Part shown: positions 1 through 63,447 of the stretch, one piece after another
How positions within the stretch are numbered: position 1 is the stretch's first letter
Layout of the letters: every line of letters starts with the position of its first letter
Origin: Nitrospirota bacterium
GTDB lineage: Bacteria; Nitrospirota; Thermodesulfovibrionia; SZUA-242
Direction of reading: 5' to 3'
Assembly (NCBI GenBank): GCA_016212095.1
Contig: JACRHH010000017.1
Location: 1-63,447 of the forward strand
Length of the DNA stretch: 63,447 nucleotides
Notes under the pieces: generated by a model
Databases searched by the model: none
What the model saw: only the letters and a program-made list of their open reading frames with translations
Told to the model about the DNA's origin: nothing
Program-made: the position numbers and the translations under genes

Positions 1-549
1 GAACTCGCTTCAATGAGGCCGGGGCCGGAGCCCCGGAAATACAGACTGATCAGGCCTTTGACTCAAATCCCAGGTTTAGCTTCAATGAGGCCGGGGCCGG
101 AGCCCCGGAAATACACCTATGGATCGGGCAGGTAAGGTAGCCGATATGGTGCTTCAATGAGGCCGGGGCCGGAGCCCCGGAAATACCCGGGTGGCCTCGA
201 TGATGGAGAAGGGCCACGAGAACTCGCTTCAATGAGGCCGGGGCCGGAGCCCCGGAAATACTGGTGGCCGGATGTCCTATACATGAAGCCTCACACAGCT
301 TCAATGAGGCCGGGGCCGAAGCCCCGGAAATACATTTGGCTGTGCTGATGCAATAGTCGCGCCATTATTTAGCTTCAATGAGGCCGGGGCCGAAGCCCCG
401 GAAATACGATAAACTCGATAAACTTTCCACCGACCTATATTGAGCTTCAATGAGGCCGGGGCCGAAGCCCCGGAAATACTCGAACAGTGGGCGGCTCATG
501 GCCGCTTCAAGTCGCTTCAATGAGGCCGGGGCCGAAGCCCCGGAAATAC
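1..549 (-). CRISPR. Type I-G CRISPR array, 8 repeats, truncated at window start
   Basis: Eight 36-bp repeats start at 7, 79, 151, 226, 298, 372, 444 and 514. The seven spacers are 36, 36, 39, 36, 38, 36 and 34 bp, and a 6-base piece of another spacer lies at 1-6. On the minus strand each repeat ends in CATTGAAGC, a common 3' handle, so transcription should run from the cas2 side (549) toward 1. The repeat centre folds as CCGGGGC-loop-GCCCCGG. The four leader-proximal repeats have loop TTCG and the four distal ones TCCG; no other base differs. The array runs off the window. Confidence 0.98.
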
Positions 550-785
550 AGCGTTCGCGGAAATCAAGCAATCGCAACGTTTGCAAAGAGCGGTTTCGAG
601 CGGCAGCCGGTTTGTTCCGCCAAATGATCGACAGTTTATCATACACCGCAATCGATGTGGCAAAATTTCGTCGCCATATCAAAGAGCTATCCGCACCGCG
701 AGCGCTCCCCGGCGTTTTGCGCGCCACCGGAGCGCTCGCAGGCAATCGGCGGGTAACATCGCCGAACGAATCCGCCGCGCCTATT
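550..785 (-). promoter_or_regulatory. CRISPR leader
   Basis: This 236-bp non-coding stretch separates the cas2 stop from the first repeat, on the side where repeat orientation predicts the leader. It should hold the pre-crRNA promoter and the sequence recognised during spacer integration. I see no strong sigma-70 pair. The role is inferred from position and array polarity. Confidence 0.7.
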
Positions 786-1076
786 TTACACGATCATTGT
801 CTCGCGCTTGATCGGCTCGAACGCCTTTCCAAGGCTTGTCACCTTCGGCTTCACCATGTCAGCCGGGCCGATGTCCATTATCAGCACGTGATCCTGATCG
901 TGCTTTATCGATTCCGACAACGCCTCCATCATCTCAGCGCGCCGCCGTTGCGAAAGCCTGCACTGGAAAACCGAAAGCTGAAGCCATTCGCCGTAGCCCT
1001 TCATCAGCCGGTAAAACCTGCGCCAGCGCCGTTGATCCGAAATATCGTAAGTCACCAGATAAAAATGTTCTTCCAT
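786..1076 (-). CDS. cas2: CRISPR-associated endonuclease Cas2
   Basis: Cas2 is the non-catalytic bridge of the Cas1-Cas2 spacer integrase. The 96-residue product has the expected size and the beta-alpha-beta start (FYLVTYDIS) with the conserved Asp, followed by an Arg-rich helix. An upstream in-frame ATG at 1094 exists, but the start at 1076 follows a GAGGT ribosome site at good spacing and leaves only 4 bp after the cas4-cas1 stop. The gene is last in the adaptation operon and next to the leader. Confidence 0.95.
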   Translation of the reverse strand: MEEHFYLVTYDISDQRRWRRFYRLMKGYGEWLQLSVFQCRLSQRRRAEMMEALSESIKHDQDHVLIMDIGPADMVKPKVTSLGKAFEPIKRETMIV

Positions 1077-1080
1077 GCTG

Positions 1081-2832
1081 TTACCTCGTGACAAAATTCG
1101 GATAATCGTTGATCTCGCCCATCAGGAACCGCCCAAGCAGCCGCGCCTGAACCTCGAAAAGCCGCCGGTAGCTGACCTTGTAGCCGAAAATCGGGTGCGT
1201 GATCTCTTGGTCGAGCCTGCGCTCGAACGTTGCGATGAAACGCTTGCGAGCCGTGTCTTTCAGCGCCACGCCGCCTGCCGCCGAGACGAAATCATCCGGC
1301 TCCACCTCGCCGTTGTTGATTGCCGTGAGCACCGACGAATCTGCCACGAGCGGGCGGAACGGCTCCATCATGTCGAGCGCGAGCGCCGGGCGGCCATAGC
1401 GCGGCTGATGATAAAACCCGCGATACGGATCGAAGCCCACAGCCGAAAGCGTGACGTGCCACGAGCGCGCAAGCAGCGTGTAGGCAAACGACAGAAGCGC
1501 GTTCACCGGATCTTTCGGCGGACGGCGGTTGCGCTCGTTGAAGTCGAAGCTGAAACCGCCGTTTCCGTTGCCGGCGTTGTTATCGTCGCGCTTCAGGAGG
1601 CCGCCGAAGATTCCGAAATATCGAGCCGCCGCCTGCCCCTCCACGCCCATAAGCTCCGGTATGCCTTTCGCGCGCCCCGCCTCATCGATGCCGTGGCGAA
1701 ATTCCGCGAGCGTTTCGTCCGGGCAGGTTTCATCACGCCCGTTATCGCGCCAGTTACGCCGGGCGAGGGTGCGGCAGTTGCGTATTTTCGCCTGAATGAG
1801 TCCGCACGCAATTTGAAGACATGCCGCGTCGTTGAAACTTGCGCGATACTGCGCCGCGCGAAGCTCCACGTTTTTGTGGCCCAGGCCGGTTGTGTGCCCC
1901 ATGAACCAGCCTCCCAGCGAATGCCACGACACCGGAATGCCGCGCCGCATCAGTTCATGAAGCGCGGGCGCGGTTACAGATGCGTTTCCCATTATTGCAA
2001 GCTGCGAAATGTCGTTGATGCGGGCGGTTGTCTCCTTCGCGTCGTCAACCCAAACTTCGAGCGTGTCGCCGTTTTTCCGTATGCTTGCGCGCGCCGCCTG
2101 AACATAGAGCGGAAGCGATTCGTCGCGGGAAACCGCCAAGGGGCGAACTTCGCCCTTATCGAAACGGATGAAATTGAGCTCGTCCGGCAGGCAGATGCCC
2201 ACAAGCGAGCAGTGCGGACAGCGCGGGCTGTCTTCGAGCGGTTCCGGAATGCCGCCGCCATCGGCCATGCGTCTGATGCCTTCAAGCGCTGAATTGGTCA
2301 TGGCGCGAAGTTCGGCGTCGAAATCGATGTTCACGCGCTCGCGCGAGGCAACGTAGTAGATCACGCCGCTGCCGCATTGATAGCCGTGCTCCTCAAGCAG
2401 CAAGCCCTGTATGCATAACTGCACGCGCTCCGGATCGTAAGCGCCCTTCTCCACATGCGGACGCTTGCCGTGCTTGTAATCAACCGGCGATACGCATCCG
2501 CCCTCCCCTTCGAGCAGATCGATGACGGCTATCGCGCCGAGCGCGTCGGATGAAAGCGTGATCGAACGCGCGTGAATGCGGGTTTCGCCGGTAACATCGC
2601 CGGAGATTGCGCCGGAGATTGCGCCGGGTTCGGGCAGCGCGCCGCCCTTGCGGTTGACGCGCCGGTGGTTGAACCGGCCCTCCACGGTGTCAACAGATTC
2701 GGCCCATTCGCCCTGCACCCATTCGAGATAGGCAAGACGCGGGCAGTAGACGTATTCGTTTACCATGCGAGCCGGGATGAGAGGTGTTTCGGATTCGGCG
2801 GATGCCGCCGGTTCCGGGGCTTGAACGCTCAT
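1081..2832 (-). CDS. cas4-cas1: Cas4-Cas1 fusion (spacer acquisition)
   Basis: This 583-residue fusion is typical of type I-G. The N-terminal Cas4 half has the four iron-sulfur cysteines (C30 in YCPRLAY; C205, C208 and C214 in RCPHCSLVGIC) and RecB-like nuclease residues near D105 and D118/K120. The Cas1 half starts near residue 240, with likely metal ligands E398, H475 (GFYHQ) and E490 (DMMEPFRP). Cas4 selects and trims PAM-bearing prespacers, and Cas1 integrates them. The start at 2832 has GGAGG upstream; longer reading to 2967 lacks a site. Residues 71-80 contain a small 12-bp tandem duplication (GAIS repeated). Confidence 0.97.
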   Translation of the reverse strand: MSVQAPEPAASAESETPLIPARMVNEYVYCPRLAYLEWVQGEWAESVDTVEGRFNHRRVNRKGGALPEPGAISGAISGDVTGETRIHARSITLSSDALGAIAVIDLLEGEGGCVSPVDYKHGKRPHVEKGAYDPERVQLCIQGLLLEEHGYQCGSGVIYYVASRERVNIDFDAELRAMTNSALEGIRRMADGGGIPEPLEDSPRCPHCSLVGICLPDELNFIRFDKGEVRPLAVSRDESLPLYVQAARASIRKNGDTLEVWVDDAKETTARINDISQLAIMGNASVTAPALHELMRRGIPVSWHSLGGWFMGHTTGLGHKNVELRAAQYRASFNDAACLQIACGLIQAKIRNCRTLARRNWRDNGRDETCPDETLAEFRHGIDEAGRAKGIPELMGVEGQAAARYFGIFGGLLKRDDNNAGNGNGGFSFDFNERNRRPPKDPVNALLSFAYTLLARSWHVTLSAVGFDPYRGFYHQPRYGRPALALDMMEPFRPLVADSSVLTAINNGEVEPDDFVSAAGGVALKDTARKRFIATFERRLDQEITHPIFGYKVSYRRLFEVQARLLGRFLMGEINDYPNFVTR

Positions 2833-2884
2833 GACAATGCCTCCTTGCGCGAAATATCGATTCCGGCGGCACATGGGGAATTCC

Positions 2885-2913
2885 ATTATCGCACCGGTGG
2901 CAGATGTTGTCAT
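2885..2913 (-). promoter_or_regulatory. Candidate sigma-70 promoter of cas4-cas1-cas2
   Basis: On the minus strand ATGACA (2913-2908) and GATAAT (2890-2885) are separated by exactly 17 bp; each matches consensus at five of six positions. The predicted start near 2878 gives a leader of about 45 nt before the cas4-cas1 ATG. A separate promoter is needed because oppositely oriented genes lie between this operon and csb2. Confidence 0.55.
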
Positions 2914-2946
2914 GTGGAAACAGCGGAGAGAGGCGGTTTCAGGATG

Positions 2947-2975
2947 TTGACATGTGTCACGTGACACAATACTAT
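2947..2975 (+). promoter_or_regulatory. higBA promoter with palindromic operator in the spacer
   Basis: TTGACA (2947-2952), a 17-bp spacer and TACTAT (2970-2975) form a near-consensus promoter. The spacer contains a perfect 16-bp palindrome, TGTGTCACGTGACACA (2953-2968), the natural place for HigA or HigBA autorepression. The predicted start falls at the higB ATG (2982). The site lies 40 bp upstream of the divergent cas4-cas1 promoter. Confidence 0.75.
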
Positions 2976-2981
2976 TAATGC

Positions 2982-3263
2982 ATGATAAAGACGTTTAAAG
3001 ACAGGCACGCACAGGAGTTATACCTGACACGCAAATCGAGATTCTTTCCGCCTGAGATAGCCATTCGGGCGGCGCGCAAAATGGAATATCTCGACCTGGC
3101 GACTAATTCGGACGACTTGAAGGTTCCGCCGGGCAACCGCCTTCATGCGCTGGAACGGGATCGCAACGGTCAGTACTCCATTTCTATCAATGACCAGTGG
3201 CGTATCTGTTTTCTGTTCATTGAAGGCGATGCATATGACGTCGAAATCACAGACTATCACTGA
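2982..3263 (+). CDS. higB: HigB-type toxin (RelE superfamily mRNA interferase)
   Basis: The 93-residue product matches HigB toxins throughout: start MIKTFKDRHAQELY, the central ARRKMEYLDLA helix, the PPGNRLHALE segment and the C-terminal QWRICFLF and VEITDYH strands. HigB cleaves mRNA on the ribosome. The toxin precedes the antitoxin, the usual order for HigBA, and its TGA overlaps an ATG. There is no ribosome-binding site and the promoter places the transcript start at the ATG, so this may be a leaderless message. It reads opposite to the cas genes on both sides. Confidence 0.93.
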   Translation: MIKTFKDRHAQELYLTRKSRFFPPEIAIRAARKMEYLDLATNSDDLKVPPGNRLHALERDRNGQYSISINDQWRICFLFIEGDAYDVEITDYH

Positions 3264-3277
3264 TGCGAGGTAAGATC

Positions 3278-3589
3278 ATGAGCATTCCGAACACAATAAA
3301 AAGACAGGCGCGGCCCACGCATCCCGGTGAAATGCTGCGGGAGGATTTCCTGCCAGATTTCAAGCTTACGGTATCCGGGCTCGCCATGGCTTTGGGAGTG
3401 TCCCGTCAGACGATTAACGAATTGGTGCATGAGCGCCGGGCGGTCAGTCCGGAAATGGCTATTCGACTGTCGAGACTGTTTGGCAACACGCCAGAATTCT
3501 GGTTGAATGCTCAACGGGCGGTTGATCTTTGGGACGCGAATCAGACCATAACCAACGTGGAGAAAATCACGCCGCTGAAGTTCGCCTGA
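3278..3589 (+). CDS. higA: HigA antitoxin, XRE-family HTH
   Basis: The 103-residue protein has the HigA signature RPTHPGEMLREDFLP followed by an XRE helix-turn-helix (LAMALGVSRQTINELVHERR) and the SRLFGNTPEFWLNAQ tail. It binds and neutralises HigB and represses its own promoter, probably at 2953-2968. I chose the ATG at 3278 because GAGGTAAGATC precedes it. An alternative ATG at 3263 overlaps the higB stop and adds five residues. Confidence 0.93.
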   Translation: MSIPNTIKRQARPTHPGEMLREDFLPDFKLTVSGLAMALGVSRQTINELVHERRAVSPEMAIRLSRLFGNTPEFWLNAQRAVDLWDANQTITNVEKITPLKFA

Positions 3590-3626
3590 TTTTGAAACAA
3601 ACGCGGGGAATTTCGTTGCAGTGGGC

Positions 3627-3681
3627 GTGAGGGCATTACCCATTAACCCTCACCGGGCATGGTATGATATTCGTCAGGAGG
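3627..3681 (+). promoter_or_regulatory. Promoter/operator of the AbrB-RelE pair
   Basis: An extended -10 (TGGTATGAT, hexamer 3663-3668) lies just downstream of an inverted repeat with 7-bp arms, GTGAGGG (3627-3633) and CCCTCAC (3647-3653). A strong ribosome site AGGAGG follows at 3676-3681. The inverted repeat is a plausible target for the AbrB-like antitoxin. No good -35 is visible. Confidence 0.5.
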
Positions 3682-3689
3682 TAATCGCC

Positions 3690-3959
3690 ATGTTATTGCA
3701 GACCGATTTACGCCGCCGTATAACTCTTCCGCCAACGACCGGAATCAAGCCCGGTGACGCGCTCGATCTGGAAGTGTTGGAGGACGGACGGATTCTTCTC
3801 ATTCCCGTGGAGCCGGTTCCGCGCCATCAGCTCTGGGCCTGGACAGCCGAATGCAAGCAGGCCATAACCGCATCCCTTGCGGATGCCCGCCCTTCAACGG
3901 TTGTCGAGACGGAAGAACAGGCCGACAAGACAGCCAAAAGGTGGGCGGGTGAGGATTGA
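3690..3959 (+). CDS. AbrB/MazE-type antitoxin
   Basis: This 89-residue protein opens with a swapped-hairpin AbrB segment (LRRRITLPPTTGIKPGDALDLEVLEDGRILLIPV), the DNA-binding fold of MazE/SpoVT/AbrB antitoxins. Its C-terminal third is charged and probably wraps the toxin. The ATG at 3690 is preceded by AGGAGG with 8-nt spacing; a longer reading from 3621 would run through the promoter. It overlaps the downstream toxin gene by 11 bp, which fits translational coupling of an antitoxin-toxin pair. Confidence 0.85.
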   Translation: MLLQTDLRRRITLPPTTGIKPGDALDLEVLEDGRILLIPVEPVPRHQLWAWTAECKQAITASLADARPSTVVETEEQADKTAKRWAGED

Positions 3960-4248
3960 AATCAGACCCGCGTTCGACGAAGCCGTCATGGTTGCCGAAA
4001 AGCCTGTTCGACAGGCGGCGGCCAAGATGCTTCGGCTTCTGTCCGGGCTCGACATCGGCCAGCTTTGGACTCACCCCGGCCTGAACTTTGAGAAACTGCA
4101 CGGGATGATCGAGCCAACAACCGGCCTACAACTTTACTCCCTTCGCGTCACCAGAAGCGCCCGCGCGATAACCTGCCTGCTCAACGGGCCGACAATTGTG
4201 CTTGTCAGCCTGCATTCACAGCACGACAAGGCGTATAAAAAACCGTAA
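3949..4248 (+). CDS. RelE/ParE-superfamily toxin
   Basis: The 99-residue product has the RelE-type C terminus: an arginine-rich strand (LYSLRVTRSARAITCLLNG) followed by TIVLVSLHSQHDKAY. This resembles RelE/YafQ toxins that cleave translated mRNA. The start is GTG at 3949, inside the antitoxin gene. I cannot tell which RelE subfamily it belongs to. A ParE-like gyrase poison is less likely given the C-terminal motif. Confidence 0.82.
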   Translation: MRIEIRPAFDEAVMVAEKPVRQAAAKMLRLLSGLDIGQLWTHPGLNFEKLHGMIEPTTGLQLYSLRVTRSARAITCLLNGPTIVLVSLHSQHDKAYKKP

Positions 4249-4313
4249 CCGCCGAAATATGCGGCAAAGAGGGTATCAGTGCATCTCAATAGCGGATGTG
4301 TCGAAGAACAGAT

Positions 4314-4526
4314 TCATATCCTGTCGTTCCTGCTCCGCAGAATGTCCTCGGCGAACGCCCCGTTGCATTTTTTGAGAGCATGCCGTGTCCTGATGTGGCC
4401 CGTCGTCGCGGTTTCATCACGCAGCGGTTTTCTATCTTTCAATGAAAGGATGAGGTTGTACACCACCAATAAATCCGAGGCAGTCAATTCGTTCAGTTCT
4501 TTTATTGCGTAATCCGTTACCTTCAT
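4314..4526 (-). CDS. Small conserved-looking protein, possible orphan antitoxin
   Basis: A 70-residue protein starting MKVTDYAIKELNELTASDLL, mostly helical and charged, with GGAGGAG seven bases before its ATG. I do not recognise a named family. Size and composition resemble small antitoxin or addiction-module components, and toxin-antitoxin genes surround it, but no toxin partner follows on this strand. Its ATG overlaps by ATGA the stop of a 34-codon open frame that begins in the csb2-like repeat copy C, so it may once have been coupled to that frame. Confidence 0.5.
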   Translation of the reverse strand: MKVTDYAIKELNELTASDLLVVYNLILSLKDRKPLRDETATTGHIRTRHALKKCNGAFAEDILRSRNDRI

Positions 4527-4592
4527 AAAACCGCTCCTCCATCAACAATGGATAGCAAACCCATTGTTACTATAGCAAAACCTGCTGCCGTT

Positions 4593-4619
4593 GCGGCGAA
4601 GAGGCCGAGGCCGAAGTGG
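4593..4619 (-). repeat. csb2 3'-end repeat, copy C
   Basis: Twenty-one bases (4593-4613) are identical to the end of csb2 at 6723-6743, then one mismatch, then AGTGG. On the minus strand it encodes H-F-G-L-G-L-F-A-A, the csb2 tail with Tyr changed to Phe. It begins 39 bp beyond the stop of the metallopeptidase gene. This is the most diverged of the three copies. Confidence 0.85.
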
Positions 4620-4658
4620 GTCATTCACGACCGGGAAAGTGCCTGAAGAAAACTGCAA

Positions 4659-5507
4659 TCAATTTCGCGCCTCGATCCGGTTGGCGGCTGTCAGAATGGC
4701 GTACACGCTTGCCTGTTCGACCGCCTCCTTCGTGATGACCGCCTTCAGATAATTGGCCGATTCCGTTTCCAGTCCGGCCCGCAGACAAACAATGTGCGCC
4801 GCCGCCTCGGCCTCAAGCTCTTTTGCCGCCGCCGACAGATTGTCTTGTGATCGATCCGGCCACGCAAATTTTGGCCCTTCCCCCAAATGGCCGCAATAGA
4901 TGTGCGCCAACTCATGCGCCAGTGTTGCCAGACTTGAAGGTTCGTCCAGATTCTTATTGATTCTCACGCGCCATCTGACGTCTTTCTCGCCGGAAACGGC
5001 TTCACTTTGCGCCATGCGCGCAGCCGTGCCGGCAAGGTTGCTTCCGTAATCGCAGGATTCAACCCGCACGCAGAGCTTTCCCGCAGCCTTGACGGTGCGT
5101 GCCAAGCTGGTGGGCTTCACCATGCCATATGCGGAGAATGGATCTTCCAGTTCGAACGGCAAAGGCTTGCCCGATGTATCCGATTCCTCGTAGACAAAGA
5201 GCACGGGGCCGAACGGCCACAGAATGATTATCGGAATAGCGTCCGGGCTCACTGTTCTACCGACTTTCGCCCATTGGTATCGGCTTGCCACAAGCCGCGC
5301 GCCCGGTCTTTGCGCATGGATGAGCATGGCATTGTAAGCCGAGAACCGTTGCAGACGCTTCGTGAAAGCCAGAAAATCACGGAAACCGGCGTCCGCATTC
5401 GGTTTCAACTCCAGCGCCTTTCGAAAAAGCCGATCCACCGCCTCGGCGTCGTTGTCGAAAATTGAATCGCGTGGAATAGTTGCGCTGTCAGTCGGTTGCG
5501 TTACCAT
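4659..5507 (-). CDS. ArdC-like / ImmA-IrrE-like zinc metallopeptidase
   Basis: The 282-residue protein has two parts. Residues 40-110 resemble the ArdC N-terminal domain (FLAFTKRLQRFSAYNAMLI, QWAKVGRTV), found in antirestriction and plasmid-transfer proteins. Residues 195-240 carry a zinc peptidase motif, AHELAHIYCGH (H198, E199, H202), with a downstream Glu-rich helix that could supply the third ligand. ImmA-type peptidases cleave phage-type repressors; ArdC proteins counter restriction. The ATG at 5507 follows AAAGGT. It lies between repeat copies B and C inside the cas locus. Its substrate is unknown. Confidence 0.75.
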   Translation of the reverse strand: MVTQPTDSATIPRDSIFDNDAEAVDRLFRKALELKPNADAGFRDFLAFTKRLQRFSAYNAMLIHAQRPGARLVASRYQWAKVGRTVSPDAIPIIILWPFGPVLFVYEESDTSGKPLPFELEDPFSAYGMVKPTSLARTVKAAGKLCVRVESCDYGSNLAGTAARMAQSEAVSGEKDVRWRVRINKNLDEPSSLATLAHELAHIYCGHLGEGPKFAWPDRSQDNLSAAAKELEAEAAAHIVCLRAGLETESANYLKAVITKEAVEQASVYAILTAANRIEARN

Positions 5508-5539
5508 GGCTTACCTTTCATGAACATTGGGCCGTGTCA

Positions 5540-5568
5540 CATGGCGGCGAAGAGGCCGAGGCCGTAGT
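5540..5568 (-). repeat. csb2 3'-end repeat, copy B
   Basis: Twenty-nine bases are identical to 6719-6747 at the csb2 terminus. On the minus strand they read Y-G-L-G-L-F-A-A-M and then TGA, so even the in-frame stop context survives. The copy lies about 9 bp after the stop of mobile mystery protein B and just before the metallopeptidase gene. Confidence 0.93.
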
Positions 5569-5576
5569 TGAGCGAA

Positions 5577-6164
5577 TCACGAGCGGACGAACTCCAGAAG
5601 GGGCCAGCAATCGTGCCGGTCGGCGGCTTGCAATGCCTCGATATACCGGTGGCGACAGTTGCCGACATCGACAAGGCTGCCGCTTCCCCACGAAAACCGG
5701 GGACGCCGCAACACCTGCACAAGCAAGAGATCGGTCATAGTTCGCGCATGACGGCCGTTGCCATTAGCGAAAAGATGTATGGATACCAACCGGTGATGAA
5801 ATCGGGCCGCAATCTCGTCGGGCGCGTAAGATTCGTATTGAATCCAAGCGGTTGCATCGTTGCAAAGCTGCCGCAGTTCAACCGGAACCTGCCACCAGGC
5901 AACGCCGATGTTCTTGTCGCTGCGCCGGAATCGCCCGGCCCATCGCCACACACTGCCGAACATTCGCTTATGCAGACCGCAAATGAAACGCTCGCTTAAA
6001 ATATCCTTGCGTTTCCGGCCAAAAGCCCAAGCCTCGCCATCGACGATATTGTCCTGCTCCCATCGGTTGAGTTCCGCCCGCGTGGTAATGTGGCTGAGAA
6101 GCAGCCCCGCTGTTTCATCCGGATCGAGCGGGGTTGCGTCGGCTGGATATTCGAAGATCGTCAC
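5577..6164 (-). CDS. Mobile mystery protein B (Fic/DOC family)
   Basis: The 195-residue protein has the Fic active-site loop HLFANGNGRHAR (130-141), a close variant of HPFxxGNGRxxR. The His activates the target hydroxyl and the Asn/Arg residues bind nucleotide phosphates. Upstream FGSVWRWAGRFR is also typical of Fic/DOC. It overlaps the preceding HTH gene by 4 bp (ATGA). Together they form the mobile mystery A/B pair, a family pair described in mobilisation contexts and in the CRISPR region of Geobacter sulfurreducens. The likely activity is AMPylation or a related transfer on an unknown host target. Confidence 0.9.
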   Translation of the reverse strand: MTIFEYPADATPLDPDETAGLLLSHITTRAELNRWEQDNIVDGEAWAFGRKRKDILSERFICGLHKRMFGSVWRWAGRFRRSDKNIGVAWWQVPVELRQLCNDATAWIQYESYAPDEIAARFHHRLVSIHLFANGNGRHARTMTDLLLVQVLRRPRFSWGSGSLVDVGNCRHRYIEALQAADRHDCWPLLEFVRS

Positions 6165-6628
6165 GATTCATTCCATAGTTCTTTGGGCATGGTTCGCGCC
6201 AGTTCATCAGCCGCGTCATCAATCGCGCGTTGCAGCTCATCGCCGGGAAGGTGCTGATTTTCAAGCATCATTGTGTGGGAGGCGCGCGCCAGCCGAACCC
6301 GCGCCACCTTCTCAGCCTGATTTTTCACAGTTTCATCGAGGCTTGCGCGCGGCACAATGGCGTAGACAAATACGCAATCCAGCGCCTCCGCCGCCTGACG
6401 CATGGTTTTGATGGTGAGAGAACCGGAACATTCGTCCCTTTCCAGCACGGTAATCCGTGGCGGACTGACGCCAAGACGCGCGGCGAACTGTACGCCCGAC
6501 ATCCCAAGCGCCTCCCGCACAGCCCGAATCCATCCCTTCGGCGGGGCGGGGATGGACTGAAGACCGGAAAGGCGTGAGAGGGTTTGACCAAGCTGTTCAA
6601 GTGCTAGACGCTTTCGGTTTGGAGCCAT
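6161..6628 (-). CDS. Mobile mystery protein A (HTH regulator/antitoxin)
   Basis: The 155-residue protein has an XRE-like helix-turn-helix at about 40-75 (VREALGMSGVQFAARLGVSPPRITVLERDE) and a helical C-terminal half. It matches mobile mystery protein A, always paired with the Fic partner encoded downstream. It probably neutralises the Fic protein and represses the pair. The preceding 85 bp are very AT-rich with two dyads. The ribosome site is weak. The gene directly follows csb2 in the same orientation, so csb2 readthrough may also transcribe it. Confidence 0.87.
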   Translation of the reverse strand: MAPNRKRLALEQLGQTLSRLSGLQSIPAPPKGWIRAVREALGMSGVQFAARLGVSPPRITVLERDECSGSLTIKTMRQAAEALDCVFVYAIVPRASLDETVKNQAEKVARVRLARASHTMMLENQHLPGDELQRAIDDAADELARTMPKELWNES

Positions 6629-6645
6629 AATTAACCCGTGTGCTT

Positions 6646-6694
6646 ATGTTAGGAGATAATTATTAACATAAAGAATAATATATTCCGGAATATA
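6646..6694. promoter_or_regulatory. Palindromic operator region of mobile mystery A/B
   Basis: The AT-rich gap between csb2 and the HTH gene holds a perfect 16-bp palindrome TATATTCCGGAATATA (6679-6694) and a second dyad ATGTTA (6646-6651) / TAACAT (6664-6669). Both lie upstream of the HTH start and are natural operator candidates. A weak promoter (TTGCAT, 18 bp, TATTAT) brackets the first palindrome. Confidence 0.55.
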
Positions 6695-6712
6695 ATTAAT
6701 GCAATGGTTCAT

Positions 6713-8362
6713 TTATGGCATGGCGGCGAAGAGGCCGAGGCCGTAGTGGCGCCCACCGCCAAGGCATATTGGCCCATTGATATGTACCGGACGGCTACTC
6801 TCGTTCCCCCACTCTATCTTGACGTGATAGCGTGGAAAACGTTTGAGATGATCCGGTACGCCATAACGGTCAGCTAATTCGGTTCCTCTCCAATAGCCGA
6901 CTTTCCGCCATTCGATTTCGGCGCAATCCGCCATGACCTTGGAGAAACCCGCTTGAAGAATCGCTTTGCGAAGCAGACCATCAATACGCTTATCAAGGTG
7001 GTTTAACAGCCGTTTTTGTTCCTCCGAACTGGTTACGGCATTCAGCCGCCGCCGATAGTGTGCAGGATCGTCATAACCAGGAAGAACAACCGGCGTCACC
7101 GTAGCCCAGGTTGCCGATGAACAAATATACGATTTAACAACATTGTCGGAAGCTGGTAACAGGGACAGTATGGCGACAGGATTGCTTGCACGTTCCTCGC
7201 CTTCATCCTGTCTGCTATGTTCCGGTTCCAGCGATTGCCCGGAAAGTGTTCTGCGCGCCCATGCGATTTCATCTTGGCAGCCGTCATCAAAAGCGGTGAG
7301 CATTACCCGGCGGACATTGCCAACCACCGGTGATTGTCCTTCGCCTCGTGATTCAATGCTTGGCAAGGGCAGATAGGCAAAGCGTTTATTGCCAACAGAG
7401 ATATGTTTCCCGGTATTTTGCGATTCCCCATGTCCAAGAATGAAGTTACTAATACGCTTCTCTTGTAAATGTGTACGTTCAGCCGCACAAGCGGCAGCGT
7501 GTCGGGTCATCCCGGCAACGGTTAACGCTTGTCGAACCGTATCAAATGGGCGAAAGCCGCTGGCGTCAGGCCTTAACAGGGAGAATGCGGCAATGGGACG
7601 AATTTGCGGATCAGTTGCTCGTCGGTATTCAATTTTCTTGTAAACCGACAACAGCGGCGGTGGCGTAAGCATGTTTCCCTCCATTCGTTTCAGAAATCCT
7701 TCGTGACGCGCCATGAGATCGTCCAGCGTTCCTTGTATTGGCACATGCAAACCATCGCCGGAAGCCTCGGACGCAGGCAACCACCGTTCGCCGGGCAATG
7801 CCGCAACCTCTTCTTCGGTCATGATTGAACCGTCGCCTACGGCCATATCAACGCCCCAGCCGAGAGAAGTGATGCTGTGAGCAATCGCCGTAAGTACTTC
7901 GATCTGGCCGCGATGTTCGTCGGCAAGTGGAACCGGCAATGCCCACAAATAATGGATCGTATCTCCCCCGATTAAATGGGTAGGGCGTACTGTCTTCATT
8001 GTGCGGTGCGTTGCCTGGCTGGCATCGCCGGAATTGCTGTAGTTCCCATGACTCCATGCTTTTGCAACAATATCCATAACGTTATTGGGCACAGACAGGC
8101 AGTATCCGGGAAGTTTACGGCTTGGCTGAACACATCCAGGAGCAACGATGATCGGTGGAGATTCCGCAGATGAACGCTCAAGCAACGTTAGAGAACCGCG
8201 TGCGGAAAAATTAATGCTTCCATTGCCAAGACGTGCTGCAGAAGCAACCAGCGTCTGATAAACCCGGAGAGGAGACGGCGGCCATTCCGGCGCGCCGCCA
8301 TCCCCACAGCCGTGAAACCGGGGGTCGCAAAAGCGGATCGAGAGGCTAAAATACACGCTCAT
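6713..8362 (-). CDS. csb2: Type I-G Csb2 (Cas5-Cas6 fusion)
   Basis: The 549-residue protein is of the GSU0054/Csb2 family. The N-terminal Cas5-like RAMP starts with IRFCDPRFHG and has the family segment EWPPSPLRVYQTLVASA. The C terminus ends in the glycine-rich stretch GGGRHYGLGLFAAMP, typical of the Cas6-like RNA-binding end. In type I-G this subunit both processes pre-crRNA and caps the 5' handle in Cascade. The gene lies 9 bp downstream of csb1. Its final 29 bases recur at 5540-5568 and, less perfectly, at 4593-4619. Confidence 0.93.
   Translation of the reverse strand: MSVYFSLSIRFCDPRFHGCGDGGAPEWPPSPLRVYQTLVASAARLGNGSINFSARGSLTLLERSSAESPPIIVAPGCVQPSRKLPGYCLSVPNNVMDIVAKAWSHGNYSNSGDASQATHRTMKTVRPTHLIGGDTIHYLWALPVPLADEHRGQIEVLTAIAHSITSLGWGVDMAVGDGSIMTEEEVAALPGERWLPASEASGDGLHVPIQGTLDDLMARHEGFLKRMEGNMLTPPPLLSVYKKIEYRRATDPQIRPIAAFSLLRPDASGFRPFDTVRQALTVAGMTRHAAACAAERTHLQEKRISNFILGHGESQNTGKHISVGNKRFAYLPLPSIESRGEGQSPVVGNVRRVMLTAFDDGCQDEIAWARRTLSGQSLEPEHSRQDEGEERASNPVAILSLLPASDNVVKSYICSSATWATVTPVVLPGYDDPAHYRRRLNAVTSSEEQKRLLNHLDKRIDGLLRKAILQAGFSKVMADCAEIEWRKVGYWRGTELADRYGVPDHLKRFPRYHVKIEWGNESSRPVHINGPICLGGGRHYGLGLFAAMP
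6719..6747 (-). repeat. csb2 3'-end repeat, copy A (functional csb2 terminus)
   Basis: This is the in-gene copy: codons for Y-G-L-G-L-F-A-A-M, then Pro and TAA. It is identical over 29 bases to copy B. The AT-rich mobile mystery promoter begins immediately beyond it. Confidence 0.93.
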
Positions 8363-8371
8363 GACAGCCTC

Positions 8372-9496
8372 CTAATTGTCTTTCTTTTTTAGCTTTCCGC
8401 TCGTTTCCTTCTTTTCTAGATCTTTTTTTGCTAACTCTTGGTCGAACTCCACCTCCCGATCAGGGCGAGTCTGGAAATCAATGGTGCGATCCGGGTTAAT
8501 GCCGAAGGCTTTGGCCGCAGCCGTTGCGTATGCAATGGCTTCTTCGTGCGTAACGAAGGCATCATCTCTCCGACCGTCGCTAAAAACAATCTTGAATTCC
8601 CTCGACTTGTCTGGGTCAAGAACAAGATTGCAGCCTTGGCGCAGGTATCCGGAAGGAGGAATGGTGAATGCAGTCAGTGCGATTCCTAGAATGTAACGGC
8701 GTAGGGCAAGCGTCTTCGTTTTATCATCTCCGGCAGTAAGCAATCGCAATGCTGCAAGATGAAGTGTGGCATCACGACGAACGCCGCCAGCTGCGATTAC
8801 ACCGCCGTGGGTCGCCGAAGCAAGCGCGTTTGCGAATCCTCGTACTGAGAACGGGTGCTTACTTTTAACTTTCCCTTCCGCATCCCGTAAATCTTCCGGC
8901 TCCTGCAGAAGTTCCTCCGCTGCATAATTCACCGGCGGCGCATACACGGCTGATCGTGTCAACTCGCGGACATTGTAGGCACGGATTTTCGAGTCGATCA
9001 GTCTGGGCAGTTTCGCTTGGGTTTTTCGCGAATCCCAGACTCCAAACACCAACGAAGTCGGCGCAATCTTAGCCAACGGCTCAGCATTACCATTCATGAC
9101 AGAGTTGAATGCAGCTTCCAGATCATCTTGCAACACTGAACAGCGAACGATAGCGTCTCCCGCCCGGTGACCCGCTTCAAGCAGGTTTACCACCTTGCTA
9201 CCCGCTTTCACCACGATCTGAGGCACGAGTCCGGCATATTCTTTTTTCATTAGCAAAGGTTCGATCCTGTTTGCCTGGGAACCGACGCTATCGACAAGGC
9301 AGACATTGGCGCTGTCAGGGAATTTGTCGATGTTGTAGCCGCCCTTGAAGGTTTTGTCTTCGCTTGCGGCAAAAGTTGCCGGAAACAAAACACCGTCGTG
9401 ACCTTCCACCGGCATCAGGTGTTCACGTAGCACCAGAGCAGCAGGGCCGGAGTCCTTTAACCATGTGTCAAAATTCTTTAGGGTGTCGTCGTTCAT
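8372..9496 (-). CDS. csb1: Type I-G Csb1 (Cas7 backbone subunit)
   Basis: The 374-residue protein is of the GSU0053/Csb1 family, the Cas7-like RAMP that polymerises along crRNA in the I-G Cascade. Family features include LREHLMPVEGHDGVLFPATFA near the N terminus, the VCLVDSVGSQANRIEP segment near residue 65, and a central SVRGFANALASATHGGVIAAGG. The C terminus is lysine- and glutamate-rich (KKDLEKKETSGKLKKKDN). It sits 2 bp after csb3 in one transcript with cas3, csb3 and csb2. Confidence 0.93.
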   Translation of the reverse strand: MNDDTLKNFDTWLKDSGPAALVLREHLMPVEGHDGVLFPATFAASEDKTFKGGYNIDKFPDSANVCLVDSVGSQANRIEPLLMKKEYAGLVPQIVVKAGSKVVNLLEAGHRAGDAIVRCSVLQDDLEAAFNSVMNGNAEPLAKIAPTSLVFGVWDSRKTQAKLPRLIDSKIRAYNVRELTRSAVYAPPVNYAAEELLQEPEDLRDAEGKVKSKHPFSVRGFANALASATHGGVIAAGGVRRDATLHLAALRLLTAGDDKTKTLALRRYILGIALTAFTIPPSGYLRQGCNLVLDPDKSREFKIVFSDGRRDDAFVTHEEAIAYATAAAKAFGINPDRTIDFQTRPDREVEFDQELAKKDLEKKETSGKLKKKDN

Positions 9497-9498
9497 TA

Positions 9499-10332
9499 TT
9501 ATCTCCTTTGTATAGGGGTTGCAGGGTTAAAAGCCTTGTGCTTCTTTTGACTTGTGCGGAAAGCGTTCATAAAGCGAAATCCGTAGATGTTACCGACAAG
9601 ACCGGAAACCGCCACGGGGACAACCATGACAGGCAAGGGCATATTCCATATGAAGTAATCGAAAACCCGTGGCATGTCGGTAGGTTTGGGGCGGCATCTC
9701 TGCAAGCCAACGAGACTCATAGCCTCAACGACAGGATAAGCAACAGTAGTCAGCTTTAAGGAGTCCGTTGAGAAGCCAACATCAATAGACCAAGCACTGG
9801 CACCGCGCCGGGCATCAAAGTAGAACGGCTCCCGCTTTTTCGGCTTCGAACATCGCTTGCTGTGAGCAGTTTTAGAACTACGAGCATTCGTATCGAATAC
9901 CACCGTTCTCTGATTGAGTGGGTTATCGTACTTTGGATCGATAGCATTGCACATCGCCAAGAAAATCTTGCGCTCATTCATGGAGCCCGCCCATGTTTTT
10001 AATGATTTATCTTGCCACCAGTCCAAACCGAGTGAAACAGGGGAAGTAATTACGAATGGCGGCGACTCCCTCTCGATTTCATCTGAATCGTCATCGTCGT
10101 CATCCGCGTCAGGATCGCCAGCAAGACAGATAGCTTGTGCCGCAGCTAAGAGAGCGGGTAATAATGCCGTGTCTTCCTCGGTTCTAATACAGAAGATTCC
10201 GCCCTCAAACCACCCCTCCGCCCCTTTCCAGAGCCTGTCGGCCAACTCAAGCAGCCCGCAACAGGCGAAAAACTGTCCAGGGTTGGTTGGATCAACACGA
10301 ACGCGGATTGTCGATTCCGGGCTTCTGCTCAT
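9499..10332 (-). CDS. csb3: Type I-G Csb3 (Cas8u2-like subunit)
   Basis: The 277-residue protein begins with VRVDPTNPGQFFACCGLLELADRLW, characteristic of the Csb3/Csx14-type family (GSU0052-like) found in type I-U/I-G loci between cas3 and csb1. It is taken to be the small Cas8-like subunit of the interference complex. An acidic stretch (DPDADDDDDDSDEIERE, about residues 73-89) forms a predicted disordered loop. It overlaps cas3 by 4 bp (ATGA). Cas8 function here comes from family and position, not from visible catalytic residues. Confidence 0.85.
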   Translation of the reverse strand: MSRSPESTIRVRVDPTNPGQFFACCGLLELADRLWKGAEGWFEGGIFCIRTEEDTALLPALLAAAQAICLAGDPDADDDDDDSDEIERESPPFVITSPVSLGLDWWQDKSLKTWAGSMNERKIFLAMCNAIDPKYDNPLNQRTVVFDTNARSSKTAHSKRCSKPKKREPFYFDARRGASAWSIDVGFSTDSLKLTTVAYPVVEAMSLVGLQRCRPKPTDMPRVFDYFIWNMPLPVMVVPVAVSGLVGNIYGFRFMNAFRTSQKKHKAFNPATPIQRR

Positions 10333-13013
10333 AGGTCACCTCCCTGCATTGGCGTTTCACTTGGTCTGTCGAAATCGGCGTCATTGCCCGTCTGCGACGC
10401 CATGATATCGGCGGCGCGCACCAGCGATTCCAGATACGCGAGCCCCCAACGGCCATATTTGCGCTGCAATAAAGCAAAACGCCGAGGAACCTCACAGGCA
10501 ATTCTGCTTGCAGACTCTTCCGCCCGTTCGAGGTCAAATGCCTCCTGATCTGAAAAATGAGGCCTTGCCCTGCCATGATGCGCCGCTATCAGATGCAGGA
10601 CGAGATCCTTAACATCCGGAGCCAAAGCAAGAAATTCCGGCTGACTGGTCACATCGATCAACGATCCGAATTCATGGCGATAATTGGACAAAGATAGCGG
10701 CTTCATTCCGATGCCGGATTTGGCGAGTATGCTCCGTGGATCATCGGGGTTGTAGCCGTGATTGCCGATGGAGCGCTGCCATGTCAGGCGATCCTTACCG
10801 GGGTCATGCCAGTGGGCGGCGAAAATAACCGCAGAAGCTTCCGGCTCTTTCAGGTTGAGTTTCGTAACAAGTTTTCCTGCAAAATCCTCGGCTGATTGAA
10901 GATGAACGGACAACTCCTGTTTCACCCGTGCCGTTCGTGAGCCATCGTCATCGGCAGAGCGGGGCCGAACATACCAATGCCAGTACCGGCGGCTTGACAT
11001 ATCGGCTTCATCGTCACTCTCGGTTTCGACATCAAGCTTGACATCGATTGTTCTAACCAGTCGCATTCCTTTGGGTTTATCCTGTGCATTCCAAACCCGG
11101 CGACGTCGTGGATTGTTCTTCTCGTCCGTCCATTCATCGGCAATATCGTGTCTTTCGTCCGTAGTCTCGTTGCCGTCGAGCATTCCCTTATTCAGCCCTC
11201 TAGCCACCGGCGGCAGAAGAACCGTGCGGTCGGCAAGATTTACCAACGGTTGCTTTAGCTTGTTTCGTTCAACCAGTTTCGTTAATGAGAAGACTTCCAC
11301 TTTACCGTCAGAGTCGATGAGCCACGCGGCTTGATCAGTGTGTCGTTTTGCGATCTTCTCCAACTCATCGAACACCCGCTTCGTCTGGTCGCGCAATAAT
11401 TCATGCGGCTTAAGTGGGTAGTCTTCAAGTAGGTCTTCGGGCGGGTACGTCTCCAATAAAACAGGGGTATTAATCCTGCTGACCTCCTCACGCCATGCGA
11501 CATAGGTCACGGGAAGTTCCCACTCGGCAATGCCATGCAGCCAATCAGCCACAGGTGGCCGTCCGGGTAGCTTCTGGCGCACCGAGGTCAGCGCCCAAGC
11601 ATCAAAAAGAATGTCGGTTGCCGGAAGAATGACAGGTGGAGGTGTAAAGGCGGCTTGCCGGTCGGCAGCGGGTATCGTTGCTAATGCAGCCGGACTCGCA
11701 TCAAAACGCATATCATCCTCGCGTTTCTGAAGCTGTCCTAATAGCGATAGCGTCTGAACGCAGGCTTGGTCGTATGACGAAGGCTTACTGCTCTTTTTCG
11801 ATTCCGCGTCCAACTTGCGATAAACAATATCGATTTTTGCATCGCCGTCACCGAAACGATTTACACGCCCAAAGCGCTGTATCATGCTGTCGAGAGGTGT
11901 CAAATCGCAGACAAGATGATCCGCCGAGATGTTGACGCCGACTTCACCGGCTGATGTACAGACAAGATAAACCGTCCCTTGCTGTCGTATCGCCTCGGAA
12001 TTCCGCACAAAACGCGCAAAAACAGCATTCATTTTTGCCAGTTTGTCACGTTCCCATCCGCGCAATGTGCCGGTAAGCATTTCAACATTGTCCGCCGATA
12101 CTGTCTTGCTAAGAGCGTCGGCAACCTTTTTCACATCATCAATCAAGCGGAGAAATACAAGAATTGCCTTGCCGCTGTCTTTGTATTCTTTGGCAAGTTG
12201 AATCACCTTATCCGCAATTTTGTCTTCCTGATGGCATAGCAGCCATTTCTTAGCTTCGATTCGCTTCTGAACCTCAGCGTGTCTCCGGTCTTCTTCGGTA
12301 AGCAGGGAATCGTCATCGTTTGAGCCAGAGGAGCGAGACGTTGCCGTCAGTTCCATAACGCTAAATTTCATGAACTCGTGGCAACGCTCCTGCTCCTTTT
12401 CAATGGATGATACAAGCGTTTGGAAGGCAGGTTCCAAATGGGCTTCATCATGAACCAGCAAAGTGTCCTGACCAAGGAATCCGGCATGAAGTGGGCGGGA
12501 TTTGAAACCGCATCCGTACCCGGAGAACAACAACCGGCTGCCGATCATGTCCACAGTGCCGATGATTATGGCTGGCCTGGCCGGGTCATCCCTCCATTCG
12601 GCATTATCCGCAAACTGGCCACGCAACGTGCTGATCGACACGAGAACCGGGTTGTTTCGAGTCTGAAGAGACCGCAATGCATCGGCAATATGCAGGAGTT
12701 CCGGTTTTGCAAGCGATTCACGCAATCTTCCGGCTTCATCAGTGGACTGATCAACAACGGTTCTTCGGTTCACGACATAAGCAAGCCTTCGCGGAAAATC
12801 CGCTACAGTTCCGCTCCGAACATGATGAGCCAAGGCGATAAGCCAAATGGCCATAATTGACGTTTTCCCAAGCCCGGTGGGAACGGGGCATGACTTTCTG
12901 TCCTTTCTCATGAGAAATTCATTGAACAACTTCTCCTGCCATGGGAATGGCCTATGTCCGGTGAGCCAGTAAAATTCTTTTGAAAAATTGAAATCGAGAA
13001 CCATTTCATCCAT
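10329..13013 (-). CDS. cas3: Cas3 helicase-nuclease with C-terminal HD domain
   Basis: The 894-residue protein has an SF2 helicase first: Walker A PTGLGKT (45-51), DEAH box (189-192) and motif VI QRFGRVNRFGDG (379-390). The HD nuclease is at the C terminus: HWHDPGK (H736, D737), H780 in YRHEF, and AAHHGRARPH near 811. The reversed order, helicase then HD, is typical of I-U/I-G Cas3 and unlike I-E or I-C. Cascade recruits it to degrade target DNA. It is the first gene of the interference operon cas3-csb3-csb1-csb2. Confidence 0.96.
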   Translation of the reverse strand: MDEMVLDFNFSKEFYWLTGHRPFPWQEKLFNEFLMRKDRKSCPVPTGLGKTSIMAIWLIALAHHVRSGTVADFPRRLAYVVNRRTVVDQSTDEAGRLRESLAKPELLHIADALRSLQTRNNPVLVSISTLRGQFADNAEWRDDPARPAIIIGTVDMIGSRLLFSGYGCGFKSRPLHAGFLGQDTLLVHDEAHLEPAFQTLVSSIEKEQERCHEFMKFSVMELTATSRSSGSNDDDSLLTEEDRRHAEVQKRIEAKKWLLCHQEDKIADKVIQLAKEYKDSGKAILVFLRLIDDVKKVADALSKTVSADNVEMLTGTLRGWERDKLAKMNAVFARFVRNSEAIRQQGTVYLVCTSAGEVGVNISADHLVCDLTPLDSMIQRFGRVNRFGDGDAKIDIVYRKLDAESKKSSKPSSYDQACVQTLSLLGQLQKREDDMRFDASPAALATIPAADRQAAFTPPPVILPATDILFDAWALTSVRQKLPGRPPVADWLHGIAEWELPVTYVAWREEVSRINTPVLLETYPPEDLLEDYPLKPHELLRDQTKRVFDELEKIAKRHTDQAAWLIDSDGKVEVFSLTKLVERNKLKQPLVNLADRTVLLPPVARGLNKGMLDGNETTDERHDIADEWTDEKNNPRRRRVWNAQDKPKGMRLVRTIDVKLDVETESDDEADMSSRRYWHWYVRPRSADDDGSRTARVKQELSVHLQSAEDFAGKLVTKLNLKEPEASAVIFAAHWHDPGKDRLTWQRSIGNHGYNPDDPRSILAKSGIGMKPLSLSNYRHEFGSLIDVTSQPEFLALAPDVKDLVLHLIAAHHGRARPHFSDQEAFDLERAEESASRIACEVPRRFALLQRKYGRWGLAYLESLVRAADIMASQTGNDADFDRPSETPMQGGDL

Positions 13014-13070
13014 AGATATTTCTTCCCCAAAAAAGAATGTCTAACATTTTCATTTCTTCCACCCCCTATC

Positions 13071-13367
13071 CTACTCCCCCACCCCGGACATTCCGTGTCC
13101 GGGGTCATCGCCTTTTTCATTTTCTTTCCGTGTTTTTCTCTTTCCCCCGTAAACCTCCGCCGTTTTCCTTGCCTCACTTGCCACGTCCAGCCGCAGGGCT
13201 TCCGGGGCCAGAAGCTCGGCCTCTGATATGCGGGAAAGAAAAAACTTGCGGCGGGCGGTGCGGACACAGATTTCAAAACGTTCGGCAAGCGCGGGCGCGT
13301 TCGGATAACGGTTTTTGCGCGCCTCGGCGTCGAACCAGACGAAACGCTCGTAGATTGAATTTGACAT
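13071..13367 (-). pseudogene. Truncated WYL-type HTH regulator upstream of cas3
   Basis: Residues 1-36 (SIYERFVWFDAEARKNRYPNA, then ALAERFEICVRTARR) match the N-terminal winged-helix of WYL-domain regulators, which often control CRISPR and other defence loci. After about residue 36 the expected linker and WYL domain are missing. The remaining 62 residues are a short SEAELLAPEALRLDVASEA segment and a basic tail, and the frame ends at 13071. Family members exceed 300 residues, so I read this as a deletion remnant. The HTH could still bind DNA. It lies 57 bp from cas3 and reads toward it. Confidence 0.6.
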
Positions 13368-13463
13368 GCCCCGCACCCCATATCAAACATGCCGGATTGA
13401 TGCTTACGTAAGGAGATTTCAGTTTATTCCGGACAACGCCACCAAAGCCCCCGGCTATGTTGT

Positions 13464-13540
13464 GTCAACTGGCCACGACATGTCAATTGGCCACGACATG
13501 TCAATTGGCCACGACATGTCAATTGGCCATGACATGTCAG
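13464..13540. repeat. Four 18-bp tandem repeats (iteron-like) upstream of the WYL remnant
   Basis: Units start at 13464, 13482, 13500 and 13518, each GTCAATTGGCCACGACAT or a one-base variant, followed by a partial fifth (GTCAG). Each unit contains TGTC-N10-GACA, and junctions create ACATGT. The block is 100 bp upstream of the WYL-like gene and reads into cas3. It could be a multi-copy operator for that regulator or a left-over terminus of an IS21-type element. Confidence 0.8.
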
Positions 13541-13567
13541 CCTGAACGCAACGTTTTTATTGCGCCA

Positions 13568-14938
13568 TCATTGTTTGTCCGAAGTTATGCCAAGCCGTTC
13601 CCGGAGGGATGAAACGTCGAACGGTTCCCCGCCGGTCTTTTGTATCCGCCGCGCCTCAAGCTGATCGATGGTCTTGAGCAGCTCAATCACAGCCGGACGA
13701 AGCTGTTTGTCGTTTACCGCCTCAAGCGGCGATTTCCCGTTCAGAGCCGGGAGGGGCGTTTCCGGCCAGGCTTCGTAGTGCTTAGCAAGATATTCGTGGA
13801 TGATTTGGCGCTGCAGATCCGGCGGAATATCAGACGACGGGGGCTTTGCCGCATCAATCGCTTTTTTGGATCGGGGATCGACAGACTCGCGGATTTTGTG
13901 TTTCAAAACGCTTCCCGCAATCTGCTCCAACCACTCTCTCGCCTCGTCCGCAAGCTGTGATGTCCGGCAGAATACCTCAAGGCCGGAACCCGTTGGCATC
14001 ATGGATGCGCGTGAGCGGAATTGGCCGTTTCCCAGTTCAACAAACCGGTTCCAGCCGTTATCCCGATCTCCGTCAACATCCTCCTGCGCTTCAAGAATTC
14101 GTTCGAACTCCGTCCAGTCCGTCACGCGGTAATGATCCGTTGTAAAGAGAATATTGTCTCCGGTCGATGCGTCAATAAATGTTGGAAGCGGCCTTTCATC
14201 GATCGCAACCAGTCCCCCAAGCCAGGCGTCAATGATTATGGAACCGACAAGATTCCTCATGTCCGCCTCGCGCGGCTTTTCGGATCCGATTATGTCCAGA
14301 ATCTCGTCGCGGCAGTCGATGCCTTCCCCCCGGCCAAACGGGTAGAGCGCGCCGCTGAACACCCAGACATCGTTCAGCCGAACCAGGCGGGCGCCGAATA
14401 CATCCCATTTCACCAGGCTTTTCGATGCGCTTCTTTCCAGCACCCAGACCGGCGCCGCGGCAGGCGCAAGCAGGTCGGCAATCTGTAACCCCTCGCCAGG
14501 CCTGGCCTCACGCACTTCGTATATGCTCATGGGAAGCTTGCCGAGCTCCTTGAGCCATTCCCGTCCGAGCACTGGCAAAAGCGGCCCGCGCGCGCCAAGA
14601 ATCAGATCGATAGCCCGCCTTGGCTTGCCGTCAATGAGCAGATAGCCGTCGGCCAGCATCCATTCGCCGATGTTGATGCGCATCATCTTTTCCGGGCCGG
14701 AAGGGAGCCGTTCAAGAAGCTCCAGTTCCTCGTCCGTCATGTCGCCCATGAATCCCTCATAATAGGCTTGGGCGGTCTCTTCCGGATAGTGGTCGGCAAG
14801 CCAGGAGAGCGCCATCTGCACCGCCTGCGCTTCATCCCGACGCCGCGATTCGAACTGGTTATCCCCTGCCAGACAGCATTTCTTGTATTTCTTCCCGCTG
14901 CCGCAAGGGCATAAGTCGTTGCGTCCGATTATTTTCAT
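13568..14938 (-). CDS. SEC-C zinc-motif protein
   Basis: The 456-residue protein opens with a SEC-C motif, RNDLCPCGSGKKYKKCC (6-22), the zinc site best known from the SecA C terminus. The middle 350 residues have no domain I can name. The C-terminal 100 residues contain WPETPLPALNGKSPLEAV, a pattern seen at the end of other SEC-C proteins of unknown role. It is monocistronic between the CRISPR locus and the polyferredoxin gene. Function is unknown. Confidence 0.8.
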   Translation of the reverse strand: MKIIGRNDLCPCGSGKKYKKCCLAGDNQFESRRRDEAQAVQMALSWLADHYPEETAQAYYEGFMGDMTDEELELLERLPSGPEKMMRINIGEWMLADGYLLIDGKPRRAIDLILGARGPLLPVLGREWLKELGKLPMSIYEVREARPGEGLQIADLLAPAAAPVWVLERSASKSLVKWDVFGARLVRLNDVWVFSGALYPFGRGEGIDCRDEILDIIGSEKPREADMRNLVGSIIIDAWLGGLVAIDERPLPTFIDASTGDNILFTTDHYRVTDWTEFERILEAQEDVDGDRDNGWNRFVELGNGQFRSRASMMPTGSGLEVFCRTSQLADEAREWLEQIAGSVLKHKIRESVDPRSKKAIDAAKPPSSDIPPDLQRQIIHEYLAKHYEAWPETPLPALNGKSPLEAVNDKQLRPAVIELLKTIDQLEARRIQKTGGEPFDVSSLRERLGITSDKQ

Positions 14939-15120
14939 TTTGATTTCCTCGATTTCCCGGCTCTGATCCGGCCCTGAACAAGGGCGCTCTTATTTTCCAC
15001 AATACGCTTAAGCATTGCCAGCCGGCTTTCCAGGCGGCAAATTCCGCCGGAAACGCGTTGATGCGCTGTTATATCGTGCGGATGTTCTCGCCATGCTCAA
15101 GCATGTATTGCGGCCCCCAA

Positions 15121-16143
15121 TCAATCCGGAGCTTCACCTGGCTCACCGGCGCTTAACGCCGGTATCACGCGCCTGTACTCCTCGTAAGGAATCGCTGTCT
15201 GCCACTTGCCGGTTGCCATGCCGAGAACGATGAATGCGTAGAAAACCGCCACAAGAACGACCGGAGCAACGTATGGGTTCACCTTCCTTCTGCCCTCATT
15301 TACGCGAACCGTCATCTCCAGCGCTCCGGCTGACGGACACCTGCTTACGCATGTGAGGCAGCCGTAGCATTCCGGCGAACTGATCACGCCAAGTTTCTCA
15401 ACTTCAAGCTGCGACGGACAATGTCTTGAACATGCACGGCAATGGACGCATTTATCGTCGTTTCGCCTGATCTTGAACGGACTCAGCATGCTTGCAAGCC
15501 CCAGAAGCGCGCCGTACGGGCAGAGATAGCGGCACCAGAAGTTCTTGTAAAATAGCGAAAGCGCGCCGAGGGCCGCAAGCGTCCAGGCTGTTACAGTAGA
15601 CATGTCGGTAAAAAACCGCATCATGAGCACATCAACCGTCTTGTAATAATCAGACAGAAAAAAAAGCACCATCATGTTTGGGCTCATCGCGATGCCGATA
15701 GCCATTACAAACAGAAACATCAGGAAATACTTGACGCCGCGCAGCGGCAAATCGATCCACGCGGGCATGACAAACCGCCTGCCGGTGATCTTTTCGCCGG
15801 CCATCCAGAGCAATTGCGAAATCGTGCCTACCGGGCATATCCAGCCGCAAAAGCCCTTTTTCATCACCAATGCCGAAGTAACGATACCGGCAAAAAGAAA
15901 AAAACCGGCAGGATGCACCGGCTCCACAATGCCGGTGAACAGGAAATATTTTGCAGCCATCAGGCCGCCGATCGGCAGGAACGCATCAACAGATGGCGGA
16001 CGCTCCACCTGCGGAAGCGAAGGGTTTTCAAAATGAGCCACAAAACCGTAAAAGCGCCATCCGATCCAGAGCGTGACAAGCATGAAAAATGCCTGAACCG
16101 CATAGCGCGTGAAACGAAGTGTCCTGTCATTGCCGCTTTTCAT
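15121..16143 (-). CDS. NapH/NosR-like membrane polyferredoxin
   Basis: The 340-residue integral membrane protein has about five hydrophobic segments. It carries paired CxxxCP motifs facing the membrane (CGWICPVG near 100, CRYLCPYG near 210) and two 4Fe-4S ferredoxin motifs (CVHCRACSRHCP and CYGCLTCVSRCP, 235-275). This is the NapH/MauN/NosR-C architecture that moves electrons between the quinone pool and periplasmic or cytoplasmic partners. No terminal reductase is encoded nearby, so the partner is unknown. The YHS/TonB operon near 40 kb encodes a second member. Confidence 0.85.
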   Translation of the reverse strand: MKSGNDRTLRFTRYAVQAFFMLVTLWIGWRFYGFVAHFENPSLPQVERPPSVDAFLPIGGLMAAKYFLFTGIVEPVHPAGFFLFAGIVTSALVMKKGFCGWICPVGTISQLLWMAGEKITGRRFVMPAWIDLPLRGVKYFLMFLFVMAIGIAMSPNMMVLFFLSDYYKTVDVLMMRFFTDMSTVTAWTLAALGALSLFYKNFWCRYLCPYGALLGLASMLSPFKIRRNDDKCVHCRACSRHCPSQLEVEKLGVISSPECYGCLTCVSRCPSAGALEMTVRVNEGRRKVNPYVAPVVLVAVFYAFIVLGMATGKWQTAIPYEEYRRVIPALSAGEPGEAPD

Positions 16144-16207
16144 GTGTCAAGCTTACCGCCTTGCCGAAATGCCCGCAATGATCTGAATCATATCGGATTA
16201 CGCCGGC

Positions 16208-16702
16208 TCAGGCCCTGCGTTTCCCCTCATCCATCATTCTAAGTGAGTCGAGTATGATTGCGCCGGTTGGCAGGCGTATGGGCCCGCCTCGAACCGCGCG
16301 CGGGATGTGGCTGCTGAAGCTGAACGTCCCGGATTCCGCCGCGACGGAATCGACAAGTATCTTCATCGCAAGCTCCGTGAGAACGCGTGTCAGCACATCG
16401 GCGGTAAGATAGCTCTTGCTGATCAGATATTGGGTGAAACAGACGCCGCTTCTTGCGCTTTCGGCCAGCGCGCCTGCAACTGTTCCTCCATCGAGATAAC
16501 CAAGGCCGGTTAGAAACTCGCCAAAACGATGGCCTTCCTCGCCCGATGAAACGAAGACGATCTTTCCGCTTTCGAAATATATCATGCGGTCAACGCCATT
16601 GATAGTGATCGTCAGCAAGCCGGTCTTCCGGTTCATTTCGAGCCACTGCAAAAGATCCGGAAGCGGCATGAACGACATCTCGCCTTGAATTAGAACTTTC
16701 AT
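16208..16702 (-). CDS. DUF4388 (PATAN-like) protein
   Basis: The 164-residue protein starts with the DUF4388 pattern: GEMSFMPLPDLLQWLEMNRKTG, LLTITINGVDRMIYFESGKIVFVSS. These domains occur in delta-proteobacterial signalling and gliding proteins and probably mediate protein interaction. The second half is helical. No output domain is fused. It lies downstream of the atp terminator and is probably transcribed on its own. Confidence 0.85.
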   Translation of the reverse strand: MKVLIQGEMSFMPLPDLLQWLEMNRKTGLLTITINGVDRMIYFESGKIVFVSSGEEGHRFGEFLTGLGYLDGGTVAGALAESARSGVCFTQYLISKSYLTADVLTRVLTELAMKILVDSVAAESGTFSFSSHIPRAVRGGPIRLPTGAIILDSLRMMDEGKRRA

Positions 16703-16726
16703 GAATCCTGTCGGCGCTTATTGCAA

Positions 16727-16754
16727 ATAAAAAAAGGCGGAACGAATTCCGCCT
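16727..16754 (-). terminator. Rho-independent terminator of the atp operon
   Basis: AGGCGGAA (16735-16742), loop CGAA and TTCCGCCT (16747-16754) form a perfect 8-bp stem. On the minus strand it is followed by a run of T residues (A-run 16727-16735 on the plus strand). It lies 30 bp beyond the atpC stop. Confidence 0.92.
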
Positions 16755-16783
16755 GATATTATCAATTGACTTGCAAGCCAGAC

Positions 16784-17194
16784 TTAATGAACTTTGCGAG
16801 CCACTTCCAGCCGGTGCAACGCCCGCTTTAGCGCAACCTCCGCGCGAGCAACATCAATGCTCCCGTCGTGAGTGCGGCTCAGGCGATCCTCTGCCCTTGA
16901 TTTGGCGGCCTGAGCCCTGTTCACGTCAATGTCACGCGAGTTTTCGGCGGATTCCACCAAAATGGTCACTTTATCGTTCAGCACCTCTGCGTAGCCGGAG
17001 CTGACGAATACATGCTCAAAGCCGGAGCTCTTTCTTAGCGTAAGTTCTCCGATGTCAAGTGTTGCAAGCAATGCAAGATGTCCCGGCAATACTCCAAACT
17101 CGCCTTCGCTTCCGGGAGCAACAACCTCGTCAACCTCGTCCGACAGCACGAGTTTGTCGGGGCTAACTATATCGAGCTTCAATCTCTCAGCCAC
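16784..17194 (-). CDS. atpC: ATP synthase F1 epsilon subunit
   Basis: The 136-residue protein matches epsilon subunits: LDIVSPDKLVLSDEVDEVVAPGSEGEFGVLPGHLALLATL at the N terminus, then FVSSGYAEVLNDKVTILVESAE and a C-terminal helical hairpin. It is part of the central stalk and can inhibit ATP hydrolysis. It is the last gene of the seven-gene operon, 36 bp after atpD, and is followed by the terminator. Confidence 0.97.
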   Translation of the reverse strand: MAERLKLDIVSPDKLVLSDEVDEVVAPGSEGEFGVLPGHLALLATLDIGELTLRKSSGFEHVFVSSGYAEVLNDKVTILVESAENSRDIDVNRAQAAKSRAEDRLSRTHDGSIDVARAEVALKRALHRLEVARKVH

Positions 17195-17230
17195 GTTTCC
17201 TCCTTGAAGGTCGTATAGCGGATGCTATAA

Positions 17231-18667
<1,437 letters not shown>

Positions 18668-18718
18668 TTAGTGATCAATTTCGTTCGCGCCGACAGCACG
18701 CCGACGGGTAATTTATCA

Positions 18719-19585
18719 TTACTGCTTAACTGCCTCGGCGCCGCCGATGATGTCCATCAGCTCTCCGGTAATCGCCGCCTGACGCGCCTTGTTATAAGCA
18801 AGGGTAAGCGCGCCGATCATGTCGGATGCCGCTTTTGTGGCATTCTCCATTGCGCTCATCCGTGCCGCTTCCTCGGCTGCCTGGTTTTCAAGAAGACCCT
18901 GCAAAACCTGAACATTCACATATCGCGGCAGCAGATTCCCAAGAATTCCCTCGACCGAAGGCTCAAAAAGAAAATCCGGCATGTCTGAAGCGTCGTGTCC
19001 TGCCGAAGTATCCAACGGGAGAATTTTTTTACTTACAACATTCTGCGTTGCGACAGACTTGAATTCATTGAAAATAATATACACTTCGTCAGTAACGCCT
19101 TCTTCGAAGTCAACAACCGCGTCGCGCGCAATTGTCGCGGCCACCGAGTAATCGACCTTGCCTGAAAGCCCTTCCCATTCGGCGCGGGGAACTGCGCCCT
19201 TGCGTTTGAGGTGTGCCTTGATCTTCTTGCCGACGGCAACGACATTGACGCTTTTGCCCTCGGAAGCGAGCTTGGCAACGAGCCTGTCCGCGGCCTTGAG
19301 CGCGTTCGTATTAAATGAACCGCAAAGTCCGCGATCCGCGGTGATAACAATCACGGTTGCCTTCGATACGTCGCGCACGGCAAGCAACGGATGCGCGTCA
19401 CGGCTGACGCTAGACGCCAGACCTGACAGCATCTCGGCTATCTTTCGAGAATAAGGACGCGCCTCCGTCATCCGTGACTGAGCGCGCCGCAACTTCGCCG
19501 CCGAGACCATTTTCATGGCCTTTGTTATCTGACGGGTGCTCTTGACCGACGCAATCCGGCGTTTTATGTCGCGAAGTGACGCCAT
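18719..19585 (-). CDS. atpG: ATP synthase F1 gamma subunit
   Basis: The 288-residue rotor subunit starts MASLRDIKRRIASVKSTRQI and has the conserved C-terminal coiled-coil segment ARMSAMENATKAASDMI. Between them are TADRGLCGSFN and the middle Rossmann-like domain. It couples proton-driven rotation to catalysis. It starts 3 bp after atpA. Confidence 0.98.
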   Translation of the reverse strand: MASLRDIKRRIASVKSTRQITKAMKMVSAAKLRRAQSRMTEARPYSRKIAEMLSGLASSVSRDAHPLLAVRDVSKATVIVITADRGLCGSFNTNALKAADRLVAKLASEGKSVNVVAVGKKIKAHLKRKGAVPRAEWEGLSGKVDYSVAATIARDAVVDFEEGVTDEVYIIFNEFKSVATQNVVSKKILPLDTSAGHDASDMPDFLFEPSVEGILGNLLPRYVNVQVLQGLLENQAAEEAARMSAMENATKAASDMIGALTLAYNKARQAAITGELMDIIGGAEAVKQ

Positions 19586-19588
19586 CGC

Positions 19589-21097
19589 TTACGCCTGAAA
19601 GCCCTTCTTGAAGGCTTCAATCGCTGCGTTCAGCTTGGCCTTTAGGGCATCGTCAAGCGCCTTCTTCTCGCTTAACTCCTGACGCACATCAGCCTTCTTA
19701 TCCTTTATATAGGAAATCAGTTCCGACTCAAATCGGCTGACATCACTTACATTCACTGTGTCCATGAAGCCCTGACTGGCGGCATAGAGCGCAATAACCT
19801 GATCCTCAACGTCCATCGGCACGCACTCGCCCTGTTTCAGAAGCTCAACCAGACGTTTTCCACGCTCGATCTGCTTCATGGTTGAAGCGTCGAGATCTGA
19901 ACCGAACTGGGCGAATGCGGCGAGTTCACGGAATTGGGCAAGATCGAGCCGAAGCGTTCCGGCAACCTGCTTCATAGCCTTGATCTGCGCCGCGCCGCCG
20001 ACGCGGCTGACCGACAGGCCGACGTTCACTGCGGGGCGAACGCCAGAGAAGAACAGGTCGCCCTCAAGATATATCTGACCGTCAGTGATCGAGATAACGT
20101 TTGTGGGAATATATGCCGAAACGTCTCCGGCCTGAGTCTCGATTATCGGAAGCGCCGTAAGCGAACCGGCCCCAAGCGCGTCGGAAACCTTCGCGGCGCG
20201 CTCCAAAAGGCGCGAATGGAGATAGAAGACATCGCCGGGATAAGCCTCGCGACCCGGCGGCCTCCTGAGAAGAAGCGAAATCTGTCGATAGGCAACCGCC
20301 TGCTTCGAAAGATCGTCATACACTATGAGAGCGTGTTTCCCGTTGTCGCGATAGAACTCGCCCATCGTGCATCCGGTGTACGGAGCGATGTACTGCATCG
20401 GAGCCGGATCGCTGGCTGTTGCGCAGACAACGATGGTATGGCCCATCGCGCCGTTTTCCTCAAGCGTTCTGACAACGCGCGCAACATTTGCGCGTTTCTG
20501 GCCGATAGCCACATATATGCAGATAACGCCCTTGCCCTTCTGATTGATAATGGTATCGAGGGCGATAGCTGTCTTTCCTGTCTGCCGATCGCCAATGATA
20601 AGCTCGCGCTGTCCGCGTCCGACAGGCGTCATGGCGTCAACGGCCTTAACGCCAGTCTGCAGCGGCTCATGCACAGATTTACGTTCGATAATTCCGGGAG
20701 CAACGATATCGACCGGCCTGAAATCCTTTGTTAGAATAGGGCCCTTGCCATCGATTGGAATGCCAATGCCGTTTACGACGCGCCCAACAAGGGCATCGCC
20801 TATCGGCACCTCCATGATGCGGCGAGTGCGCTTTACGATGTCGCCTTCCTTGATGAGTGAGTCTTCGCCAAACAGCACGGCTCCGACCTGCTCTTCTTCG
20901 AGGTTAAGAACCATACCGAACACATTGTGCGGAAATTCAAGCAACTCGCCCGCCATTGCGTTTTCAAGCCCGTACAGCTTGGCAATTCCGTCACCAACCG
21001 AAAGAACCGAACCGACTTCGCTGACGTCAACACGACTTTCAAAATCGGAAATCTGTTTCTTAATCAGCTCGCTAATCTCGTCAACCTTGATATCCAT
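19589..21097 (-). CDS. atpA: ATP synthase F1 alpha subunit
   Basis: The 502-residue protein has the alpha-type P-loop GDRQTGKT (170-177) and [18 protein letters not shown]. The N-terminal helix ([13 protein letters not shown]) binds delta. It forms the hexameric head with beta and carries the non-catalytic nucleotide sites. It is closely spaced (5 bp) after atpH. Confidence 0.98.
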
Positions 21098-21102
21098 TCA
21101 GA

Positions 21103-21645
21103 TCACCCCTTCATGAGCTCTTCTCTGAGATTTTCCAACTGCCCCTTAATGCTTCCGTCGTAAATGACGCTTCCCAATTTAACCTTGATTCCGCCAAGAA
21201 GTCCGGGATCGACAACGGTTTTAATATCCACAATTCGTCCTGCGATATCACGAAGCGCAGCCTCAAGCCGCTGCGCCGCTTCAACAGGCATCGCAACCGC
21301 AGTAAAAACGGTTGCGCTCGTCTTGTTCATTCGTTCGTTCAGTATCTGCCCGGAATAAACTACAACTTCGTGCAACAAATGAAAACGACGCTGCTCAAGC
21401 AGCATGGCAAGCATCCGCGCCGTTTCCGACGACAGCTTCACCTTGTCGAGCACAGCCTGAAGGATTGCCGATTTCTCCGAAGCCGAAAACAGAGGCCCGT
21501 GAAAAAAGTCCCGCAAACGCTTGTTGTCGGACACAAGCAAGGAAAACATCTTCAACTCGGCAACCGCTGCAACCGGTTCAGGCGCGCCGATAATCCTGTC
21601 GATGAAAGCCCGCGCATATCGTTTCGCTAAATGGCTCTGTTTCAA
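21103..21645 (-). CDS. atpH: ATP synthase F1 delta subunit (OSCP)
   Basis: The 180-residue protein starts LAKRYARAFID and ends DPGLLGGIKVKLGSVIYDGSIKGQLENLRE, both hallmark delta/OSCP segments. It links the peripheral b/b' stalk to the alpha3beta3 head. It overlaps atpF by 4 bp. Confidence 0.97.
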   Translation of the reverse strand: MKQSHLAKRYARAFIDRIIGAPEPVAAVAELKMFSLLVSDNKRLRDFFHGPLFSASEKSAILQAVLDKVKLSSETARMLAMLLEQRRFHLLHEVVVYSGQILNERMNKTSATVFTAVAMPVEAAQRLEAALRDIAGRIVDIKTVVDPGLLGGIKVKLGSVIYDGSIKGQLENLREELMKG

Positions 21646-22289
21646 TTTCTATTCTCCATCCTGCCGATATATTCGGTAAGCAGACGCTTCTGATCGTCGT
21701 CGGTTGTTTCCCGGCTGATCTTGTCCGCCGCAATCTCCATCGCAAGCGTCACGGCTTCGGCGCGAAGATCGTCCTTTGCGCGCTGAAGTTCAACGTCAAT
21801 CGAAAGCCTGGCACGTTCAACCATGTCACGGCTGATGCGTTCCCCCTGCTCAATCAGCGATTTCCTTTCGCGCTCGGCGGTTGCACGCGCATCACTCAAA
21901 ATCGATTCGATCTCGATATCCTTGTCTTTTTCGCGACGCCTGGCCTCTTCAAGACCCTTGAGCGCAAGCTCCTTCGCCTCAGCCGCGTCCTTCATGGTTT
22001 TTTCGATTGTTTCGCGGCGCTGACGAAGCGCTTCCTGAATGGGCTCTTTAGCAAACTTGACCAGAACAAAGGCGATAAGCGTGAAGTTAATGACAGTCCA
22101 CATGAATCCGGTCGAAAAGAACTCGACCATCTCTTCCTTGTGACCGCCTTCCGCCTGCTCTCCGGCAGCGTGGCCGCCTTCAACTGCAACAGCATTGCCA
22201 TGCCCTCCACCCTCCTGCGCCATTGACACCATCGGAGAAGATACGGCAAGAGCTATAAACAGCAGAAGTATTACAGAAAACCTTTTCAT
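21642..22289 (-). CDS. atpF: ATP synthase Fo subunit b
   Basis: The 215-residue protein has an N-terminal signal-like segment (RFSVILLLFIALAVSSPMVSMA), a His/Gly-rich linker, a membrane helix near 60-80 (MWTVINFTLIAFVLVKFA) and a long coiled coil. The extra N-terminal extension before the usual single helix is known from b subunits of Geobacter-type bacteria. It pairs with the shorter b' encoded upstream. Confidence 0.93.
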   Translation of the reverse strand: MKRFSVILLLFIALAVSSPMVSMAQEGGGHGNAVAVEGGHAAGEQAEGGHKEEMVEFFSTGFMWTVINFTLIAFVLVKFAKEPIQEALRQRRETIEKTMKDAAEAKELALKGLEEARRREKDKDIEIESILSDARATAERERKSLIEQGERISRDMVERARLSIDVELQRAKDDLRAEAVTLAMEIAADKISRETTDDDQKRLLTEYIGRMENRN

Positions 22290-22714
22290 GCCCTGCCTCC
22301 AACAAGCTTGCCCGCTATATCGCCAGCAATCTTCTCCGCATCGGATCGAAGCTTCACCCTTGCAACCTCGGTTGCGGCCTGAAGCTCACGAGCCGCGTTA
22401 CCGCTGATTGCGACAGCCTCATCCCGCGCGGCATCCATAAGTTTTTTCTGTTCAGCAAGCCCTTCTTCACGGGCGGCCATCACAATCGCCCTGGCGTTGG
22501 CGCGCGCGCCGGAAATATCGGAATGCACACCCGACAGAATGCCGTCTCTGTCAGAACTTGCCTTTTGGGCAGTGGCAAGCATAGACGTAATGCTTCCCTC
22601 GCGCTCCTCGCGTATCTTGAGGAACGGCTTGTAAAGAATAATGTTCATCAGCAGGAGGAAAATAAAAAAACCTCCCATTTGCACCAGAAACCAGACAGGT
22701 TCAATATCCAGCAC
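22286..22714 (-). CDS. atpX: ATP synthase Fo subunit b' (second b subunit)
   Basis: The 142-residue protein has one N-terminal membrane helix (VWFLVQMGGFFIFLLLMNIILY) and then a helical stalk rich in Ala, Arg and Glu. Two b-type genes in tandem indicate a heterodimeric peripheral stalk, as in Geobacter, cyanobacteria and Aquificales. It is the first operon gene here; Fo subunits a and c must be encoded elsewhere. It overlaps atpF by ATGA. Confidence 0.92.
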   Translation of the reverse strand: MLDIEPVWFLVQMGGFFIFLLLMNIILYKPFLKIREEREGSITSMLATAQKASSDRDGILSGVHSDISGARANARAIVMAAREEGLAEQKKLMDAARDEAVAISGNAARELQAATEVARVKLRSDAEKIAGDIAGKLVGGRA

Positions 22715-22848
22715 TTTAAAGGCCCCCTTTGCCGAAAAAACTCAGGGAGATTAGCACATGAAAAAATTGATTGTCAATGATATATGCCGTTAAAACCCTA
22801 TGAAAAATATTTATAATTTCATTTAAAAACCTGTTTGGACGGGAGGGC

Positions 22849-22883
22849 TTGCCTGGGACTAAGGCGTGCAATTATAATTGCAC
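22849..22883. promoter_or_regulatory. dapL promoter with palindrome over the -10
   Basis: TTGCCT (22849-22854), an 18-bp spacer and TATAAT (22873-22878) form a plus-strand promoter about 90 bp before dapL. The -10 is inside a perfect 18-bp palindrome GTGCAATTATAATTGCAC (22866-22883). Because of the symmetry, TATAAT is also present on the minus strand facing the atp operon. This suggests a repressor site affecting one or both operons. The rest of the 257-bp gap is AT-rich without other clear elements. Confidence 0.6.
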
Positions 22884-22971
22884 CGGTAAATATGTTTGTA
22901 TATCATCATGTTTGCGTAATTCGCTTCAGCGTTGGCGATAAGGAAATCTAATCGCATCATAAGGAGGCATT

Positions 22972-24147
22972 GTGGTTCGTCCCATTTCGGTTACACTCGC
23001 GGACAGGTTGATTAATCTCCCGCCGTATCTTTTCGAGGCTATCGACCGTATGAAACGGGAGGCTGTTGCCGCTGGCGTTGACCTGATCGACGTCAGCATC
23101 GGTGATCCCGACATCCCGACGCCCGCCCATATCGTTAAAAGCATGAAGACTGCTGTCGGAAATCCTGAGCATCATCGTTATCCTTCATCGGTCGGAATGT
23201 TGGGTTTCCGCCGCGCTGTTGCCGGTTGGTACAAAACCCGCTTCGGAGTTGATATAGCCCCCGAAAACGAGGTGGTCACTCTTATTGGTTCCAAGGAGGG
23301 AATCGGCCATCTGCCGCTTGCCTTCGTAAATCCCGGCGACGTTGTGCTCTACACATCTCCCGGCTATCCGGTTTATCCAATTGGGCCGATGTTTGCCGGC
23401 GGCGAGGGTTATCCGCTTCCGCTCAGGCCGGAAAACGATTTCCTGCCGGACTTGAAATCGATTCCGGCAGACGTCCTGAAAAGGGCAAAGCTCTTCTTTT
23501 TCAACTATCCGAACAATCCGACCGCCGCCTGCGCGACTAAGGCATTTTATGAGGAAGTAGTCGAGTTTGCATCACGCCATAACATCATCGCCTGTCACGA
23601 CGCCGCTTACAGCGAGATTTATTACGACGGTAAAAAGCCGATGAGTTTCCTTGAGGTTGACGGCGCGAAAGAGGTTGGCATCGAAATTCATTCATTGTCA
23701 AAGACTTACAACATGACCGGCTGGCGGCTTGGATTCGCCGTAGGCCACAAGGACGTTGTCGGCGGGCTTGCAAAGATCAAGTCGAACATCGACTCCGGCG
23801 CGTTTCAGGCGGTTCAGGAGGCCGGAATCACCGCTCTTGGAAGCGACGATTCAATCCTGTTGCCAATACGCAACATATATGAGGAGCGCAGAAACGCACT
23901 GGCAGATGGCCTGAAAAAGCTTGGGCTGGAGTTCCGGATGCCGGAGGCATCGTTCTATATATGGGCTAAAGTTCCCGCAGGGTTCACATCAACAAGCTTC
24001 GTCGAACTGCTTTTAAACAAGGCCGGAATCATGGCCACTCCCGGAAGCGGATTCGGCGAAGCCGGCGAGGGCTATGTGCGCTTCGCGCTCACGGTGACAG
24101 CCAACCGGATGCGCGAGGCGGCTGCCAGAATGGCGTCGGTGATTTAA
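22972..24147 (+). CDS. dapL: LL-diaminopimelate aminotransferase
   Basis: The 391-residue fold-type I PLP enzyme converts tetrahydrodipicolinate directly to LL-diaminopimelate in lysine and peptidoglycan synthesis. The start region ADRLINLPPYLFEAIDRMKREA, the NYPNNPTAA motif and the PLP lysine in SLSKTYNMTGWRLGF fit DapL rather than general aspartate aminotransferases. The start is GTG at 22972 with AAGGAGG four bases upstream. DapL is common in Desulfobacterota and absent from most other proteobacteria. Confidence 0.95.
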   Translation: MVRPISVTLADRLINLPPYLFEAIDRMKREAVAAGVDLIDVSIGDPDIPTPAHIVKSMKTAVGNPEHHRYPSSVGMLGFRRAVAGWYKTRFGVDIAPENEVVTLIGSKEGIGHLPLAFVNPGDVVLYTSPGYPVYPIGPMFAGGEGYPLPLRPENDFLPDLKSIPADVLKRAKLFFFNYPNNPTAACATKAFYEEVVEFASRHNIIACHDAAYSEIYYDGKKPMSFLEVDGAKEVGIEIHSLSKTYNMTGWRLGFAVGHKDVVGGLAKIKSNIDSGAFQAVQEAGITALGSDDSILLPIRNIYEERRNALADGLKKLGLEFRMPEASFYIWAKVPAGFTSTSFVELLLNKAGIMATPGSGFGEAGEGYVRFALTVTANRMREAAARMASVI

Positions 24148-24208
24148 AGAAACAGGTCGAAACAGCCGATAAAATGAGGGATAACAATATTCTTCGATTG
24201 AAAGGGCA

Positions 24209-24979
24209 ATGTTAGGTATTATGCGATATATCAAGCAGTTAACCATTGCAATTGCAGTTGTTTCGATGTTTTACGGATGCGGGGGCGGGGGCGGAGCAAC
24301 CGGCGGAGATACGGGCGGGACGACCACAACCTCTACCTCCACAACAACCAGTTCAACCATTGACACGACGGCAACTACTACATCGACAACCACGTCGACA
24401 AGCACAACCATAGCCATTAATCCGGCGCTTCATGCAAATGCCGGTTCAGACATCACTGGCCTGTCAACGGGATTCAGCGTGTCACTGGACGGCAGCAAGA
24501 GTTCGAAGGACGGCGGCGGCGTGTTTGCCTTTAAATGGTCTTTTGTAACAATTCCGCCGGCAAGCAGCCTTGGCGTAACATTGGCATCAACAAGCCATCC
24601 GTCGTTTGTCCCCGATGTCAAGGGCGCATACGAGGTGAAGCTTGTCCTGACGGACGACACCGGCGAAAGCACGCCGGATAATGTGTTGGTGACAGTGGAC
24701 AACACCCGTCCGGCTGCAAATGCCGGAAACGACATCGCAGACGCCTCACCTGCATCATTGATCACACTTGCAGGTTCGGGATCGGATGCCGACAGCAATT
24801 CACTGACCTACAAATGGTCTTATGTCGAGCAGAACTTCACGTTGTCGTTTGGGACTACAGTCGCGCAGCCAACTGTCAGACTGCCTAATGTCCGGCCTGA
24901 GCGTTACACATTCCGCCTGATCGTCAACGACGGCACGGTGGACAGCGCCCCTGACGATGTGATCATAGACGTTAATTGA
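24209..24979 (+). CDS. PKD-domain lipoprotein
   Basis: The product is about 256 residues (252 if it starts at the ATG at 24221). A hydrophobic N terminus ends in FYGC, a plausible lipobox. A Gly run and a roughly 50-residue Ser/Thr-rich linker follow, then two PKD-like beta domains (ANAGSDITGLSTGFSVSLDG and ANAGNDIADASPASLITLAG starts). It is likely a surface or periplasmic lipoprotein projecting its domains through the linker. The partner is unknown. It lies 11 bp before uvrC, which may be in the same transcript. Confidence 0.8.
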   Translation: MLGIMRYIKQLTIAIAVVSMFYGCGGGGGATGGDTGGTTTTSTSTTTSSTIDTTATTTSTTTSTSTTIAINPALHANAGSDITGLSTGFSVSLDGSKSSKDGGGVFAFKWSFVTIPPASSLGVTLASTSHPSFVPDVKGAYEVKLVLTDDTGESTPDNVLVTVDNTRPAANAGNDIADASPASLITLAGSGSDADSNSLTYKWSYVEQNFTLSFGTTVAQPTVRLPNVRPERYTFRLIVNDGTVDSAPDDVIIDVN

Positions 24980-24990
24980 CGACACATTGA

Positions 24991-26796
24991 ATGCTTGCGG
25001 AACCCGGAGACAAACTCGCCGTTCTGCCCGACCGGCCCGGCGTTTACATCTTCAAAGACCGCAAGCATCGCGTGCTGTACGTCGGCAAGGCCAAGAGTCT
25101 GCGCTCGCGCGTGCGCTCATATTTCCAGGAAGCTCCGGATTTGGGCCTTCGCAAGCGCAAGATGGTTTCCGAAACCGCCGACTTCGATTATCTGGTGACC
25201 GATTCGGAGCTTGAGGCCTTCGTTCTTGAAGCCAACCTTATCAAGCGCCACAAACCGCCATACAACGTAGTTCTCCGCGACGACAAGAATTACCCGTATT
25301 TGCGCCTCTCGATGCGCGATGAATGGCCCGCTCTCGACGTGGCAAGGCGTATCAGGCGCGACGGCTCGGTCTATTTCGGCCCATACGTTCCTGCCGGCGT
25401 GATGTGGGAAACGCTTGCGTTTGTCAGGCGAACGTTTCCGGTTCGCACATGCAAATACAGGCTTGACCGCCCGATGCGCCCGTGCGTGGAATTCCAGATG
25501 GGCAGATGCGCCGGGCCGTGCGGCGGAAAGATCGAACGCGAAAACTACATGCGCATTGTCGAGGATGTGCGGCTATTCCTGCTCGGCAAGAGCCGCGAGC
25601 TTCTTGACGGGCTGAGGGAGCGCATGAAAAATGCGGCTGAAGAACTCGATTTTGAACGCGCCGCCGGGTTTCGCGACCGGATTGCGAAAATCGAAAAGGC
25701 GTGGGAATCGCAGCGGGTGATCTCGCCGAATCTGGGCGACATCGACGTTTTCGCCATCTACCGCGATGAGGCATCGGCGTCGGTTCAGGCGCTTTTCGTG
25801 CGCGCGGGCGTGCTGTCGGGCGGGGTGGATTTTCAGGTCATGGCATCTGGCGATAACTCGGACGCAGAAATTCTGGCATCGGTTATAGCGCAATACTTTT
25901 CGAAGGATATTCAACCGCCATCCGAGTTGCTGATCCCGGTGGAAATCCCGGATGGAGAGTTACTTGCGTCGTGGCTGTCGGAGCGCGCCGGAAATTCCGT
26001 GAGAATAACTGCCTCGCCAAAATCCGGCAAGAGAGCCGATCTGCTTTCGATGGCAGCCGAAAACGCGATGCAGGCGTTCAAGCGCAGGCAGGCCAAACGG
26101 GTGGACACAACGCTTGCGACACTTAAAGAACTGCTCGGCCTGAAAAAACTTCCCGAACATATCCATGCGTTCGACATATCCACGCTCTCCGGAACCGAAT
26201 CGGTAGGCGCGCGCGTTTCGTGGAAAGACGGCAGGTTCATGAAAGACGAATACAGGCGCTACCACATCCGGACTGTCGAGGGCATGGACGATTTTGCCAT
26301 GATGCGCGAAGTGGTGGGGCGAAGCTACGGCGAAGAGCCGCTGCCCGATCTCATTGTTATCGACGGCGGGCGCGGCCAACTGGATGCCGCGATGCAGGCG
26401 CTGACTGAGCTGAATCTTGCCGGAGCGGAGGCGGTTGGGCTTGCGAAAATCAGGCGAAACACGCCAATGGAGCGGGTGTTTGTTCCTGATGCCGGGCGCG
26501 GCATACGGCTAAACCCGCAAGACCCGGCAACGCATCTTATGCAGAAGATCCGCGACGAGACGCACCGGTTCGCCGTCACCTTTCACCGCGCGGCGCGGGA
26601 TTCGCGTGTAATTTCGTCGCCGCTCGACGCGATCTCCGGAGTCGGCAAGGCTCGCCGCATCAAGCTTCTAAAGGCCTTTGGAAGCATAAGCGCAATCCGC
26701 GCCGCAAGCGAGAACGAGATTGCAGCGGTTCCAGGCATCGACCGCAAGACTGCGGCGAATGTGAAGGCGGCGCTATGCTCCGACGTCCCGGACTAA
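24991..26796 (+). CDS. uvrC: Excinuclease ABC subunit C
   Basis: The 601-residue protein has the GIY-YIG nuclease at the start (PGVYIFKDRKHRVLYVGKAKSLRSRV), a UvrB-binding UVR motif near 210 (LRERMKNAAEELDFERAAGFRDRI), the C-terminal RNase H-like nuclease (FDISTLSGTESVGARVSW, DLIVIDGGRGQL) and a terminal helix-hairpin-helix pair. It makes both incisions in nucleotide excision repair. Its 3' end overlaps the convergent pgl gene by 24 bp. Confidence 0.97.
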   Translation: MLAEPGDKLAVLPDRPGVYIFKDRKHRVLYVGKAKSLRSRVRSYFQEAPDLGLRKRKMVSETADFDYLVTDSELEAFVLEANLIKRHKPPYNVVLRDDKNYPYLRLSMRDEWPALDVARRIRRDGSVYFGPYVPAGVMWETLAFVRRTFPVRTCKYRLDRPMRPCVEFQMGRCAGPCGGKIERENYMRIVEDVRLFLLGKSRELLDGLRERMKNAAEELDFERAAGFRDRIAKIEKAWESQRVISPNLGDIDVFAIYRDEASASVQALFVRAGVLSGGVDFQVMASGDNSDAEILASVIAQYFSKDIQPPSELLIPVEIPDGELLASWLSERAGNSVRITASPKSGKRADLLSMAAENAMQAFKRRQAKRVDTTLATLKELLGLKKLPEHIHAFDISTLSGTESVGARVSWKDGRFMKDEYRRYHIRTVEGMDDFAMMREVVGRSYGEEPLPDLIVIDGGRGQLDAAMQALTELNLAGAEAVGLAKIRRNTPMERVFVPDAGRGIRLNPQDPATHLMQKIRDETHRFAVTFHRAARDSRVISSPLDAISGVGKARRIKLLKAFGSISAIRAASENEIAAVPGIDRKTAANVKAALCSDVPD

Positions 26797-27519
26797 CCGC
26801 GCCGCTCCTTCATCGAGAAAGACCTCAACCTCGCCGCCGGCCAACCTCACGAGCGAAGCCGGAATATCTGCCGAAGGCTTCGCAGCAACAAGCCGGGCCG
26901 CAATCTCAGCCTTGCCGGAGCCGGTGACGAGAAAGATGACATGGTCTGACGAATTGATGGCAGGCAGTGTAAGCGTTACACGGTTCATGCCATCAGGCCC
27001 CGGCAAAACCGCAGCTGCGCATCTGCCGGTTTCCAGTAACAGGGGCGAGCCGGGAAACAGCGACGCCGTATGACCGTCCGCGCCAAGCCCAAGCAGCGCA
27101 ATAGCAAAATGCACGTTGTTTCCGCCGCCGAAATAGGATTCGATAGCGGAATCGTATTCCGATGCCGCAACATCCGGCGGCAACTCTCCGCGAATACGAA
27201 AAACTTGCGATGCCGGAATGCCGAGTGGATCGAGCAAGGCACGCCGGGCCATGCCATAATTGCTTGCCGGATGTTCCGGGGAAACGCAGCGTTCATCGCC
27301 CCAGAAGAAATCGATGCGCTCCCAGTCTATCCGCGACCGCCACGGCTCGGCGGCAAGCAGCCGGTAAAGCCCTTCAGGCGTTGCGCCTCCCGCAAGAGCC
27401 ACGGGAATCCGGCCCGGCGGCATCATGTCGCTGATTTCAGCGACACGCAATGCCGCCGCAGCGTAAACCGAGCGGGTATCGGGGAAGCAGTTGACGCGAT
27501 GCAAAAGCTCAGAATGCAA
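26773..27519 (-). CDS. pgl: 6-phosphogluconolactonase
   Basis: The 248-residue protein has the SugarP_isomerase/6PGL fold: VALAGGATPEGLYRLLA, WERIDFFWGDERCVSPEHPASNYGMARRALL, LLGLGADGHTASLFPGS and a C-terminal GSGKAEIAARL. It hydrolyses 6-phosphogluconolactone, between Zwf and Gnd. It is the last gene of the pentose-phosphate operon and overlaps the preceding outer-membrane gene by 11 bp. Confidence 0.95.
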   Translation of the reverse strand: MHSELLHRVNCFPDTRSVYAAAALRVAEISDMMPPGRIPVALAGGATPEGLYRLLAAEPWRSRIDWERIDFFWGDERCVSPEHPASNYGMARRALLDPLGIPASQVFRIRGELPPDVAASEYDSAIESYFGGGNNVHFAIALLGLGADGHTASLFPGSPLLLETGRCAAAVLPGPDGMNRVTLTLPAINSSDHVIFLVTGSGKAEIAARLVAAKPSADIPASLVRLAGGEVEVFLDEGAARLVRDVGA

Positions 27520-28459
27520 GCGTAAAACCGGCCAGCAAGGATTTCGACTCCCACTTAACCTCGTTAAGCTGTGTCATCGCCTCGCTTCCATCGACAAAAT
27601 AGACTGTGTCCGTACCGCTTCCGGCATCGAACTTCCGCCATCCAAATGTGATATTGAGCGATGCATTTTCGTCAAGTTCGTAAAGACCGCCAAGCGAAAT
27701 GGAAGCGCCGTGGCCCTTGCTGTCATGCTCGTAGCTTACCGGATGCGCGAATTCCTCCCTGAGGTTCCAGTCCGCCTCGGCATGGTAGTCAACCTTGAAA
27801 TGATACTCGAACGATCCGGTAATCCTGAGGTTTTTGCCCGCGTTGACAAGAAAATCGAATCCGGCCCACGGCCCGCGCCATCGGGCGTCGTATTTCGAGT
27901 CGAGGCCCGGAAACGGGCCGGTAAACCCGCCCGGATTGACGGTTTGATAGCCGTCGGTCATTCGCATATTCTGAACATTGGCCGAATATCCAACATAAGG
28001 AATGAACTCATTCCCGCCGGTTGCCGGAGTAATGCAGATACCCAGAGCAACCGACGCATCGGCAACACGGCTTCCCGTCACTCCGTTATCGGAGCGTGAA
28101 AACTCAAGCGTGCGGTTGTCGCCGTCATAATCGGAATCGCGGTTCTTGCCGCTGCGCACGCGGCCGTAACCCAGGCGCTCCTTGAGCCGAATGAGACCGT
28201 CATTCGTCAGTTTCGCGTCGAAACGCTGCTGCAGGTAATCGAATTTCATGTCTTTCCATGTAAGCTCGGAAAGGATGTTCGGGTTTTCCCCGTTTATGTC
28301 GCCCGCGATGTGCCATCCCAATTCATCAACGCGCACTCCGGCGTCAATGCCAAACTCAAACCTGTTGTCGGCACCAGACGCAGACTCGGCAAACGGAAAA
28401 GCCAGAAGCAGAAAAACAAGCAAGGCTCTCAGTTTATAAACGCCCCTCCCCGTTCTCAT
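27509..28459 (-). CDS. Outer-membrane beta-barrel protein, omptin-like/Protochlamydia type
   Basis: The 316-residue protein has a signal peptide (KLRALLVFLLLAFPFAESASGA) and alternating amphipathic strands, ending in AGFTLAF, a beta-barrel assembly signal. The strand pattern (FEYHFKVDYHAEADWNLRE, FGWRKFDAG) resembles the omptin-like 'Protochlamydia' outer-membrane family; I see no clear omptin catalytic set. The ATG at 28459 lies 2 bp after the ferritin-like gene. Its presence inside a pentose-phosphate operon is unexplained. Confidence 0.7.
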   Translation of the reverse strand: MRTGRGVYKLRALLVFLLLAFPFAESASGADNRFEFGIDAGVRVDELGWHIAGDINGENPNILSELTWKDMKFDYLQQRFDAKLTNDGLIRLKERLGYGRVRSGKNRDSDYDGDNRTLEFSRSDNGVTGSRVADASVALGICITPATGGNEFIPYVGYSANVQNMRMTDGYQTVNPGGFTGPFPGLDSKYDARWRGPWAGFDFLVNAGKNLRITGSFEYHFKVDYHAEADWNLREEFAHPVSYEHDSKGHGASISLGGLYELDENASLNITFGWRKFDAGSGTDTVYFVDGSEAMTQLNEVKWESKSLLAGFTLAF

Positions 28460-28461
28460 GC

Positions 28462-28932
28462 CTACAGAAACCTGCTCTTGAACTGGTTCAACCACATCAC
28501 ATGGCTGCGTTCCTCGTTGATGATCTCTTCAACTATTTCCTTCTGTTTCACGGCGTCGCGAACCCCAAGGAAGTACAGAAGCGTCTCTTTCTCGAATCCG
28601 ATGGCGAAATTCACCGCGTCGGCAGGTGTTTTAATGCGTTCCATGGACGTAAGCGCCTTACCCGATCCGAGGAAGAATTCCGATTCCACGAACGCCCGCA
28701 TATACTCGGAAACTTCCTCCCAGCCTTCCGGCTCCGCATCGCCCACGCAATCGTGCAGCTCCGTGAAATTCCGCTCGTGAATCAGTTCCTTGCCCGCAAG
28801 CGTGGCGAAGAGATCATGGAGCCTTGCGTTCTCCTTGAATTTCTCCGCCATATCCGTATAAAACTTGTAACCAAGCCGCTCCGTCCGTACTGCCTGCTCA
28901 ACCACTTCCTTCACCGAAAAATTTTCAGACAT
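28462..28932 (-). CDS. Ferritin-like/rubrerythrin-type diiron protein
   Basis: The 156-residue helical protein has diiron ligand patterns: E18..E (VRTERLGYKFY), LAGKELIHERNF, FEKETLLYFL and NEERSHVMWL. It lacks a rubredoxin Cys4 domain. Such proteins handle iron or peroxide in anaerobes. It lies 2 bp after zwf, so it is co-transcribed with oxidative pentose-phosphate genes that supply NADPH. Confidence 0.88.
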   Translation of the reverse strand: MSENFSVKEVVEQAVRTERLGYKFYTDMAEKFKENARLHDLFATLAGKELIHERNFTELHDCVGDAEPEGWEEVSEYMRAFVESEFFLGSGKALTSMERIKTPADAVNFAIGFEKETLLYFLGVRDAVKQKEIVEEIINEERSHVMWLNQFKSRFL

Positions 28933-28934
28933 GA

Positions 28935-30497
28935 TTATTGAACTCCTTTCATAATGTGATCATTCCCAAGCGGCCGCCATGACCGCCCGTATTTATCCGC
29001 AAGACGTTTCGCCGATTCAGGCCCGTCGGAGCCCGATGCGTACAACTCCGGAAGACCCATGCCGCCGACTATATCGATCACCGGATCCAGCAAGGCCCAT
29101 GTCAGCTCAACGCTGTCCTGCCGCACAAACAACATGCGGTCGCCGCTCATGCAGTCCAGAAGCACGCGCTGATACGCGTCCAGCGCCGTCATTCCAACCA
29201 TCTCCCTGTACGAAAACTCCATGTTCACGCGTTGCAGACAGAGCCTCGATCCCGGCATTTTGGCATAAAAACCCTGAGTTATGCCCTCATCGGGCTGAAT
29301 GCGGAACACCAGCACATTCGGGCCGATCGGATCGTGCATGACCCGGTCGAACATGAAATGCGGAGCCGCCTTGAAATGCACCGCTATTTCCGTAACCTGC
29401 GCCGAGAGACGCTTGCCGGAACGAAGCAGAAACGGCACGCCCCTCCATCTCCAGTTGTCCACATGGAAAACGCCCGCCGCAAAGGTTGGGGTAATCGAAT
29501 CAGGCAGAACATTTCTTTCCTCGCGATACCCGCGTGAGCTTTCACCGCCGACAATCCCCCGCGCATACTGGCCGAAAGCCCAGTTAGCGCCCATGGCAGC
29601 CGGGTCGAAAGGCCGGATCGAATTCATCACCTTGCCCTTCTCGTCGCGCACCGGCTCGGCCTCGAAACGGGCCGGAGGCTCCATGGCAACCAAAGCCAGA
29701 AGCTGGAGCATATGATTTTGAAACATGTCGCGAACGACGCCGGCGCGGTCGTAATAACCGGCCCGGTGCTCGATGCCGATGGTCTCCGAAGCGGTTATTT
29801 GCACATGATCGACATATTGGCGGTTCCATATCGGCTCGTAGATGGCGTTTGCGAACCGGAACATCAGGATGTTCTGCACCGTTTCCTTGCCGAGGTAATG
29901 ATCCATGCGGAATACCTGATCCTCGCGGAAATATCTGTAAAGCGAGGCCGTCAAAGCGCGCGCCGATTCAAGGCTTTCTCCAAACGGCTTTTCTATGACA
30001 ATCCGCGTCCAGCCGCGCGCCTCAGCGTCCAGTCCGGCTTCGCCGATGCCGCCAATTATCACCGGATAGAGCGCGGGCGGCACGGCGCAGTAGAAAATCC
30101 GGTTTCCCTGATAACCGGCTTCAAGTTCCACGCCATCGAGATAAGCGCCAAGAGCGGTCATTGCTTCGATGTTGTCGTAGGCCACCTGACGGTAAAAAAG
30201 CCGTGATGCGAACGATTCGCACAAGCTTGTGTCGAAATCGCCGGGATCGAACTTCATCACGGCCTCATGCGTGAGAGCCCGAAACGATGAGTGGGTGTGC
30301 GGCGTGCGAGCCGCGCCCACAACCGTGAACCGTTCCGGCAGCAGCCCCCGGCAGTACAGGCGGTAAAGAGACGGGATTATCTTGCGGGACGCCAAATCGC
30401 CGGACGCGCCGAAAATAACGATGGTGCATGGATCGGCGGCGGCGGAAACGGCGCAGGTCGAACCCGGAGGAGGAAAACGCTTGATGTCAGCCCGCAT
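28935..30497 (-). CDS. zwf: Glucose-6-phosphate 1-dehydrogenase
   Basis: The roughly 520-residue protein has the NADP site IVIFGASGDLASRKIIPSLYRL, the substrate motif RMDHYLGKETVQNI and the usual C-terminal alpha/beta domain. It makes 6-phosphogluconolactone and NADPH. In-frame ATGs at 30503 and 30497 overlap the 3' end of gnd by 17 and 11 bp. Extension further upstream would be antisense-like noise inside gnd, so I reject it. Confidence 0.96.
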   Translation of the reverse strand: MRADIKRFPPPGSTCAVSAAADPCTIVIFGASGDLASRKIIPSLYRLYCRGLLPERFTVVGAARTPHTHSSFRALTHEAVMKFDPGDFDTSLCESFASRLFYRQVAYDNIEAMTALGAYLDGVELEAGYQGNRIFYCAVPPALYPVIIGGIGEAGLDAEARGWTRIVIEKPFGESLESARALTASLYRYFREDQVFRMDHYLGKETVQNILMFRFANAIYEPIWNRQYVDHVQITASETIGIEHRAGYYDRAGVVRDMFQNHMLQLLALVAMEPPARFEAEPVRDEKGKVMNSIRPFDPAAMGANWAFGQYARGIVGGESSRGYREERNVLPDSITPTFAAGVFHVDNWRWRGVPFLLRSGKRLSAQVTEIAVHFKAAPHFMFDRVMHDPIGPNVLVFRIQPDEGITQGFYAKMPGSRLCLQRVNMEFSYREMVGMTALDAYQRVLLDCMSGDRMLFVRQDSVELTWALLDPVIDIVGGMGLPELYASGSDGPESAKRLADKYGRSWRPLGNDHIMKGVQ

Positions 30498-31401
30498 TAT
30501 CATCTGCGGAATGAATCGAATGCCCGCCGAACCTCTGCCTGAGCGCGGCAAGCACCCTGTCCGCGAAAGCGTCGTCCATGCGCGAGCGAAACCGCTGGAA
30601 AAGCGCGGCGGCTGTAACCGGCGCGGGAACCCCCGACTCGACAGCCTGCTGAAGCATCCAGCGCCCCTCGCCGGAATCGTCAACATAGCCGCCTGTCGAG
30701 GCCAGATCCGGATCGTCGCGGAATGCGTCGGCGGCAAGCTCCAAAAGCCACGATCTGATCACGCTTCCATTGTTCCACATGTCGCAGACGCCTGAAAGAT
30801 CGATCTCGCCGTATTGCGACGCCTTAATGATGTTGAATCCCTCGGCATATGCCGCCATCATTCCGTACTCGATGCCGTTATGCGCCATCTTCATGAAATG
30901 GCCCGCGCCAGCCGAACCGCAGTAGAGCAGTCCGCCGGGCGGGGCAAGGGTTTCGAGCGCCGGAAGAATATGATCGTAGGCCGCGCGGTCGCCTCCCGCC
31001 ATGATGCAGTAGCCGTTTTGTAGCCCCCAGACGCCGCCGCTTACGCCGGCGTCAACGTAGCGGATTCCGGATTTTGAGAGAAACCCGGCGCGGCGCAGGT
31101 CGTCCTTGTAGAAGCCGTTGCCGCCGTCAACGATGATGTCGCCGGGCGAGAGCAGACCGGAAAGAATGCCGACATGCGATTCCGTGGCCGCCCCTGCGGG
31201 AAGCATGAGCCAGACCACGCGCGGAGTTTCCAGCAAGGAAACGGCATCGGCAAGCGTTTCAGCGCCGATGGCCCCCTCCCCCTCGATCTCCCGAACCTTT
31301 TCCGGAGACCTGTTCCATGCGACAACCTCATGGCCGCCGCCAATAAGGCGGCGGGCCATGTTCATCCCCATCCTGCCAAGACCGATGAAGGCAAGCTTCA
31401 T
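30487..31401 (-). CDS. gnd: 6-phosphogluconate dehydrogenase, short form
   Basis: The 304-residue protein starts MKLAFIGLGRMGMNMARRLI, with the substrate motifs DGGNGFYKDDLRR, GVSGGVWGLQNGYCIMAGG and MAHNGIEYGMMAAYAEG. At about 300 residues it is the short, YqeC/GntZ-type enzyme rather than the 470-residue form. It makes ribulose-5-phosphate, CO2 and reduced cofactor. It lies 36 bp after tkt and overlaps zwf. Confidence 0.95.
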   Translation of the reverse strand: MKLAFIGLGRMGMNMARRLIGGGHEVVAWNRSPEKVREIEGEGAIGAETLADAVSLLETPRVVWLMLPAGAATESHVGILSGLLSPGDIIVDGGNGFYKDDLRRAGFLSKSGIRYVDAGVSGGVWGLQNGYCIMAGGDRAAYDHILPALETLAPPGGLLYCGSAGAGHFMKMAHNGIEYGMMAAYAEGFNIIKASQYGEIDLSGVCDMWNNGSVIRSWLLELAADAFRDDPDLASTGGYVDDSGEGRWMLQQAVESGVPAPVTAAALFQRFRSRMDDAFADRVLAALRQRFGGHSIHSADDNAG

Positions 31402-31437
31402 TGCGGCAGCCTCCGGATTTATCGGGATTATTCGGCG

Positions 31438-33441
31438 CTAATCGCCGAGAACCGCCTTCGCCCTCGACACAACGTTGTCAACGCTGAAGCCGAGCTTCTC
31501 CATGACAACATTGCCGGGCGCTGATGCGCCGAAGCGGTCTATCCCGATTATATCGCCTTTTTCGCAGGTGTAACGCTCCCAGCCGAATGTGGCTCCTGCC
31601 TCCACAACTATCCTTGCACCGATGGAAGGCGGCAACACTTCGTTTCTGTATTGCGCCGACTGCCGCTCGAATGCCTCCTGACAGACCATGTTCACAACTC
31701 GCGCCGGAATGCCTTCCGAAGCAAGACGCTCCTGAGCCGCAAGCGCAAGGTGAATTTCCGAACCGCTTGAAATGATTATCAGTTTCGGCGCCGCGCCATC
31801 AGCCGGATCTGCCAGCGCATACGCGCCGCGCGCGGCTCCCGATGCCGGAGCATATTTCGTCCTGTCCAGAATCGGCAAATTCTGCCTTGTGAGAATGAGC
31901 GCGGTCGGGCCGTCTGCTCTGTTAATCGCCATGCGCCACGCCTCTGCAACCTCGTTTGCGTCAGCCGGACGGATAACGTCCAGATTCGGCATGGCGCGAA
32001 GCGAAGCAACGTGCTCAACAGGCTGATGAGTGGGGCCGTCCTCGCCAAGCCCGATCGAATCGTGCGTGAGAATGTAAACCACCCGCTGGCCCATGATCGC
32101 CGAAAGCCTGATCGACGGGCGCATGTAATCGGAAAACACAAGAAACGTCGCGCAGTAAGGAATCAGGCCGGAAAGCGCCATGCCGTTACAAGCCGCGGCC
32201 ATGCCGTGTTCGCGAACACCGAATCTGATATTCCGGCCAGCCGGACTGTCGGCGAATTCGCCCATGCCCTTAAGGTCGGTGTTGTTCGACGCGGCCAGAT
32301 CGGCGGAGCCGCCAAGAAGCATCGGCAGCTTCTGCGCGATTGCGTTAAGCACCTTGCCGGATGCGGAACGCGTGGCTATTTTAGGGGCTGACAGATCAAA
32401 TACGGGAAGCGCCGCCTCCCAGTCTTCAGGAAGCTTGCCGCTCATCAATGCCGCAAGCTCGCGTCCGAGTTCCGGGAACTTCACGGCATGGCTGTCCGCC
32501 GTTGAACGCCAAGCGCTTTCGAGCGTGGAACCGGCGTCCAGGGCCTTCCTGAAATGCGCGGCGGCCTCAGCCGGAACATAAAACGGATTGTCAACTGGCC
32601 AGCCGAAACGCTCTTTGACGAGTTTGGTTTCATCCGGGCCAAGCGGCGAGCCGTGCGCGTCGGGCGAATCCTGCTTGTGCGGGCTGCCGAAACCTATGTG
32701 GGTTCTGGCTATGATGATCGAAGGGCGCAAGGTTTCATTTTTTGCAGCGGCAATGGCGCGGTCAACCGCATCGACATCGTTGCCGTCCACCTTCTGAACG
32801 TGCCAGCCATAAGCCTCGAACCGCCTGCCGCGATCCTCGGTGAACGAAATATCCGTTGTTCCGTCGATGGTTATATGATTATCGGAGTAAAGATATACAA
32901 TCTGTCCAAGCCCAAGATGGCCCGCAAGCGATGCCGCCTCCGAGGCAACGCCCTCCATCAGGTCGCCGTCGCTCAGAATGCCGTATATGTGATAGTCGAA
33001 AAGCCTGTGATCCTCGCGGTTGAAGCGCCCGGCCAAATACTTCTGAGCCATCGCCATGCCGACGCCTGTTGCAAAGCCCTGCCCAAGAGGGCCGGTGGTT
33101 GTTTCGATGCCGCTTTCGATGTGATATTCCGGATGTCCGGGCGTAATGCTGCCCCACTGCCGGAAATTCTTCAGGTCATCGATGGATATTTTATAGCCGG
33201 TAAGGTGGAGCAAGGAGTACAGCAGCATCGATGCGTGACCTGCCGACAGAACGAAACGGTCGCGGTTTGGCCATGACGGATTGGCCGGGTTGTGGCGCAT
33301 GTGTCGCGTCCATAGCGTGTATGCCATCGCCGCGTCGCCCATCGGCGCTCCGGGGTGGCCGGATTTCGCCTTTTCGACGCCATCGATTGAAAGCATCCTT
33401 ATTGTTTTAATGCAAAGATCATCTAGTTGCGTGCTGTCCAT
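31438..33441 (-). CDS. tkt: Transketolase
   Basis: The 667-residue protein is a full-length thiamine-diphosphate enzyme: [43 protein letters not shown]-type cofactor region ([23 protein letters not shown]), IAFVE-like [18 protein letters not shown] and C-terminal [11 protein letters not shown]. It joins the oxidative and non-oxidative pentose branches. The ATG at 33441 has GGAGG before it; the in-frame ATG at 33456 has none. It is the first gene of the operon tkt-gnd-zwf-ferritin-OMP-pgl. Confidence 0.97.
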
Positions 33442-33570
33442 CACTCCTCCAAACAATAGTCAAGAATACTTCAACAACCGACAGGCGGAACGAAGCCGAT
33501 AATAATATCACAAAGCTTGACGGCGGTGGTCTGCACATGGGAGGGGAGGGAGGGATTTAACCCACTGTCA

Positions 33571-33641
33571 TTAATCCTGTGCATCCTGTTTATCGATGAA
33601 ATACGCAAGCAAGAATTTCAAACATGGATGGGCAGGATTAA
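33571..33641. repeat. Interrupted inverted repeat, MITE/REP-like
   Basis: TTAATCCTGTGCATCC (33571-33586) and GGATGGGCAGGATTAA (33626-33641) are inverted with two mismatches in 16, separated by 39 bp. Sequences of this 'aatcctg..catcc' type are scattered through many bacterial genomes as intergenic repeats. No gene is inside. Confidence 0.65.
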
Positions 33642-33668
33642 CAGAATACAAGGCGCGGAAATTAAAAC

Positions 33669-33691
33669 GGGAACGCCGGGGAGGCGTTCCC
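33669..33691. other. GC-rich hairpin
   Basis: GGGAACGCC, loop GGGGA, GGCGTTCCC: a perfect 9-bp stem. No T-run follows on either strand, so intrinsic termination is doubtful. It may be a repeat or a structured 5' or 3' end. Confidence 0.5.
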
Positions 33692-33792
33692 TTAGGGGGT
33701 GGGAAGAAAGGGGTTAGGAGGGTTGTCCCTTTCTTCAAGGACTAGCTTACATTCCATTTATGAAGATATTATGAAGCGATCCGCAGAATTAT

Positions 33793-34407
33793 TCACTTAA
33801 AAAACGACGTATCTCCCGCGCCTTCCCGGAGGACTTCAACCATGTCATTCAGCAGGGATATGACGCTGGAAGGAGTCACCGGCATAGGCCCGCAGCTCAA
33901 TATCAGGTCAACTTCGTGTCCCAGTTCGATCTCAAGTTCCTCCGGATCGGTTAGAACATCCTCGCCGCTTCGATTGGCGCTTGTGGTGACAATAGGCCCG
34001 CCAAGCTTTTTCACAAGCGCCAGAGGAACCGGATGGTCAGGGATTCTGATGCCAACCGTCTTTCGCTTTGCGCGAAGCAGCCTCGGCGTCTCTTTGTGCC
34101 CCTCAAGAACAAATGTGTACGCGCCCGGAAGGAAACGGCGCAGAATGCGGTAAGCGTAATCGGAAACCTTGGCGTACCGGCTGATGTCCGACAGGTCGGC
34201 GCATATGAATGAGAACGGTTTGGACGGATCGCGTCCCTTGATGCGGATAATGCGCTCGATCGCATCGTTATTCCGTATATCGCAGCCAAGCCCGTAAACC
34301 GTGTCCGTGGGATAGACTATCACGCCGCCCTCGCGCAACACCGAGGCAGCGCGCTCGATGTATCGAGGCTCAGGATTGTCCGGATGTATGTTCAGAAGCT
34401 TTCGCAT
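33793..34407 (-). CDS. Sua5/YciO/YrdC-type threonylcarbamoyl-AMP synthase family protein
   Basis: The 204-residue single-domain protein has the family core: GGVIVYPTDTVYGLGCDIRN, IKGRDPSKPFSFIC and PIVTTSANRSGEDVLTD. TsaC/YrdC enzymes make threonylcarbamoyl-AMP for t6A37 of tRNA. The length and KGRDPSKPFSFIC pattern are closer to the YciO branch, whose role is less certain. It ends the rfbD-galE transcript, 15 bp after galE. Confidence 0.88.
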   Translation of the reverse strand: MRKLLNIHPDNPEPRYIERAASVLREGGVIVYPTDTVYGLGCDIRNNDAIERIIRIKGRDPSKPFSFICADLSDISRYAKVSDYAYRILRRFLPGAYTFVLEGHKETPRLLRAKRKTVGIRIPDHPVPLALVKKLGGPIVTTSANRSGEDVLTDPEELEIELGHEVDLILSCGPMPVTPSSVISLLNDMVEVLREGAGDTSFFK

Positions 34408-34422
34408 TATTAGCCGCCCGGC

Positions 34423-35448
<1,026 letters not shown>

Positions 35449-36291
35449 CTAGTTCTTCCTGCCCTCGATATAGCGTTTGAGGCTATGCTTCCAGTCATCG
35501 CGCCTGATGCCCAGCATCTCGATAAGCGTGCAGTCGAGCGTGCTGTTGGCCGGACGACGCGCCGGGCGCGGAAACTCCGGGGTTGTGACCGGCCTGATGT
35601 TCTTCGCGATGCCCGCCTGCGCCAGTATCTCAACCGCAAAATCGTACCACGAAACGCCATCGCCCGCATCATCGGTGTAGTGATAGATACCGTATGCGTC
35701 TGTTTCGATCAATCGTGCTATTGCGTTTGAGAGAGAAACGGACCAAGTTGGCGCGCCCACCTGATCGTAAACAACGCGCAGATCATCGGATCCGGCTGCG
35801 CGTTCAAGAATCGCCTCCACGAAGTTCCTGCCGTGCCAACCGTAAAGCCAGCTTGTGCGAATGATGTAGAACCGGCTCATCGCCCATTGGATCATGCGTT
35901 CGCCCGCCAGTTTCGACATGCCGTAAACATTCACAGGCCCGGCGCAGTCATACGGCGTTGACATCCGCCTCGTGCCGTCGAAGATGTAGTCGGTGCTTAC
36001 ATAGCAGAGCGCCGAGCCTGCCTCGGCACATGCGATGGCAAGATTCTGCGCGCCAAACGCATTGACCGCGAAAGCCGCTTCGCAATCTGTCTCAGCCTTG
36101 TCAACCTGAGTGTACGCGGCGCAGTTCACAACCACGGAAGGGGGCGACGCCATTATCTTGTCGCGCACCATCTCGCGGTTGGTTATGTCGAACTCATCCA
36201 TTGCCGGGGCGACCACCTCATGATGCTGACCGATTATCGGAACCAGATCGCTCCCAAGCATTCCCTGTCCGCCAAGCACGAGCACTTTCAT
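35449..36291 (-). CDS. rfbD: dTDP-4-dehydrorhamnose reductase
   Basis: The 280-residue protein starts KVLVLGGQGMLGSDLVPII and has CAAYTQVDKAETD, STDYIFDGT and YGMSKLAGERMI, all RmlD/RfbD marks. It makes dTDP-L-rhamnose. I use the ATG at 36291; the longer frame to 36411 begins with non-family residues. GGAGG lies 13 bases upstream, rather far. Other rml genes are not in the window. Confidence 0.93.
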   Translation of the reverse strand: MKVLVLGGQGMLGSDLVPIIGQHHEVVAPAMDEFDITNREMVRDKIMASPPSVVVNCAAYTQVDKAETDCEAAFAVNAFGAQNLAIACAEAGSALCYVSTDYIFDGTRRMSTPYDCAGPVNVYGMSKLAGERMIQWAMSRFYIIRTSWLYGWHGRNFVEAILERAAGSDDLRVVYDQVGAPTWSVSLSNAIARLIETDAYGIYHYTDDAGDGVSWYDFAVEILAQAGIAKNIRPVTTPEFPRPARRPANSTLDCTLIEMLGIRRDDWKHSLKRYIEGRKN

Positions 36292-36482
36292 TAACGCAAT
36301 TGAACCTCCAGATGATTCAGTCAGCCTTGCCTGCTGTGAAAACAATGAGTTTAAAGAATAACATGAACCCGGCAGAGGCATGAAAATGAACGCCGCAGGA
36401 AGCCGAATCAAGTTTAACCTGCCTCAATTAATGCTACAATGGTGATCATGTTCCCCAATTTACATAACAATACGGCGATAAG

Positions 36483-37619
36483 ATGATCAGGAGAACCGTG
36501 CAGGACAGTATCGAAAAAGCCATGTTCAAGGGCAAGGCCATTATCATATACGGAGCGCGTCAGGTTGGCAAAACCACATTGCTCAAGGCCATGCGGCAGG
36601 GATACGAAGGAGAGAGCGTTTACCTGAACTGTGACGAGCCGGATGTTCGCAGGGCGCTCACCGACAAGACATCCACCGAATTGAAAATGCTGGCCGGATC
36701 CGCCAGTCTGGTTCTGATCGACGAGGCGCAGCGTGTTCGCGACATTGGGCTTACCCTCAAGCTCTTCACCGACAATCTGACGGAGATACAGGTTATTGCA
36801 ACCGGTTCGTCGTCCTTTGAATTGTCCAACATCATTGTCGAGCCGCTTACAGGAAGAAAGCTGGAATTCCGGCTCTATCCGTTCTCGCTTGCGGAAGCAG
36901 GTCAGATATATTCGCCCGTCGAGATTTCCCGTTTGCTGGATCGTTTTGTCGTAAACGGCCTTTATCCGGCGGTTGTCAATGCTCCGGAGCAAGCCGCCGA
37001 GATACTACGGGAGCTGTCGCGAAGCTACCTGTACAAGGACATTTTGGCATATCGTCAGATCAGAAATCCGGATGCGCTGGAGCGGCTTGTGCGCTCCCTG
37101 GCGCTTCAGTCCGGCAGCGAGGTGTCTTATAACGAACTGGCCGGACAGACCGGACTGGACAAAAAAACTGTCGAAAGCTATATGAGAATACTTGAGCAGT
37201 CGTTTATTGTCTTCCGGTTGGGATCGTTCAGCAGGAACATGCGTAATGAACTTAAAAAATCGCAAAAGGTGTTCTTTCTGGACAGTGGCATACGAAACGC
37301 GGTGATTAACAATCTCAATCCGCTCGATCTGCGCACGGACACGGGAGCATTATGGGAGAATTTCGCGATATGCGAACGCATCAAGGCAAATCATAACAAC
37401 GGTTATTTCCCGAACACATGGTTCTGGCGAAGCCACCAGAAACAGGAAATCGATTTTATCGAGGAGCATGGCGGCAAATTACATGGCTACGAAATTAAAT
37501 GGCGCGACAGCAGATTGCGGATTCCGTCGGCGTTCGCGGCATCGTATCCGGATTGTCCGGTCTCGCTGGTCAACCGGGACAACCTGACGGCGTTCGTCAA
37601 TCAGACAGGGCCGCCATGA
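36483..37619 (+). CDS. AAA ATPase with DUF4143 C-terminal domain
   Basis: The 378-residue protein has Walker A YGARQVGKTTLL (about 20-31), Walker B ASLVLIDEAQ and sensor region VIATGSSSFEL. The DUF4143 domain (SYNELAGQTGLDKKTVESYMRILEQSFIVFRL, ending with QEIDFIEE and the ExK-like EIKW) resembles a PD-(D/E)XK nuclease fold. Such proteins are widespread and usually uncharacterised; a defence or archaeal-type ATPase role has been proposed. It stands alone between opposing operons. Confidence 0.87.
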   Translation: MIRRTVQDSIEKAMFKGKAIIIYGARQVGKTTLLKAMRQGYEGESVYLNCDEPDVRRALTDKTSTELKMLAGSASLVLIDEAQRVRDIGLTLKLFTDNLTEIQVIATGSSSFELSNIIVEPLTGRKLEFRLYPFSLAEAGQIYSPVEISRLLDRFVVNGLYPAVVNAPEQAAEILRELSRSYLYKDILAYRQIRNPDALERLVRSLALQSGSEVSYNELAGQTGLDKKTVESYMRILEQSFIVFRLGSFSRNMRNELKKSQKVFFLDSGIRNAVINNLNPLDLRTDTGALWENFAICERIKANHNNGYFPNTWFWRSHQKQEIDFIEEHGGKLHGYEIKWRDSRLRIPSAFAASYPDCPVSLVNRDNLTAFVNQTGPP

Positions 37620-37653
37620 AGAAATTTGGCCGGACAATCGAGATTTCCTTCCT

Positions 37654-38481
37654 TCAGTTCAGCCGGTAAACAATCGGCAAAATTATCTCGGCCTCAACAG
37701 GCGGGCGCGGAAACGGAACCGCCTGCCTTACCGCTTCAATAGTGTTTTTGTTCAGCGCCTCGTAGCCTGCGCTCTCGACAACGCGGACATTGTCAGCCCC
37801 GCCGTCGGCACGCACCAGAAACGCAACGACCACCTTGCCCTCCCAGCCCATGCGCCTGGCCATCGCCGGATAGGTGATCCGTTTCTGCACCATCTCCTTT
37901 ATGTAGGAAAAGTTCAGCTTGATGTATGCGGACTTTGAGCTTTCAGCGGAACCGGCTCCGGTTCCATTGCCGATGCCTGCCGGCGCAATCGAAGCATATG
38001 GCGATACATTTCCCGGAGTTGCCGATACATGAGCCGCCACATCCGGGGCGCTTCCAACCGGAGCCGGTCTCGAATCGGCTTCCTGCCGCACCGGCTCCGG
38101 TTGTGGCGGAGGCGGGGGAACTGCCACGGCTTCCTCCACCTTTCGCATCTCGTGAATAACAGTTTCAACCGGCTTGCTGATCGCCTCCGGAACAGGCGCG
38201 GCTTCAACTGCCTGCGCCGTAACGATTTTTTCAGGAATCGGTTCCGGCGCGGGCGGTTTCGGCATAACAGGTTCCGGCTGCGGCGGTTCCGGCGTAACCG
38301 GACGCGGCACTGCCGCAGATGCCACTGGAGCCGGATTTCCGGCGGGAGCGGAATCCTCAATCGTGAAATCGATCACGACAGGCTTGCTCTCCACAACCCG
38401 CCCCCCAAGCATGGCAAGCGCTAGAACGATCACCGCATGAACCGCAAACGACGCCTGAGCCGCCCTCGACGTGTAGCTCAT
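37654..38481 (-). CDS. tonB: TonB energy transducer
   Basis: The 275-residue protein has one N-terminal membrane helix (SFAVHAVIVLALAMLGG), a long Pro/Glu/Lys-rich periplasmic spacer (about 60-130) and a C-terminal TonB domain (ITYPAMARRMGWEGKVVVAFLV, ENTIEAVRQAVPFP-like end). It transmits ExbBD force to the outer-membrane receptor. The ATG at 38481 overlaps the exbD stop by 4 bp. It is the last gene of the receptor operon. Confidence 0.93.
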   Translation of the reverse strand: MSYTSRAAQASFAVHAVIVLALAMLGGRVVESKPVVIDFTIEDSAPAGNPAPVASAAVPRPVTPEPPQPEPVMPKPPAPEPIPEKIVTAQAVEAAPVPEAISKPVETVIHEMRKVEEAVAVPPPPPQPEPVRQEADSRPAPVGSAPDVAAHVSATPGNVSPYASIAPAGIGNGTGAGSAESSKSAYIKLNFSYIKEMVQKRITYPAMARRMGWEGKVVVAFLVRADGGADNVRVVESAGYEALNKNTIEAVRQAVPFPRPPVEAEIILPIVYRLN

Positions 38482-38858
38482 CCCCGGCTCTCCGTCTGAA
38501 GGCTCACCCGCTTGAACTCCAGGCTCTTCGCGATGTCCAGCACATCGACGAACGACTGAAGGCTTAAATCGCGATCGGCCCGGATGAGAATCGGCGTTGT
38601 CTTGTCGATGCACCGCATCGCCTCGCGCAGTGCCGCAAGAGTTACCGGCTTTGCGTTCAGCACAACGTTGCCCAGGCGGTCGATCTCTATCGTCTGGGTT
38701 TTCATGCACTCCTCGCGGCTCTTCGACGCCTTGGGCAACGAAACCGGAATCGCCCCGCTTGCGATGAAGGTGGATGTGGTCAGCACGATCGTCAGCAGAA
38801 CGAGCATCACATCCACCAGCGGAATGACGTTCATATAATCAAACTCTTTCTCGTCCAT
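38478..38858 (-). CDS. exbD: ExbD proton-channel subunit
   Basis: The 126-residue protein has one membrane helix with the functional Asp (YMNVIPLVDVMLVLLTIVL, Asp about 16) and a periplasmic ExbD/TolR domain (PILIRADRDLSLQSFVDVLDIAK). With ExbB it forms the proton-driven motor. It overlaps exbB by 20 bp and tonB by 4 bp. Confidence 0.94.
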   Translation of the reverse strand: MDEKEFDYMNVIPLVDVMLVLLTIVLTTSTFIASGAIPVSLPKASKSREECMKTQTIEIDRLGNVVLNAKPVTLAALREAMRCIDKTTPILIRADRDLSLQSFVDVLDIAKSLEFKRVSLQTESRG

Positions 38859-39273
38859 TTTGAATCTCCCACTGCATCATCAAAACCTTCGCCCGCCGCA
38901 GAAGGAAGTTGTAGGCAGCGACGGCGGGCATCGCCACCATCAGGCCAACCGCAGTTGCCTTGAGCGCAAGGGCAAGCCCAACCATGATTTTGCCGCTGTC
39001 CATGAAACCTTCCTTGCCCATCGTTTGGAAGGTGAGCATGATTCCAAGCACCGTGCCCAAAAGGCCGATATACGGCGCGTTCGAGCCGATGGTGGCTATG
39101 ATGTGCAGGTTGCGGGTGAGATCGAGTTCGAGCGATTTTTTGTCGTCGAAATTTTCGATCCTGAGGTTTTTATACACCAGATGCCGCTCGATTGCGAAAG
39201 CGACCGCCACGAAACTGAGCGCGAGCAGAAAACCCATGATGCCGTAATCAACGGCGTATCTAAGCCATTCCAT
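38839..39273 (-). CDS. exbB: ExbB/TolQ/MotA-family motor subunit
   Basis: The 144-residue protein has three membrane segments and the family motif SNAPYIGLLGTVLGIMLTF, with GLALALKATAVGLMVAMPAVAAYN following. It is shorter than typical ExbB (about 230) and resembles compact ExbB variants. I chose the ATG at 39273 (MEWLRYAVDYG), which overlaps the upstream small gene by 14 bp. Confidence 0.93.
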   Translation of the reverse strand: MEWLRYAVDYGIMGFLLALSFVAVAFAIERHLVYKNLRIENFDDKKSLELDLTRNLHIIATIGSNAPYIGLLGTVLGIMLTFQTMGKEGFMDSGKIMVGLALALKATAVGLMVAMPAVAAYNFLLRRAKVLMMQWEIQNGRERV

Positions 39274-39457
39274 TGCGCCGCCTCCACCCTTTGAATTTTT
39301 GAAACAATGCAATCAGCAAAATTCCGGCTCCGGCCCCCGCGCATCCCATGCATGATGTGCAGGATGAACCGCCGCAGCGCGACACCGCGGCAAGCCCCGA
39401 AAGCCCGCACGAGGCCCCGGCGGCGGCGTAGAAAATGTTATCCCTGAGTTTTTCCAT
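39260..39457 (-). CDS. Cys-rich small membrane protein of the TonB operon
   Basis: This 65-residue protein begins MEKLRDNIFYAAAGASCGLS. It has five cysteines in 25 residues (CGLSGLAAVSRCGGSSC, then TSCMGC), a short hydrophobic stretch (AGAGAGILLIALF) and a basic tail. I know no named family. It is sandwiched with overlaps between a polyferredoxin and exbB, so it probably acts in the same uptake process, for example as a metal-handling or redox peptide. The cysteine spacing suggests metal or cluster binding. Confidence 0.7.
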   Translation of the reverse strand: MEKLRDNIFYAAAGASCGLSGLAAVSRCGGSSCTSCMGCAGAGAGILLIALFQKFKGWRRRNGMA

Positions 39458-40277
39458 AAGCGATTGCTCCCTTTGCACATGCCTTCTCGCATTTCCGGCA
39501 TGGCATACATGAATAGTGGTCAATCGCGGCCTTGTCCTTTATCTCGATAGCCCATGTGGGGCAGACGCGGGAACACGCGCCGCACGAGTTGCACTTTGAT
39601 TGATCTACATTCATCCGCCTGCCGAATTTGAGGCCAAGCCGGTTCGAAAGCGAATCCATCGCACCGATCGGACACATGAAGTTGCAGTAGGCACGTCCGC
39701 CCTTTGCCAGAAAACCGAAGACAACGATCAGGCCGAGGTTTATCAATCCGGCTGTGCGCAGGAAATAGGCGAAGTCCGCGCCATTGAAAAAAGCCGCGCC
39801 GAACATGCGCGGAACCGTGGCGAAGTTGCAGTAGTTGCAGCAGAGGCTTCCAAGGCCGACAGCAGGCGCAAGCATATATACGGCGAAGTAGCCGTAGCGA
39901 ACAGGCGGGGCGGGAATTGCGGAGAAGTTGATTTTAAGCCATTTGGGAACAATCCGGCTACCGGTTTCCATCGTCCCGCCCACAGGGCATAGATGGCTGC
40001 ACCAGTAGCGCCCAAGAAAAAACGTGCTTGCAAGTACCCCCAGAACAAGGGTAACGCCCATGTAGCTTCGCGCAAAGCCAAGGAAAAAATCGCTTGCAGC
40101 CTGTCCCTTGCGCCACGAGAAGAACATGCGCGGACACCACGAGCCGCAAAAGTTGCTGTCCTGCGTGAACTGGAAAAGAAACGAAAGCGGCGGAAGCAGA
40201 ATCAAAATGGACGCAATGATGATCCAGAGCCTGTGCTCGGCCCAGAAGCTTGCCGATTTAGTGCTGGTGTCCGCCAT
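39438..40277 (-). CDS. Membrane polyferredoxin (NapH-like)
   Basis: The 279-residue membrane protein has CGSWCPRMFF near 45, then CSHLCPVGG, CNYCNFA and CNFMCPIGA (membrane-side CxxxC motifs), and two C-terminal ferredoxin motifs (CNSCGACSRVCP and CMPCRKCEKACAKG). It could feed electrons to a metal substrate or a partner at the membrane during uptake. The ATG at 40277 has GGAGGG upstream and overlaps the YHS gene by 20 bp. It is distinct from the 15-kb homologue in length and cysteine set. Confidence 0.87.
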   Translation of the reverse strand: MADTSTKSASFWAEHRLWIIIASILILLPPLSFLFQFTQDSNFCGSWCPRMFFSWRKGQAASDFFLGFARSYMGVTLVLGVLASTFFLGRYWCSHLCPVGGTMETGSRIVPKWLKINFSAIPAPPVRYGYFAVYMLAPAVGLGSLCCNYCNFATVPRMFGAAFFNGADFAYFLRTAGLINLGLIVVFGFLAKGGRAYCNFMCPIGAMDSLSNRLGLKFGRRMNVDQSKCNSCGACSRVCPTWAIEIKDKAAIDHYSCMPCRKCEKACAKGAIAYGKTQG

Positions 40278-40884
40278 CGCCCGCGCCCTCCTTTCCGCCA
40301 AGCAACACGGGGATGTCCAGCACCCGTTTCCCGGTAGCCGTGTCGGTGAAGGCAAGCGTGTACTTGCCTTGCGCCGCGTTATTTTTATACTTGTCCGGAT
40401 TCAGCCGGAAGTTGTTGAGGCAGTCATCGGAGCAGAACCTGTAACTTTTACCGCCATGCTGTTCGCTTACGAAATCGTCCTTTACCGCCATGCCGCAGAC
40501 CGGGTCGATAGCGGGCGGCTTTATAACCGCCCAGATCGCAATCCGATCCTTGGGCTGAAGGTCAAAGAGTGTATCCTCGCGGAATACCGGATGCCGACGT
40601 ATGCCAAGATCGAGCACCGGCCCGGATGAGTAGAGCTTGCAATCGAGTTTCGGCTCGCCTTCCAGCGTGATTCTGGCATCCCCCCGGTATGGGGGGATGA
40701 CCGTTGCGGTGGCTATCAGTGTGTAGGCGTCCTTGCCTGCGTCGAGGTGCGAAGCATGGCGGGCCGAACCGCCGTTTGCCTTGATCACGCCGATGGCGTG
40801 AGCCGAGTCGCCGAAGCGGGTGTTCGCGGCGGCAAGCGAAACCGCCGCCGCCGCGATAAACACGATGATATTTTTGGGGGTCAT
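40258..40884 (-). CDS. Exported YHS-domain protein
   Basis: The 208-residue protein has a signal peptide (NIIVFIAAAAVSLAAA), a beta-rich middle (LIATATVIPPYRGDARITLEG) and a YHS domain near 125-165 (IDPVCGMAVKDD, YRFCSDDCLNNFRLNPDKY). YHS domains bind metals, often copper or other soft ions, and occur with heavy-metal transporters. The C terminus ends in a short His tail (GGHQH). It lies 10 bp after the receptor. A periplasmic metal-receiving role is my inference. Confidence 0.82.
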   Translation of the reverse strand: MTPKNIIVFIAAAAVSLAAANTRFGDSAHAIGVIKANGGSARHASHLDAGKDAYTLIATATVIPPYRGDARITLEGEPKLDCKLYSSGPVLDLGIRRHPVFREDTLFDLQPKDRIAIWAVIKPPAIDPVCGMAVKDDFVSEQHGGKSYRFCSDDCLNNFRLNPDKYKNNAAQGKYTLAFTDTATGKRVLDIPVLLGGKEGAGDGGHQH

Positions 40885-40894
40885 GGCTGCGGCC

Positions 40895-43000
40895 CTAGAA
40901 CGTGTAGCTGACACGCGCCATCCATGTGGTGGGCGAGCCGGGCTTGTACGTGACCTTGTTGCTCGTATCCTTGGCCACCTCCATGGCGTATTTCTTGCCG
41001 AAGATGTTCGATACGTCGAAGGAAACGTCGAGATTCTTATGCTCCCAGCCAACAAGCGCATTGGTGATGAAGCTGTACCCCGTATATTTCTCGGTGTTCT
41101 TGTTGTCCATGTAGTACTCGCCCCAAGTGTTTGTGTCCACCTTGAACCGCAAGCCCGACGGATGCCTGTAAGTGACGAATACGCTGTACTGGTTCGTGGG
41201 GATGTAGGCAAAGTGGTTGCCGCTTCTGTCTTCGTTGGTCGTCGTGGCGGTCGCGCCCGATCCGGACTTGACCGGCTCCGTGAAGTCAACGTATTTGAAA
41301 TCGCTGTAGGCATACGAGCCGCCGATAAAGAGATGTTGAACCGGCTGGAACTTGCCGGTAAGCTCCAGGCCGTTCTTGCGGGATTTTCCGGCATTGCTGT
41401 AGGTAGTCTCGCTGCCGTTATACGTCTGCACAATATCGTTCTTCACGGTCATGTGGAAAACGGACAGATCGATCGACGCGCCGGAATCGAAGCGGCCCTT
41501 GAGGCCGGTTTCGTAGTTCAGGGTTTCGGACGGGTTCAGATCGGGGTTGACGCTGAGTTCGGATGACTGCGGCGTCTGGAAGCCGGTCGAGATGTTGCCG
41601 TAAACATTCCATGTATTGTTAGCCTTGAAGACCACGCCGATGCGCGGGCTGATGTAGTCGAAGGTTTTATCCCTGTTGATTGTTTTTGCGGAATCGGCGT
41701 ACTTGCCGGTGGAATAGCTGTACTCTTTTAGCTGATCGCTGTTGATGTCGAAGGCCACCTGATCGTAACGCGCTCCGGCGTCTATGATCCAGCGGTCGGA
41801 CGGCCTTAAGGATTCCTGCATATACAGGCCCCATTTCGAGGTGTCGTCGCTTTCGGTGGCGGCAAGATCGCCCTTCTCGTCGGAGGTCGTGGATGTAATC
41901 CGCCCCTGGGGATTCGTCGTCACATCACGGTATGTGTATTTTTTGCTGTCTGCCTTGTCGAGCTGGCCGGTTACGCCGGTGGTAAGCACCGCCTCGCCGC
42001 CAGCTATCTTGTGCTTCATGTCAACCTGAATGTCGGTTCCGTAAACGCTCGCGCCGCCGTCGTTGATTAGGCCGGTTACCGGATGGTAGTGTTCCCACTT
42101 CTCGAAATAGACAAGAGGCATGAACTTGATATTGCCGGTTTCCTGCTCGTATTTGATGCTGGTGTTCAGCACATGGCTGTAACGTCCGCTGTTTCTCCAC
42201 GGCTCGGATGTAAGCTGCGAAATGTCGGCCATATACTGATCTCTCGTAAGCGAGCCCGGAAGCTGAATATCGGCCTTGGTATAGGAGATATTCGCCTCGA
42301 TCAGCCGCTTGTCGTCGAACGTGTGACCAAGCTTCAGGCTGCCCTGCGTGGTGCTGAACTTGTTCCACTCCCTCCATGAATCGGTCGATTTCCGGCTTCC
42401 GGCAAGCGTGTAGTATGTGTTTCCAACCGACGAGCCGAAGATTGCGTTGAACATCCGGGTGTTGTCGCTTCCGAAACCGGCTTTAATGCTCTTGGTTTCC
42501 GAAAACGGGCTTTTGGTGATGATGTTGATAACGCCGCCCGCCGCGTTTGCGCCGTAGAGCGTGGAGTTCGGGCCTTTCACCACATCGATTCGATCGATGA
42601 GCTGGGTATCCACGAAGTCTAGCCGTGTCATGCCGTCGGGGTCGGTGATAGGCACGCCGTCGAGCAGAACCATGATCTCGCGCACGCCGTATCGCGCTTT
42701 AAGCCCCGCGCCGCGGATTATCAGCCTTGAATCGTATCCCCCGTTTTTAGTCTCGGACTGAACGCCAGCGATGCCGTCAAGCGCCTCCTTTATGCCGAAC
42801 ATGCGGGTATCGGCGATTTCCTCCTTCGTAACCGCCGTGACGGCAGCCGGAACCTCCTCGGTCGTTCGCTCCGTTCTCGTTCCGGTTACGACAACCTCCT
42901 CCAGCTTCTGCGTTTTTTCTCCCCCGTCCACGGCCCAGATCGGCCCGTTGGCCGCAAGCGCGGCGGCAAGCGCCATGGCGCAGCATAAATATTTTTTCAT
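40895..43000 (-). CDS. TonB-dependent outer-membrane receptor
   Basis: The 701-residue receptor has a signal peptide (YLCCAMALAAALAANGPIWA), a TonB box region (EEVVVTGTRTERTTEEVPAAV), a plug domain (GVREIMVLLDGVPITDPDGM, STLYGANAAGGVINIITK) and a 22-strand barrel ending WMARVSYTF. The plug resembles cobalamin/siderophore receptors in general, so the ligand cannot be named. No cobalamin riboswitch or Fur box is obvious upstream. The complete energising set is encoded in the same operon. Confidence 0.95.
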   Translation of the reverse strand: MKKYLCCAMALAAALAANGPIWAVDGGEKTQKLEEVVVTGTRTERTTEEVPAAVTAVTKEEIADTRMFGIKEALDGIAGVQSETKNGGYDSRLIIRGAGLKARYGVREIMVLLDGVPITDPDGMTRLDFVDTQLIDRIDVVKGPNSTLYGANAAGGVINIITKSPFSETKSIKAGFGSDNTRMFNAIFGSSVGNTYYTLAGSRKSTDSWREWNKFSTTQGSLKLGHTFDDKRLIEANISYTKADIQLPGSLTRDQYMADISQLTSEPWRNSGRYSHVLNTSIKYEQETGNIKFMPLVYFEKWEHYHPVTGLINDGGASVYGTDIQVDMKHKIAGGEAVLTTGVTGQLDKADSKKYTYRDVTTNPQGRITSTTSDEKGDLAATESDDTSKWGLYMQESLRPSDRWIIDAGARYDQVAFDINSDQLKEYSYSTGKYADSAKTINRDKTFDYISPRIGVVFKANNTWNVYGNISTGFQTPQSSELSVNPDLNPSETLNYETGLKGRFDSGASIDLSVFHMTVKNDIVQTYNGSETTYSNAGKSRKNGLELTGKFQPVQHLFIGGSYAYSDFKYVDFTEPVKSGSGATATTTNEDRSGNHFAYIPTNQYSVFVTYRHPSGLRFKVDTNTWGEYYMDNKNTEKYTGYSFITNALVGWEHKNLDVSFDVSNIFGKKYAMEVAKDTSNKVTYKPGSPTTWMARVSYTF

Positions 43001-43019
43001 CTATTTTTCTCCTCTTTTT

Positions 43020-43130
43020 CTGTAATTAGTTGCAAGGCAGCCACATCCGGCGGCGGCGCTAACGAACGCGCAGAACCGGACACCGATTTGTGAAGCTAAT
43101 GTTGAGAGGCTACAAGAGGGCTAATTACAG
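43020..43130. repeat. 10-bp inverted repeats flanking the leader of the receptor gene
   Basis: CTGTAATTAG (43020-43029) and CTAATTACAG (43121-43130) are perfect inverted repeats about 90 bp apart. The second overlaps the stop of the upstream small gene. The DNA between has no ORF. It could fold into a long mRNA stem before the receptor gene or be a small insertion. Confidence 0.45.
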
Positions 43131-43414
43131 GGAGGACGTTCTTCGGGGAAGGGGAAATGATATTGAAGAGCGTAGACGTTGAGCGGCGCAAGAACAGCGG
43201 TAACAGTCGGCGAAAAAACCGTGAACACAGCTTCGATCACAACCGGAACCTCGGCATTGGCGGAAAACGCCTTCGCATGAGCGGAACATACGTCGAGGCC
43301 GCTGATCGCAATCTTGCCGTCAACACGCGCGATGTCGAGCGATAGAGGCGCGAAGATTGAGGCAAGAATAGCAAACAGAACGAGCAACTTTATCATTTTC
43401 AGGATTTTGAGCAA
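43121..43414 (-). CDS. Small exported/membrane protein, unknown
   Basis: A 97-residue frame with a hydrophobic N-terminal helix (KLLVLFAILASIFAPLSLDIA), two cysteines and a Pro-rich C terminus (YHFPFPEERPPCN). ATGs at codons 1, 4 and 7 are possible starts. I do not recognise the family. It is 120 bp upstream of the receptor gene and co-oriented, so it may head that operon. Moderate doubt that it is translated. Confidence 0.5.
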   Translation of the reverse strand: MLKILKMIKLLVLFAILASIFAPLSLDIARVDGKIAISGLDVCSAHAKAFSANAEVPVVIEAVFTVFSPTVTAVLAPLNVYALQYHFPFPEERPPCN

Positions 43415-43504
43415 TGAGCCATTCCACTGTCAACATGTAATTCAAATTATCAGCAGTATCGGGAACGAATTGATATTTTCGCGTTCTTTTGCTATTTTTC
43501 CCCT

Positions 43505-44302
43505 GTGAGAAGACTCCACGCCATCATATTCCTGATTGTTTCATGCGCCATTCATGCATTAAACGGTTCCGTATCCGCCAATGATTCTTCCGGAAGGCTT
43601 CAGCCTGTTCAGGATGCCGGAGTTTTCTCCGTGTTCACAACAAAGACGGTTGCCGGGTCTGCCGTCGTGCTTGAGCCGGGCATTGAGCTTGTCCGCGAGC
43701 CGGACATCGAACGCGTTACACTGCGCGCGGCATACGGCATTTCCCGGTCAACTGACGCATCGCTCTCGGCTTCCGCCAGACGTTCCGCTGCCGCTGACGG
43801 GGCTGAAGATGTCGGGATTGGAATCCGCCACAGGTTCTCAGAAGAAGGCAAATTCGGCCCGTCGGCGGCGTTTCTGCTTGCGGCTTCTCTGCCCGCCGGA
43901 AGCGAATCTCGCGGAACAGGTTCAGGAACCATCGAAACCGAAGCGATGCTGATTACGAGCAAGCGGATCGGCCCATTCACCGGGCATCTGAATCTTGGAT
44001 ACAATGTTTTCCTTTCCGGCAAGCATGAAAACGAAATCATTTATGGCGGGGCGCTCGATTTCTCGGCGGCAAGGCGAATTGTCCTGCTGGCGGAAATTCA
44101 CGGACGCAAAGCTCAGGGCGAGGACATTCTGGAGGCCACAATCGGATACCGGAACTTCCTGACGGAAAGCGTCAGCAACACCATCGGCATCGGCTGGGGC
44201 CTTGGAAGCCGCGAGCCGGAGTACCGAATCACAGTGCTTTTCACATTAGGCCCGGCCAGAGAGCCGTCGCAGCTTATCCATATAAGGGATGACGGCCCGT
44301 AG
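43505..44302 (+). CDS. Predicted outer-membrane barrel protein
   Basis: The 265-residue protein has an N-terminal signal (RRLHAIIFLIVSCAIHALNGSVSA) and repeated amphipathic strands of the 'transporter/MetA-pathway' type (VTLRAAYGISRSTDASLSAS, VGIGIRHRF, FTGHLNLGYNVFLSG). It ends with a short non-barrel tail (ARE...IRDDGP). The start is GTG at 43505. Ligand and role are unknown. It is 21 bp upstream of the tat genes. Confidence 0.75.
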   Translation: MRRLHAIIFLIVSCAIHALNGSVSANDSSGRLQPVQDAGVFSVFTTKTVAGSAVVLEPGIELVREPDIERVTLRAAYGISRSTDASLSASARRSAAADGAEDVGIGIRHRFSEEGKFGPSAAFLLAASLPAGSESRGTGSGTIETEAMLITSKRIGPFTGHLNLGYNVFLSGKHENEIIYGGALDFSAARRIVLLAEIHGRKAQGEDILEATIGYRNFLTESVSNTIGIGWGLGSREPEYRITVLFTLGPAREPSQLIHIRDDGP

Positions 44303-44323
44303 CAGGCAGGGCTGAAGGGGAAC

Positions 44324-44605
44324 ATGTTCGACATAGGCTTTCAGGAACTGGTTTTAATATTCGTCGTGGCTCTTCTTGTTTTCGGGCCGAAGCGTCTGCC
44401 TGAAATCGGCAAATCGCTTGGACGGGGAGTTGCCGAACTGAAAAAGGCAATGAACGACATGCAGGCAACCATCAGGGAAGAGGAAGAAAAGCTCAAGAAA
44501 GAGGTTCCCGACATCACATCGGATATCAAGCCCTTTTCGGAAAATGCAGGGAATGCCAAGCCTGTTGAAAATACAGGGAAAGATTCAGAGAAATCACCAA
44601 CATGA
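44324..44605 (+). CDS. tatB: Sec-independent translocase TatA/TatB
   Basis: The 93-residue protein has the TatB-like start MFDIGFQELVLIFVVALLVFGPKRLPEIGKSLGRG: Glu8, a short membrane helix, the FGPKRLP hinge and an amphipathic helix. A charged tail (EEEEKLKKEV) follows. TatA and TatB are hard to separate at this length; Glu8 favours TatB. It overlaps tatC by 4 bp. Confidence 0.9.
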   Translation: MFDIGFQELVLIFVVALLVFGPKRLPEIGKSLGRGVAELKKAMNDMQATIREEEEKLKKEVPDITSDIKPFSENAGNAKPVENTGKDSEKSPT

Positions 44606-45375
44606 GCGACAATCCCATGCCGCTAACCGGCCATCTGGCCGAGCTGAGAGACAGACTAGTCCGCGCCATTATCATCCTGTCGATCGGATTCGCCTTCTGC
44701 TACTACTTCAGGGAAACTCTCTTTGAACTGCTCAAGATGCCGATGAATTACCGGATTCAGCTATCTTTCAGCAACCCTTTTGCAAGCTTCATCAAGCGCG
44801 AGACGCCATATAACCTGTACTTCACAACCCCTGCCGAGGCATTCTGGATGTATATGAAAGCCGCGCTTATCGCGGGCGCGATAGTTACATTCCCGCTTAT
44901 CCTGTGGCAGATATGGCAGTTTATCGCGCCGGCGCTTCGCGACAAAGAGAAAAAACTGGCATTTCTTTTCGTTGGAACAGCAACGGCAATGTTCTACATG
45001 GGCCTTCTGTTCTGTTTTTTCTTCATACTGCCGTTTGCGATGGAATTCCTGCTTGGATTTACCGAAAAGTTGATCCCGATGATCACAGTCGGAAGCTACG
45101 TGGACTTTTGCCTGAAGTTCTTCATCGCCTTCGGCGTCATATTCGAGCTCCCGGTGATAATCGTAATCTTGACACGCATGGGCATAGTGTCGCCGCGCTG
45201 GCTGGCAAGCAAAAGGCCGCACGCCGCGGTTGCCGCGTTCATCATAGCCGCTTTTCTTACGCCCACGCCGGACGCCTTCAACCAGATACTTATGGCAGTG
45301 CCTATAATCATCCTTTACGAAAGCGGGATATGGGCTTCCCGCCTGCTCTGGAGCGAGAAGAAACAGGATGGCTGA
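44602..45375 (+). CDS. tatC: Sec-independent translocase TatC
   Basis: The 257-residue protein has six membrane segments and the TatC start MPLTGHLAELRDRLVRAIIIL, with the conserved Glu in the first cytoplasmic loop. Later motifs include YFTTPAEAFWMYMKAALI and the final FLTPTPDAFNQILMAVPIIILYE. It recognises twin-arginine signals and exports folded, often metallocluster-bearing proteins. Confidence 0.96.
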   Translation: MSDNPMPLTGHLAELRDRLVRAIIILSIGFAFCYYFRETLFELLKMPMNYRIQLSFSNPFASFIKRETPYNLYFTTPAEAFWMYMKAALIAGAIVTFPLILWQIWQFIAPALRDKEKKLAFLFVGTATAMFYMGLLFCFFFILPFAMEFLLGFTEKLIPMITVGSYVDFCLKFFIAFGVIFELPVIIVILTRMGIVSPRWLASKRPHAAVAAFIIAAFLTPTPDAFNQILMAVPIIILYESGIWASRLLWSEKKQDG

Positions 45376-45646
45376 CGTCCGCGGAAAAAGCATTCAGGCG
45401 CTGGTGCGGGACTTGGCCGACGGATATGTCTCGGCAAATCCGATATTTTTGAAGGGCATGGATAACGAGGTTTTAAAACAGCTCTACGCCCAGGTGCAGA
45501 AAATGGCGGCGGAGATTCGCGGCACGCCGTTTCCGCACAGCGACATGCAGGCCATCAGGCAGAGGAACATGCGGCTCCAGCGCCTGCACGGCGCGACAAT
45601 CGTGATTAAAAACTTTGCCAGAACCCGCCAGATCAAGATGCTGTAG
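45368..45646 (+). CDS. Conserved-looking small protein after tatC, unknown
   Basis: A 92-residue, helical, basic protein (SIQALVRDLADGYVSANPIFLKGM, ending ARTRQIKML), overlapping tatC by 8 bp in a coupled arrangement. I do not recognise the family. The overlap and good codon use argue that it is real. Confidence 0.65.
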   Translation: MADVRGKSIQALVRDLADGYVSANPIFLKGMDNEVLKQLYAQVQKMAAEIRGTPFPHSDMQAIRQRNMRLQRLHGATIVIKNFARTRQIKML

Positions 45647-45696
45647 GTTCAACTTTCGCGTGCAAGCATGTCAGGACTCATCGCGGTGACGCATTT

Positions 45697-45792
45697 TGTT
45701 CCGCGTCCTACAATTTTGTAGGCTTCAACCAAACGCCCAACATACGTAACACGCTGTAATTCCGACAAAATCCCCGTGGCATACACATTGCC
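45697..45792 (+). promoter_or_regulatory. Sigma-54 promoter with NifA-type upstream site
   Basis: TGGCAT-ACACA-TTGC (45777-45791) has the invariant GG and GC with ten bases between, the -24/-12 signature of sigma-54. About 100 bp before the expected start is TGT-N10-ACA (45697-45712), the NifA upstream activator consensus. An overlapping palindrome CCTACAATTTTGTAGG (45707-45722) is another activator candidate. The porin and PII genes follow, and a NifA-like protein gene lies just beyond. Confidence 0.8.
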
Positions 45793-45850
45793 TAAACAAT
45801 CACAGCGAGTTCGCATATATTCGCAAAGATTTCAGGCACGGAGGAATGAC

Positions 45851-46564
45851 ATGGGTATTTTAAATCGTATCGTATTGGGAGCTTCACTGGCGGTTCTGGT
45901 TGCCGGAACCGCATTCGCGGAGGCGCCGAAGGGAACCGCTTCGGCATCGGCGTCGGTAATGAGCAACTACGTATGGCGCGGACAGAAGTTGAGCGACGGA
46001 ATGGTGGTTCAACCAACTGTCGGCATGACCTACGGCAGCTTCGGCGCAAATCTCTGGAGCAACTGGGACAAGAAGAGCGGCGAGGCAAACGAAACCGATC
46101 TAACTCTCAACTACGCAACATCAATCGACAAGGTCGGCGTTGAGGCAGGCTACATCTACTACGGTCTTGAGGGTCTGTCCGACACAGCCGAGGTGTATGT
46201 AAAACTCGGCTACGACACAATACTCAAGCCGGCGCTTACGGTTTATTACGATGTGGTTGAGGGAGAAGGCGGATTTGCAATCCTCTCGCTGAAGCAGTCG
46301 ATTCCGGCGGGTTCGCTGTCGGTAGACCTCGGCGCGTATGCAAGCGCCAATCTGGGCAACAAGATCATGGGCGACTTTAACGGCCTGCACAATGCCGAAG
46401 TTTCCGTCTCAACCGGCATTCCGGTTGGCCCGGCAACCATCACACCTCTGGTGGCATACACGTTCCCGCTTAGCGACAAGGCAAAGCACGCGCTTCGCAA
46501 TGTGAGCTTCGACGGCGACAGCAGCGTTGTGTACGGCGGCGTAACCGTTTCACTCGGATTTTGA
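45851..46564 (+). CDS. Outer-membrane porin, TorF-family type
   Basis: The 237-residue protein has a signal peptide (RIVLGASLAVLVAGTAFA) and a beta-barrel with the typical opening SASASVMSNYVWRGQKLSDGMVVQPTVG and terminal GGVTVSLGF. The ATG at 45851 follows GGAGG. Barrels of this type commonly sit beside ammonium-transport or PII genes. Sigma-54/NifA control and the downstream PII gene suggest a nitrogen-responsive outer-membrane channel; that is inference. Confidence 0.82.
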   Translation: MGILNRIVLGASLAVLVAGTAFAEAPKGTASASASVMSNYVWRGQKLSDGMVVQPTVGMTYGSFGANLWSNWDKKSGEANETDLTLNYATSIDKVGVEAGYIYYGLEGLSDTAEVYVKLGYDTILKPALTVYYDVVEGEGGFAILSLKQSIPAGSLSVDLGAYASANLGNKIMGDFNGLHNAEVSVSTGIPVGPATITPLVAYTFPLSDKAKHALRNVSFDGDSSVVYGGVTVSLGF

Positions 46565-46577
46565 TCCGCTTTCATAA

Positions 46578-46928
<351 letters not shown>

Positions 46929-46939
46929 AGCATACGGAC

Positions 46940-47026
46940 GTCTGAACCGCAGATTGACGCAGATTAATGGATTTCGCAGATTTGATCAGCGCAATCAGCG
47001 TAATCCGTTAAATCTGCGGTTCAGAC
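46940..47026. repeat. 87-bp inverted-repeat element between glnB and nifA
   Basis: GTCTGAACCGCAGATT (46940-46955) and AATCTGCGGTTCAGAC (47011-47026) are perfect 16-bp inverted arms. The interior repeats related 'GCAGATT/AATCxGCG' words. This is the common 'cgcagat' intergenic repeat type seen in many genomes. It can form a large hairpin and may terminate glnB transcription. Its right arm ends only about 10 bp before the nifA -10. Confidence 0.85.
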
Positions 47027-47036
47027 AATAGGGTAA

Positions 47037-47042
47037 TATAAT
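47037..47042 (+). promoter_or_regulatory. Candidate -10 of the nifA-like gene
   Basis: TATAAT ends ten bases before the ATG at 47052, so transcription would start within about three bases of the start codon. No ribosome site and no good -35 are visible; the repeat arm occupies the -35 position. Either the gene is leaderless or it is read through from glnB. Confidence 0.35.
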
Positions 47043-47051
47043 AGAAACACC

Positions 47052-48554
47052 ATGCCAATATCATCTCAAATAGAACTGGTCACGCTCCTTGAGATCAGCA
47101 AGGCGCTGGCCGGTGACAAGCCCCTCGACAGACGCCTTTTCGCCGCCATGCGCGTGCTTGCCGAATATCTCGACATGCGGCGCGGAACCGTTACGCTTCG
47201 TGACATGACCACAGGCGAACTCGGCATAGTGGCAGCCTACGGGCTGACCAAGCAGGAGATTTCACGCGGCAGATACCGCATCGGCGAGGGCATAGTCGGC
47301 AGGGTGGTTAAATCCGGCGCGCCGGTTGTGATCCCGAACGTGGGCGATGAACCGCTCTTTCTGAACAAAACCGGCGCCAGACAAGAATCGGGCGACAGAA
47401 ACATTGCGTTTCTTTGCGTTCCGATCATCGACAACGGCGATGTGGCTGGCGTCCTCAGCATCGACAAGCTTTCGACACGAGTGCAGACTTTCGACGCGGC
47501 GCTAAGCGTGATGAAGATCGTTGCGCAGCTTATAGCGCAGACACTCCGTATCGAGCGGCTGCTTGAGACCGAACGGCGTGAAAACGAATCGCTGAGGCTT
47601 GAGCTCAAGGGCCGATACAGTCTCGGCAACCTTATAGGCGCATCGAAGGGAATGCAGGAAGTCTTCCGCACCGTGCTGAAGGTTGCCGGAAGCAGGGCAA
47701 CGGTACTAATCCGCGGCGAATCCGGAACCGGAAAGGAGCTTATCGCCAAGGCGATCCACTCCCAAAGCGGGCGCGCGGCAAAGCCGTTCATAAAGGTCAA
47801 CTGCGCCGCGATTCCGGAAAACCTGCTCGAATCCGAGTTCTTCGGACACGAAAAAGGCGCGTTCACCGGCGCGATTGCGGCGCGGCGCGGCAAGTTCGAG
47901 GCGGCGGACGGCGGCACAATTTTTCTCGATGAAATCGGCGAGCTTGCGCCACAGCTTCAGTCCAAGCTGCTGCGCGTGCTTCAGGAGCGCGAGTTCGAGC
48001 GCGTGGGCGGAAACCGGTCGATCAGGGTGGACATCCGTCTGCTTGCAGCCACGAACCGCGACCTCGAATCGGCCATACGCGAAGGAGTGTTCCGCGAGGA
48101 TCTGTACTACCGCATGAACGTCGTGCCGATTTTCCTTCCACCACTAAGGGAACGCATGGAAGACATCCCGGTTCTTATCGATCACTTCATGCGCCGCTTC
48201 AACGAGGAAAACGGCAAACATGTCTCGCTTGGCCGAAAGGCGGTTTCCCTCCTTTCGCAGTACAACTGGCCGGGAAACGTGCGTGAACTCGAAAATACGA
48301 TCGAGCGCCTGATAGTGCTTTCAGAAGGCGACAGCATAGACGCCTCGGACATTCCGGTTCATGTCACAACCGCCGCGGCGGAATCACCATCCGGACTGGC
48401 CGCAACCGTGCAGTCTCTCGAAAGGGAGCGTATCATTCAGACGCTTTCATCAAACGGCTGGATATACGCCCGCGCCGCAAGGTCGCTCGGCATTACAGAA
48501 CGCCAGCTTGTCTACCGCGTGAAAAAATACGGAATCGAGAGGCTGGACGGCTGA
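47052..48554 (+). CDS. nifA: NifA-like sigma-54 activator (GAF-AAA-Fis)
   Basis: The 500-residue protein has an N-terminal GAF domain (about 10-170), a linker and an AAA sigma-54 interaction domain with GESGTGKE (Walker A), HEKGAFTGA (sigma-54 contact loop) and [12 protein letters not shown] (Walker B). A Fis-type HTH ([24 protein letters not shown]) ends it. GAF-AAA-HTH order is that of NifA. The cysteine motif of oxygen-sensitive NifA between AAA and HTH is absent. It likely acts at 45697-45712. No nif structural genes are in the window. Confidence 0.9.
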
Positions 48555-49387
48555 TTCCGCCAGAAACCGGCTCAAGCATCTGGCGGCTGATTATCGATCC
48601 GCCCTGCCCCGCCGCCCGCAACATGGCTGTTGACGAGGCGCTGGCCCATTCCACGCGGACAGGAATCTCGCCGCCGGTTCTGCGGCTGTACCGGTGGGAC
48701 AGGCCGACGCTGTCGCTTGGGTATTTTCAAAAGATCGACGCCGAGGTGAACCGGGCCTATTGCGCCGAACACGGCATTCCGATAGTCCGGCGGCTGACAG
48801 GGGGGCGCGCCATCCTGCACCAGACAGACGAACTGACCTACTCATTCACCGCTCCGTTTACGCAACCGGAATTCGCGTCGGGATTGAAAGAAAGCTACCT
48901 GGCCATAAGCGGCGCGTTGATGATCGCGCTCCGCTCGCTCGGCATCCCGGCTGAGATGGCTCCGCCGCCGCGAACTTCGCGCCCGGATCGAAATCCTGTC
49001 TGTTTTCAGTCGCTTAGCCTCGCGGAAGCCGCTGTTGATGGCCGCAAGATCATCGGAAGCGCACAGAAAAGATGGCCCGACGGACTGATGCAGCACGGCT
49101 CGATTCCGATGACTATCGATACCGGCACACTCTACAATTCGCTCGCGTTCGAGTCGGATGAAGCGCGAAACCGCGCCATGGCCGCAGCAGGATGCAAAAT
49201 GTCGGGGCTGATGGCGCTGAACGGGAATGTCACAAACGAGGCTTTGACCGCGGCAATTGCGCAGGGTTTTGAGGCTGCATTCGGGATCTCGCTCCAGATG
49301 GCTCTGCTTACGCCGGATGAGGAGAGCCGGACACAACGGCTGGTTGATGATCGATACGGCAATGAGGAATGGAACGAACGGAGATAG
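48551..49387 (+). CDS. Lipoate-protein ligase A-type protein, probable CTG start
   Basis: This is a BPL/LplA/LipB-fold ligase: [31 protein letters not shown] and the lysine-bearing [11 protein letters not shown]. It would attach lipoate or a related acyl group to carrier proteins. The first ATG is at 48623, but family-like residues ([14 protein letters not shown]) continue upstream in frame without ATG, GTG or TTG until the nifA stop. A CTG at 48551 overlaps that TGA (CTGA) with GAGAGG upstream, so I extend the gene to it, giving 278 residues. Confidence 0.8.
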
Positions 49388-49405
49388 CAACATGCAGCCG
49401 GTTCA

Positions 49406-49445
49406 CCTCCCCCGTCCATCCCATTTCGGGGATGAACGGGGGAGG
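49406..49445. terminator. Convergent hairpin terminator between lplA-like gene and cydB
   Basis: CCTCCCCCGTCCATCCC (49406-49422), loop ATTTC, GGGGATGAACGGGGGAGG (49428-49445): a 16-17-bp stem with one mismatch between two convergent genes. No T-run follows, so it may act with Rho or as a 3' stabiliser. Confidence 0.6.
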
Positions 49446-49465
49446 CATTGCGCAACAGGCAATAT

Positions 49466-50494
<1,029 letters not shown>

Positions 50495-50506
50495 GATGCC
50501 GCCTCC

Positions 50507-51847
50507 TTAAGCAATCCGTGCAGTCGCGGGCAAAATACCGTCGGGCCCTTTTCGGGAATGCTTGGTCAACAGATAAATGTCAACAAACCCAAGAAATCCG
50601 TAGAAGAGGGTGAAACCGATGAGCGATGCCCATACCTGACCTGATGATATCGCCTTCGATACACCGTCGGATGTCTTAAACACTCCGTAGACTATCCACG
50701 GCTGCCTCCCAACCTCGGCGACGAGCCAACCGAGCTGACATGCCAGATATGGAAGGGGAATGAGCCACGGCATTACACGAAGGAGATTCGGGCTGGATTC
50801 AAGCCCGTCCTTGCGCGCGATCAAGTAAGCTGCAAGCGAAATCGCCATGAACGCGATTCCAAGCACCAACATGCTGCGGAAACTCAGGAACGTTGCCAAT
50901 ACAGGCGGACGTTCGTCTTTCGGGAAGCTCTTCAACCCCCTGATTTCGGCATCACTGTCGTGAAATGCAAAGAAACTGAGCAAACCCGGTACTCCCGCGG
51001 CTGAAACGCTGTTGCGCTCGCCTTCAACATCCGGTACCACCAGCATGTTGTACGGCACGGACTTTTGCGTTTCCCAGACCGACTCCATTGCCGCGAATTT
51101 GGCAGGCTGCGATTGCGCCACGATGGCCGCATGGAAATCGCCGACGATAAACACAAGTATCGAGCTTGCCAGTCCGAATCCGGCAGCCAGGCGGAATGAT
51201 CTTTTGAAAAGATCGATTTCGTTTCGCCTGATAATGTGCCATGCGGCAATTCCCATGACGAAGAACGCCGCCACAACATACCCCGAAAGCACTGTGTGGC
51301 CGAATTTCAGCCATCCGTACGGGTTTGTCAGCATCGCTCCAAAATCGACCATCTCGGCCCGGTTGTTGCGAAGAACGTAACCGACCGGCTTCTGCATCCA
51401 TCCGTTGGCCAGAAGAATCCAGAGAGCCGACAGGTTGGTGGCCACCGCCACAAGCCATATCGAGACGGCATGAGCCTTCTTCGATATCTTGTCCCAGCCG
51501 AAGATCCAGATGCCGATAAACGTCGATTCAAGAAAGAATGCCGCGGTGGCCTCGATTGCAAGTGGAGCGCCGAAGATGTCTCCAACGTACTTCGAGTATT
51601 CCGCCCAGTTCATGCCGAACTGGAACTCCATGGTGATTCCGGTCACCACGCCAAGAGCGAAGTTGATAAGAAAGAGCTTGCCCCAAAAGCGGGTCATCCG
51701 AAGCCATGTCTCGTCGCCGGTTCTGACATATCTGGTTTCCATGAAGGCAACCAGCATCGACAGGCCCAGTGTCAGCGGCACGAAAATGAAGTGAAATGCC
51801 GCGGTAACGGCGAATTGCAGTCTGCTCAGCGTCAATGCATCCATCAA
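50507..51847 (-). CDS. cydA: Cytochrome bd oxidase subunit I
   Basis: The 446-residue subunit has the haem b595 His near the start (LSRLQFAVTAAFHFIFVPLTLG), GxWMQxPxG as ANGWMQKPVGY, and the C-terminal GRQPWIVYGVFKT. The Q-loop is of the short type, as in many anaerobes and Firmicutes. It removes oxygen or protects oxygen-labile enzymes. It is 60 bp after the Rrf2 gene. Confidence 0.97.
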   Translation of the reverse strand: MMDALTLSRLQFAVTAAFHFIFVPLTLGLSMLVAFMETRYVRTGDETWLRMTRFWGKLFLINFALGVVTGITMEFQFGMNWAEYSKYVGDIFGAPLAIEATAAFFLESTFIGIWIFGWDKISKKAHAVSIWLVAVATNLSALWILLANGWMQKPVGYVLRNNRAEMVDFGAMLTNPYGWLKFGHTVLSGYVVAAFFVMGIAAWHIIRRNEIDLFKRSFRLAAGFGLASSILVFIVGDFHAAIVAQSQPAKFAAMESVWETQKSVPYNMLVVPDVEGERNSVSAAGVPGLLSFFAFHDSDAEIRGLKSFPKDERPPVLATFLSFRSMLVLGIAFMAISLAAYLIARKDGLESSPNLLRVMPWLIPLPYLACQLGWLVAEVGRQPWIVYGVFKTSDGVSKAISSGQVWASLIGFTLFYGFLGFVDIYLLTKHSRKGPDGILPATARIA

Positions 51848-51906
51848 TTACTTGTCCTCCTTGTTGCAAGCCGGATAATCGCATTCGATCCGGTTCGGTT
51901 GTTCCA

Positions 51907-52314
51907 TTAAAGTGGCCCCCGCTTCGACAGCACGTCAAACGTCTGCTTCTTTAGTTCCTCTTCCACCATGTACCTCAATTTGACCCAGATTGGATGAATC
52001 GCGCAGTGCCCGCTAAGACTGCAGGCGCTTCTGTCGATTGCGCAGATGTTGGCCGCCGACTTGCCCTGAATGGCTTCGATTACCTCCAGAAGGTTTATCT
52101 CGGCAGCAGGTTTTACAAGCAGGAAACCGCCCTTGACTCCACGAATCGAGCGCACGATTCCAGCCCGCGAGAGCCGCTGAAGGATCTTGGCCACAAACGA
52201 TCTCGGCACAAGCATCGCATCGCAAATTCCGCCGATGCTTGTCACCTCGCCGCCCTGCCTGGCCATATGCAGGACGCAGCGAATTGCGTAATCTGCCTCC
52301 CTAGTTACGAACAT
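51907..52314 (-). CDS. Rrf2-family transcriptional regulator of the cyd operon
   Basis: The 135-residue protein has the Rrf2 winged helix ([49 protein letters not shown]) and three cysteines at about 91-104 ([16 protein letters not shown]), suited to an iron-sulfur cluster. It overlaps the upstream rubrerythrin gene by 14 bp and precedes cydA. It probably senses redox or NO and represses at 52746-52770. Confidence 0.92.
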
Positions 52315-52735
52315 CTTCTTTGAAGAATCGTCCGAGAAGTCCCTTGAGCATCATGGCATGGCGAGCCTCGTCCCGCGACGACTCGTCGAAGGCATCGTGC
52401 GCCTCGTCCATGTTGAGTTCCTTCGCCTTTACAGCCGCTGCGCGCTTACCCCTGTTCGCCCCCACCTCGCCCGCAAGCATTCTTTCGATGTTCTCCCTTG
52501 TGCTCGGAGAAACCATCCCGTTCAATTCCGCAAAACGCGCGGCATGGGCTGCCTCCTCAAGCGCAATTCGCAGCATGGCTTCCGCAACCTCCGGAAATCC
52601 CTCCCGCTGAGCCTGCCTGGCCATCGCCATGTAAAGCCCAACCTCGGATGTCTCACCCTTGAAATTGGCGGCAACAGCCTCTTCCATCTGGGTTCCCCGG
52701 CATACGCCGAGGTTGTTAACGTTGATTAATTCCAT
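52301..52735 (-). CDS. Rubrerythrin-like diiron protein
   Basis: The 144-residue four-helix protein has ExxH-type ligands ([51 protein letters not shown]). It lacks a C-terminal rubredoxin. Proteins of this 'NADH peroxidase/rubrerythrin' group reduce peroxide in anaerobes. The ATG at 52735 has GGAGG before it. It leads the operon with rrf2, cydA and cydB: an oxygen-defence set. Confidence 0.92.
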
Positions 52736-52745
52736 AAACACCTCC

Positions 52746-52796
52746 AAACAGGATTATTTACATCCTGTTTTACGTCATGCGCAAATAGTTTGTCAA
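52746..52796 (-). promoter_or_regulatory. Promoter/operator of the rubrerythrin-rrf2-cydAB operon
   Basis: On the minus strand TTGACA (52796-52791), an 18-bp spacer and TAAAAC (52772-52767) form a promoter. An inverted repeat with 9-bp perfect arms, AAACAGGAT (52746-52754) and ATCCTGTTT (52762-52770), covers the -10 and start. The second gene of the operon encodes an Rrf2 regulator, the obvious candidate to bind it. Confidence 0.7.
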
Positions 52797-52914
52797 GCAG
52801 TTTCTGAACGAGGCGGTAAAGTGAATTGATAACGTTCTGAAAAGCGGAACTTAATTATTTTTATCCTGCTGCCGATAGGTTACGGAAATATTCGGGATTG
52901 ACAGGAATCCGACA

Positions 52915-54114
52915 ATGAGTGAAGTCACAACCGACCCTTTCACCCAGATTTTCATGGGGAACAAGGACGCTATCGTTCTTCTTCGGCGCGATAATTGCAC
53001 TGTTATCGATGCCAATCCGGCAGCCGCGCTCCTCTTTGGAATCGCAGCCGGGCAGCTTGCCGGAACCAATCTCCTTAGCTTGATCGAGATGGGAGGCCCC
53101 CGCAAGATACCCGACAAACCCTGCTGGGATGAAGTAAACAAAATCCTCTGTTCAGGGATGCGCGTATATGCGAAAAAGAGCGTCGGATCCCAGACCATCG
53201 TCTCGCTGCATGCGATCGATCTCGATTACCACGGAGAGAAGGCCGTCTATTGCAAACTGCGCAACATAAGCGAAACATACCGCATCGAGGAGGAGACGCG
53301 CAGCATCTACACGCAGCTCATGTATACAAACAAGATGACCGCATTGGGAACCCTGGCTTCCGGCATCGCGCATGAGATAAACAATCCGAACAACTACATC
53401 CTGTTCAACGCTCGCATTCTTCTTGACACATGGCCCGACATGGCCAGGATACTCCAGGAGTATTACAGCGAAAACGGCGACTTCAGCGTTGGCGGCCTTC
53501 CGTTCTCCGAAATGTCGATGACGATACCCGATCTGCTGTCCGCCATTCTGGACGGCGGAGAGAGAATCAGCGCCATCGTGTCGAACCTCAAGGATTTCGC
53601 CAGACAGGATTCCGCGGCGCCCTCAGACGATGTGGACATCAATGACGCGGTCAACAGGGCTGTCTCGATCCTTTCGCACAAAATCCGCAAGACCACGTCG
53701 CATTTCAACTCGTCGCTCGACGAGTCGATACCGCCGGTGCGCGGAAGCAGGCACAAGATCGAGCAGGTAATCGTCAACCTGCTGATGAATGCGCTTGAGG
53801 CTATTTCAGCAAGGGAGCAAACAGTATCCATATCAACCGCGTTCGAGCCCGCATCGGATAGCATTGTCATACGCGTGTCGGACTGCGGCGCCGGCATTCC
53901 GGCAGAGATGATCGACAGGGTGACCGAGCCGTTTTTCACGACAAAATTAAATCAGGGAGGAAGCGGACTGGGCTTGTACATTTCATATTCGATAGTTCGA
54001 GAGCATGGCGGAGAGATGAAATTTGAATCGGAGGCCGGCAGGGGAACCATTGTTACCGTGACGCTTCCGGCAACGGACAGGCATTCTATTGCCGCGGAGA
54101 GCGCCCATGCCTGA
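52915..54114 (+). CDS. PAS sensor histidine kinase (NtrB-like)
   Basis: The 399-residue soluble kinase has an N-terminal PAS domain (about 10-130), a HisKA H-box (LASGIAHEINNPNNYILFN) and an HATPase domain (VIVNLLMNALEAISA, DCGAGIPAEMI, GGSGLGLYISYSIVREHGG). With no membrane helix it should sense a cytoplasmic signal. It overlaps the response-regulator gene by 8 bp, so the two form a cognate pair. Confidence 0.94.
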   Translation: MSEVTTDPFTQIFMGNKDAIVLLRRDNCTVIDANPAAALLFGIAAGQLAGTNLLSLIEMGGPRKIPDKPCWDEVNKILCSGMRVYAKKSVGSQTIVSLHAIDLDYHGEKAVYCKLRNISETYRIEEETRSIYTQLMYTNKMTALGTLASGIAHEINNPNNYILFNARILLDTWPDMARILQEYYSENGDFSVGGLPFSEMSMTIPDLLSAILDGGERISAIVSNLKDFARQDSAAPSDDVDINDAVNRAVSILSHKIRKTTSHFNSSLDESIPPVRGSRHKIEQVIVNLLMNALEAISAREQTVSISTAFEPASDSIVIRVSDCGAGIPAEMIDRVTEPFFTTKLNQGGSGLGLYISYSIVREHGGEMKFESEAGRGTIVTVTLPATDRHSIAAESAHA

Positions 54115-55540
54115 GAGTAATACCCGCAACAATTGCCCTGCTGTCCTGATCGTTGACGACGAAAAGCAGATACTGCTTAGTTTCAGCATGTTGCTCAAAA
54201 GCAGCGGAATCGGCAACGTAATCACCATCGAGGACAGCCGCGACGTGATGCCGGTTCTTGCCCAGAGCGAGGTTTCGGTTGTCGTGCTGGATCTGACAAT
54301 GCCTCATCTGCCTGGAACCGAACTTCTGCCGATGATTCACGCCGATTATCCGGGCATTCCCGTCATTGTAATGTCTGGCATGAACGACATCACAACGGCG
54401 GTTGACTGCATGAGATCCGGAGCCGTCGATTATCTGGTGAAGCCTGTCGAGATTAGCCGGTTCATCTCAAGCGTGAAGCAGGCCGTTGAGATGTGCTCGC
54501 TCCGGAACGAAGCGATGTCGCTCAAGAATTACCTTCTGAACGACACGCTCAACAACGCGCCCGCATTCTCCTCCATCATCACCAACAGCAGAAGGATGCG
54601 CGGCATTTTTCAGTATGCCGAGGTTGTGGCCAAAACACCGCAGCCGGTGCTTGTTACCGGTGAAACAGGCGTCGGCAAGGAACTTATAGCGCGATGCATA
54701 CACGATCTAAGCGGAAGGCATGGCGCATTTGTGGAGGTTAACGCCGCCGGGCTTGACGACATGGTGTTTTCCGACACGCTGTTTGGCCATCGCAAGGGCG
54801 CGTTCACCGGAGCCGACACAAACCGCGAAGGGCTGATCGCGAAGGCCGCGGACGGCACGCTTTTCCTCGACGAAATAGGAGACATGACAAAACCGTCGCA
54901 GGTGAAGCTGCTGCGGCTTCTTCAGGAAGGCTCCTATTACCCGCTCGGCTCCGACACGCAGAAGAGAAGCACCGCCAGAATAATCGCCGCTACAAACCAG
55001 AATCTGGAAACAGCCATGGAGCGCGGGGATTTCCGCAAGGATCTCTATTACCGCCTGAAGGCGCATCAGGTTCAGATTCCACCGCTACGCGACAGAAGCG
55101 AGGACATTCCCTTGCTGATCGATTATTTCACCATACTGGCTGCCGAATCGTTCAACAGACAACAATTGAATGTATCTTCCGAACTGAAACGCCGGATTTC
55201 CGCATATGCTTTTCCAGGCAATGTGCGCGAGCTCAGGGCCGTTGTCTTCGACGCGGTTGCCCGCAACACGTCCGGCGCTTTAACCGTCAACGATTTCGGC
55301 GCATTATTCGGCGAAACACCTCAAACGGAGGCGAAATTCGCACCGGCGCAATCCGGGCCGCCGGACAGGCTTGTTCTTCCGGAGCAGTTGCCCACGCTGC
55401 GGGAGGCAAGGCAGCAGTTGATTACCGAGGCGCTGAGCCGGGCGGAAGGCAATCAGGGCGTTGCAGCGTCGTGGCTTGGTATCACGCGGCAGGCGCTGAA
55501 CAAATACCTGTCGCGCAGAAACGACCAGCCGGAAGATTGA
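54107..55540 (+). CDS. NtrC-family sigma-54 response regulator
   Basis: The 477-residue protein has a receiver (VLIVDDEK, phospho-Asp in VVLDLTMP, VKPVE), an AAA domain (GETGVGKE, GAFTGAD, GTLFLDEIGDM) and a Fis-like HTH (GVAASWLGITRQALNKYLSRR). The GAFTGA loop is intact, so it should activate sigma-54 promoters. The ATG at 54107 overlaps the kinase stop. Target genes are unknown. Confidence 0.94.
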   Translation: MPESNTRNNCPAVLIVDDEKQILLSFSMLLKSSGIGNVITIEDSRDVMPVLAQSEVSVVVLDLTMPHLPGTELLPMIHADYPGIPVIVMSGMNDITTAVDCMRSGAVDYLVKPVEISRFISSVKQAVEMCSLRNEAMSLKNYLLNDTLNNAPAFSSIITNSRRMRGIFQYAEVVAKTPQPVLVTGETGVGKELIARCIHDLSGRHGAFVEVNAAGLDDMVFSDTLFGHRKGAFTGADTNREGLIAKAADGTLFLDEIGDMTKPSQVKLLRLLQEGSYYPLGSDTQKRSTARIIAATNQNLETAMERGDFRKDLYYRLKAHQVQIPPLRDRSEDIPLLIDYFTILAAESFNRQQLNVSSELKRRISAYAFPGNVRELRAVVFDAVARNTSGALTVNDFGALFGETPQTEAKFAPAQSGPPDRLVLPEQLPTLREARQQLITEALSRAEGNQGVAASWLGITRQALNKYLSRRNDQPED

Positions 55541-55551
55541 ACCGTTCCGGA

Positions 55552-56466
55552 TCAGGAGGCAGGAAGCGGAAACGAAAACCTGAATACCGTCCCGTGCGAA
55601 TTATAGAGCCGGTAATTGCCGTTCAACTGCTCCGAAAGGGCCGCAACGATCTGAAGCCCAAGGGTGTCGGCCAGACGGAAGTCGAAATCCTCCGGCAGGC
55701 CGATGCCGTTATCCGTTACCAACAACTCCATCCTGCTATCAGGGGTGCGTTTGATCGACATGGTAATTTCTCCCTCGCACCCTTCCGGAAACGCGTATTT
55801 AAGCGCGTTGGACACAAGCTCGTTCAGAATCAGTCCGCACGGCACCGCCATGTCGATGCCAAGCGCAACGCTTTCTCCATCGACCACCAGACGAATCCTT
55901 CCATCGCAAACTCCATATGCCTTGAACAATCCGTAAACAAGTTTCATCGCGTATGACCGGAAACAGACGCTGGAACTGTCAGGCGAGGAATAGAGATGTT
56001 CATGCACGAGAGATATTGACCTGACACGTTTCTGGCATTCATGGAACATCTCGCGCGCCTTGTCGTCGTCGCTCACGCGTTCAGCCTGAAGCCTGAGCAG
56101 GCTTGAAACGACCTGAAGATTGTTTTTGACCCTGTGATGCACTTCCCGAAACAGAATGTCCTTGTCTCGAAGGGTGATGCGCAGACGCTCCTCGGCGCGC
56201 CTTCTGGACTCTATTTCGTCCATCAACCGGCAGGTGCGTTCCTCGACCAGGGCTTCAAGACGCGAACGGCAGTTGAACAGTTCGGTTACAACCTCCTTGT
56301 CAACCAGTACGGCATCGTAAGCCTCCTCGCCAAGCTTCACATACGCCTCCTCGGCGGTGTAGGCAACAGAGTATTCGCTTGATGAGGAATGTTCAGCGAC
56401 CTGTCCGGACGATACTGCTCCGGCAACGCCGCTTCCGACATAAAGGATACGTTCTTTCCTGACCAC
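55552..56466 (-). CDS. HisKA_2/HWE-type histidine kinase with degenerate receiver-like N terminus
   Basis: The 304-residue protein has an N-terminal segment that looks like a receiver remnant (RILYVGSG, DAVLVDKEV), a coiled coil and a HisKA_2 box (LFREVHHRVKNNLQVVSSLLRLQAERV). A HATPase domain (LILNELVSNALKYAFPEGCEGEI, DNGIGLPEDFDF) follows. The start is GTG at 56466 after GAGGGGG. It is convergent with the NtrC-like gene and has no partner regulator beside it. Confidence 0.9.
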   Translation of the reverse strand: MVRKERILYVGSGVAGAVSSGQVAEHSSSSEYSVAYTAEEAYVKLGEEAYDAVLVDKEVVTELFNCRSRLEALVEERTCRLMDEIESRRRAEERLRITLRDKDILFREVHHRVKNNLQVVSSLLRLQAERVSDDDKAREMFHECQKRVRSISLVHEHLYSSPDSSSVCFRSYAMKLVYGLFKAYGVCDGRIRLVVDGESVALGIDMAVPCGLILNELVSNALKYAFPEGCEGEITMSIKRTPDSRMELLVTDNGIGLPEDFDFRLADTLGLQIVAALSEQLNGNYRLYNSHGTVFRFSFPLPAS

Positions 56467-56654
56467 AATTTCCCCCTCAGTGGACAGACTTCAGTTAATG
56501 CCTGCGTTATCAGAAAATATACTTCAGGATGCTTCCCGTTCAGCGATGGGCCGGTTGTCCGGCCTCATTGTGAATGACGTATTGTAGTTTGACGGGAATT
56601 AGAAAAACAACAGAAAAATGGCGGCATGTAAATTGCAATTTATAGAGAAAGAAC

Positions 56655-57122
56655 TTATTTTCGCATTTCCAGCGTCATGGCTGTTTCGCTGCAATTGGGG
56701 AACTGCGGGCAGCGTATGCAGTCGGCCCAGACCTTGTGAGGGAGCATTGCCTTGTCCACCTCCAGAAAACCAAGCTTTGCGAAAAATTCCCGGCTGTATG
56801 TGAGTGTGAAAATCGACGTAAGGCCAAGATCAGCCGCTTCCTCAAGGCATCTGAGTACCAGTTCGCTTCCGATGCCATGCCTCTGCCGGTCTTCGGCAAC
56901 CGCAAGCGAGCGGATCTCTGCAAGGTTGTCCCATGTTATGTGAAGCGCGCATACGCCGATGATCCGTTCATCCTCAACACAGACATGAAAATCGCGCAGG
57001 CATTCGTATATGTCGTGAAGCGAGCGGGGAAGCATCTTGTTGCCGGACGCGTAGCTGTTTATCAGCGCCTGGACATGCGTTACGTCTGCAAGTTTAGCCT
57101 TGCGGATGGAATGCGTTGTCAT
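56655..57122 (-). CDS. GNAT acetyltransferase, N-acetylglutamate synthase-like
   Basis: The 155-residue protein starts HSIRKAKLADVTHVQALINSYAS and has the acetyl-CoA motif IRSLAVAEDRQRHGIGSELVLRCLEEA. A C-terminal Cys pair lies in CIRCPQFPNC. It resembles the stand-alone ArgA-type GNAT of arginine synthesis in delta-proteobacteria. Its ATG overlaps the TusA-like stop (ATGA), so it belongs to the Isc transcript. Confidence 0.85.
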   Translation of the reverse strand: MTTHSIRKAKLADVTHVQALINSYASGNKMLPRSLHDIYECLRDFHVCVEDERIIGVCALHITWDNLAEIRSLAVAEDRQRHGIGSELVLRCLEEAADLGLTSIFTLTYSREFFAKLGFLEVDKAMLPHKVWADCIRCPQFPNCSETAMTLEMRK

Positions 57123-57355
57123 GGCTTTCGTATGAGCGCCCGGAACTCGCCGCCGTCTTCGCTCACGCCAAGGAACTCGTAGCCCATTTTGGCGCACCAG
57201 TCGGGGATGTCCTTCGGGAATGTGGAATCGTCCGCCGCAACCTCAAGCACCCTGCCCTGCTCCAGCTTTTTCATCCGGATAGACGTCTGGATGATCGGAT
57301 TAGGGCAGAAAAGCCCCACGCAGTCCAGAAATTCATCGGCCCTCACCTCGCTCAT
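57119..57355 (-). CDS. TusA/SirA-like sulfur-carrier protein
   Basis: The 78-residue protein has the TusA signature CVGLFCPNPIIQTSIRMKKLEQG, with the reactive Cys in CPxP, and a C-terminal TusA fold (WCAKMGYEFLGV). It likely accepts persulfide from the cysteine desulfurase of the same operon. It abuts iscU (shared base 57355). Confidence 0.9.
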   Translation of the reverse strand: MSEVRADEFLDCVGLFCPNPIIQTSIRMKKLEQGRVLEVAADDSTFPKDIPDWCAKMGYEFLGVSEDGGEFRALIRKP

Positions 57356-57732
57356 TATCCTGCAACCGGATGTTTCTGCCGGTAGTCTTCGATTGCCTTC
57401 CGCAGCGCGTCGGCTCCCAGATTCGAGCAGTGCATCTTGCGCGGCGGAAGCCCGCCAAGCTCGTCGGCTATCTGGTCGCGCGAGATTTGCAGCGCCTCGT
57501 CAAGCGTCTTGCCCTTCGCCATTTCAGTAACCATGCTCGACACCGCTATCGCCGAGCCGCAGCCGAACGTCTTGAACTTGCAGTCGGTGATTATTCCGCC
57601 TTCAACCTTTATGTGAATCTGCATCACATCGCCGCACGACGGATTGCCCTCCTCGCCCACGCCGTCGGGGTTTTCGATTTCACCAACGTTTCGCGGATTC
57701 ATGAAATGTTCCATCACCTTGTCTGTGTACAT
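57355..57732 (-). CDS. iscU: IscU/NifU-type iron-sulfur scaffold
   Basis: The 125-residue protein starts YTDKVMEHFMNPRNVGEIENPDG and has the three cluster cysteines: NPSCGD, FKTFGCGSAIA and KMHCSNLGADAL. Clusters are assembled here from sulfur delivered by IscS. It lies 18 bp after iscS. The single-domain length favours IscU over full NifU. Confidence 0.96.
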   Translation of the reverse strand: MYTDKVMEHFMNPRNVGEIENPDGVGEEGNPSCGDVMQIHIKVEGGIITDCKFKTFGCGSAIAVSSMVTEMAKGKTLDEALQISRDQIADELGGLPPRKMHCSNLGADALRKAIEDYRQKHPVAG

Positions 57733-57750
57733 GTAATTTCTCCTGCGCCG

Positions 57751-58926
57751 TCACGCCTTCGCGGCGCTTTTTTTGTATAGCGGCGACATTGCGCGCAGTC
57801 TCGAAACCACGCGCGGAAGCGCCTCGATCACCTTGTCCATTTCGGCGATGGTGTTGCCAGCGCCAAGCGTAAGCTGAAGCGAGCCCTGACAGACCTGCTC
57901 CGGAAGCCCGATGGCCGACAGCACATGCGACGCCTTCAGCGCCTTCGATGTGCAGGTGGAACCGCTCGACGCCATGATTCCCTCGTGCATCAGAAGCAGC
58001 AGAAGCGCCTCGCCCTCTACAAAATTCACAGCCACGTTCACATGGCCCGGAAGCCGCGCCTCAGCGTGTCCGTTATAATAGACCTCGTCGATGTTGTCCA
58101 GGATGCCGCGAACCAGCCTGTTTCGCATGGCGGTTATGCGCGATACGCGCTCGCTCATGCCGGCGGCCGCAAGCTCCGCAGCCTTGCCAAGCCCCACAAT
58201 CGCAGGAACGTTGTCTGCCCCGGCGCGTCTGCCCTGCTCCTGAACACCGCCATGGATAAGCGGAGTGATCCGCGTTCCCTTTTTCAGGTAGAGCGCGCCC
58301 GCGCCCTTCGGCCCGTTAAACTTGTGGCCCGAAAGGCTCAGCGCGTCCACTCCGAGCGCCGCCACGTCCACCGGAATATTCCCCACAGCCGCGCATCCGT
58401 CGGCATGAAGCAGAACGCCGCGCTGCCTTGTTATCGCGCCGATTTCGGCAACCGGCTGAATCGTGCCGATCTCGTTGTTGGCAAGCATCACCGACACAAG
58501 CACAGTGTCCGGGCGAATCGCCCCGGCAACGTCTTCCGGATCGACCAGGCCTGATGCGTCAACCGGAACTTCCGTAACCTCATAGCCGTTTTTCTCAAGA
58601 TATTTCACGGGGTTGAACACGGCGTGATGCTCTATGGCCGAGATAACCAGATGCCGCCCCTTTTTCGCGTATGCCTGAGCGAGGCCCTTGACCGCAAAGT
58701 TGCACGATTCGGTTCCGGTTCCGGTGAATATGATCTCATCTGGCGCGGAGTTCACCAGCGCGGCCACCTGCGAGCGGGCGTTTTCCACCGCAACAAGCGC
58801 CTCCTGTCCAAGCTTGTGAAGGCTGAGCGGATTGCCGAAATGCTCCATGAACCACGGCAGCATCGCATCGAAAATCTCCGGCCTGCACTGGGTGGTTGCC
58901 ATATTGTCAAGATAGATGCCGTTCAC
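57751..58926 (-). CDS. iscS: Cysteine desulfurase
   Basis: The 391-residue PLP enzyme starts GIYLDNMATTQCRPEIFDAM. It has the PLP lysine in SLSGHKFNGPKGAGALY and the active-site loop SSGSTCTSKALKASHVL with the persulfide Cys. It frees sulfur from cysteine for IscU and TusA. NifS versus IscS is not settled by sequence alone; the context is Isc. Confidence 0.95.
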   Translation of the reverse strand: MNGIYLDNMATTQCRPEIFDAMLPWFMEHFGNPLSLHKLGQEALVAVENARSQVAALVNSAPDEIIFTGTGTESCNFAVKGLAQAYAKKGRHLVISAIEHHAVFNPVKYLEKNGYEVTEVPVDASGLVDPEDVAGAIRPDTVLVSVMLANNEIGTIQPVAEIGAITRQRGVLLHADGCAAVGNIPVDVAALGVDALSLSGHKFNGPKGAGALYLKKGTRITPLIHGGVQEQGRRAGADNVPAIVGLGKAAELAAAGMSERVSRITAMRNRLVRGILDNIDEVYYNGHAEARLPGHVNVAVNFVEGEALLLLLMHEGIMASSGSTCTSKALKASHVLSAIGLPEQVCQGSLQLTLGAGNTIAEMDKVIEALPRVVSRLRAMSPLYKKSAAKA

Positions 58927-59372
58927 GGGCGGTTTCCTCCGAAATCGAGCGGGACTATATTGTGTTCTTCGTTTAACAATTCCTGAAGCGATATGCCGTC
59001 GAGGAAACTTTCGATCTTCTCGCCAAGGGTTTTCCAGAGCATCCGGGTGACGCAGTTGTCAACGCGCGCGCAGCCGTCGCCGGTGGGGTCGAGGCAGGTG
59101 GTGATGGCAACCGGCCCTTCCAGCACGCGAAGCACCTCGCCAACCGACACCTTCGACGGCTCCCGCGTAAGCACATATCCGCCGCCGGGCCCCTTCACGC
59201 TGTCTACAAGCCCGGCGTGGCGAAGCTTGTTCAAAAGCTGTTCGAGGTAAGACACCGAAACCTCCTGCCGCTCCGAAATCTCGCGGATGGTGGTGGTTCC
59301 CTTGCCGAAATTGCGCGCGATCTCGAACATCGCCCGCACTCCGTACTGTCCCTTGGTTGAAAGCTTGAGCAT
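58923..59372 (-). CDS. iscR: Rrf2/IscR-type regulator
   Basis: The 149-residue protein has the Rrf2 winged helix (KGQYGVRAMFEIARNFG, VSYLEQLLNKLRHAGLVDSVKGPGGGYVL) and cluster cysteines CLDPTGDGCARVDNC, as in IscR. It overlaps iscS by 4 bp and should autoregulate the operon iscR-iscS-iscU-tusA-GNAT. The ATG at 59372 has no ribosome site, and the promoter places the start within three bases of it. Confidence 0.93.
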   Translation of the reverse strand: MLKLSTKGQYGVRAMFEIARNFGKGTTTIREISERQEVSVSYLEQLLNKLRHAGLVDSVKGPGGGYVLTREPSKVSVGEVLRVLEGPVAITTCLDPTGDGCARVDNCVTRMLWKTLGEKIESFLDGISLQELLNEEHNIVPLDFGGNRP

Positions 59373-59380
59373 AGTCGTCA

Positions 59381-59410
59381 AATATATAAATACCCGACAA
59401 AATATGTCAA
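59381..59410 (-). promoter_or_regulatory. isc operon promoter with IscR-like dyad
   Basis: On the minus strand TTGACA (59410-59405), an 18-bp spacer and TATATT (59386-59381) form the promoter. GACA-AAATA-TGTC (59396-59408) overlaps the -35 and is a plausible Rrf2 site. The predicted transcript starts near 59374, two or three bases before the iscR ATG. Confidence 0.65.
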
Positions 59411-59423
59411 GCGCAGCGAGGGC

Positions 59424-59476
59424 TTTACATCAGAAACAATGCTCTGTACAATGCCTTTAATAGTACGCTTAAGCGT
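59424..59476 (+). promoter_or_regulatory. Promoter/operator of the Phd-RelE module
   Basis: TTTACA (59424-59429), a 17-bp spacer and TACAAT (59447-59452) are followed by a perfect 12-bp palindrome ACGCTTAAGCGT (59465-59476) near the start of transcription. A repeated GCTAAC lies between it and the GTG. This is the expected layout for antitoxin autoregulation. Confidence 0.65.
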
Positions 59477-59504
59477 TCCGCTAACAATGCTAACGAGGTA
59501 AGCC

Positions 59505-59762
59505 GTGCCGAACCTGTCTGCCAACGACCTGAAAACCAAAGGTGTTTCCGCCATTGAGGCGGTTCTTGCCAATCAGCCGGAAGCTGTCATCTCCGTGCGC
59601 GGCAAGGAGCGCTTCGTGGTTATGGACATGGAGCATTACCATTATCTGCGGGAGTGCGAACTGGAATCCGCCCTGGCCCAGAGCCGTGCAGACCTCGCCG
59701 CAGGCCGGTTTGCAAAAGAAAGCGCCGAAGAGCACCTGGCCCGCCTCATGGCCAAATCATGA
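59505..59762 (+). CDS. Phd/YefM-family antitoxin
   Basis: The 85-residue protein has the Phd fold (SANDLKTKGVSAIEAVLANQPEAVISVRGKERFVVMDMEHYHYLR) and a helical C terminus (LAAGRFAKESAEEHLARLM) that binds the toxin. The start is GTG at 59505, after GAGGTAAGCC. It overlaps the toxin gene by ATGA. It likely binds the palindrome at 59465. Confidence 0.9.
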   Translation: MPNLSANDLKTKGVSAIEAVLANQPEAVISVRGKERFVVMDMEHYHYLRECELESALAQSRADLAAGRFAKESAEEHLARLMAKS

Positions 59763-60034
59763 GCTGGTCGCTCGTCTTTACCGAGCAGTATGACAAACGC
59801 GCCTTGCGCTTTCTGAAGCGTCATCCCGAACTGGAAAAACAGTATCTGAAAACCTTGCAGCTTCTGGAGGCCAACCCGTTTCACCCCTCGTTGCGGCTGC
59901 ATCAGCTAACCGGGCGGCTGGCAGGCTTGCATTCGGTTTCGATCAACCTTTCGTATCGCATAACTCTTGAGTTTCTGATTCAGGATCAGGAGATCATTCC
60001 GATAAACGTGGGAGATCACGATTCCGTTTATTGA
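59759..60034 (+). CDS. RelE/YafQ-type toxin
   Basis: The 91-residue protein has the RelE layout (FTEQYDKRALRFLKRHPELEKQYLKTLQLL, LRLHQLTGRLAGLHSVSINLSYRITLEF) ending INVGDHDSVY, typical of YafQ/HigB-like mRNA interferases. The pairing with a Phd/YefM antitoxin is a common mosaic. Confidence 0.9.
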   Translation: MSWSLVFTEQYDKRALRFLKRHPELEKQYLKTLQLLEANPFHPSLRLHQLTGRLAGLHSVSINLSYRITLEFLIQDQEIIPINVGDHDSVY

Positions 60035-60097
60035 ATGGCTCGCCGAATCGCCCAGCTTCCTCCACTCCATGTCACATATCCTGCAGTAGGGCGCTGT

Positions 60098-60128
60098 GGT
60101 AAGTGACGGTTTGAAACCGTCACTTACC
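60098..60128. repeat. 31-bp perfect palindrome
   Basis: GGTAAGTGACGGTTT (60098-60112), one G, AAACCGTCACTTACC (60114-60128): two perfect 15-bp arms. It lies between the convergent RelE and TumA genes. No T-run flanks it, so it is more like a REP-type palindrome or a Rho-assisted bidirectional terminator. Confidence 0.8.
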
Positions 60129-60166
60129 CGATTAGCTGAAACGCTACCATATGGAACGCAGCCAGG

Positions 60167-60514
60167 CTATGCGGCCTGCAACAGGAACTCAACCTTCACG
60201 GTCTCGTACGGGAAAATAATGCGACCGTCTTTCGTGCGGTCAAGAACCCCGGCGTTAAGCAGGGCAGTTACATCGCCATGCACGGCCTTTACGTCGCGCC
60301 CGGCACGGCGGGCGGCCTCGCGAATTGATACCGGCCCTGCCCCGCAAAGCACCTTGAGCAGTTCCCATCGTTTTTCCGTGAGCACCTTCCAAAGCAACTC
60401 AGGAGTGGCAAAGCTGATGTGCGCGGCCTTTTGCGGCTTTCCTGTCTTCCAGGCGCGCACGAAATCCGCCATTGAATCGGCAGGCGTTCGTACATCAAGG
60501 GTTACGGTTTTCAT
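60167..60514 (-). CDS. tumA: TumA-type HTH antitoxin
   Basis: The 115-residue protein has a winged HTH (EKRWELLKVLCGAGPVSIREAARRAGRDVKAVHGDVTALLNAGVLDR) of the HVO_A0114/MarR-like group that accompanies TumE toxins. The ATG at 60514 follows GAGGTGG. It overlaps the toxin gene upstream by 20 bp; the toxin-first order is usual for this pair. Confidence 0.82.
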   Translation of the reverse strand: MKTVTLDVRTPADSMADFVRAWKTGKPQKAAHISFATPELLWKVLTEKRWELLKVLCGAGPVSIREAARRAGRDVKAVHGDVTALLNAGVLDRTKDGRIIFPYETVKVEFLLQAA

Positions 60515-60791
60515 GGTTCCACCTCGCAATGTCCTGCTGAAAGTCGGCAATCAACTGATCCGGCGTTGTGAACACGTAAGCGCTCTCCTTTCCATTGAAG
60601 TGCCGGTGATCCCCTTTTCCAGCCTCGTTGTCGTAGCGCAGAACGCATTCTCCGCTAACGATATACGCAAGCCTGAACTTGTATTCATGCGACGACCCTT
60701 CAACGGCCTCAGGCAGCCGCCACAGAACCAACTCAGCGAATGCTGACTCGGAGCAGGTGATGCGCGTACGGACAAGTTCAACGGCCTTCAT
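60495..60791 (-). CDS. tumE: TumE (DUF6516) toxin
   Basis: The 98-residue protein has the DUF6516/TumE pattern: AELVLWRLPEAVEGSSHEYKFRLAYIVSGECVLRYDNEAGKGDHRHF, ending in DQLIADFQQDIARW. These proteins are type II toxins, probably RNases. The ATG at 60791 lies only seven bases after a predicted -10 (CATGAT 60804-60799; -35 TTGACA 60827-60822), so the message may be leaderless. ATGs at 60803 and 60800 are alternatives but overlap the -10. Confidence 0.85.
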   Translation of the reverse strand: MKAVELVRTRITCSESAFAELVLWRLPEAVEGSSHEYKFRLAYIVSGECVLRYDNEAGKGDHRHFNGKESAYVFTTPDQLIADFQQDIARWNHENRNP

Positions 60792-60798
60792 GCCTGAC

Positions 60799-60827
60799 AT
60801 CATGCCAACATTGGTTATTGTTGTCAA
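60799..60827 (-). promoter_or_regulatory. tumE promoter
   Basis: TTGACA, 17-bp spacer and CATGAT on the minus strand. The -35 is perfect and the -10 has four of six matches. Transcription should begin about 60792, one base before the chosen tumE ATG. Confidence 0.5.
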
Positions 60828-60860
60828 TTGCTCCAACAGTTGCCGAAGCACGCGGGCTTA

Positions 60861-61241
60861 TCATGGTGTGAATTTCTTGATTTGAATGTCTTTTACCACT
60901 CTGTAGTGCCTGTCGTTTCCCGTGAGAATCGGGAGGCCATACGAGATTGCCGTAGCGCCAATTAACGCATCCGCCAGTTGCATAGAATGGCTGAGAAAAT
61001 GCTGTTCGACGTAGAACATGGCCTTGGCGGATATTTCTTCGGATACATATAGAATTTGTGTTTGCCATCCATGAAGCGCTTTGCGGAGATGATTCAACTC
61101 CTTTTTGTTTCTTAAACCTTGAACAAGTTCCATGTATGTTACGACAGAAATAAAGAAATTATCCGAATTTTCAATGGCTTGATATGCTTTTTCATTGCCC
61201 CTCATATACCAGATCAGAATATCTGTGTCTATGAGCATCAA
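60861..61241 (-). CDS. vapC: VapC toxin (PIN-domain RNase)
   Basis: The 126-residue PIN protein has the acidic active-site residues: LIDTDILIWYMRGN (D5/D7), the VVTYMELVQGL Glu, and C-terminal LADALIGATAISYGLPILTGNDRHYRVV (Asp90 and Asp110 regions). VapC cleaves tRNA or rRNA. It overlaps vapB by 4 bp (ATGA). Confidence 0.94.
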   Translation of the reverse strand: MMLIDTDILIWYMRGNEKAYQAIENSDNFFISVVTYMELVQGLRNKKELNHLRKALHGWQTQILYVSEEISAKAMFYVEQHFLSHSMQLADALIGATAISYGLPILTGNDRHYRVVKDIQIKKFTP

Positions 61242-61471
61242 AATCTTCCTTTTCTTAAATCTCTAACATATTCGTCAACATTCCCTGTCGTGTCGTTATC
61301 GCGCCAGATTCCGAACAGTTCATTTTTTACCGGCTGCTTTATAATTTCCCGGTACGGAACAAGCCTGGCGCAAGGTTTTCCCCGGAAAGTAATTACTACC
61401 TCCTCACCCCTGTTTACGGATTCAATCAATTCTTTCGATTTGAATCTCAGGTCTTTTGCGGTTGCTCTCAT
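61238..61471 (-). CDS. vapB: VapB/Phd-type antitoxin
   Basis: The 77-residue protein has the Phd/YefM-like N terminus (MRATAKDLRFKSKELIESVNRGEEVVITFRGKPCARLVPY) and a tail ending VDEYVRDLRKGRF for toxin binding. The ATG at 61471 follows GGGAGG. The frame continues upstream only as noise. It precedes vapC, the normal order. Confidence 0.9.
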   Translation of the reverse strand: MRATAKDLRFKSKELIESVNRGEEVVITFRGKPCARLVPYREIIKQPVKNELFGIWRDNDTTGNVDEYVRDLRKGRF

Positions 61472-61486
61472 ACACAGCCTCCCAAA

Positions 61487-61533
61487 GCCAAGTTTACATT
61501 TCAGAGTATAAACTTGGCGGGAGGTTTCGTCAA
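61487..61533 (-). promoter_or_regulatory. vapBC promoter with 10-bp-arm operator
   Basis: On the minus strand TTGACG (61533-61528), a 17-bp spacer and TATACT (61510-61505) form a strong promoter. Perfect inverted arms GCCAAGTTTA (61487-61496) and TAAACTTGGC (61509-61518), 12 bp apart, cover the -10 and start. This is a textbook VapB operator. Confidence 0.8.
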
Positions 61534-61623
61534 TTGTGTTTTTAACGCTCAAACCCGGCGGCGCGGCGCTTTTCGGGCATCCGCTGGAATGCGATGCTGG
61601 ACTGTACATCGGTAACTCTGCTC

Positions 61624-62319
61624 CTATTGCCTCGCCCCCGCCTCTCTGAGCAGCCGGACTACATCGGTCTTTTTGGCTTTCATTGCCCACATCAGGGCCG
61701 TCTCGCCTCGCGAATCCTTGGCGTCCACGATGGCATGGTGAGCAAGCAGCATCCTGACGACCTCGACATGCCCCTTGCCGGCAGCCCATATCAACGCCGT
61801 GTGTCCTTGCTCATCGCTTGCGTTTGGATCGGCGCCATGTTCAAGCAGCGCTCTGACGATGGCTGTTTGACCGTTCAGCGCGGCCTGCATCAGGGCTGTC
61901 ACGCCGCCGGTCACCTTCGCGTTTACGTTTGCCCCATGTGCCAGCAAGAGGTTGACGAACTCGATATTGCCGTTTCTCGCTACCTCCGTGAGCGCTGTTC
62001 TGCCATAAATGTTCGCGGCATTGACGTTCGCGCCCCCGGCAATCAACTCCTTGGCGATGCCGGCATCGCCAGTGCCACTCCCGCCCCAAGTGGAAGCCAT
62101 GAGGGCGGTCATTCCCTCCCGGTTTGAAGCATTCACATCCGCTCCCGCCTGGAGCAAGGCTTCCACTTTCGAAGAGTCTCCATGCCATGCGGCCTGAATT
62201 AATGCGGTATTGCCCGCCTGTTGAGTAATGCATGCCGACAGCATTGCGAAGAGCATGACTGCGGCGGTGAAGCACATGGCTCGATGCCGCGCGGGAACGG
62301 TCATTTTTCTAATGTCCAA
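61624..62319 (-). CDS. Ankyrin-repeat lipoprotein
   Basis: The 231-residue protein has a signal peptide ending LSAC (Cys about 30, lipobox) and about six ankyrin repeats (GNTALIQAAWHGDSSKVEALLQAG, then GADVNASNREGMTALM and so on) up to the end. It probably faces the periplasm and binds a protein partner. ATGs at codons 1, 6 and 15 are possible. It breaks the run of toxin-antitoxin genes and may be a defence or immunity accessory, but nothing proves that. Confidence 0.85.
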   Translation of the reverse strand: MDIRKMTVPARHRAMCFTAAVMLFAMLSACITQQAGNTALIQAAWHGDSSKVEALLQAGADVNASNREGMTALMASTWGGSGTGDAGIAKELIAGGANVNAANIYGRTALTEVARNGNIEFVNLLLAHGANVNAKVTGGVTALMQAALNGQTAIVRALLEHGADPNASDEQGHTALIWAAGKGHVEVVRMLLAHHAIVDAKDSRGETALMWAMKAKKTDVVRLLREAGARQ

Positions 62320-62480
62320 CGCTTTTTCAACCTTCAGCGCCTATGGCCTGGCAGCAAAAATGACCGCGCTGCTCGCGGTCAGATTGAAAATTTTGTTGGC
62401 CGATATTTTCTTTTTTTAATGATAACCCATGGAAACATAAAGTTATTTTTACAACCTCGAACCCTGAGATATGAATTAAA

Positions 62481-62714
62481 CTAAGGCTTGGCATAGGCAT
62501 CCACATAGGTATCGATAAGCCTACGAATCATCCGTTGATACTGGGTATGGTGCTTTGCCGCCTCAGACTTGAAAAACTCGACGCTCTTTTTGCTGAGAGC
62601 AATGGTAACTTTCACTCCTTCTTCTCGAAAAGCAAGTTCTTCGGGTGGAGGAAGAAAATCCTGAATTACTTTGGCCTCAATTGGTTCATTTGTGTATTTG
62701 ATTGTTGTGCTCAT
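62481..62714 (-). CDS. brnA: BrnA-type ribbon-helix-helix antitoxin
   Basis: The 77-residue protein has a BrnA-like C-terminal RHH (VKVTIALSKKSVEFFKSEAAKHHTQYQRMIRRLIDTYV). Its N-terminal half is Pro/Glu-rich and probably binds the toxin. It overlaps brnT by 29 bp. It represses the pair as a toxin-antitoxin complex in known BrnTA. Confidence 0.88.
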   Translation of the reverse strand: MSTTIKYTNEPIEAKVIQDFLPPPEELAFREEGVKVTIALSKKSVEFFKSEAAKHHTQYQRMIRRLIDTYVDAYAKP

Positions 62715-62976
62715 AAATCACCTTGCCCTTTCGCCAATAACCGGCACCAAAAATGCGAATTACACTGCCACGGTAGGTGAACCTAACGGTAAGAATGCCA
62801 CCCTCGACCTCACCAAAACAGAAATAGCGTTTTTCACTTTCACTGTGAGCCAAGTCTTCGGCTATGACACGACAAGGGTCAGCGAAGACATATTGCGCCA
62901 GAGAGAACGGTATTCCGTGTTTCTTTTGGTTTTCAGCGTCTTTCTCTTCGTCCCACTCAAACCGTGTTTTGTTCAT
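62686..62976 (-). CDS. brnT: BrnT toxin
   Basis: The 96-residue protein has the BrnT start FEWDEEKDAENQKKHGIPFSLAQYVFADP and the ends YFCFGEVEGGILTVRFTYRGSVIRIFGAGYWRKGKVIYE. BrnT is a RelE-fold RNase. Usual BrnT ends in RxISARxA; here the last strand reads RIFGAGYWRK, so the catalytic end differs somewhat. Toxin-first order is normal. The 70-bp upstream region is very AT-rich. Confidence 0.88.
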   Translation of the reverse strand: MNKTRFEWDEEKDAENQKKHGIPFSLAQYVFADPCRVIAEDLAHSESEKRYFCFGEVEGGILTVRFTYRGSVIRIFGAGYWRKGKVIYEHNNQIHK

Positions 62977-63056
62977 GCAATCAGTTTAGCATTTTGGTTT
63001 ATAAAATTACATATAAAAATATGGCGATTAGTATGTATTTGGGCTAACGTGCTAGC

Positions 63057-63306
63057 TCAGGGGCGCAGAGCCGGCTTGCCGACGGAGCGTCCCACTGGGG
63101 AGGTTTGTTGGGCATCATGCTTGTAGCGAAGCTCGATTGGGATTTGCTCCCATGATTCCTTTGCCCCAGCAAAATTGCAGCCAGGTGGTGCGGCGGCGAA
63201 AGCAGGCAAGAATTCAGTGAAGCCGATTGAGCGCAAGCGTTTCTGAGCTTTGCCTCCGAGCGCCACGACCAAAGCATGTGGCAGCAACTCAAGCTGCTTC
63301 GACAAG
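63057..63306 (-). pseudogene. Protein fragment cut by an IS3-type element
   Basis: A minus-strand frame reads out of the IS end and continues LSKQLELLPHALVVALGG, KAQKRLRSIGFTEF and so on to a stop at 63057. The VALGGKAQKRL segment is reminiscent of a uracil-DNA-glycosylase-like C-terminal part, but I cannot confirm that. There is no start of its own; the first codons come from the IS end. I read it as the 3' remnant of a disrupted gene. Confidence 0.4.
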
Positions 63307-63447
63307 TGAGCTTCCCCCGGTTTTTCGTCTTCCAAGGTCTTTCGATCATGCTACCATTTTTTCCTGATTTTGCGTCCTGAGCCAGTTTTCCATGAACTGG
63401 GCTGGCGACTTGTAGCCAAGTGTGGAATGGAGTCGTTTGCGGTTGTA
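63307..63447 (-). mobile_element. IS3-family insertion sequence, end only
   Basis: The transposase C terminus at 63346-63447 and a probable terminal repeat beginning TGAGCTTCCCCCGG at 63307 mark the right end of an IS3-type element. The rest lies beyond the window. Fragmented coding sequence abuts the proposed end. Confidence 0.75.
63346..63447 (-). CDS. IS3-family transposase OrfB, C-terminal fragment
   Basis: The last 33 codons encode YNRKRLHSTLGYKSPAQFM, then ENWLRTQNQEKMVA and TGA. The 'YNxxRxHSxLGYxSPxxF' pattern is the classic end of the DDE integrase domain of IS3-family OrfB. The gene continues past the window edge. Confidence 0.93.
   Translation of the reverse strand, partial: YNRKRLHSTLGYKSPAQFMENWLRTQNQEKMVA

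Follow-up and report, generated by a model that had tools for sequence, protein, structure and literature searches.

Why should the 3' end of csb2 be repeated, in the orientation of the gene itself, among the cargo genes of a CRISPR-Cas operon? This question is raised by a contig of a Nitrospirota bacterium, the whole analysed stretch of which (63,447 nucleotides) is here termed the window. A sequence-only reading had proposed that successive cassettes integrated at the csb2 3' end, each rebuilding it, much as islands use the 3' ends of tRNA genes. From a comparison across type I-G loci, we instead consider it probable that the orphan csb2 tails are scars left by effector modules that were replaced in situ.

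A type I-G locus with three csb2 tails

The window carries a type I-G CRISPR-Cas system, with features on the reverse strand unless stated otherwise. Its effector module comprises the helicase-nuclease gene cas3 (10329-13013), identified through its homology to X-type loci, cas8 (Cas8g2, GSU0052 family; 9499-10332), csb1/cas7 (8372-9496) and csb2 (6713-8362), a Cas5-Cas6 fusion (Pfam Cas_GSU0054, 1.4e-178; NCBIfam TIGR02165 Csb2) of the type X effector. The conserved adaptation module starts with a cas4-cas1 fusion (cas4-1; 1084-2832; Pfam Cas_Cas1, 5.6e-89, and Cas_Cas4, 2.3e-16), followed by cas2 (786-1064) and a CRISPR array of 8 repeats (1-549).

Cargo and csb2 tails fill the interval between the two modules. 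Tail A (6719-6747), which reads YGLGLFAAM, consists of the final codons of the resident csb2. Beyond them lies cassette 1, which encodes mobile mystery protein A (HTH; 6161-6628; TIGR02612, 1.2e-60) and mobile mystery protein B (Fic; 5577-6164; TIGR02613, 4.3e-88; Pfam Fic), the pair referred to below as mmyAB. The same pair occurs on the Ti plasmid pTi_CFBP4442 beside a DUF3991/toprim gene, with no cas gene listed nearby. Tail B (5540-5568) begins 9 nt after the mmyB stop, and is succeeded by cassette 2, a metallopeptidase gene (4659-5507) that had been taken as ArdC-like; the product matches Pfam Peptidase_M78 (1.7e-7), of the ImmA/IrrE type, and domain searches gave no ArdC match. After tail C (4593-4616) come a small open frame of 70 aa (4314-4526) and, on the forward strand, a pair encoding a MazE-like antitoxin and a RelE-like toxin (3690-4248) and a HigB-HigA toxin-antitoxin pair (2982-3589). 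A homologue of the MazE/RelE-like pair stands directly before cas4-1 in locus L084 (72.9% over 561 nt).

Tails A and B are identical at 29/29 nt, C shares 21 contiguous nt with the csb2 3' end (4593-4613) and matches the resident tail at 26/27 nt, and all three encode GLGLFAA in the csb2 orientation. When an 18-nt core was sought with at most 2 mismatches through the whole genome (2,972,444 bases, 39 contigs), it was found at A, B and C and at no other place, the opposite strand included, which confirms the recurrence first noticed and confines it to this locus within 2.97 Mb. The only other exact repeat of at least 20 nt in the window outside the CRISPR array is an 18-nt tandem repeat upstream of cas3. 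Recurrence of A, B and C by chance is excluded. Much of their identity is nonetheless conservation at the codon level: the independent csb2 of L065, at 55% protein identity, has 21 nt identical to A and B and matches them at 23/29 overall.

Tail C had been taken for an aged version of A. Its residues, HFGLGLF, are however those that mark a different csb2 clade, and a stretch of 23 nt is shared without mismatch with the csb2 ends of L038 and L066; on this sequence evidence C appears to be what an earlier csb2 of type Y left behind. The companion proposal that the oldest insertion lies farthest from csb2 may be right about how the layers are ordered, but not in the sense of one tail ageing progressively.

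Orphan csb2 tails in other loci

The comparison set comprised 65 type I-G loci, the window's among them, in which csb2 and cas4-1 are separated by a gap. Orphan csb2 tails in sense orientation, 23 in number, were present at cargo boundaries in 20 of the 65 loci, distributed over several phyla, and the csb2 3' end is in this respect a recurrent junction, as had been anticipated. Excluded from the count was a second tail in L101, which is probably that locus's own csb2 broken by a frameshift; protein matches to an over-long open frame in L047 were discarded as artefacts. With at most 5 mismatches in 27 allowed against a resident csb2 tail, 20 segments were found in sense vs 1 in antisense. Several of the scars lie in single-contig genomes (G202, G204, G248, G287 and G290).

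The orphan tails have no fixed length, the shortest spanning 12 residues and the longest about 97; 20 of the 23 are nearer to the csb2 of another locus than to their own. In the csb2 tree each clade is monophyletic (99-100% support), and in 13 loci a Y-type stump stands beside a resident csb2 of type X, X', W or Z; in those loci other than the window whose own tail allows comparison, that tail differs from the stump at 10-19 of 27 positions. The stump of L038 matches the csb2 of L066, which belongs to another genus, at 86.6% vs 80.3% for its own csb2. Tails occupy only one to three boundaries of a gap, and many cargo junctions have none. The start of many stumps falls close to HFGLG, at most a few codons away. 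This left edge is sharper than random joins predict and compatible with some preference for a site, although some of these stumps go back to one shared ancestral junction. A survey of 172 Nitrospiraceae genomes located the tail in I-G loci, in two I-G loci split between contigs, in one decayed I-G locus and, as a single copy, immediately beyond a CRISPR array; an attachment site roaming the genome was rejected on these grounds. No csb2 was found on viral contigs, and no solved structure was matched by sequence.

Predecessor loci and the exchange of effector modules

In sister genomes, the sequence downstream of a stump matches loci in which a csb2 of the stump's type is still complete. For example, L107, arranged csb2Y-K6-cas4-1, aligns at 75% over 805 nt with L142, in which a Z effector is followed by tail-K1-tail-K6-cas4-1; the stump plus K1 of L136 corresponds to an intact csb2 plus K1 in L141 (82% over 511 nt); and the stump plus HicB of L028 has counterparts with intact csb2 in L097, L143 and L147. 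The same type of Y stump, followed by the same ORF6N cargo, occurs in L065 (X) and L078 (Z), at 76% over 293 nt, and K1 plus tail represents one ancestral junction shared by L142, L146 and L149.

The adaptation and effector gene trees are incongruent. Mapped onto the Cas4-Cas1 tree, the csb2 types require 31 changes, compared with a shuffled mean of 32.3; on the csb2 tree they need 4. Monophyly of X or of Z on the Cas4-Cas1 tree is rejected (p 0.0002 and 0.00007, respectively). Loci L041 (W) and L053 (Z) hold different effector modules between flanks that are 86-92% identical on both sides, and the same flanks surround different effector modules in the Nitrospiraceae set also; a swap need not leave a scar, since that between L041 and L053 left none from csb2. 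The window itself is composite: its csb2 nests in X, grouping with L027, L028, L029, L065 and L109 at 97-100% support, and its Cas4-1 is nearest to Y and W loci of Gamma- and Betaproteobacteria, where its closest homologues (62-67%) are found. Y loci whose csb2 tails equal C over 23 nt are of the kind nearest to the window's Cas4-1. The case for a swap is less direct in the window itself, where a search for a close relative of the locus returned none and no before-and-after pair was seen; within its own class, the closest relative of its csb2 (G388) is at about 55%.

The variable length of the tails, their affinity to foreign csb2 genes, the clade mismatch, the predecessor loci and the scrambling of types on the Cas4-Cas1 tree together argue that the tails are swap scars. 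According to this model, I-G loci would keep their adaptation module (cas4-1, cas2 and array) with the adjoining cargo, while the upstream effector module (cas3, cas8, csb1 and csb2) would be swapped in place repeatedly, with the downstream breakpoint at or near the csb2 3' end. The Gly-rich, Cas6-like tail codons are probably the most similar stretch of DNA common to different effector modules, and we infer that homology there assists the exchange. After an out-of-register join the incoming csb2 would be complete, and 10 to 100 3'-terminal codons of its predecessor would remain as a scar. Cargo, for the most part toxin-antitoxin genes and other small genes of defence type, would arrive with the modules or later and so come to lie between scar layers, and the scars could in turn serve as short homology for later exchange. 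In the window, C would be the older Y-type scar, B would stem from an earlier X-type csb2 similar to the resident one, and A would be the end of the present csb2.

Tail B is where this model meets its strongest competitor, which concerns B only and treats C as an ordinary scar: the resident tail may have been duplicated over about 29 nt when mmyAB entered beside csb2, by template switching or short-homology repair. Tail B ends sharply on both sides and equals the resident tail at 29/29, the variable last codon included, whereas it matches other X-type tails at no more than 23/29 (the nearest, that of L065, with 21 nt exact), and a match this close favours local duplication over an independent csb2. 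The boundary at B is, however, of the same kind as at the 22 stumps that differ from the resident X type, and the same sequence would result from an earlier X-type module donated by a near relative. We therefore regard duplication as a real possibility for B, though the less favoured one.

Rather unlikely, in our estimate, is a scheme in which csb2 tail-coding DNA acts as a preferred recombination site in place of a dedicated one, with modules and toxin-antitoxin cassettes exchanged in the manner of an array and old tails re-used as anchors. Cargo integration in which a recombinase acting in trans targets the csb2 3' end, rebuilding the tail and displacing the old one as at tRNA islands or integron sites, seems to us more doubtful still. 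Such integration would account for the bracketing of mmyAB by tails identical over 29 nt, for a single MNT-HEPN cassette in L142 between two tails alike over about 45 nt, for HFGLG as the sharp start of several stumps and for cargo of a mobile toxin-antitoxin type. However, stump length is not fixed, most stumps match a non-resident csb2, often of another clade, predecessors are intact, tail-less cargo junctions are many, and the tail does not roam the 172 Nitrospiraceae genomes. An identical attachment core of fixed length was seen for A/B only, being variable across loci and mostly unlike the resident tail. As the sequence-only reading had stated, no integrase or recombinase was found among the window's cassette genes; the window's gap also lacks an integron integrase and an attC-like site after each cassette. 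The mmyAB pair of L184 has no csb2 tail beside it, and the idea that mmyAB brings its own tail was rejected.

Least credible is a function for the tails, either as Cascade-read pseudo-repeats akin to CreTA or as a promoter or processing element kept for downstream genes: the window's tail does resemble its CRISPR repeat (shared CGGCCTC, z 4.2) and differences between stumps and the nearest resident tails fall at third codon positions in 29/47 cases, but tail-to-repeat similarity is near random over 54 loci (mean z 0.73, by which control a CRISPR-repeat origin was rejected), the hairpin or handle of the repeat is not kept, and third-position bias also separates resident csb2 genes (66/111) and is expected if the stumps are young.

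Comparison with known systems

Like CreTA and the toxin-antitoxin genes reported in cas operons, the I-G gap places toxin-antitoxin genes between cas genes; unlike CreTA, it involves no CRISPR-like antitoxin RNA, and the origin of its tail copies lies in csb2 coding sequence rather than in repeats. Integron arrays similarly shuffle promoter-poor cassettes of toxin-antitoxin type in a fixed place, but they possess an integrase and an attC at each boundary, both lacking in the I-G gap, where tails stand at one to three boundaries. With islands at tRNA 3' ends, the I-G loci share direct repeats of a gene's 3' end that flank cargo and an intact target gene; they differ in having neither linked integrase nor fixed core, and in that the displaced end usually belongs to another gene lineage.

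The closest parallel is in situ replacement, in which the effector module is exchanged, the adaptation module stays fixed and synteny is retained on both sides (Hudaiberdiev et al. 2017, PMC5704561; reviewed in PMC6452270). The sections of these articles consulted describe less shuffling for I-U (now I-G) and single out cas6 and the adaptation genes as attractors of such exchange. Module exchange is already known; leftover csb2 3' ends are not reported in those same sections, and the word "remnant" is absent from PMC5704561. Effector exchange has so far been deduced from trees and synteny. A stump at the boundary would make single genomes readable for past swaps, as a fossil record that tells the type of the lost effector and the order of loss and maps breakpoints to the base; it would also render the notion of cas6 as an attractor testable, and the swap reading would explain why the gap between csb2 and cas4-1 is so rich in toxin-antitoxin genes. 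What sets the I-G loci apart from the replacements described in those sections is that about a third of the gapped ones are scarred, in some cases more than once, with toxin-antitoxin cargo separating the successive layers.

Csb2 tails in the window

The type I-G locus of the window lies on the minus strand and carries cas3, cas8 (Cas8g2), csb1 and csb2 in that order, followed by the mobile mystery A/B pair (mmyAB), an M78 peptidase gene, a small open frame and two plus-strand toxin-antitoxin pairs, past which lie the fused cas4-cas1 gene (cas4-1), cas2 and an array of eight repeats. The sequence-only reading had held that the csb2 3' end recurs within this locus, and it does: the tail of the resident csb2 (tail A, 6719-6747) is identical over 29 nt to 5540-5568 (tail B) and has 21 nt in common with 4593-4613 (tail C), these three being the only sites within 2 mismatches in the whole genome. 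A 33-codon open frame (4523-4624, minus strand; MTHFGLGLFAATAAGFAIVTMGLLSIVDGGAVL) encloses tail C, and the stop of this frame overlaps with the beginning of the small open frame that follows; the arrangement may be coincidental. Upstream of cas3, at 13470-13529, about three copies of an 18-nt tandem repeat (GGCCACGACATGTCAATT) may form an operator of the cas operon. The motif CGGCCTC and its neighbours are common to the CRISPR repeat (1-549) and the csb2 tail (6719-6747); tail-to-repeat likeness reaches a z of 4.2 in the window and 4.7 in locus L066, with a mean of 0.73 over 54 loci.

Orphan tails as probable stumps of outgoing csb2 genes

A genome-wide scan using a Cas4-Cas1 alignment yielded 80 type I-G loci, to which we added loci found in the window's phylum, in Nitrospiraceae and on one plasmid, at one genome per species; many derive from metagenome-assembled genomes, with single contigs in five stump-bearing Nitrospiraceae genomes. 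The csb2 tree resolves five types, X (that of the window), X', Y, W and Z, each a single clade with 99-100% support; trees were built by a quick method with modest support at many forks, but the result is clear for the csb2 clades and for the rejections reported below. In Z loci csb2 precedes cas3. The Y tail, commonest of all, is ALGFACHFGLGLF or ALGHSSHFGLGQF, and X tails read GGGRFYGLGLF.

A profile of the tail and a comparison over 27 nt agree that csb2 tails in the gap between csb2 and cas4-1 lie almost exclusively in sense orientation; within 5 mismatches the 27-nt comparison gives 20 sense windows and 1 antisense window. Orphan tails number 23 in 20 of 65 gapped loci. The Nitrospiraceae loci are related, and their counts are not independent events. 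Nearly all gap fragments recovered by protein search are 3'-terminal: 14 of 17 convincing ones stop no more than 8 residues short of the C-terminus, 10 begin within 28 residues of it, and others extend about 40 to 100 residues back. Single gaps in L035 and L039 hold several fragments.

Judged by sequence relationships, these tails are shown to be stumps of outgoing csb2 genes rather than copies of the resident one. Twenty of the 23 are nearer to another locus's csb2 than to their own, the exceptions being window tail B, window tail C (a tie) and the tail in L149, and 13 loci hold a Y stump despite a resident csb2 of type X, X', W or Z. The L038 stump, at least about 290 nt long, is closer to the csb2 of L066, from a Ramlibacter genome (86.6% identity), than to its own (80.3%). 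Y accounts for 22 of the 23, though X and W csb2 genes also end their modules; either the preceding csb2 was usually of type Y, or Y genes keep their 3' end more often. Elsewhere, a Y-type tail lies beyond the CRISPR array and outside the cas operon (L180:8047-8075, genome G290), and after it comes a palindromic stretch similar to the one that follows csb2 in L141; a decayed I-G locus in genome G245 (L178, about 8500-9530) has an X-type cas3 fragment (58% to the window) and then a Y-type csb2 C-terminal fragment.

Exchange of effector modules relative to the adaptation module

Mapped onto the Cas4-Cas1 tree, effector types require 31 changes (shuffled mean 32.3; minimum 4), and X and Z as single groups are rejected there (p 0.0002 and 0.00007, respectively). 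At this tree depth effector modules thus switch almost freely relative to the adaptation module. Nitrospiraceae Cas4-Cas1 proteins are mostly 85-93% alike, yet all five effector types are present. Downstream of the tail, Nitrospiraceae stump loci correspond to loci whose Y csb2 is still intact: L136 and L141 at 82% over 511 nt, L142 and L107 at 75% over 805 nt, and L028 and either L143 or L147 at 79-81% over 430-530 nt. A Y stump of one type precedes one and the same ORF6N gene in L065 (X module) and L078 (Z module). L041 (W module) and L053 (Z module), both of Rhodocyclales type, are nearly identical in Cas4-Cas1 and in their flanks: upstream they have a common WYL-type gene, and downstream they agree in cargo, cas4-1, cas2 and array. 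An AlbA_2 gene is cut by the join in L053, where no csb2 stump was left. Gap genes common to loci include those for MNT-HEPN, HicB, ParE, Phd/YefM-like, Uma2, Schlafen AlbA_2 and ORF6N proteins, which by family name would be of toxin-antitoxin or defence type.

The window's csb2 is of type X, while its Cas4-1 has its closest counterparts in Gamma- and Betaproteobacterial loci of types Y and W. Tail C, with the reading HFGLGLF, matches the csb2 tails of L038 and L066, both Y loci of this kind, without a mismatch over 23 nt; we read tail C as the stump of a Y-type csb2 that formerly adjoined this adaptation module. In L084 a counterpart of the toxin-antitoxin pair at 3690-4248 likewise stands immediately ahead of cas4-1 (73% over 561 nt), a placement that fits cargo staying with the adaptation module. 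Tail B reads YGLGLFAAM, of type X, and matches the resident tail at 29/29 positions, other X tails at 23/29 or fewer. Two readings of its origin compete: a stump from a near relative of the present X module, favoured by the pattern in other loci, and a copy made at the arrival of mmyAB, favoured by its perfect identity to the resident tail.

Breakpoints at the csb2 3' end

The comparisons show that modules have been exchanged, that outgoing csb2 genes left stumps, that breakpoints concentrate at the csb2 3' end and that cargo sits between the layers. Tail codons are nearly identical in DNA even across distant csb2 genes (21 nt between the window and L065), and could supply short stretches of homology by which joins are guided or repaired; old stumps might be re-used in later joins. 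The junction of the cargo unit K1 with a tail, which precedes different cargo in L142, L146 and L149, fits this picture. Many stumps have their left edge near HFGLG, which would allow for some site preference. A term search of PMC5704561 and PMC6452270 found no description of csb2 stumps in the text it reached, and an earlier sighting elsewhere is possible. Passages of PMC5704561 describe effector modules, I-U (now I-G) included, as replaced in situ around fixed adaptation modules, and those of PMC6452270 list cas6 and the adaptation genes among attractors of exchange.
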